NCBI GenBank assembly: GCA_945897335.1
Contig: CAMDFP010000015.1
Coordinates: 1 to 32,065 of the forward strand
DNA: 32,065 nt
Direction of reading: 5' to 3'
Source of the DNA: Asaia bogorensis
Lineage (GTDB): Bacteria > Pseudomonadota > Alphaproteobacteria > SHVZ01
The notes below the pieces were generated by a model. The model did no database searches and was not told where the DNA came from. It saw only the letters and a list, made by a program, of their open reading frames with translations. Positions 1 to 32,065 of this stretch are shown in pieces (position 1 is the stretch's first letter; each line of letters starts with the position of its first letter). The position numbers and the translations under genes were made by a program.

Positions 1-49
1 GACCGGCGACGACGGCGACGAACATCAAGAGACGAACGAAGGATGCCAA
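1..49 (-). CDS. Start of a leftward gene with a signal-peptide-like N-terminus (cut by window edge)
   Basis: Only about 16 codons are visible. Reading leftward from a TTG at 49-47, preceded at normal spacing by an AGGGGG ribosome-binding site, the frame gives (M)ASFVRLLMFVAVVAG. This is a basic-then-hydrophobic stretch typical of a signal peptide or first membrane helix. An ATG at 25-23 is in the same frame but has no good ribosome-binding site. It lies about 90 bases downstream of the GNAT gene on the same strand. Function cannot be judged from what is visible, and it could still be a chance frame. Confidence 0.35.
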   Translation of the reverse strand, partial: MASFVRLLMFVAVVAG

Positions 50-128
50 GACGCCCCCTGTCTCTCCATCCAGTAGAGAGCTTCAACTTTACGCAACCAC
101 GTTCGCCAGCGCTGTGACGACGATCACA

Positions 129-153
129 CAAAAACCCGATCAAGCTTTCCGGG
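129..153 (-). terminator. Weak terminator-like hairpin at the end of the GNAT gene
   Basis: Read leftward, CCCG (153-150) can pair with CGGG (138-135) around an 11-base loop and is followed by five T residues. The hairpin overlaps the stop codon of the GNAT gene. The stem is only 4 bp, so this may be a weak intrinsic terminator for the transporter operon or coincidence. Confidence 0.3.
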
Positions 154-589
154 CATAGGTGACGAAGTCATATTCCTCACCACAGAACATGCGCCGGAGG
201 GATTGGTTCAAGGTCCAGCCGTGCGTCTCATAGAACGCACGGGCCTCGCGGTTGTCGCGGAAGCATTCGAGGCTCCTGGCGCCAGCTGATTCGGCGGCGG
301 CGAGCAGAACCTTGCCGATACCGCGCGCCTGGGTGGCGGGATCGACGAACAGCATGTCGATGTGACCCGCGCGGACCATGGAAAAGCCGACGATTCGACC
401 GGCCGTCGCCGCGACGGTCACATGCGGCCATTGCTCGGCGAATCGTCCGACGAAGAACGGCAGCGGGCGCTGCGCCAGCGCCGCCGTCGACATGATGCCG
501 GCGAAGGCCTGGTGGAACGAGTCGTGCGCGACGCGGCCGAGCGCGTCCGCGTCCTCCGGCGCGGCCGGGCGCAGCACCAACTCGCTCAT
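140..589 (-). CDS. GNAT family N-acetyltransferase
   Basis: A 149-residue single-domain GNAT protein, expected to move an acetyl group from acetyl-CoA to an amine in the cytoplasm; the acceptor is unknown. The acetyl-CoA-binding motif A is seen as VDPATQARGIGKVLL (residues about 82-96), with the usual R/Q-x-x-G-x-G loop. Motif B follows as NREARAFYETHGW near residues 113-125. The ATG at 589 overlaps the TGA of the upstream permease gene (586-588) as ATGA, so it is probably translationally coupled and transcribed with the transporter. A GNAT at the end of a peptide-transport operon could acetylate the imported compound, but that is inference. Confidence 0.88.
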   Translation of the reverse strand: MSELVLRPAAPEDADALGRVAHDSFHQAFAGIMSTAALAQRPLPFFVGRFAEQWPHVTVAATAGRIVGFSMVRAGHIDMLFVDPATQARGIGKVLLAAAESAGARSLECFRDNREARAFYETHGWTLNQSLRRMFCGEEYDFVTYARKA

Positions 590-1404
590 TCCAGGCCCTT
601 GAGCCTCGGATCTAGGGTGTCGCGAAGCCCGTCACCGAGGAGATTGAAGCCGAGCGAGGCGGTCAGGATGGCGACGCCGGCGAAGATCGAGGTCCAGGGC
701 GAGATCAGCGCGTAGCTCCGGCTCTCCGCCAACATCAGCCCGAGCGAAGGTGTTGGCGGCTGGGTCCCGATGCCGAGGAAGGACAGCGACGCCTCGACCA
801 GGATCGCGGTCGAGAGCGACAGGCTCGCCTGCACCAGGATGACGCTGGCGAGGTTGGGAAGGATGTGGACCAGCAGGATGCGGAGATCGCCGGCGCCGAT
901 GGCCCGGGCCGAGACCACGAACTCGCTCTCCGCCAGCACCAGCGCAGGCCCGCGCAAGATGCGGGCGAAGATGGGCGTGTAGACGATCCCGATCGCGATC
1001 GCCGTGGTCCATTGCTGGGGACCCAGCAGCGAGATGATGGCGATCGCCAGCAAAATCAACGGAAAGGCGAAGAGCACATCCATGGAGCGCATGACGAGAC
1101 GGTCGGTCCAGCCACGGTAGAAGGCGGAAATGACGCCGAGCGATCCGCCGATGACGAGCGCGATGGTGACCGACGTCAGCGAGACGGTGATCGAGGCGCG
1201 ATAGCCATAGAGGATGCGCGAGAAATTATCGCGGCCGAACTGGTCGGCGCCGAGCAGGAAATCGAGGCTCGGCCCCTCCAGGCGGTTGATCACGTTCTGC
1301 CCGATCGGATCGTAGGGCGCGATCCAGGGCGCCAGCAGCGCCAGCAGGCCCTGGATGATCACCAGGGCACCACCGACGAGGACCAGGGGATGGCGCGGCA
1401 TCAC
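586..1404 (-). CDS. Peptide/nickel-type ABC transporter permease (DppC-like)
   Basis: A 272-residue inner-membrane permease of the DppC/OppC family, the partner of the DppB-like permease encoded just upstream. The N-terminal part has the family's first helix and the 'APWIAPYDP' region. Several hydrophobic segments surround the cytoplasmic EAA loop (EFVVSARAIGAGDLRILLVH, about residues 160-179), which contacts the ATPase. It ends in the typical GDGLRDTLDPRL. The chosen GTG start at 1404 overlaps the upstream TGA (GTGA); an ATG one codon later is equally possible. No ATPase gene lies in the window, so the energising subunits must be encoded elsewhere. Substrate cannot be told from the permease. 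Confidence 0.93.
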   Translation of the reverse strand: MMPRHPLVLVGGALVIIQGLLALLAPWIAPYDPIGQNVINRLEGPSLDFLLGADQFGRDNFSRILYGYRASITVSLTSVTIALVIGGSLGVISAFYRGWTDRLVMRSMDVLFAFPLILLAIAIISLLGPQQWTTAIAIGIVYTPIFARILRGPALVLAESEFVVSARAIGAGDLRILLVHILPNLASVILVQASLSLSTAILVEASLSFLGIGTQPPTPSLGLMLAESRSYALISPWTSIFAGVAILTASLGFNLLGDGLRDTLDPRLKGLE

Positions 1405-2351
1405 GCTTCCCTCACACGCGGATCGATCGCCACGTACAGCATGTCGACCAGAAAATTGATGACGACGAAGCCGGAGGTCACCAGCAGGATCGTCGCCTGG
1501 ATCAAGGGATAGTTGCGCTCAGCTATGGCGCCGATCACCAGGCGGCCGAGACCGGGGAGCGCGAACACCTGCTCGACCACGATGGCGCCGCCGAAGAGGT
1601 AGCCCGCGGTGATGCCGACGGCGGTGACGAACGGGATGAGCGCGTTCCGGAGCGCGTGGCGGAAGATCACGGCGGTCTCGCTGACGCCCTTGGCGCGCGC
1701 CGTCCGGACGTAGTCCTGGCCCAGCGCATCCAGCATGGCCGAGCGCATGATGCGGGAGAGCGAGGCCAGGATCGGCAGCGCCAGGGAGATCGTCGGCAGG
1801 ATCATGCGCGAGAGATTGGCCAGCGGATCATCGGTGAACGGCACATAGCCGATCGAGGCGAAGCCCGGTGCCAGCTTGTAGAACGCGAGGATCAGCACAA
1901 TGCCGAGCCAGAAAGAGGGGATGGTGACGCCGACGATGGTGACGATGCGGACGATATAGTCGCCGGCCGAACGACGGACATAGGCCATGAGGCAGCCGGC
2001 GGGGATCGCCAGCAGGACAGCCGATCCGAGCGAAAGCAGCAGCAGTTCGAAGGTCACGCCGAGGCGGGCCATGATCTCGCCGCCGACGGGCGCACCGGTC
2101 CACAGCGAGGTGCCGAGATCGCCGACCAGCGCGCCGCCGATCCAGGCGGCGTATTGCTCGAGCAGCGGCTTGTCCAAGCCTATCTTGCGATAGAGCGCAT
2201 CCAGCCGCTCAGGCGTGATCTCGACATTGGCGCCGAGCATGATCTGCACGGCGTCGCCGGGAATGAAGCGGATCATCAGGAAGACGAGCGCTGAGACGCC
2301 CCAGAGGACGACCAGAAGGTCGAGGAGGCGTTGCGCGAGGACGCGGGTCAT
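1401..2351 (-). CDS. Peptide/nickel-type ABC transporter permease (DppB-like)
   Basis: A 316-residue permease of the DppB/OppB family. It begins with the family hallmark of a short cytoplasmic N-terminus, a first helix and an 'FIPGDAVQIMLG' segment. It carries the EAA loop (DYVRTARAKGVSETAVIFRH) followed by NALIPFVT. The length is normal for the family. The ATG at 2351 has only a weak upstream ribosome-binding site. The stop overlaps the start of the DppC-like gene, so the two halves of the permease heterodimer should be made together. Between it and the upstream binding-protein gene sits a strong hairpin with a T-tract (2362-2402). Confidence 0.93.
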   Translation of the reverse strand: MTRVLAQRLLDLLVVLWGVSALVFLMIRFIPGDAVQIMLGANVEITPERLDALYRKIGLDKPLLEQYAAWIGGALVGDLGTSLWTGAPVGGEIMARLGVTFELLLLSLGSAVLLAIPAGCLMAYVRRSAGDYIVRIVTIVGVTIPSFWLGIVLILAFYKLAPGFASIGYVPFTDDPLANLSRMILPTISLALPILASLSRIMRSAMLDALGQDYVRTARAKGVSETAVIFRHALRNALIPFVTAVGITAGYLFGGAIVVEQVFALPGLGRLVIGAIAERNYPLIQATILLVTSGFVVINFLVDMLYVAIDPRVREA

Positions 2352-2361
2352 GGTTCTACCG

Positions 2362-2402
2362 AAAAACGGGCCCCGCCCGACCGCTCGGGTCGGACGAGGC
2401 CC
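2362..2402 (-). terminator. Intrinsic terminator/attenuator between binding-protein and permease genes
   Basis: On the minus strand the arms GGGCCTCGTCCGACC and GGTCGGGCGGGGCCC form a 15-bp stem with only two G-U pairs and a 5-base loop. A short spacer and TTTTT follow. It lies 62 bases after the stop of the binding-protein gene and 10 bases before the ATG of the dppB-like gene. The position fits partial termination that makes more periplasmic binding protein than permease, or a 3'-end stabiliser for the upstream mRNA. Confidence 0.75.
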
Positions 2403-2463
2403 TTAAAGCTTCTCGCATCCCGGCCGCGCCTGAGCGCGGCGCCGGAGGCGAGCCGGGACGGCG

Positions 2464-3948
2464 CTAGCGCGAGACGGACGTCTCGCGGAGGTAGCGGGTC
2501 GAACGGGTGGCAATCAGCTCATAGCCCTGCACGTTGTTGCGGACGGCGGTGAACAGGGTCGCGTAGGCCAGATGCGAGATCGGGCCGCGGCAGGCGAGGA
2601 TGTCCTGCGCCTCCTTGTAGGCCGCCTGACGCTTGCCCTTGTCCTGCATGGTGCGGGCGTCGTCGAGCAGCTTGTCCAGCGCCGGATTCGAGTACTTGAA
2701 CACGTTGGTCGAGCCGCCGGTGCGGAACGTCCGATAGAAATAGTCGTCCGGGTCGGGGCTGCCACCGTTCTGCGAGACGAAGGCCTCGAAGTTCGAGTTG
2801 CGCCAATCCTGGATGAACTTGCCCTGCTCCTGGATCTCGAGCGTCGCCTTGAAGCCGGCGGCGTTGAGCTGGGCCTGGACGACCTGGGCGACGTCGCGGA
2901 CGGTCTGGATCGAGCCCAGCACCTTGAGGGTCACCGGCACCTCGCCGGCGAAGCCTGCCTCCTTCAGCAGCGCCTTCGCCTTGTTGGCATCCGGCGTGTA
3001 GCAGGAGAACTGGCCGACCGGGGTTGCCCAGTCGGTGAGCGCCGGCGACAGCGGACCGCCGGGAACGGCGTGGCCGAAATAGGCCGCCTGAACGACCTTG
3101 GCGCGGTCGACGGCGAGGTTGAACGCCTCGCGGACGGCCGGCTTGTCGAAGGGCGCGACGGTGGTATTGAAGCCGACCAGCGAGTAGGCGAGGTCGCGGG
3201 TCTCGAGCAGCCTGATTGCCGAGTTGCCCTTCAGCGCCACAGCGGTCGAGGCGTCGAGCGACGGCATGAACTGGTAGATGCCGGTCGAGATGCCGACCTG
3301 GCGGGTCGAGGCTTCCGGCACGATGTTGATCTTGAGGCCGGCCAGCTTGGGCAGGCCCTTGTCCCAGTAGCCGTCATGCTTGGCGAGCTGGAGGTAGGTG
3401 TCGGGCACCCACTGGGTCAGCTTGAAGGGGCCAGTGCCGTTGGCTTCCCGCTGCAGGTCGCCGTGATTGGCCGGCACGATGGCGAGCACGATCAGCTGGG
3501 AGAGGAAGGGCGCGGAGGGGTCGGTCAGCTCCACCACCACGTCGTCGGCGACGGTCGACACCGACTTCACCAGGGTGAAGCGGCTGGCGAACGGCGAACC
3601 GGTCTCCTTCTTGAGCAGGCGCTCGAAGGAGTAGACGACATCGGCCGCGGTGATCGGCTTGCCATTGTGGAAGGTGCCGCCCTTGCGGATCTTGAAGGTG
3701 TAGACCTTGCCGTCGGCGCTGACGCTCCAGGACTCGGCCACCGCCGGCACCACCCGAAGGTCCTTATCGATCGAGGTCAGGCCCTCGTAGATGTTGCCGT
3801 TGACGAGCGAGGTCGAGAAGGCGGTCGCGACATGCGGGTCGAGACCGACCGGCGAGGCATCGGTCGCAACCTCCAGGACCTGCGCCGCGGCGGCGAACGG
3901 AACGACGAGCGCGGCCGCGACAGCGGCGCGCCTGACGAAACGGATCAT
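2464..3948 (-). CDS. ABC transporter periplasmic binding protein, family 5 (peptide/nickel type)
   Basis: A 494-residue periplasmic solute-binding protein of the DppA/OppA family. The ATG at 3948 is chosen because GGGAGGGAAGC lies just before it and a signal peptide follows directly: basic residues, a hydrophobic core, and probable cleavage after AAA at residues 20-22. The frame stays open 20 codons upstream, but those codons do not look coding. The family signature is clear around residues 80-115, with ESW..SADGKVYTFKIRKG, FHNGKP and ADVVYSFERL. It supplies the DppB/DppC-like permeases downstream. The ligand may be a di/oligopeptide or another small molecule, since this family is broad. Confidence 0.94.
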   Translation of the reverse strand: MIRFVRRAAVAAALVVPFAAAAQVLEVATDASPVGLDPHVATAFSTSLVNGNIYEGLTSIDKDLRVVPAVAESWSVSADGKVYTFKIRKGGTFHNGKPITAADVVYSFERLLKKETGSPFASRFTLVKSVSTVADDVVVELTDPSAPFLSQLIVLAIVPANHGDLQREANGTGPFKLTQWVPDTYLQLAKHDGYWDKGLPKLAGLKINIVPEASTRQVGISTGIYQFMPSLDASTAVALKGNSAIRLLETRDLAYSLVGFNTTVAPFDKPAVREAFNLAVDRAKVVQAAYFGHAVPGGPLSPALTDWATPVGQFSCYTPDANKAKALLKEAGFAGEVPVTLKVLGSIQTVRDVAQVVQAQLNAAGFKATLEIQEQGKFIQDWRNSNFEAFVSQNGGSPDPDDYFYRTFRTGGSTNVFKYSNPALDKLLDDARTMQDKGKRQAAYKEAQDILACRGPISHLAYATLFTAVRNNVQGYELIATRSTRYLRETSVSR

Positions 3949-4046
3949 CGAGCTTCCCTCCCAGAAGGCGTGTTGGGCCATCTCACACTGCCGGGGGCCC
4001 CTCGTCAACTCGGCGCAGGCGCCCCTCCAGCCCCGGCAACTTCCGC

Positions 4047-4092
4047 TTGGACAGGATCGGCGGTTACCCCATGATCCGGCCGATTCGGCCGG
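4047..4092 (+). promoter_or_regulatory. Candidate anmK promoter with a 17-base inverted repeat
   Basis: A weak -35 (TTGGAC, 4047-4052) and -10 (CATGAT, 4070-4075) are 17 bases apart. Directly after the -10 is a perfect inverted repeat, CCGGCCGA-T-TCGGCCGG (4076-4092), 16 bases before the anmK ATG. A repeat over the expected transcription start could be an operator or a 5' mRNA hairpin. GC-rich DNA makes such repeats common, so confidence is low. Confidence 0.3.
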
Positions 4093-4108
4093 GAAATGAG
4101 GTTCTTAA

Positions 4109-5203
4109 ATGAATGGAATCGTCACGGCGCTCGGGTTGATGAGCGGCACCTCGATGGACGGCATCGACGTCGCCGTGATCGACACGGATGGTGAGCGGGT
4201 CGCCGGGTTCGGTCCGGCAACCACATATCCCTATCCTGACGACGTGTCGGCCGACCTCCGGGCGTTGGTCGCCGACGCCAGGCGCGCCGAGACCGGCAAC
4301 CACGCCGATCTCGACCGCCGCGTGACCGGGGCCCAGACCCGAGCCGTCGAGAAGCTTCTGAAGGGCGCCGGCATCGACCGCGCCAAGATCGCCGTGGTCG
4401 GCTTCCACGGCCAGACCATCCTGCACCGGCCGGAAAAGCGGGTGACCTACCAGCTGGGCAACGGCGCGGCGATGGCCGAGCGGCTCGGCATCGACGTGGT
4501 CAACCGCTTTCGCGACGCCGATCTCGCCGCCGGCGGCCAGGGCGCGCCTCTGGCGCCGCTCTACCACCGCGCACTCGCCCAGGATCTCGAGCGTCCGCTC
4601 GCCGTGCTCAATCTCGGCGGCGTCGGCAACGTGACCTACCTCGAAGGCGAGACCGTCATCGCCTTCGACACCGGCCCCGCCAACGCCATGATCGACGACT
4701 GGATGCTGAAGCACAGCGGCCAGTCCTACGATGCCGACGGCAGGCTCGCCGCCACCGGCAAGGTCGACAAGGCGGCGCTGGCGAAGCTGATGGACAACGC
4801 CTACTTCGCGCTGAAGCCGCCGAAGTCGCTCGACCGCAACGACTTCTCCGCCGCTCCCGTGCAGGGCCTGGCGCCGGCCGACGGTGCCGCGACGCTGGTT
4901 GCCTTCACCGTCGAGACCGTGCGGCGCTCGCTCGACCATCTGCCGGGACGGCCGAAGCGCTGGCTCGTCACTGGCGGCGGCCGGCTCAATCCGACGATCA
5001 TGGCGGCGCTCGCCGAGGCGCTGAAGGCACCGGTGGCGCCGGTAGAGGCCGTCGGCTGGCAGGGTGACGCACTGGAAGCACAGTGCTTCGCCTTCCTCGC
5101 CGTCCGCAGCCTTCGCGGACTTCCGCTCAGCGTGCCGACCACTACCGGCGCGCCGAGGCCGATGACCGGCGGCGTCCTGAACCGCGCCCGCAAGGCGGCA
5201 TAA
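4109..5203 (+). CDS. anmK: Anhydro-N-acetylmuramic acid kinase
   Basis: A 364-residue enzyme, the normal AnmK length. It phosphorylates and opens 1,6-anhydro-MurNAc to MurNAc-6-phosphate with ATP, in the cytosolic branch of peptidoglycan recycling. The N-terminal LGLMSGTSMDGID (residues about 8-20) is the family's ATP/substrate signature. FDTGPANAMIDDW (about 189-201) contains the family's catalytic Asp segment, and VTGGGRLNPTIM marks the C-terminal ATPase fold. The ATG at 4109 follows a GAGG ribosome-binding site. It leads a rightward run, with the serine-hydrolase gene starting 5 bases after its stop. No murQ (the usual next step) is in the window. Confidence 0.96.
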   Translation: MNGIVTALGLMSGTSMDGIDVAVIDTDGERVAGFGPATTYPYPDDVSADLRALVADARRAETGNHADLDRRVTGAQTRAVEKLLKGAGIDRAKIAVVGFHGQTILHRPEKRVTYQLGNGAAMAERLGIDVVNRFRDADLAAGGQGAPLAPLYHRALAQDLERPLAVLNLGGVGNVTYLEGETVIAFDTGPANAMIDDWMLKHSGQSYDADGRLAATGKVDKAALAKLMDNAYFALKPPKSLDRNDFSAAPVQGLAPADGAATLVAFTVETVRRSLDHLPGRPKRWLVTGGGRLNPTIMAALAEALKAPVAPVEAVGWQGDALEAQCFAFLAVRSLRGLPLSVPTTTGAPRPMTGGVLNRARKAA

Positions 5204-5208
5204 AGCCC

Positions 5209-6222
5209 ATGAGCCTGGAGGCGGCAACGCGCGGGGCCTTCGCCCCGGCCGAGGAAGCGGTCGCCTCCGGACGGATTCCCGGTGCGATCCTCGGCGTGCT
5301 GGCGCCCAACGGAAAGACGGCGGTGCGCGTGACCGGCTTCGCCCAGCGCGTGCCGAAGAAGCGGAAGCTCACCCGCGCCACCTGGTTCGACCTTGCCAGC
5401 GTCACCAAGGTGATCGCGACGACGACGGAGATCCTAAAGCTGGTCGAGGACGGGCTCGTCGGGCTCGACGATCCTTTGTCCGCGCATATCCCCGACTTGC
5501 ACCAGTACGTCGTCACCGCGCCGATCCGCCGGATCACGCTTCGCCAATGCCTCTCGCACCAGACCGGCCTTCCGGCGGTCGAGCCGATCTACACCTGGGG
5601 CAATGATCCCGAGACGCTGAAGGCACATATCCTCCAGCGCGACTGGCCCATCGGCGCCAACGTCTATTCCGACATCAACTTCATGCTGCTCGGCATCCTG
5701 ATCGAGCGCCGCCGCGGCCGTACGCTGGCCAAGCTGCCGCGCGGCACGGGCCTCGGATTCCTGCCGAAGGGCAGGAGCTTCGCTGCGACCGAGGCCTGCA
5801 CCTGGCGCCGCCGGGTGATCGTTGGCCAGGTGCATGACGAGAACGCCTTCAGCCTCGGTGGCTTTGCCGGGCATGCCGGTCTGTTCGGCACGGTCGACGG
5901 CGTGCTCGGGTTTGCAAAGCGCCTGCTCGCGGGCAAGGAGCTGAAGCCGGAGTCGATCGCCGAGATCAGGAAACGGCATTCGGCGACGAACAACCTCGGC
6001 TGGCAGCATCATCACGAGGGCTGGTCCGGCGGCGACCTCTGCTCGCCCGAGACCATCGGGCACACCGGCTTCACCGGCACCGGGATCTGGATCGACTTCG
6101 CCCGTGGCTATGCCTGGACGCTTCTGACCAACCGCGTGCATCCGACCCGGCATGTCGAGACCGGCATCCAGGATCTGAGGAAAGCCGTCGGGAATCGCCT
6201 CGCCGCCGCGCCGCCGTTCTAA
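5209..6222 (+). CDS. Beta-lactamase-fold serine hydrolase
   Basis: A 337-residue cytoplasmic-looking serine hydrolase of the class C beta-lactamase / esterase fold. The three active-site motifs are present: S64-V-T-K67 (nucleophile and general base), Y153-S-D155 in the Y-x-N position, and H285-T-G in the K-T-G position. There is no signal peptide, unlike true AmpC beta-lactamases or penicillin-binding proteins. The ATG at 5209 is chosen because the anmK stop lies just before it; the frame stays open further upstream inside anmK. Tight linkage to anmK suggests a role on recycled muropeptides, for example an esterase or amidase. Antibiotic resistance is not supported. Confidence 0.88.
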   Translation: MSLEAATRGAFAPAEEAVASGRIPGAILGVLAPNGKTAVRVTGFAQRVPKKRKLTRATWFDLASVTKVIATTTEILKLVEDGLVGLDDPLSAHIPDLHQYVVTAPIRRITLRQCLSHQTGLPAVEPIYTWGNDPETLKAHILQRDWPIGANVYSDINFMLLGILIERRRGRTLAKLPRGTGLGFLPKGRSFAATEACTWRRRVIVGQVHDENAFSLGGFAGHAGLFGTVDGVLGFAKRLLAGKELKPESIAEIRKRHSATNNLGWQHHHEGWSGGDLCSPETIGHTGFTGTGIWIDFARGYAWTLLTNRVHPTRHVETGIQDLRKAVGNRLAAAPPF

Positions 6223-6231
6223 GGCGTCGCC

Positions 6232-7077
6232 ATGTCGACCTATGCCCGCGGCTTCGTCCTGGTCCTCGCCGCCGCGATCGTGTGGAGCTCGGGCGGGCTG
6301 ATCGTCCGCTCGGTCACTGCCGATTCCTGGACCATCGTCTTCTGGCGCTCGATCAGCTGCGCCGGCTTCCTGCTCCTCTATCTCTGGATCAGCGAGCGTC
6401 GCCTGCCGCTGCATCTCTTCCGCGCGGCCGGCTGGCCGGCGGTCATCGTCGGCACCTGCTTCGCTCTCAGCTCGATCACCTTCATCCTCTCGCTCGGGCT
6501 CACCTCGGTCGCCAACGCGCTGATGACCCAGAGCCTGGCGCCGATCATCGCCGGGCTGCTGGCGCGCATGATCCTGAAAGAGTCGATCGACCGCCGCACC
6601 TGGATCGCGATCGTCGTCGCGATCTGCGGCATCGCGGTGATGCTGGGACGCGTTCCAAGCGGCGATGACCTGCTGGGCACGGTTCTGGCCGTGGTCAGCG
6701 CCGTCGCCTATTCCGGCACGATCATCACCGTGCGCTCGCAACGTGACGTGCCCATGGTTCCGGGCGCCGTTTTCGCCGCGACTTTCGCAACCCTGGTGGC
6801 GCTGCCCCTGGCGCCGACTCTGTCGCTGGCCGATGGCGAGCTGCCGCTGCTGATCTTCTTCGGCGCCGGCCAGCTCGGCGTCGGCATGGCGCTGTTCACG
6901 ACCGGTGCCCGCTTCCTTCCGGCCGCGGTATCCTCGCTGATCTCGCTGGTCGAGACAGCGCTGGGGCCGCTCTGGGTCTGGCTCGCCTATGGCGAGAATC
7001 CCGGCCCCTGGGTGCTGGGCGGCGGCGCCATCGTCGTCTCGGCCCTGGTCGTTCACACGGTGATGGCCCGACGATAG
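6232..7077 (+). CDS. DMT superfamily transporter (EamA domains)
   Basis: A 281-residue inner-membrane protein made almost entirely of hydrophobic segments, about ten helices in two EamA repeats. Family features include FVLVLAAAIVWSSGGLIVRS at the N-terminus and SLAPIIAGLLARMILKE closing the first repeat. The second repeat contains SLISLVETALGPLWVWLAYGE, the typical 'E-P/A-L-GPLWVWL' segment. Such proteins usually export amino acids, metabolites or toxic compounds. It starts 9 bases after the hydrolase stop and probably belongs to the anmK transcript. Substrate unknown; export of a cell-wall amino acid or sugar would fit the context but is only inference. Confidence 0.92.
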   Translation: MSTYARGFVLVLAAAIVWSSGGLIVRSVTADSWTIVFWRSISCAGFLLLYLWISERRLPLHLFRAAGWPAVIVGTCFALSSITFILSLGLTSVANALMTQSLAPIIAGLLARMILKESIDRRTWIAIVVAICGIAVMLGRVPSGDDLLGTVLAVVSAVAYSGTIITVRSQRDVPMVPGAVFAATFATLVALPLAPTLSLADGELPLLIFFGAGQLGVGMALFTTGARFLPAAVSSLISLVETALGPLWVWLAYGENPGPWVLGGGAIVVSALVVHTVMARR

Positions 7078-7097
7078 AGCCAGCAGAGGAGCGGAAG

Positions 7098-7565
7098 ATG
7101 GCACGACGCAACATCCTGGCGATGCTGATCGGCTTCCTGATCGTCACGGTTTCGAGCCCGTCCATCGCGCAGCCCGGGATTCCGGCGGAAGCCGCCATAC
7201 GCGCGGCGCTCGCCCGCTGGACCACGGACTTCAACGCCGGCAAGGCGGAGGCCGTCTGCGATCTCTTCTCGCCGGACCTGCGCTACCACTATCGCGGCTT
7301 CCCGGAGCGGGGGTACCCGGAGATCTGCGATCTCCTGCAGCGCTCGCTCCGCGATCGGGCAAAGACCTACACCTACGCGCTCGATATCCGGGAAATCATC
7401 GTGTCGGGCGACCTTGCCGTGGTGCGCCTGGTGTGGACGCTCACGGTTGCGACGGTGGGCGTCGCGAAGACGGCCATCGCGGATGAGCCCGGGATGGATG
7501 TCTTCCGCAAGCAGCCGGATGGAACCTGGAAGATCGTCCGCTACATCGGCTACGAAGAGCCTTAA
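7098..7565 (+). CDS. Secreted NTF2-like (SnoaL/DUF4440-type) protein
   Basis: A 155-residue protein with an N-terminal signal peptide (MARRNILAMLIGFLIV, cleavage probably after SIA near residue 24). An NTF2-like cone-fold domain follows: ALARWTTDFNAGKAEAVCDLF is the typical first helix, DLAVVRLVWTLTV a core strand, and FRKQPDGTWKIVRYIGYEEP the typical final strand. Such domains bind small ligands or act as isomerases or accessory subunits, and the function here is unknown. GAGGAGCGGAAG upstream of the ATG is a good ribosome-binding site. It is the last gene of the rightward run and converges on pdxY with 16 bases between the stops. Confidence 0.8.
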   Translation: MARRNILAMLIGFLIVTVSSPSIAQPGIPAEAAIRAALARWTTDFNAGKAEAVCDLFSPDLRYHYRGFPERGYPEICDLLQRSLRDRAKTYTYALDIREIIVSGDLAVVRLVWTLTVATVGVAKTAIADEPGMDVFRKQPDGTWKIVRYIGYEEP

Positions 7566-7581
7566 GGCGCGCGCGGCCGCG

Positions 7582-8418
7582 CTAGTCGATCTTCTCGACC
7601 TCGATCGGCTTCGGCGGATGGATGATGCGTTCGAGCGCGGCAACCAGCGCCAGCTCGCGCCGGCCGGCAGCGACGGTCGCCTCGATCGCTTCCGCCATGC
7701 CTGACGCGGCGAGGCCGAGCGCGTCCGGAACCGAGCCTGAATCGAGGTAGTGGCCGAGGATGAGGGCCGAGATCAGGTCACCGGTGCCGTTGAGCGGCCG
7801 GTCGACGCGAGGCGCCGTCACCCGCCAGAGCCCGCTATTGGTCACTGCCAACGTCGAGATGCGGCCGTTCTCCGGCAGGCCGGTCAGGATCACCGTTCGC
7901 GGTCCATGGCGGCGGAGCGCATGGGCGGCGACACGCGCCGAGTCGAGATCGGTCACGGACATGCCGGTCAGCTGCTCGAGCTCGAACACGTTGGGCGTGC
8001 AGATGTCGGCCAGCGGCACGAGCTTCTGGGCGATCGCTTCCGGCACGCCCGGACGCACGAAGACGCGGCCGCCGTCGCCGATGACCGGATCGAGCAGATA
8101 GATCGCCTTCGGATTGGCGGACTTGGCGGAGGAGACGGCGTCGGCGACGACGGCCGCGGTTCCGGCCTCGCCGAGATATCCAGACAGAACCGCCCGGCAC
8201 TCAGCGAGGACGCCGAGGGCCTTCAGCCCGCGCAGCAGCTCGGCGATCTCCGCCGGCGGCACGACGCGGCCGGAAAAGCCGCCATGCCCCGGGTGGTTCG
8301 AGAAGGCGACCGTGTCCAGGCGCCAAACCTCGTGGCCGAGGCGCATCAGCGGAAGCGCCGCGACCGAGTTCCCGACATGACCGTAAACGACGGAGGACTG
8401 AATGGAGAGGATCGGCAT
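7582..8418 (-). CDS. pdxY: Pyridoxal kinase
   Basis: A 278-residue ribokinase-fold enzyme that phosphorylates pyridoxal to PLP with ATP (vitamin B6 salvage). The N-terminus MPILSIQSSVVYGHVGNSVA is the PdxY/PdxK signature, followed by RLDTVAFSNHPGHGGFSG. The middle segment YLLDPVIGDGGRVFV and the C-terminal LNGTGDLISALILG carry the phosphate-binding loop and catalytic Asp. The ATG at 8418 is chosen over an upstream in-frame ATG because homology starts exactly here. PLP made by this enzyme would serve nearby PLP enzymes (the KamA-like mutase and DgdA), but they are in other operons and this link is not specific. Confidence 0.95.
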   Translation of the reverse strand: MPILSIQSSVVYGHVGNSVAALPLMRLGHEVWRLDTVAFSNHPGHGGFSGRVVPPAEIAELLRGLKALGVLAECRAVLSGYLGEAGTAAVVADAVSSAKSANPKAIYLLDPVIGDGGRVFVRPGVPEAIAQKLVPLADICTPNVFELEQLTGMSVTDLDSARVAAHALRRHGPRTVILTGLPENGRISTLAVTNSGLWRVTAPRVDRPLNGTGDLISALILGHYLDSGSVPDALGLAASGMAEAIEATVAAGRRELALVAALERIIHPPKPIEVEKID

Positions 8419-8592
8419 GGCGCGCGACCATGCCACAGGCCGGGATCGGGGCGAGAAAAAATCCACAACCGCGGGACTGCGTGTTCCCTTTCGGTCCCGT
8501 CGGAACGAATCGGCACCCCATGGATGCGAACGAAAGGCGAGCGCTGCCAGCGGTTGTGGTCGCGCTTTCCGGCGGCCTCAACATCCGGCGTA

Positions 8593-9495
8593 TCACCCTA
8601 GAGCCAGCCAGTCCTCGACCAGGCGGCGGGCGATGGAATCTATCCGCGGAAGATTCTTGCCCTGGGCGGCGAAATTCCGGAGTTCGGCCCGGCTGAACCA
8701 GGCCGCATCCTCCACCTCGCTCTGGTTGAGGCGAATCTCCCGGCTTGCCGCGACCGCATGAAAGCCGATCATCAGCGAAGCCGGGAACGGCCAGGGCTGG
8801 GAGGAGTGGTAGCGAACCTCGCCGACGCGGATTCCAGACTCCTCGTAGACCTCGCGGGCCACCGTCTCCTCCAGGCTTTCGCCCGGCTCGACGAATCCGG
8901 CCAGGGTCGAATACATGCCCGGCGGCCAGGCCTTCTGCCGGCCGAGAAGCGCCCGGTCGCCGTCATGGACCAGCATGATCACGGCGGGGTCGGTGCGCGG
9001 GAAATGGCTGGTCCTGCAATCGGGATTGGTGCAGCGGCGGACATGGCCCGCCTCGACGCTTTCCGTCGGCGCTCCGCAGACCCCGCAGAAGCGGTGGCGT
9101 GCATGCCACCACATGAGGCCGCGGGCATAGGCGAGAAGCGAACCCTCCTCCCGCCCCATCAGCGAGCCGACACGCCGGAGGTCGGTCCACTCGCCGATGC
9201 CCGCGGCGCGGCGCTGCGCTTCTTCCTCGCTCCAATGCGAGACGTCGATGGCGAGATGCAGGCTTTCGCCGCCCTCGCCCAGCACGGCGCGCGTCGGCGC
9301 CTCGTCGAACCAGGAGCGCACGGCATCGAGCGGCAGCAGCGCCGCCCGCGGCGCGTCGCCGGCAATCACCAGGTTGCGGCTCTGCCAGACCGCGACGACA
9401 CGGACGCGATCATCGCCCAGCAGGCGCTCGATCCAGCCATCCTCGGTGCGGAGATGGGCCAGACGATCGAGGCCGCCGCCGGCATAGAAGTTCAT
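8593..9495 (-). CDS. nudC: NAD(H) pyrophosphatase / NAD-cap RNA hydrolase NudC
   Basis: A 300-residue Nudix hydrolase that cleaves NADH to NMNH and AMP; in E. coli it also removes NAD caps from RNA. Domains in order: an N-terminal NudC-like domain, a zinc ribbon with C137-x2-C140 and C155-x4-C160, then the catalytic domain. The Nudix box starts at G200 with E206 and RE(214-215)VYEESG. The NADH-specific SQPWPFPAS motif at residues 232-240 separates NudC from other Nudix enzymes. The length is slightly above that of E. coli NudC because of the N-terminal domain. A small membrane ORF lies 28 bases upstream on the same strand. Confidence 0.96.
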   Translation of the reverse strand: MNFYAGGGLDRLAHLRTEDGWIERLLGDDRVRVVAVWQSRNLVIAGDAPRAALLPLDAVRSWFDEAPTRAVLGEGGESLHLAIDVSHWSEEEAQRRAAGIGEWTDLRRVGSLMGREEGSLLAYARGLMWWHARHRFCGVCGAPTESVEAGHVRRCTNPDCRTSHFPRTDPAVIMLVHDGDRALLGRQKAWPPGMYSTLAGFVEPGESLEETVAREVYEESGIRVGEVRYHSSQPWPFPASLMIGFHAVAASREIRLNQSEVEDAAWFSRAELRNFAAQGKNLPRIDSIARRLVEDWLALG

Positions 9496-9523
9496 GCGAG
9501 TCCTCGACGCTCGGGGGACCGGA

Positions 9524-9664
9524 TCATCTGCGCATCAACGCAAAAGCGCTCCACGCCGCGAAGGCGGCGGCGGCGGCGATCGCCAGTCCCAGGAACGGAT
9601 TCATCTGAAGCTCGATCAGCTCCCAGGCCATGTCGCTGATGAATCCGAAGATGGACGCGAGCAT
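9524..9664 (-). CDS. Small single-pass membrane protein, 46 residues (hypothetical)
   Basis: A short frame from ATG at 9664 to TGA at 9524. The N-terminal 23 residues are amphipathic (MLASIFGFISDMAWELIEL). They are followed by one strongly hydrophobic, alanine-rich helix (about residues 24-43) and a short basic end, MRR. Third codon positions are mostly G or C, as in neighbouring genes. It fills the gap between the GNAT gene and nudC and ends 28 bases before the nudC ATG, so it may share a transcript with nudC. The ribosome-binding site is poor (GGGA about 14 bases upstream), and no homologue is recognised. Confidence 0.42.
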   Translation of the reverse strand: MLASIFGFISDMAWELIELQMNPFLGLAIAAAAAFAAWSAFALMRR

Positions 9665-9703
9665 CGCAGGGAGTTCCCGAAGTGGTGATCTCGGAGCGCG
9701 GCC

Positions 9704-10213
9704 TTAAGCTGCGCCCGTTGCCGATCCCACGTCCAGCGCCTTGACGAAGATCACCTTGCCGTCGCCCGCGGCATAGAAGTCGTCAAGCCGCGCCACCTCG
9801 ATGTAACCGCAGGCGTGGTAGAAGGCGCGGGTCGGGTCGTATTGCGCGCGCGACGACGTGTCGACGTAGAGGCGCCGCCCGCCAATCGCGCGGATCGCGT
9901 CCGTGCACGCCCGCTCCAGCAGCCGCCCGACGCCACCGCCACGACGGGCGGCATTGACGACGATCCAATAGAGATCATGGCTCGCCTCGGTGCCGGCGAT
10001 CGGGCCGAAGCAGACATATCCGACGGCGCGGCCGGCCTCCTCGGCGAAGATGAAGTGATAGCCGCTGCCGGCCTCGCCCTTCGCCAGCGCATCAGCGACC
10101 AGCTCGACCGCGATCTCCTCTTCTGGGCCGGTGAAGAAGCCGGTCGAAGCGACGAGGCGGCGGACGGCATCGCCATCCTCCGGTCGAATGCCTGGGCGAA
10201 GGGTGACGGTCAT
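9704..10213 (-). CDS. GNAT family N-acetyltransferase of the KamA/ATP-grasp cluster
   Basis: A 169-residue GNAT enzyme. Motif A appears as NAARRGGGVGRLLERA (about residues 85-100), and motif B as the region around TRAFYHACGYIEVARL. The ATG at 10213 is chosen because the upstream ligase stop (10218-10220) is 4 bases away; an adjoining GTG is also possible. As the last gene of the four-gene operon, it could acetylate the product of the mutase and ligases. Acetylation of beta-lysine by a GNAT (AblB) after a lysine 2,3-aminomutase (AblA) is known in methanogens. This protein is much shorter than AblB, however, so orthology is not claimed. Confidence 0.88.
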   Translation of the reverse strand: MTVTLRPGIRPEDGDAVRRLVASTGFFTGPEEEIAVELVADALAKGEAGSGYHFIFAEEAGRAVGYVCFGPIAGTEASHDLYWIVVNAARRGGGVGRLLERACTDAIRAIGGRRLYVDTSSRAQYDPTRAFYHACGYIEVARLDDFYAAGDGKVIFVKALDVGSATGAA

Positions 10214-10217
10214 CACG

Positions 10218-11228
10218 TCAGCCGTAGGCGGCACGGCGGGCCGGCTCAAGATCGAGGACGCCGACGATCTCGCGGATGAGATCGGTCTGGCTCCAGCCGA
10301 CGCGGGCGGCGGCCGCGACCAGGCCGGCATCGCTGGCGAGACACGGATTGGCGTTCACCTCCAGCACCCAGGGCCGGCCGTCGGTGTCGACGCGGAAGTC
10401 GATGCGGGCACAGCCCGAGAGCCCGAAGACCCGCCAGCACCGCCGCGCCGCGTCTTCGAGACGGGCGAGCAAGGGGGTCTCGCCGGCGAAGTCGTAGCGT
10501 CTCGGCGTATTGCGATAGGCATGGGAGTCGGGATCCCATTTGGCGGCGTAGTCGACCATGCGCGGCTGGTCCGGCGCGAAGTCGACGAACTCGATCTCTG
10601 CCGGCGGCAGCAGACGCGGCGCCTCGGCGCTGCCGACCAGCGCCAGGTTGAACTCGCGGCCGTCGATGAAGGCCTCGGCGAACCAAGCGCCGCCGAAGCG
10701 CTCGGCACGTGCCGCCTGGATCGCCCGCAGCGACTGACCCTCGCCGATCGAGGTCGCATCCAGCCCGATCGAGGCGTGTTCCCATACCGACTTGACGATG
10801 AATCGGCCGGGCGGAATGCGCCCCGCCGCCAGATCACCGGGCTCGATCCAGGGTGCGGTGTCGATGCCGGACAGCGCCATCGCGCGCTTGGCCGTCAGCT
10901 TGCCAGCGGTCGCGGCGATCGCGTCCACCGAGCAGCCGGTGTAGGCGAGGCCGATCGATTCCAGCACCTGCGGCACCAGGCCGATCAGGTTGCCCTTGCC
11001 GTCGAGCGATTCCACCAGATTGAAGGCGAAAGCCGGCTTCAGCCGCTTCAGCCGGTCGGTGAGGCGCTGCAGGTTGAGATCGACCGGAATCGAGACCGGC
11101 CGCCAGCCGAGCTCGGCAAGGCGGGCCGAGACCTCGGTCACCTGCAGCAGCGTGTCCTGCTCGTCCGGCGGCGCGTCCGGCGCCACCCGGCCGTGGACGA
11201 CGGCGACGGAGCGGCCACCGCTTCTCAT
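10218..11228 (-). CDS. D-Ala-D-Ala-ligase-like ATP-grasp enzyme (second of tandem pair)
   Basis: A 336-residue ATP-grasp ligase expected to join a carboxylate to an amine using ATP. Visible are the N-terminal domain with FAFNLVESLDGKGNLIGLVP, the boundary segment AGKLTAKRAMALSGIDTAPW, the lysine strand RFIVKSVWEHASIG, and the metal-binding strands GCARIDFRVD and WVLEVNANP. The start at 11228 overlaps the stop of the upstream ligase (ATGA) and is preceded by AGGAGAGG. It resembles its neighbour only distantly, so the two probably do different coupling steps. It is not the housekeeping Ddl: no mur or fts genes are present, and the context is an aminomutase operon. The true substrates are unknown. 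Confidence 0.9.
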   Translation of the reverse strand: MRSGGRSVAVVHGRVAPDAPPDEQDTLLQVTEVSARLAELGWRPVSIPVDLNLQRLTDRLKRLKPAFAFNLVESLDGKGNLIGLVPQVLESIGLAYTGCSVDAIAATAGKLTAKRAMALSGIDTAPWIEPGDLAAGRIPPGRFIVKSVWEHASIGLDATSIGEGQSLRAIQAARAERFGGAWFAEAFIDGREFNLALVGSAEAPRLLPPAEIEFVDFAPDQPRMVDYAAKWDPDSHAYRNTPRRYDFAGETPLLARLEDAARRCWRVFGLSGCARIDFRVDTDGRPWVLEVNANPCLASDAGLVAAAARVGWSQTDLIREIVGVLDLEPARRAAYG

Positions 11229-12211
11229 TTGCCTCTCCTGGGGACGCGGCGGCTCGCGGCGTCGACGATCATGCCGATCAGCGTCTGGTAGTCGATGCCG
11301 GCCTGGGTCGCCAGGATCGGCAGGTCCGAGTGAAGCGGATTGAGTCCGGCCAGCGGGTTGACCTCGATGAAGACGGGATTGCCGGCTACATCGCAGCGGA
11401 GATCGATGCGTCCGGCATCCCGGCAGTTCAGCACCTGCCAGGCACGGATGGCGACGGCCTCGGCGGCACGCGCCGTCTCGTCCCGGACCAGCGTATAGTT
11501 GACGCGGGTCTCGCATTCTTCCTTGTTCACAAGGCCGTAAATCGTGCTTTCGGCGGTGCCGAGGAATCCGACCTCGAGCGCGCCGATCGAGCGTGTCTCG
11601 GTGCCCTCGCCGACCATGCCGACAGTAAACTCCCGCCCCGGCAGGAAGGTCTCGACGATCGCCGGCTGCTTGTACGTGGCGATGATGTCGCGGCAGCTCT
11701 CGAACAGATCGGCCTTGCTGGTGACACGCGACTTGCCGCCGATGCCGCGCCCGGTTCCCTCGGCCACCGGCTTCACGAATAGCGGATAGGGAAGATCGAC
11801 GCGCTCGACCTCCTCCGGCTTTGCGATCACGGCGAAGTCGGCGGTCGGGATGCCGTGAGCGCGGACGATGTGCTTGGTCAGGCCCTTGTGCAGGGTGAGC
11901 GCCATGACCAGCGTGTCGGAGAAGGTGTAGGGAATCGCATAGGCGTCGAGCAGCGCCGGCACCTGGGCCTCCCGGCCGATGCCGTGCATGCCTTCGGTGA
12001 TGTTGAACACCAGATCCCAGCGCTTGCCTTCGCTCAGGCGCGTCGCCAGGGCCTTGATGTTGCCGATGCGCTCGACCTGGTGGCCGAGCCCGAGCAGCGC
12101 CCCCTCGATCGATTCGATCGTGTTGACGCTGTCGAACTCGGCGGTCTCCTCGAGGCTGTATCCCGCCTTGAGGTAGTCGTCGCGCAGGTCATAGGTGAAG
12201 CCGACCCGCAT
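11225..12211 (-). CDS. D-Ala-D-Ala-ligase-like ATP-grasp enzyme (first of tandem pair)
   Basis: A 328-residue ATP-grasp ligase. Recognisable parts are DLVFNITEGMHGIGREAQVP (about residues 67-86; the conserved N/E/G of the Ddl-like N-domain), LTLHKGLTKHIVRAHGIPTA, and the glycine-rich nucleotide loop PVAEGTGRGIGGKS. The metal/phosphate strands AGRIDLRCD and VFIEVNPLAGLNPLHSDLPI follow. It starts 12 bases downstream of the kamA-like stop and overlaps the next ligase gene by 4 bases. The family makes dipeptides or similar amide bonds. In this context a beta-lysine carboxylate or amine is the obvious candidate partner, which is inference. Confidence 0.91.
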   Translation of the reverse strand: MRVGFTYDLRDDYLKAGYSLEETAEFDSVNTIESIEGALLGLGHQVERIGNIKALATRLSEGKRWDLVFNITEGMHGIGREAQVPALLDAYAIPYTFSDTLVMALTLHKGLTKHIVRAHGIPTADFAVIAKPEEVERVDLPYPLFVKPVAEGTGRGIGGKSRVTSKADLFESCRDIIATYKQPAIVETFLPGREFTVGMVGEGTETRSIGALEVGFLGTAESTIYGLVNKEECETRVNYTLVRDETARAAEAVAIRAWQVLNCRDAGRIDLRCDVAGNPVFIEVNPLAGLNPLHSDLPILATQAGIDYQTLIGMIVDAASRRVPRRGK

Positions 12212-12223
12212 GGCGGATGCCGG

Positions 12224-13552
12224 CTACTCCGCGGCGCGGGACAGCGCCGCGGTCCGGCGATCCTGTCCCACCCGTCCCTCGGGGTCGGTGTAGCGATACA
12301 CGTTCCCCTCGAAATTGCGGATGAGGAGGTCGTCGCCCTCGCGGCCGACCACATAGTCCGGCAGCAGCGGAATCTTGCCACCGCCGCCGGGCGCGTCGAT
12401 CACGTAGTGCGGCACCGCGTAGCCGGTGGTGTGGCCGCGGAGCGCCTCGATGATCTCGAGTCCCTTGTCGACCGACGTGCGGAAATGCGAGGAACCGGTG
12501 ATCGGATCGCACTGGTAGAGGTAATAGGGCTTGATCCGGATCTTGAGCAACTCGTGCATGAGCTTCTTCATGACCTCGGCGTCGTCGTTGATGCCCTTCA
12601 GCAGCACGGTCTGACTGCCCATCGGGATGCCGTTGTCGGCAAGGCGGTCGGCGGCGAACTTCACTTCCGGCGACACGTCGTCGGGATGCGTGTAGTGGAT
12701 CGACAGCCAGGCCCGGTGCTTGCGCAGGATCTTGGCCAGCTTGGCGGTGATGCGCTGCGGCAGCACGACCGGCACCTTCGAGCCGACGCGCACGAACTCG
12801 ATGTGCGGGATCTCGCGCAGCCGTGAGAGCAGCCAGTCGAGCCGGTCGTCGGAGAGGGTCAGCGGGTCGCCACCGGACAGCAGTACGTCGCGCACCTGCG
12901 GCGTACGCCGCAGATAGGCGAGCGCGTTCTCCCACTGCTTGTAGCTGAAGCTGTATTCGTTACTGCCCTCGCCGACCATGCGGCTGCGCGTGCAGTAGCG
13001 GCAGTAGGTGGAGCAGAAACCGGTGGTCAGGAACAGCACGCGGTCGGGGTAGCGGTGCACCAGTCCCTCGACCTCGGTGTCGTGGTCTTCACCCAGCGGA
13101 TCGTCGGCTTCGCCGGGAGTCTTCAGGTATTCGGTGCCGACCGGGATATGCGTGCGCCGGAGCGGCTGCATCGGATCATCGCGATCGAAGAGGCTGAGAT
13201 AGTAGGGCGTGATGCCGACCGGCAGCGAGCCGCTGTGACGTTCGATCGCGGCGCGCTCGTCCTCCGAAAGATTGAGGATGCGCGACAGGCCGTCGAGCGA
13301 GCGGATACGGTTGCGTACCTGCCATTGCCAGTCGTTCCACTCGGCGAGCGTCGCCTGGGGAAAGAACCGTTTGCGGAAGGCGTTGGTGCGCTCGCTCACC
13401 GGGAACTTCGGCGCGGAGACGCGCTTCTTCGACGAGGCCCTGGTCCCGCCGGAGATCAACCGGCTGGTGAGGGCCTCGATGGCCGCGGCGTTGCTTGAAT
13501 CGCAGCCGCGCGTGAGGATGGTACTCGGAGGCTGTTCGGCGTCGTTCGGCAT
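12224..13552 (-). CDS. kamA: Lysine 2,3-aminomutase (KamA-type radical SAM, PLP enzyme)
   Basis: A 442-residue radical-SAM enzyme predicted to interconvert L-lysine and beta-lysine. C180-x3-C184-x2-C187 (CSTYCRYC) is the 4Fe-4S/SAM site, and LLSGGDPL follows. PGGGGK ends in K393, the expected PLP lysine. D349 (YQCD) and D386 (VIDAPGGGGK) sit 44 and 7 residues before it. That is the spacing of the two Asp residues that hold the epsilon-amino group of lysine in clostridial lysine 2,3-aminomutase, so lysine (not glutamate) is the likely substrate. Length exceeds that of EpmB/YjeK (about 340), and no efp or epmA is nearby. It leads the operon with two ligases and a GNAT. The first 45-50 residues are an uncharacterised extension. 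Confidence 0.94.
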   Translation of the reverse strand: MPNDAEQPPSTILTRGCDSSNAAAIEALTSRLISGGTRASSKKRVSAPKFPVSERTNAFRKRFFPQATLAEWNDWQWQVRNRIRSLDGLSRILNLSEDERAAIERHSGSLPVGITPYYLSLFDRDDPMQPLRRTHIPVGTEYLKTPGEADDPLGEDHDTEVEGLVHRYPDRVLFLTTGFCSTYCRYCTRSRMVGEGSNEYSFSYKQWENALAYLRRTPQVRDVLLSGGDPLTLSDDRLDWLLSRLREIPHIEFVRVGSKVPVVLPQRITAKLAKILRKHRAWLSIHYTHPDDVSPEVKFAADRLADNGIPMGSQTVLLKGINDDAEVMKKLMHELLKIRIKPYYLYQCDPITGSSHFRTSVDKGLEIIEALRGHTTGYAVPHYVIDAPGGGGKIPLLPDYVVGREGDDLLIRNFEGNVYRYTDPEGRVGQDRRTAALSRAAE

Positions 13553-13685
13553 GGGACTCTTGGCTCCGGAAGGAAATGGTCAGTGGTCACCGACCCAAGA
13601 GCGGCATCACACCCAAGCCGACTCGTCCCACCCTGTTGGAGCCACCCCGACTCCTGACCTGACCTTCCGAAAATCCCATCACCGG

Positions 13686-13698
13686 ATCGAACTTCGAT
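13686..13698. promoter_or_regulatory. Inverted repeat in the kamA leader
   Basis: ATCGAA-C-TTCGAT is a perfect 6-bp-arm inverted repeat with a one-base centre. It lies between the candidate kamA promoter and the kamA ATG. It could be an operator half-site pair for a regulator, or chance. No dedicated regulator gene is in the cluster. Confidence 0.25.
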
Positions 13699-13740
13699 TG
13701 GACAGGGCGGACAAGAACTTGGGCACCGCACCCGGGCCCG

Positions 13741-13765
13741 CCCCCTACATAGTGGGGTTTTTTTT
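13741..13765 (+). terminator. Short hairpin followed by T8 (alternative reading of the kamA promoter bases)
   Basis: On the plus strand CCCC (13741-13744) pairs with GGGG (13754-13757), with an inner CT/AG and loop ACAT, and eight T follow directly. This looks like an intrinsic terminator, but no rightward gene ends here. It would need a small transcript from the kamA leader region, and I found no clear rightward promoter for one. Confidence 0.3.
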
Positions 13766-13774
13766 CCTTGTAAA
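13746..13774 (-). promoter_or_regulatory. Candidate promoter of the kamA operon (A-tract spacer)
   Basis: Read leftward: -35 TTTACA (13774-13769), a 17-base spacer holding eight consecutive A, and -10 TATGTA (13751-13746). This predicts a start near 13739 and an untranslated leader of about 185 bases before the kamA ATG. The same bases on the other strand read as a short hairpin plus T8, so a rightward terminator is the competing explanation. Confidence 0.38.
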
Positions 13775-14111
13775 GACTTTCTGACTCGGAAACTCCTGTA
13801 AATACTGAAGAAGTCCTAGTGCTTCCATGGGCGACCTTGGGTTCGTCTGTGATGATCTAAGCAAATCGGCATGGGGCACCCAATGAAGCGGCAAAGTATC
13901 ACTGTAATATCGATTTCCGCGCACGGCGCGAGACCGTGGCGTCAATGCTTGCGCTCGACGCTGCTGTTTGCCCTGCCGGCGTCGAGTCTCCGCCCGAGGT
14001 TCCGCGCGAGTCTTTCCAGTTGAGCGGAGTCCTTGCGCTCGCGACTTCGCTCCCGACGCCGCCTATAGTGTCGATCCCGCCGGCGTCCCCTTCTTCCCGA
14101 ACGAGGTTCCC
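13775..14111. other. Gene-free region between the kamA operon and the GGT-like gene
   Basis: No convincing gene was found here. Bases 13758-13930 are visibly richer in A/T than the rest of the window. They include a 66-codon leftward open frame (13745-13945) whose product shows no domain, no ribosome-binding site and no G/C-biased third positions. A TATAGT hexamer at 14064-14069 could be the -10 of the GGT-like gene, but no -35 sits at the right distance. Confidence 0.5.
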
Positions 14112-15658
14112 ATGGTCGATCGCGTCGAGCATTGGCAGATCGCCAAGCCTGTCACCCGCAGCCGGTCCGGCCTCGTCGCCTCCCAGAGCCGCATTGCCGC
14201 CGAAGCCGGCGCCGAGCTTCTGGCCGAGGGCGGGAACGCGATCGATGCGGCGCTGGCGACCGCTTTCGCCCTGACGGTGACCGAGCCGTGGATGAGCGGC
14301 ATCGGCGGCATCGGCTCGATGATCGTCCACATCGCGAAGGACAAGGCGACCCATGCGGTCGACTACGGGCCGATCGCCGGGCGCGGCATCGATCCCCGCC
14401 GCTATCCCCTGACCGGAAAGCCGGGGCCGGCGGATCTCTTCGGCTGGCCGGGCGTGGTCGATGACCGCAACGTCCATGGCTACGAATCGATCGCGGTGCC
14501 CGGGTCCGTCGCCGGATTCGGACTGGTGCACAGCCGCTTCGGCAAGCTGCCCTGGAAGAAGGTGCTGGCGCCGGCGATCCGGCTCGCCAAGAAGGGAGTC
14601 CGCGTCGATTGGTGGACCACGCTCCAGATCGCCGCCGAAGCCGCCGATCTTCGCCGCGATCCGATCGCGCGGAAGACCTATCTCCGGGACGACCTGCCGC
14701 CAGTGACGACAACGACGGTGACCCCGCCCTATCTCGACCTCGGTCCGCTCGGCCAGACGCTGGAGCGCCTGGCGAAAGCCGGGTGGGAGGACTACTACAA
14801 GGGCGACGTCGCCCAGGCGATTGCCGCCGATCTCAAGGCCGGCGGCTCGGCGATCCGTGCCGAGGACCTCGCCGCCTACACTGCTCGCCTGGTCGAGCCG
14901 ACCACGGTCGAGCGCAACGGCGTCGTGCTCCACACGATGTCCGGCCTCTTCGCCGGTCCGACCTTCAAGGCCGCCTTCGCCAACATCCCGGCGAAGCTCG
15001 GCACCAAAATCGGGGCCAGGGCCTTCGGCGCCTACGCGACTGCGCTCTCCAAGGCCTATGCCGAACGGCTCGAGCGCATGGGCCAGGAGGACGTCAAGGG
15101 CAAGGGCTCGACCACGCACCTCGCCGCGGTCGATGCCGACGGCAACATGGTGTCGCTCACCAACACGCTGCTTTCGCGCTTCGGCTCGCGCTCGGTGCTG
15201 CCGACCACCGGCATCCTCATGAACAACGGCATGATGTGGTTCGATCCGATTCCGGGCCGGCCCAATTCGATCGGCCCCGGCAAGCGCCCGCTGACCAACA
15301 TGTGCCCGGTGATCGGCACCCGCAACGGCAAGGGCTGGTTCGCCATCGGCGGCTCAGGCGGGCGCAAGATCCTGCCGGCGATCCTGCAGATCTGCTCCTT
15401 CCTCTCCGATTTCGACATGAGCCTGGAGGAGGCCTTCCACCAGCCGCGCATCGACGTCTCGGCGCCCGACAAGGCGACCGCCGACTGGCGGCTCGACGCC
15501 AAGACCATTGCCGCGGTCGCCAAGGTGGTACCGACGACCGAGGTCGAGGCCGCCGCCTATCCGGGGAACTTCGCCAACCCGATCGCGGTGCTGCGGAACG
15601 GCCGCTGGAACGAGGGCATGACCAACGTGACGCTGCCGTCGGCCTCCGTCGCCGAGGG

Positions 15659-15662
<4 letters not shown>
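14112..15662 (+). CDS. Gamma-glutamyltransferase-like Ntn-hydrolase with altered substrate pocket
   Basis: A 516-residue protein of the GGT family, which self-cleaves before a threonine to form two chains. The nucleophile is T334 in STTHLAAVD, giving chains of about 333 and 183 residues. The family segments GPGKRPLTNMCPVI and GSGGRKILPAI are present. Key gamma-glutamate-binding residues are not. The Arg of DFREMAP in E. coli GGT is Gly in DYGPIAG (residues 84-90), and the Q-x-x-D of NNQMDDF reads NNGMMWF (371-377). There is no signal peptide, so it is probably cytoplasmic. The activity is more likely another amidase or acylase. The ATG at 14112 is where homology begins, and the stop overlaps the next gene. 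Confidence 0.9.
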
Positions 15663-18205
<2,543 letters not shown>

Positions 18206-18273
18206 CTTGTCCTCCGATGAGCGTTGGGAAGGGATCGGAGTATGTCGGAGGTGACCCCATGAGGCCAGCATGC

Positions 18274-18301
18274 TTGACCGGGCGGCGAAATGGCCGATAG
18301 C
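18274..18301 (+). promoter_or_regulatory. Candidate promoter for a leaderless CaiB/BaiF mRNA
   Basis: -35 TTGACC (18274-18279) and -10 GATAGC (18296-18301) are 16 bases apart. The predicted start falls on or within a few bases of the GTG start codon at 18310, and no ribosome-binding site is present. The mRNA may therefore be leaderless. Confidence 0.35.
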
Positions 18302-18309
18302 GTCGCCGC

Positions 18310-19449
18310 GTGCAACCGCTTTCCGGCCTGAAAGTCCTCGATTTCTCGACGCTGCTGCCGGGGCCGCTGGCGACGCTGATTCTGGCCGAGGCCGGCGCCG
18401 ACGTCCTCAAGATCGAGCGGCCGGGCACGGGCGACGACATGCGGAGCTTTCCTCCCTTCGTCGCCGGCGAGAGCGCGCTCTTCGCGCTCCTGAACCGCGG
18501 CAAGCGGAGCCTCGCAATCGATCTGAAGGCGGCCGACGCCTGGTCCACGCTCGAGCCGCTGGTGCAGGGCGCCGACGTTCTGGTCGAGCAGTTCCGGCCC
18601 GGCGTGATGGATCGCCTCGGCCTCGGCTATGACCGGCTGAGGACGATCAATCCGCGTCTCGTCTATTGCTCGATCACCGGCTACGGCCAGGACGGGCCGA
18701 AGGCGAATGTCGTCGGCCATGACCTGACTTACCTCGCCGAAGCCGGCGTGCTCGCGCAGGCGAAGCTGGGAGCGGTTCCGCCGGTCCTTGCCGCCGACAT
18801 CGCCGGTGGCGCCTATCCGGCGGTGATGAACATCCTGCTGGCGCTGCGCCAGCGCGACGCTACCGGACGCGGCGTGCATCTCGACATCGCCATGGCCGAG
18901 CAGTCGCTGACCTTCGCGGTCGGCGGCCTCGCCGAACTGTGGGCCGGCGGACGGTCGCCGGCTCCCGGCGGCTGGCTCCTGACCGGCGGATCACCCCGCT
19001 ACCAGCTCTACGCCACCTCCGACGGCCGGTGGGTTGCCGCCGCACCGCTCGAGCAGAAGTTCTGGCAGCGGTTTTGCGAGCTGATCCAGCTGCCGGCCGA
19101 GCTTCGCGACGACCGGCGCGACCCCGAGGCAACGCGCGTCGGCGTCGGCCGGCGGATCGCGTCCGAGCCCAGCGATCACTGGCGCCGTCTCTTCGCCGGC
19201 GAGGATGTCTCCACCGCCGTCGTAACGACGCTGGAGGAGGCGGTCGCCGATCCTCAAGTTGCCGCCCGTGGCGTACTCGCCCATCGGCTGGCCGTGGGCG
19301 GGCGCGAGATGCCGGCCCTGCCGGTGCCGGTCGCGGCCGGATACCGCCGGCCGCCGAAAACCGATGCGGCGCCGGGCCTCGACCCCGCGCACGGATCGCC
19401 GGAGGTCCAGACGCCCCCTTCCTTAGGAAGCGACCGGCACCTATATTGA
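18310..19449 (+). CDS. CaiB/BaiF family enzyme, alpha-methylacyl-CoA racemase type
   Basis: A 379-residue family III CoA-transferase fold protein. The N-terminus GLKVLDFSTLLPGPLATLILAE and the DVLKIERP segment bind CoA. Within the family, GHDLTYLAEAGVL (H137) followed by AADIAGGAYPAVMNILLAL (D163) matches the His/Asp pair of alpha-methylacyl-CoA racemases rather than formyl- or carnitine-CoA transferases. Such racemases epimerise 2-methyl-branched acyl-CoAs for beta-oxidation. The GTG at 18310 is the only start that keeps the conserved N-terminus. No ribosome-binding site is visible. It is divergent from ridA-dgdA with 104 bases between, and its 3' end overlaps the probable ssrA promoter. Confidence 0.88.
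   Translation: MQPLSGLKVLDFSTLLPGPLATLILAEAGADVLKIERPGTGDDMRSFPPFVAGESALFALLNRGKRSLAIDLKAADAWSTLEPLVQGADVLVEQFRPGVMDRLGLGYDRLRTINPRLVYCSITGYGQDGPKANVVGHDLTYLAEAGVLAQAKLGAVPPVLAADIAGGAYPAVMNILLALRQRDATGRGVHLDIAMAEQSLTFAVGGLAELWAGGRSPAPGGWLLTGGSPRYQLYATSDGRWVAAAPLEQKFWQRFCELIQLPAELRDDRRDPEATRVGVGRRIASEPSDHWRRLFAGEDVSTAVVTTLEEAVADPQVAARGVLAHRLAVGGREMPALPVPVAAGYRRPPKTDAAPGLDPAHGSPEVQTPPSLGSDRHLY
19419..19447 (+). promoter_or_regulatory. Probable ssrA promoter inside the end of the CaiB/BaiF gene
   Basis: -35 TTCCTT (19419-19424), a 17-base spacer and -10 TATATT (19442-19447), with transcription expected to begin near 19454. The -10 overlaps the last codons and the stop (19447-19449) of the upstream gene. 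The -10 is good and the -35 weak. Confidence 0.45.
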
Positions 19450-19648
19450 GGGCGTCGGGAAACCGACTATGGCGATAAACGGTGCGTGGAATAAGCGTTA
19501 CGGACCCGGGGGCAGTGCCCGGCGCCTCCACCAATCTCCCCGGCTGCCGTGCGGCTGGGACTCGAGGGGGCGATCCAGGATCGACGTGCGTGGTAAAGCC
19601 GCATTTTTTGCCCGGCATGGTTCCGCCGTTATCGGGCCACTTATAGGT

Positions 19649-19681
19649 GCCAACGATAACCGTATGGCCCTCGCTGCCTAA
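19649..19681 (+). other. tmRNA proteolysis-tag reading frame
   Basis: GCC at 19649 is the expected resume codon. The frame reads A-N-D-N-R-M-A-L-A-A and then TAA at 19679-19681. ANDN is the SspB-side part and ALAA the ClpX-recognised end. Counting the alanine carried by tmRNA itself, the added tag would be AANDNRMALAA, on the short side for this group. Confidence 0.92.
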
Positions 19682-19687
19682 CACTAG

Positions 19688-19745
19688 GTAAGCGCGGTCC
19701 GGGGGGCACCGGGCAACAGAAGCCCCCCACTTCGCTTACGCTTTT
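19688..19745 (+). terminator. 3' closing stem and T-tract of ssrA
   Basis: GTAAGCG (19688-19694) pairs with CGCTTAC (19733-19739) around the inner G/C helix, followed by GCTTTT. The stem closes the coding piece of tmRNA and may also act as its intrinsic terminator. The sspB start codon comes only 16 bases later. Confidence 0.6.
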
Positions 19746-19761
19746 CCCGTGTCCGGGGACC

Positions 19762-20253
19762 ATGGCCAAAGACCTGCTGCGTTACGACAAGATGATCGAG
19801 TCCGCCATGCGCGGCGTCGTTCGTCAGGCGATCTCGGAGGCCTCGCGCCACGGGCTCCCGGGCGCGCATCACTTCTACATCTCCTTCCGTACCGACCATC
19901 CGGGAACGGTGGTGCCCGACTATCTGAAGTCGCGGTACCCGCAGGAGATGACGATCGTGCTCCAGTATCAGTTCTGGGGCCTGGACGTCGAGGAGGAGTC
20001 CTTCTCGGTCACCCTCAGCTTCAACAACGCACATGAGCGCCTGACCGTCCCCTTCCAGGCGGTCACGGTCTTCGCCGATCCCTCGGTCAAGTTCACCCTG
20101 CCGTTCCAGGCGATGTCGCCGGCCGGACAGCCGCAGCCCACCGCGTCGGAGCCTGCCGCTGCGGCCGCCCCCGCCCCGCCGGCGCCGGCTGGCGAGGACG
20201 TGCCGGCCGAAGGGGCCAAGGTCGTCACGCTCGACGCCTTTCGCAAGAAGTAG
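19762..20253 (+). CDS. sspB: ClpXP adaptor SspB (alphaproteobacterial type)
   Basis: A 163-residue adaptor that binds the N-terminal part of the tmRNA tag and hands tagged proteins to ClpXP. Parts in order: an N-terminal helix DLLRYDKMIESAMRGVVRQA, then the folded tag-binding domain to about residue 115 (HHFYISFRTDHPGT, VLQYQFWGLDVEEESFSVTL, ERLTVPFQAVTVFADPSV). A flexible Ala/Pro-rich linker (about 118-145) follows, and last a short ClpX-docking tail AKVVTLDAFRKK. The ATG follows a GGGGA ribosome-binding site just behind the ssrA terminator. It therefore sits directly next to the RNA encoding the tag it recognises, and 29 bases before fumarase, a common alphaproteobacterial neighbour. Confidence 0.94.
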   Translation: MAKDLLRYDKMIESAMRGVVRQAISEASRHGLPGAHHFYISFRTDHPGTVVPDYLKSRYPQEMTIVLQYQFWGLDVEEESFSVTLSFNNAHERLTVPFQAVTVFADPSVKFTLPFQAMSPAGQPQPTASEPAAAAAPAPPAPAGEDVPAEGAKVVTLDAFRKK

Positions 20254-20282
20254 CCGCTTCCGTCTTTCTCTAGGAGTCCCCC

Positions 20283-21920
<1,638 letters not shown>

Positions 21921-21924
21921 GCCG

Positions 21925-22284
21925 ATGGCGGCGGGCTTCGTCGCCTTCGTCGAGGAGCTTCTGCAACCCTTCGGCCGGGTGACCAGCCGGCGCATGTTCG
22001 GCGGCCAGGGCGTCTACCTCGACGGCCTGTTCGTCGCCATCGTCTGGAAGGACACGCTCTATCTGAAAGCGGCCGATGACGGAAAGGCCACCTGCGAGGC
22101 GGCCGGCCTCAGACGGTTCCGGCCATCCTCCAAAACGCCCAGCTACAGCCTGGGCTTCTATGCCCCGCCGGAAGAGGCCCTGGAGGATCGGGACGTTCTT
22201 CGGCCCTGGATCGAGATCGCATTGGCGGCTGCGCGAGAGACCGGCCGCACGCCGAAGTCCCGGCGGCGAAAGATGAAATCTTAG
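21925..22284 (+). CDS. TfoX/Sxy N-terminal domain protein
   Basis: A 119-residue protein consisting of a TfoX N-terminal domain only. The segment LLQPFGRVTSRRMFGGQGVYLDGLFVAIVWKDTLYLKAAD contains the family's R-R-M-F-G-G-x-G and L-Y-L-K strands, and PSYSLGFYAPPEEALEDRDVLRPW matches the second half. It ends in a basic tail (SRRRKMKS). Full TfoX/Sxy proteins regulate competence in gammaproteobacteria; single-domain versions in alphaproteobacteria have no known role. It starts 4 bases after the fumarase stop and is likely co-transcribed. Confidence 0.88.
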   Translation: MAAGFVAFVEELLQPFGRVTSRRMFGGQGVYLDGLFVAIVWKDTLYLKAADDGKATCEAAGLRRFRPSSKTPSYSLGFYAPPEEALEDRDVLRPWIEIALAAARETGRTPKSRRRKMKS

Positions 22285-22313
22285 GCACCGTTTCGCCACG
22301 CCGTCCTGGCACC

Positions 22314-22343
22314 TTGTCACGGCGGTCGGCAGCCCCCTATCCT
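22314..22343 (+). promoter_or_regulatory. Candidate sigma-70 promoter for the tctCBA genes
   Basis: -35 TTGTCA (22314-22319, preceded by C as in the alphaproteobacterial CTTG form) and -10 TATCCT (22338-22343), with an 18-base spacer. It lies in the 156-base gap before tctC and predicts a leader of about 90 bases. It is one of the better promoter matches in the window. Confidence 0.5.
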
Positions 22344-22440
22344 CGGGGTTAGCGTCCAGAAGAGGCGCCGCTCGAAACCAGGGATCGACGCCTCTCCCAT
22401 CACGGGAACCGGATCGACCCCGTAGTGGAGGATACCCCCG

Positions 22441-23418
22441 ATGATGCGCCGCCATATCCTTTCGCTTGCCTGCGGTCTCGCTCTGCTGAGCGGCCTTGGC
22501 ACCTCGCCAGCCGAAGCCGCCTGGCCCGAGCGCCCGGTCAACATCATCGTCCCGGCGGCTGCCGGCGGCGGTACCGATGCCACCGGCCGCCTGCTCGCCA
22601 AGCAGCTCCAGGACATCTTCAAGCAGCCCTTCAACGTCGTGAACCAGGGTCAGGCCGGCGGCGTCGTCGGCCATACCAACATCGGCACCGCACGGCCAGA
22701 CGGCTACACGATCGGCGTGATCTACCCCTACGCGCAGTACAAGCTGCTGGGACAGGCCGACATCAACCGCGACATGTTCACCGCGATCTCGCAGTTCAAC
22801 TTCGACCCGGCCGGCTTCCATGCGCCGATCAACACGCCCTACAAGACGCTGAAAGAAGCGCTGGCGGCGATGAAGGCCAACCCGTCCAAGTTCAAGATCG
22901 GCTGCGGCGGCTCCTGCGGCGGCAGCTGGGACATCCCGGTCGGTGGGCTCCTGATCGACCAGGGCATCGACACTAAGCAGATCACCTTCATCCCCAGCAA
23001 CGGCGCGGCGGTCAGCCTGCAGGAGCTGGCGGCCGGCGGCCTCGACTTCGTGAGCTGCTCTGCGCCCGAAGCCAAGGCGCTGATCGAGGCTGGCAAGGTC
23101 CAGCCTCTGGTCGTCATGAGCGACGAGCGCATCTCCGCCTTCCCCAACATCCCGACGGTGAAAGAGCAGATCGGCAAGACCTTCGAGGGCGGCGCCTGGC
23201 GCGGCCTCGCCGGACCCAAGGGCCTGCCGGCGGACATCGTCCAGGCGCTCGAGAAGGCGGTGAAGCAGATCTATGACAGCGCCGAATTCAGGGACGCGAT
23301 GACCGGCCGTGGTTTCGGCATGCGTTACCGATCGGCCGCGGAGTTCCAGGCGTTCCTGAAGGAGCATGAGGAGTTCACGGCGCGGATCATGACCGCGCTG
23401 GATATGGTGAAGAAGTAA
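22441..23418 (+). CDS. Tripartite tricarboxylate transporter substrate-binding protein (TctC/Bug)
   Basis: A 325-residue periplasmic receptor of the Bug/TctC family. A signal peptide (MMRRHILSLACGLALLSGLG, cleavage probably after AEA near residue 26) is followed by the hallmark WPERPVNIIVPAAAGGGTDATGR. The loop GHTNIGTARPDGYTIGVI and the segment KFKIGCGGSCGG contact the ligand carboxylate in family structures. GGAGGATACC before ATGATG is the ribosome-binding site. It works with the TctB and TctA membrane proteins encoded next. Ligands in this family range from citrate to aromatic acids and amino acids, so the name is generic. Confidence 0.93.
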   Translation: MMRRHILSLACGLALLSGLGTSPAEAAWPERPVNIIVPAAAGGGTDATGRLLAKQLQDIFKQPFNVVNQGQAGGVVGHTNIGTARPDGYTIGVIYPYAQYKLLGQADINRDMFTAISQFNFDPAGFHAPINTPYKTLKEALAAMKANPSKFKIGCGGSCGGSWDIPVGGLLIDQGIDTKQITFIPSNGAAVSLQELAAGGLDFVSCSAPEAKALIEAGKVQPLVVMSDERISAFPNIPTVKEQIGKTFEGGAWRGLAGPKGLPADIVQALEKAVKQIYDSAEFRDAMTGRGFGMRYRSAAEFQAFLKEHEEFTARIMTALDMVKK

Positions 23419-23467
23419 ATCAGGGACGACGGCCCGTCCGGCGGTGCCGGACGGGCTGGCCCGGATC

Positions 23468-23956
23468 ATGAAGTTCAACGACGCCATTGTCGGCATCGTC
23501 GTCGCCTTCCTAGGCGCCGCGATCGTCTCGCAGGCTTGGTATTTTCCCACGGCCCCACACATTCCTTATGGCCCCGGCTTCCTGCCGACCATCCTCGGCA
23601 TCGGCCTGGCGGCTTGCGGCGCCAGCCTGATCGTCACCGGGATCGCCTCGCGACAGACCCAGCCGGTGCTCCAGCTAGGCGAGTGGTCGCGCTCGGCCCG
23701 GCACATCTTCGGCTTCGTGCTGATCCTCGCCTGCCTCGGCTTCTACGCACTCTTCGCCGACGACATCGGCCACTTCGCCTGCTCGGTCATCATCCTCTGG
23801 GCACTGATCGCGCACCTTACTCGGCGCCCCTGGCGAGCTCTCGCGATCTCTTTCATCGCCAGCATCGCCATCCAGTACTTCTTCGTCGAAGGGCTGCTGG
23901 TCCCGCTTCCCTGGGGCATTCTCGAGCCCTACTCAGGATGGTTCACATGGAGGTGA
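23468..23956 (+). CDS. Tripartite tricarboxylate transporter small membrane subunit (TctB)
   Basis: A 162-residue protein with four predicted membrane helices and a large loop, the normal TctB layout. It has an N-terminal helix after MKFNDAIVGIVVAFLGAA, the conserved PYGPGFLPTILGIGLAACG, and a C-terminal helix ending in VPLPWGILEP, the usual TctB ending. The ATG at 23468 is chosen because the first helix follows it directly; a GTG eight codons upstream is in frame. It overlaps the start of tctA by 10 bases, and the two form the membrane complex. Confidence 0.9.
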   Translation: MKFNDAIVGIVVAFLGAAIVSQAWYFPTAPHIPYGPGFLPTILGIGLAACGASLIVTGIASRQTQPVLQLGEWSRSARHIFGFVLILACLGFYALFADDIGHFACSVIILWALIAHLTRRPWRALAISFIASIAIQYFFVEGLLVPLPWGILEPYSGWFTWR

Positions 23957-25458
23957 TGCTGACGGCGCTCGGGCTACTGCTCGAGCCCTACACCTTGATG
24001 GTGATCCTGCTCGCTTCGGTCTTCGGTCTCTTCGTCGGCGCCATGCCCGGCCTGACCGCGACAATGGCGACGGCGCTCCTGGTTCCCGTCACATTCTTCA
24101 TGGCCCCGGTGCCGGCGATCGCCGCGATCGTCTCGGCCTCCGCCATGGCGATCTTCGCCGGCGACATTCCCGGTGCGCTGCTGCGCATTCCCGGCACGCC
24201 GGCCTCGGCCGCCTACACCGACGAGGCCTATGCAATGACGCTGAAGGGCGAGGGGGAGATGGCCCTCGGCGCCGGCGTCACCTGCTCGGTCTTTGGCGGG
24301 TTGTTCGGCGCGGCCGCGCTGATGTACTTCGCCCCGCCGCTAGCCGAGCTGGCGCTCCAGTTCTCCAGCTACGAGTATTTCTGGCTTTCGCTGCTCGGCC
24401 TCGCCTGCGCCATCCTGGTGTCGCCCGGCTCGCCGGTGAAGGGGTGCATCGCGCTGCTGTTCGGCGTGCTGATCTCGACCATCGGCATCGACCCGATGAC
24501 GGGATACAGCCGCTTCACCTTCGGCTACATCCAGCTCCTCGGCGGGCTCAGCCTGATCCCGGTTCTGGTCGGCATGTATGCCGTCGCCGAGATCCTGCGC
24601 TATGCCATCACCATCGACGCGCCGGTCACGATTACGCAGAAGAAGATCGGCAACATATTCGCCGGCCAGCTGCCGATGATGTGGAAGTACAAGGTCGGCA
24701 TCATGCGTGGCAATATCGTCGGCACGCTGATCGGCGCGCTCCCCGGCGCCGGCGCCGACATCGCCGCCTGGGTTTCCTACGCGATGTCGAAGAAATTCTC
24801 GAAGACGCCGGAGAAGTTCGGGACCGGCCATGTCGAGGGCATCGCCGAGGCCGGGGCGTCCAACAATTCAGCGCTCGGCGGTGCCTATATCCCGGCGACG
24901 GTCTTCGGTATTCCCGGCGACTCGATCACCGCCATTGTCATCGGCGTGCTCTACATGAAGGGAATGAATCCGGGCCCGACCATCTTCATCAAGAATCCAG
25001 AACTCATCTACGCGGTCTTCCTCTCATTCATCCTCGCCAACCTGATGATGCTGCCGCTGGGCTGGGTCGCCATCAAGGTCTCCAAGCAGGTGCTGTCGGT
25101 ACCACGCTCGGTGCTGATGCCGATTATCCTGATGTTCTGCCTGGTGGGATCCTTCGCCATCGACAACACGGTCTTCGCCGTCACCATCATGCTGATGTTC
25201 GGCATCGTCGGCTTCCTGATGGAGGAGAACGGCATTCCGATAGCTCCCGCTGTGCTCGGCCTCGTCCTCGGTCCGCTGATCGAAGGCAACTTCATCACCT
25301 CAATGATGAAGGCGGACGGGCGCTTACTGCCGTTCTTCGAACGGCCGATCGCCGGCGTGCTGGGCGTGGTCACCATCCTGATCTGGATCGCGCCGCTGGT
25401 CCTGTGGATCTGGAGGTTGAGCCAGGCTCGTATGGCCGCTGCGGGAGCGCGCTCCTAG
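23947..25458 (+). CDS. Tripartite tricarboxylate transporter large membrane subunit (TctA)
   Basis: A 503-residue, highly hydrophobic protein with about 10-12 helices, the channel-forming subunit that uses the ion gradient. Family motifs are LFVGAMPGLTATMATALLVP near the N-terminus and GALPGAGADIAAWVSYAMSKK in the middle. ASNNSALGGAYIPATVFGIPGDSITA follows, and the conserved FLMEENGIPIAPAVLGLVLG lies near the C-terminus. The ATG at 23947 has AGGA eight bases upstream; the later ATG at 23956 sits too close to GGAGG. Its stop shares the palindrome CTAG with the stop of the opposing methyltransferase. Confidence 0.95.
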   Translation: MEVMLTALGLLLEPYTLMVILLASVFGLFVGAMPGLTATMATALLVPVTFFMAPVPAIAAIVSASAMAIFAGDIPGALLRIPGTPASAAYTDEAYAMTLKGEGEMALGAGVTCSVFGGLFGAAALMYFAPPLAELALQFSSYEYFWLSLLGLACAILVSPGSPVKGCIALLFGVLISTIGIDPMTGYSRFTFGYIQLLGGLSLIPVLVGMYAVAEILRYAITIDAPVTITQKKIGNIFAGQLPMMWKYKVGIMRGNIVGTLIGALPGAGADIAAWVSYAMSKKFSKTPEKFGTGHVEGIAEAGASNNSALGGAYIPATVFGIPGDSITAIVIGVLYMKGMNPGPTIFIKNPELIYAVFLSFILANLMMLPLGWVAIKVSKQVLSVPRSVLMPIILMFCLVGSFAIDNTVFAVTIMLMFGIVGFLMEENGIPIAPAVLGLVLGPLIEGNFITSMMKADGRLLPFFERPIAGVLGVVTILIWIAPLVLWIWRLSQARMAAAGARS

Positions 25459-26114
25459 GCGACCGAGGCGTCGTAGGGGCCGCCCGCAAAGATCGGCCGC
25501 TTGGCGCCGATCAGCGCCACCTTGAAGGTGCGGGCGTCGGTCTCTTCCAGATCGATCTCGACGAAGCCGGCGTTCGGCAGCGCGCGGAGTACGAGTTCGA
25601 CCCGGCGCCGGGCCCGCCACTCCATCGTCATCCGTATGGCGACGAGCACGCGCCCGCCAGGCTTGAGCACCCGCAACACCTCCTTGAGGTCGAGGCGGAG
25701 ATGCGGCCAGAACTGGACAGAATTGACTGCCAGCACGGCATCGAAGCTGCCGTCGCGGAAGGGCATCTCGGAAACCGAACACTCGCGGACGTCGACGATC
25801 CCCTCGCGGATCGCTAGCTTGTTCAGCTTCCGCGCCGCCTCGACCATCTCCGGCGCATGATCGATGGCGACGATGCGCCGCGACTGGCCGGCCCGCACCA
25901 GACGCGCGATGGCGTCGCCGGTGCCGCAGCCGATCTCCAGCACGGTCTCGCCATGCTGCATTTCCAGCGCCTCGACCGCGCAGCGGTTCATCGGCCCGTT
26001 GATGCGCAGCATCATCCAGCCGAGGGCGCGGCCGATGGATCCCCGCGGCCGCGCCGCCTGGCCGGTTTTCGAGCCGCCGAGGGTCTCGTCTACCTTCTCG
26101 TCCTTGAGCAGCAT
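25455..26114 (-). CDS. Class I SAM-dependent methyltransferase
   Basis: A 219-residue methyltransferase with a Rossmann-like SAM domain. VLEIGCGTGDAIARLV (about residues 57-72) is motif I, IVAIDHAPEMVEAARK motif II, FDAVLAVNSVQFW motif IV, and VLRVLKPGGRVLVAI the post-motif strand. A substrate-binding C-terminal part follows. It resembles small-molecule (UbiE/Coq5-like) methyltransferases, but no substrate can be named. It is transcribed against tctA and the two genes overlap by 4 bases. It is separated from the CDF gene upstream by about 75 bases, so it may or may not share that transcript. Confidence 0.9.
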   Translation of the reverse strand: MLLKDEKVDETLGGSKTGQAARPRGSIGRALGWMMLRINGPMNRCAVEALEMQHGETVLEIGCGTGDAIARLVRAGQSRRIVAIDHAPEMVEAARKLNKLAIREGIVDVRECSVSEMPFRDGSFDAVLAVNSVQFWPHLRLDLKEVLRVLKPGGRVLVAIRMTMEWRARRRVELVLRALPNAGFVEIDLEETDARTFKVALIGAKRPIFAGGPYDASVA

Positions 26115-26188
26115 GCCGGCTTGTGATCGCGCGGGAGTCCGCGAGCGTCAAGCGCCTCCTGACGCCACGTTGGCGATCCCCGCCCTCC

Positions 26189-26824
26189 TCAGTCGGCTTG
26201 CACCGTAGCCGGCCGGAGTTCGCTCAAGGCCTGGCGGGCGACCTGCACCGCGGAATGCAGCGCCAGCACGCCCATGCCGGCGGCCACCAGCGCATCAGGC
26301 CAGCCCTGGCCGGTGCCGAAGACGCCGGCGGCGGCGGCGAGCACCGCGAGGTTGCCGATGGCGTCGTTCCGCGTGCAGAGCCAGACCGAGCGGCGGTTGG
26401 AGTCGCCCTCGCGGAAGCGGAACAGCATCGCCGCGACGCCGAGGTTGGCGGCAAGCGCCAGCGCGCCGACGACGCCCATGGTCGGCGCCTCGGGCACGGT
26501 GCCGGCGAGCGCATGGACCGCGGTCGAGCCCAGCACCCAGATGCCGAACCCCGCCATGCTGGCCGCCTTCAGCAGCGACGCCCGGGCGCGGAGCGCCATC
26601 GCGGCGCCGAGCACCCAGAGACTGACGGCGTAGTTGACGCCGTCGCCAAGGAAGTCGATGGAATCGGCCAGAAGCGAATCCGAGCGGGCGGCCTGGCTCG
26701 AGAAGATCTCGACCCCGAACATCGCGAAGTTGACGACGAGCGCGACCATCAGCACCCGGCGGTAGACGGGATCGTCGCCGGCATCGCCATGGTCATGGCC
26801 GTGGTCGCAGCAATGGGCGGACAT
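26189..26824 (-). CDS. CDF-family cation efflux protein, short form
   Basis: A 211-residue cation diffusion facilitator with about six helices, expected to export Zn, Co or Cd in exchange for protons. The N-terminus is rich in His and Cys (H4, C5, C6, H8, H10, H12), a likely metal-binding tail. The transport-site helices show DSLLADSIDFLGDGVNYAVSL (helix 2) and CTRNDAIGNLAVL (helix 5). The usual C-terminal cytoplasmic dimerisation domain is missing, since the protein ends right after helix 6. The ATG at 26824 lies 1 base after the stop of the ArsR gene, so the regulator and pump form one operon. Confidence 0.9.
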   Translation of the reverse strand: MSAHCCDHGHDHGDAGDDPVYRRVLMVALVVNFAMFGVEIFSSQAARSDSLLADSIDFLGDGVNYAVSLWVLGAAMALRARASLLKAASMAGFGIWVLGSTAVHALAGTVPEAPTMGVVGALALAANLGVAAMLFRFREGDSNRRSVWLCTRNDAIGNLAVLAAAAGVFGTGQGWPDALVAAGMGVLALHSAVQVARQALSELRPATVQAD

Positions 26825-26825
26825 C

Positions 26826-27131
26826 TCACTCCTCCGGATGCGGTTCGCGGACATGCTCGGCCATGTCCTGGATGACATCACGCACATGGTCGTCGGCCAG
26901 CGCGTAGAAGACCTGCTTGCCGCGCCGCTCCGCCCGCACCAGCCGGGCGGCGCGCAGCAGGCGCAAATGATGGCTGACCAGCGACGGGCTCAAACCCAGC
27001 GACTCCGCGACCAGGCCCACCGGCCGTGCGCCGTCGTCGATCGCCAGTGCGATGGCGAGCCGGGTCGGGTCGCCGAGCAGCCGGAAGACCTCGGCCAGCA
27101 CCTGGGTCTGGTCGGCCGTCAGCGGGGTCAT
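26826..27131 (-). CDS. ArsR/SmtB family metal-sensing repressor
   Basis: A 101-residue winged-helix repressor. LLGDPTRLAIALAI and the recognition helix LGLSPSLVSHHLRLLRAARLV are typical. The last helix contains D-x-H with a second His 11 and a Glu 14 residues after the first His (DDHVRDVIQDMAEHVRE). This spacing is identical to the alpha-5 site of SmtB (Asp104, His106, His117, Glu120). No alpha-3 Cys motif is present, so zinc/cobalt-type sensing is more likely than arsenic or cadmium. It leads the operon with the CDF exporter and probably represses it until metal binds. Confidence 0.93.
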   Translation of the reverse strand: MTPLTADQTQVLAEVFRLLGDPTRLAIALAIDDGARPVGLVAESLGLSPSLVSHHLRLLRAARLVRAERRGKQVFYALADDHVRDVIQDMAEHVREPHPEE

Positions 27132-27136
27132 GTTAC

Positions 27137-27185
27137 GTTAGACATTACTGTACATGTGAACATATGTTTGAATATCATGGTTCAA
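27137..27185 (-). promoter_or_regulatory. Probable promoter/operator region of the arsR-CDF operon
   Basis: This is an A/T-rich patch upstream of the repressor start. It contains the perfect palindrome AACATATGTT (27159-27168), extended as TGAACA...TGTTTGA, and a second palindrome ACATGT (27152-27157). SmtB-type repressors bind imperfect repeats of the TGAACA/TGTTCA type, so this is the natural operator. A leftward -35-like TTCAAA (27172-27167) overlaps the repeat. Confidence 0.45.
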
Positions 27186-27265
27186 TCGGCGTCTCAACTC
27201 CCATGACTTGACCGGCGGGGGACCGCCTCTCCAAATCAAAGGCAACGATACCGGGAGGCACGTCC

Positions 27266-28075
27266 ATGGCCTTGGCGCAGCCGAAGCCGGCCGTCTCCGA
27301 CCACCTCGTGGCCCAGGACTGGCGGGGGTATTCGGCGGCCGAGCACGCGACCTGGAAGACGCTGTTCGAACGTCAGCAGCAGATCCTGCAGGGCCGTGCC
27401 TGCGCGGAGTTCCTGTCGGGCATTCATGCGCTCGACGTCACCGCCGCCGGCATTCCGGACTTCCGCCGGCTGAACGAGATCCTGAAGGCGTCATCGGGCT
27501 GGGAGATTGCGGCCGTGGCCGGCTTGGTGCCGGACGACGTGTTCTTCGCGCTGCTGGCCGACCGCAAGTTCCCGGCAACCTGCTTCATCCGCACCCCGGC
27601 ACAGCTCGACTACATCCAGGAACCGGACGTCTTCCACGACGTCTTCGGCCATGTGCCGCTTCTGGTCCATCCCGTGTTCGGCGACTACATGCAGGCCTAT
27701 GGCGCAGGCGGGCTGAAGGCGCTCGGCCTCGGATCGCTGGAGAACCTGGCGCGGCTCTACTGGTATACGGTCGAGTTCGGTCTGATCCGGACGGCTGAGG
27801 GATTGCGCATCTACGGATCCGGCATCGTCTCCAGCAAGGGCGAGTCGATCTACGCACTCGAAGGCAAGGCGCCGAAGCGAATCGAGTTCGATCTGATGCG
27901 GATCATGCGGACCCGCTATCGCATCGACGACTTTCAGGAATGCTACTTCGTCATCGACAGCTTCGAGGATCTGATCGCGGCGACGCGCCCGGACTTCACA
28001 CCCTACTACCGCGATCTCTCCAAGGTTCCGGACATCGCCCCGGGCGAGGTGGTGGAGGGCGACCGGCTTCTTTAG
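27266..28075 (+). CDS. phhA: Phenylalanine 4-monooxygenase (phenylalanine hydroxylase)
   Basis: A 269-residue, single-domain pterin-dependent hydroxylase converting phenylalanine to tyrosine. The iron ligands are H124 and H129 in EPDVFHDVFGHVPLL and E170 in YWYTVEFGL, with the same 5- and 41-residue spacings as in Chromobacterium PheH. The substrate/pterin region FPATCFIRTPAQLDYIQEPD is intact. There is no ACT domain, as expected for the bacterial form. GGGAGG lies before the ATG. The gene is divergent from arsR with 134 bases between. No pterin-4a-carbinolamine dehydratase (phhB) is in the window. Confidence 0.97.
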   Translation: MALAQPKPAVSDHLVAQDWRGYSAAEHATWKTLFERQQQILQGRACAEFLSGIHALDVTAAGIPDFRRLNEILKASSGWEIAAVAGLVPDDVFFALLADRKFPATCFIRTPAQLDYIQEPDVFHDVFGHVPLLVHPVFGDYMQAYGAGGLKALGLGSLENLARLYWYTVEFGLIRTAEGLRIYGSGIVSSKGESIYALEGKAPKRIEFDLMRIMRTRYRIDDFQECYFVIDSFEDLIAATRPDFTPYYRDLSKVPDIAPGEVVEGDRLL

Positions 28076-28162
28076 GGCCGAGGAAACCGGGGCGGGGTCC
28101 CGCGGGTTTCGTCATGGCAATCCGCGCGTCCAGAGGGCGCACCGGAGACCAGGAGAGATGCC

Positions 28163-28462
28163 ATGATGAAAACGCTTCTCGCGCTCGCGGCCGTTTCGAT
28201 CGCCATCGGCGCAACGCCCGCGCTTGCCCAGGATCACCGCGCCGACCCGACCTATCGCAGCCAGTGGCCGGCGGGGCTGGAGCAGCACGAACGCTCGGTC
28301 ACGCGCGAGCTCAACAACGAGCAGGCCAACCAGCCGACGCAATACTACTACACGCCGCAATTCACACATGTGCCGCCGCCGCAGTACTCCTACACGCCGC
28401 CGCCGGCCTACGCCTATCCCTACGACTACCCGCCGCGGCCGTGGACTCCGCGCTACTACTGA
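28163..28462 (+). CDS. Secreted small protein with Pro/Tyr-rich tail
   Basis: A 99-residue protein of unknown function. A signal peptide (MMKTLLALAAVSIAIGATPA, cleavage after A20-L-A22) is followed by a polar stretch to about residue 57. The last 42 residues hold 11 Tyr and 13 Pro, with repeated PPP and Y-x-Y units (PPPQYSYTPPPAYAYPY). Such low-complexity tails occur in cell-surface and wall-associated proteins. GGAGAGATGCC before ATGATG is a good ribosome-binding site. It stands alone between phhA and the opposing acyl-CoA dehydrogenase, with 6 bases between the convergent stops. Confidence 0.72.
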   Translation: MMKTLLALAAVSIAIGATPALAQDHRADPTYRSQWPAGLEQHERSVTRELNNEQANQPTQYYYTPQFTHVPPPQYSYTPPPAYAYPYDYPPRPWTPRYY

Positions 28463-28468
28463 GCGTGA

Positions 28469-29602
28469 CTAGGACGCGATCTCGCGCGCGATCACCAGGC
28501 GCTGGATGTCCGACGTGCCTTCGTAGATCTGGGTGATGCGGACATCGCGGTAGATGCGCTCGACCGGGAAGTCGGCGAGGTAGCCGTAGCCGCCATGGAT
28601 CTGGATGGCGTCGGAGCAGACGCGCTCGGCCATCTCTGAAGCGAAGAGCTTGGCCATCGAGGCCTCTTTCAGGCAGCGCTCGCCGGCATCGCGGAGCGAG
28701 GCCGCATGCAGCACCATCTGGCGTGCCACCTCGATCTGGGTCGCCATGTCGGCGAGCCTGAAGGCGATCGCCTGGTGTTCGAAGATCGGTTTGCCGAAGC
28801 TCTTCCGCTCTTTGGCATAGGCCAAAGCCGCCTCGAAGGCGGCCTTGGCCATGCCGATGGACTGCGCGCCGATGCCGATGCGGCCGCCCTCAAGGTTGGC
28901 AAGGGCGATGCGATAGCCCTCGCCTTCCTTGCCTAACATCAGCTCGGGCTCGAGGCGCAGATCGTCGAGCTGGATCTGGCAGGTCTCCGATGCATTCAGG
29001 CCGAGCTTCTTCTCCACCCGCGCGACCTTCCAGCCTTCGGTCCTGGTCGGCACCAGGAAGGCCGAGATGCCTTTCTTTCCTGCCTCCGGATCGGTGACAG
29101 CGAAGACGATGGCGAGGTCGGCGCGGCCACCGGAGGTGATGAACTGCTTGGTGCCGTTCAGCACCCAGCCATTCCCGTCCCGCTTCGCCCGCGTCTTCAA
29201 GGCAGACGCATCCGAACCGGCACCGGGCTCGGTCAGGCAGAAGCAGGAGAGCTGCTCGCCTCGCGCCAGCGGTTTCAGGAACCGCTCCTTCTGCATGTCC
29301 GAGCCGAATTTGAGGATCGGCACGCAGCCGACCGAGTTGTGGACGCTCATGATGGTCGAGGTCGAGCCGTCACCGGCCGCGACTTCCTCCAGCGCCAGCG
29401 CGTAGGCGACATGGTCGGCGCCGGCGCCGCCCAGCTCCTCCGGCACCAGCATGCCCATGAATCCGAGCTTGCCGAGCTTGGCCAGCGCCTCGGTCGGGAA
29501 CGTCGACTCGGCGTCCCACTTCGCCGCGTTCGGCTTCAGGTGCTCCTCGGCGAAGGCCCGCGCGGTGTCGCGGATCATCGCCTGGATTTCGGTGATCACC
29601 AT
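28469..29602 (-). CDS. Acyl-CoA dehydrogenase (short/branched-chain type)
   Basis: A 377-residue FAD enzyme that introduces an alpha,beta double bond into an acyl-CoA and passes electrons to [21 protein letters not shown] (about residues 120-137) is family signature 1, [10 protein letters not shown] the FAD strand, and [20 protein letters not shown] signature 2. The catalytic base is E361 in IYEGTSDIQ, the position used by short-chain and butyryl-type enzymes. The ATG at 29602 overlaps the end of the SDR gene by 7 bases; the frame runs 46 codons upstream inside the SDR gene without homology. With isovaleryl-CoA dehydrogenase in the same operon, a branched-chain acyl-CoA is the likely substrate. 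Confidence 0.93.
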
Positions 29603-30276
29603 GGCAGCGGCTGGCCCTGATAGTCGAAGAACTTGCCCGTATCCTCGATCGTCGCCCGGTCGATGACCGGCTTCATCCCGGCGATCGAAACCGGGATCTC
29701 GATCGCCGCGCGCGCAGTGCCCATGCCGGTCTTGACCCATCCCGGGTGCAGGATCAGGCAGGTGATGCCGCGCGGCTTCATTTCCAGAGAAATACAGTGG
29801 ACGGCCATGTTGAGCGCCGACTTCGAGGTCCGGTAGATCATGTTGCCGCCGGTGTTGGCGCCGACCGAGCCCATGCGGCTGCCGATGAACACCATCTTCT
29901 TCTGGGCACTGTGCGCGACGTTCTCCACCAGCACCTCGGCGACGTGGATCGGCGCCAGCACGTTGGTCTTCAGCACTTGTTCCCAGTCGGCATAGTCGAG
30001 GGTACCGAGCTTCAGGTCGCGCTTGCCGAAGACGCCGGCATTGTTGATCAGGAGATCGACCGGCTCGCTGCCGAGGCCTTTGGCCAGCGCCTTCACGTCC
30101 TTGGGATCGTTGACGTCGAGCGCGTGGATCCGGAGATCGCCCTTGAGCTTGCGAAGCGCGTCCGCCTGGGTCGGATGCCGGCAGCCGGCATGCACGGTCC
30201 AGCCCTCGGCCAGGTAGACGCGGGTGAATTCGAGGCCGAGGCCGCGGTTGGCGCCGGTGATGACGGCAGTGGGCAT
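29596..30276 (-). CDS. Short-chain dehydrogenase/reductase (SDR)
   Basis: A 226-residue classical [11 protein letters not shown] (residues 7-14) binds NAD(P), ALDVND is the adenine-side Asp strand, and INNAGVFG stabilises the core. S (IGSRMGS) with Y-x-x-x-K (YRTSK) are the catalytic residues. [11 protein letters not shown] closes the active site. The ATG at 30276 is chosen because homology starts there and GGAGATAAGC precedes it. It lies between the isovaleryl-CoA dehydrogenase gene (34 bases away) and the acyl-CoA dehydrogenase gene (overlapping). It may reduce a ketone or aldehyde in the same catabolic route; the substrate is unknown. Confidence 0.92.
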
Positions 30277-30310
30277 GCTTATCTCCAGATGGCGCGGGCG
30301 GCCGGCAGCC

Positions 30311-31483
30311 TCACGCAGTTTCCTTGAACAGCTCACGGCCGATCAGCATGCGGCGGATCTCGGACGTCCCGGCGCCGATCTCGTAGAGCTTGGCGTCGCG
30401 CAGCAGGCGGCCGGTCGGATAGTCGTTGATGTAGCCGTTGCCGCCGAGGCACTGAATCGCTTCCAATGCCATCCATGTCGCCTTTTCCGCGGCATAAAGA
30501 ATGGCGCCGGCGGCGTCCTTCCGGGTGACGCGGCCTTTGTCGCAGGCCTTGGCCACCGCATAGACGTAGGACTTGGCGGCGTTCATGCCGACATACATGT
30601 CGGCGAGCTTCCCCTGCATGAGCTGGAACTCGCCGATCGGCTGGCCGAATTGCTTTCTCTCATGCACGTAAGGTACGACCACATCCATGCAGGCCTGCAT
30701 GATGCCGAGCGGGCCTGCCGACAGCACGGCACGCTCGTAGTCGAGGCCGCTCATCAGCACGCGGGCGCCGCCGTTCAGCTGCCCCAGCACGTTCTCCACC
30801 GGGACCTCGCAGTCGACGAAGACCAGCTCGCAGGTGTTGGAACCCCGCATGCCGAGCTTGTCCAGCTTCTGCGCGGTAGAGAAGCCCTTCATCCCCTTCT
30901 CGATCAGGAAGGCGGTGATGCCGCGCTGATGCGCGTCTGGATCGGTCTTGGCATAGACCACCAGCGTGTCCGCATCCGGGCCGTTGGTGATCCACATCTT
31001 CGAGCCATTGAGGACGTAACGGTCGCCCTTCTTCTCGGCGCGCGTCTTCATGCCGACGACATCGGAGCCGGCGCCGGGCTCGCTCATCGCGAGCGCGCCG
31101 ACATTCTCGCCGGAGACCAGCTTCGGCAGGTATTTCTTCTTCTGCGCGGCGGTGCCGTTCAGCCGGATCTGGTTGACGCAGAGGTTGGAGTGCGCGCCGT
31201 AGGACAGCCCGACCGAGGCCGAGGCCCGGCTGATCTCCTCCATGGCAACGCAATGCTCGAGGTATCCCAAGGCCGAGCCGCCATACTCCTCGTCGACGGT
31301 GACGCCGAGCACGCCGAGGTCGCCCATCTTCCGCCAGAGATCCGAAGGGAATGTGTTCGAGCGGTCGATCTCGCCGGCCCGCGGCGCGATCTCCTTCGCC
31401 GCGAAGCTGCGGACGGATTGCCTGAGTTCGTCGGCGGTCTCGCCGAGGTCGAAGTCGAGGCTCGGATACTCGTTCGACAGCAT
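30311..31483 (-). CDS. ivd: Isovaleryl-CoA dehydrogenase
   Basis: A 390-residue acyl-CoA dehydrogenase for leucine breakdown (isovaleryl-CoA to 3-methylcrotonyl-CoA). [18 protein letters not shown] and [19 protein letters not shown] are family segments. E250 in [19 protein letters not shown] is the catalytic base in the position special to isovaleryl-CoA dehydrogenases (helix G). The C-terminal site used by other members reads [10 protein letters not shown], without the Glu. The ATG at 31483 has CAGGGAG upstream and starts the conserved N-terminus. It leads the leftward operon with the SDR and a second acyl-CoA dehydrogenase. The usual partners for methylcrotonyl-CoA carboxylase (liuB/liuD) are not in the window. 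Confidence 0.95.
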
Positions 31484-31573
31484 GCCGGCTCCCTGAAGGA
31501 TGCACTTACTATAGGGGCCGCCCCTCCCCTTCGCCACGGTTCACCCACCTCGCCGATGCGCTAGGATCCGCCC

Positions 31574-32065
31574 ATGCGCACACCGAGCCTGACCTCCTGG
31601 GTCACCGTCCTGATCGCCGGGTCGATCATCCTGACCCTATCGATGGGAGCCTGACAGGTCTCCGGCCTGTTCCCTAGGCCCGTGGTCATGGATCTCGGCC
31701 TCTCGCGCGAGGCCTTCGGCACCGCGGTCGCGCCGCGCTATGTCCGGTTCATCACCAGCCCTTACACGGTCTCGCTGCTCCGCGTCGTCGCCTCCGAAGC
31801 GACGCGCACGCCGGAGCTCGGCCGGATCTTCTACGAGAACGCCCCCGGCCTCGGGCGACGACGCTTCGCCGAACTCCTGCAGGCGGCCGATGCCAAGGGA
31901 ATCCTGCGCGTCTCAGATCCGCTGCGCGCGGCCGATCACTTCTTCTCGCTGCTGCGGAGCGACATGCACATCCGCTGCCTGGTCGGCCTGCCGGCACCGG
32001 GAGAGGAGGAGCTCGACGACCACGCGCGCGAGGTCGTCGAGATGTTCCTCAGACTTTACCAGCCA
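31574..32065 (+). pseudogene. Broken MFS transporter start joined in frame to a TetR C-terminal domain
   Basis: One reading frame runs from ATG 31574 to the window edge, with a single TGA at 31652-31654. Codons 1-53 match the start of MFS transporters: a first helix TVLIAGSIILTLSMGA, then QVSGLFPRPVVMDLGLSREAFGTAVA. Family members typically have Arg where the TGA stands (SMGARQ). From about 31733 the same frame reads RYVRFITSPYTVSLLRVVASEA, ELGRIFYENAPG, and LRAADHFFSLLRSDMHIRCLVG. This is typical of the ligand-binding half of TetR-family regulators. Neither the remaining MFS helices nor a TetR DNA-binding domain is present. The pattern suggests a deletion that fused two genes plus a nonsense change. 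The gene continues beyond the window. Translation from ATG 31689 is possible but would give no DNA-binding protein. Confidence 0.7.

Follow-up and report, generated by a model that had tools for sequence, protein, structure and literature searches.

An in-frame MFS-TetR fusion beside ivd is very probably a pseudogene scar left by the loss of an efflux-pump locus

Does the open reading frame at the right-hand end of this contig encode a purposeful fusion of a transporter with a regulator, or is it the trace of lost genes? The window analyzed here, 32,065 nucleotides in length, is an entire contig (G000:C15:1-32065) of a draft genome of 442 contigs that is 95.8% complete. Positions 31574-32065 read in one frame as MRTPSLTSWVTVLIAGSIILTLSMGA*QVSGLFPRPVVMDLGLSREAFGTAVAPRYVRFITSPY.... 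From the ATG at 31574, the start of an MFS transporter runs for 26 codons to a TGA and for about 26 more beyond it, and 113 codons for the C-terminal part of a TetR protein follow; the TGA is the only stop, and the rest is open to the final base. The features of the region are listed below; G005 (locus L024, public sequence VGEH01000145.1, "Alphaproteobacteria bacterium isolate K_Offshore_80m_m2_051") and G002 (locus L025, public sequence JAEULB010000076.1) are two relatives of the same genus.

30311..31483, minus strand: intact ivd-like acyl-CoA dehydrogenase gene that borders the former island on the left (93% to G005; Pfam acyl-CoA dehydrogenase domains)
31484..31573, no strand: ivd upstream region; a -10-like CTATAG, about 28 bp from the ivd start, is conserved both in relatives that have the island and in those that lack it
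31574..31731, plus strand: 5' remnant (codons 1 to about 53) of a gene for an MFS transporter, interrupted by an in-frame TGA (tblastn with the G005 MFS protein; DNA comparison with L024)
31652..31654, plus strand: premature TGA, CGT (Arg) in the intact relative (sequence comparison)
31682..32065, plus strand: residual open frame from GTG 31682 or ATG 31688, 126-128 amino acids, open at the contig end (ORF list; AlphaFold2)
31726..31731, plus strand: probable deletion junction with the 6-bp microhomology GGTCGC (base-by-base comparison with L024 and L025)
31727..32065, plus strand: 3' part of a TetR gene (TetR_C_7) without the DNA-binding domain, cut by the contig end (PF14246; 61-68% to the TetR proteins of G005 and G002)

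The preliminary description of this DNA had read the frame as an MFS start with TGA in place of Arg, followed by an in-frame switch to a TetR ligand-binding half, and this was confirmed by in-frame reading, tblastn and Pfam searches. Positions 31595-31732 matched residues 13-58 of the G005 MFS protein (80% over 46 residues, E 1e-16, tblastn), and at the DNA level the MFS remnant matched L024 at 77%. Positions 31727-32065 corresponded to residues 95-207 of the G005 TetR protein at 61% in protein comparison, and the values for the intact TetR proteins of G005 and G002 together ranged from 61 to 68%. Like members of the TetR family with the AefR-like TetR_C_7 domain, the fragment matches nearly the whole of the PF14246 model (4.8e-33, model positions 5-119 of 119), so that the C-terminal ligand-binding domain is present. 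It differs from them in the N-terminal helix-turn-helix: PF00440 (TetR_N) gave no match in the window fragment, compared with 2.2e-19 in the intact G005 tetR, and the fragment is no regulator as it stands. The Pfam MFS models gave no match in the fragment, which retains about 53 MFS codons with the TGA at codon 27 and falls far short of a complete MFS transporter of about 400 residues with approximately 12 membrane helices. An NCBIfam search of the fragment returned no family name. The MFS protein of the intact relative is distantly like lactate/oxalate-formate transporters.

When 40 relatives were searched at the DNA level, the same region was recovered within the genus. The gene order in G005 is ivd (minus), MFS (plus), emrB (minus), emrA (minus), tetR (plus), an alpha/beta hydrolase gene (minus) and a Rieske protein gene (minus). 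The intact MFS and TetR genes that the preliminary description had proposed to look for in close relatives are therefore both present in L024, together with two pump genes:

L024 5236-6459, plus strand: MFS, intact
L024 6601-8193, minus strand: EmrB (NCBIfam efflux_EmrB 468 bits, cut-off 230)
L024 8190-9284, minus strand: EmrA, intact
L024 9410-10045, plus strand: TetR, intact

The window matches L024 on one strand, at 5272-5409 and then at 9692-10030, so that the parents of the fused frame are intact, separately encoded, and in the same order and orientation, as in a deletion scar. The same fused gene, which, found without a stop in relatives, would have spoken for a genuine fusion, was absent from the five other genus members and the one family member searched. 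When GTDB genome contigs were scanned with the TetR alignment, the only matches were G005, G002 and one distant TetR at 36%, around which no other island proteins were found.

Compared base by base, the window tracks the MFS gene as far as 31731, and agreement with the TetR gene begins at 31726, the hexamer GGTCGC being common to both. The switch is thus real and in frame, but it lies within this hexamer, a few bases before 31733, near which it had first been placed. The codon phase at the joint is identical in the two genes (GTC GCx), which explains the in-frame fusion; this is a matter of chance, one in three. Relative to G005, approximately 4.28 kb are missing. This stretch takes in most of the MFS gene, emrB and emrA, the gap between emrA and tetR, and about 94 tetR codons. 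One deletion had already been proposed, and this part of the proposal holds; the MFS and TetR genes were not neighbours, however, since in the G005 order emrB and emrA lie between them. A shared word of 6 bp is typical of microhomology-joined or slipped deletions. We consider it very probable that a single deletion of this size left the fused frame behind as its scar, a fusion pseudogene that arose through the loss of an efflux-pump locus. Such a deletion (about 4.28 kb at the G005 length) within the arrangement ivd(-), MFS(+), emrB(-), emrA(-), tetR(+) would have removed the 3' part of the MFS gene, the whole EmrAB-type pump, the operator region of the pump and the TetR DNA-binding domain. 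Its ends would have met at GGTCGC, consistent with microhomology-mediated or slipped-strand joining, and the nonsense codon in the MFS start may have arisen before or after it. The number of differing bases among the 339 of the TetR part was 102 between the fragment and G005, 94 between the fragment and G002, and 91 between G005 and G002; the divergence of the fragment is therefore like that between the two intact genes, as expected of the species' own orthologue. Known microhomology-joined deletion scars and fusion pseudogenes likewise consist of two truncated genes with a short shared word, here of 6 bp, and a nonsense codon in one of them; the difference is that the frame happens to be kept at the joint in the window. 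The kind of event is ordinary, and the locus offers a clean example of a pump lost together with its dedicated regulator, as well as a warning that an in-frame joint can mimic a purposeful fusion protein.

The alternative that the MFS and TetR ends were misjoined during assembly near the contig end, in an organism that has the intact locus, is unlikely but survives better than the others. The contig stops 334 bp beyond the junction, so that the TetR stop codon falls outside it, and the genes located beyond tetR in G005 and G002, among them the hydrolase and Rieske genes, were not found at the DNA level in the window's own genome, for all its 95.8% completeness. The bin probably lacks the contig that adjoins this one, and because these flanking genes are missing too, the pump could likewise lie on a contig that was not binned. 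On the other hand, the two sides have just 6 bp in common, and k-mer assemblers need an overlap far above that; the MFS and TetR parts each derive from the expected locus, on the correct strand and in the correct order; and the MFS part has a nonsense codon of its own. These three points make an assembly error unlikely. Moreover, the MFS 3' part, emrBA, the tetR 5' part, a close EmrAB orthologue and a second TetR copy were not found in the bin, where the search for the lost parts returned distant paralogues only (best match 45% for EmrB and 43% for the MFS start).

Erosion of the island is also seen in relatives. G002 has ivd, emrB, emrA and tetR and no MFS gene; the gap between ivd and emrB contains a 112-bp piece (L025 1250-1361) that resembles the central part of the MFS gene at 70% and scores 40, against a maximum of 22 among 200 shuffles and of 28 in the rest of L025. 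This piece is a decayed MFS fragment and marks a separate erosion of the same island. In G001 and G006, ivd directly adjoins the hydrolase gene, without the island. Since G001 pairs with G005 in the ivd tree (support 0.98), the distribution calls for one or more additional losses or for a separate gain. Most likely, the locus is under erosion and the window carries a pseudogene scar of ordinary gene decay.

Could the remnant still work? Started at 31682 or 31688, it might supply a short TetR ligand-binding domain without the DNA-binding part, acting for example as a ligand sink or dimer partner. The open frame of at least 126 amino acids is free of stops, and the AlphaFold2 model, of moderate confidence (mean pLDDT 65), keeps the helical core, with helices starting at the joint and the MFS part unstructured. 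The 113 TetR codons contain neither a frameshift nor a stop, which means that the decay is recent or that some constraint remains. Nevertheless, we regard a working remnant as very unlikely: no promoter-like or terminator-like site was found in the remnant, no clear ribosome site was seen by eye, the bin has no full-length copy of the same TetR as a partner, and the same form occurs in no relative searched. There is also a slight excess of replacement changes, the lineage-specific codon changes of the TetR part being 9 silent and 15 replacement in the window against 16/12 and 10/8 in the relatives; the numbers are small, and they hint at relaxed constraint. We infer that the remnant is without function. 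The least probable reading of all is that the deletion turned the repressor into a short protein that is expressed and binds ligand, in effect buffering it without contacting DNA, and that selection has kept.

The probable role of the lost regulator can be read from the intact loci. In both G005 and G002, tetR and emrA are divergent, with a gap of about 125 bp that contains the perfect 19-bp palindrome AAACTGAACGGTTCAGTTT (L024 9321-9339, L025 4149-4167); a weaker second copy lies in the same gap of G005 (L024 9382-9400). Allowing up to three mismatches, the palindrome occurs nowhere outside the emrA-tetR gap in the G005 and G002 genomes, and it is absent from the whole bin G000, from G001 and from the window. 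It is likely to be the TetR operator, a candidate put forward from its sequence and position. Similar arrangements have been described in Rhizobium etli, in which rmrAB has a divergent TetR gene, and in Sinorhizobium meliloti, in which emrAB is accompanied by the TetR-like EmrR (PMC6780985). G005 and G002 likewise have emrA-emrB facing tetR, with the operator-like palindrome in between, and the EmrB protein passes the DHA2 efflux_EmrB model. The window differs from these systems in having neither the pump nor the DNA-binding half of the regulator, of which the C-terminal part alone is left. The restriction of the palindrome to the emrA-tetR gap is what one would expect of a local repressor dedicated to the pump, as described in those two species, and speaks against control of ivd; most likely, the lost TetR governed the EmrAB-type pump in this way. 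The TetR-operator-pump unit of the relatives is well defined and testable.

The preliminary description had also suggested that loss of the regulator freed the ivd operon from control, and this found no support; we consider it even less probable than a working remnant. The remnant is divergent from ivd at a distance of 90 bp, and in betaproteobacteria the genes for branched-chain amino acids are under the control of a TetR protein, LiuQ. However, LiuQ is reported to be unique to that group, and the regulator with a wide distribution is LiuR, a MerR protein (PMC5343134). In addition, tetR faces emrA in the relatives and the palindrome is confined to that gap, no copy with up to three mismatches being present near ivd or elsewhere in the window; G001 and G006 have ivd without the island TetR; and the CTATAG element keeps its place, 28-31 bp from the ivd start codon, whether or not the island is present. 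As a separate observation, a close copy is found nowhere in the window's genus, and relatives of only 33-37% elsewhere, of a MerR gene, possibly of the LiuR type, that a distant relative, G034, has upstream of its ivd (L029 8098-8535).
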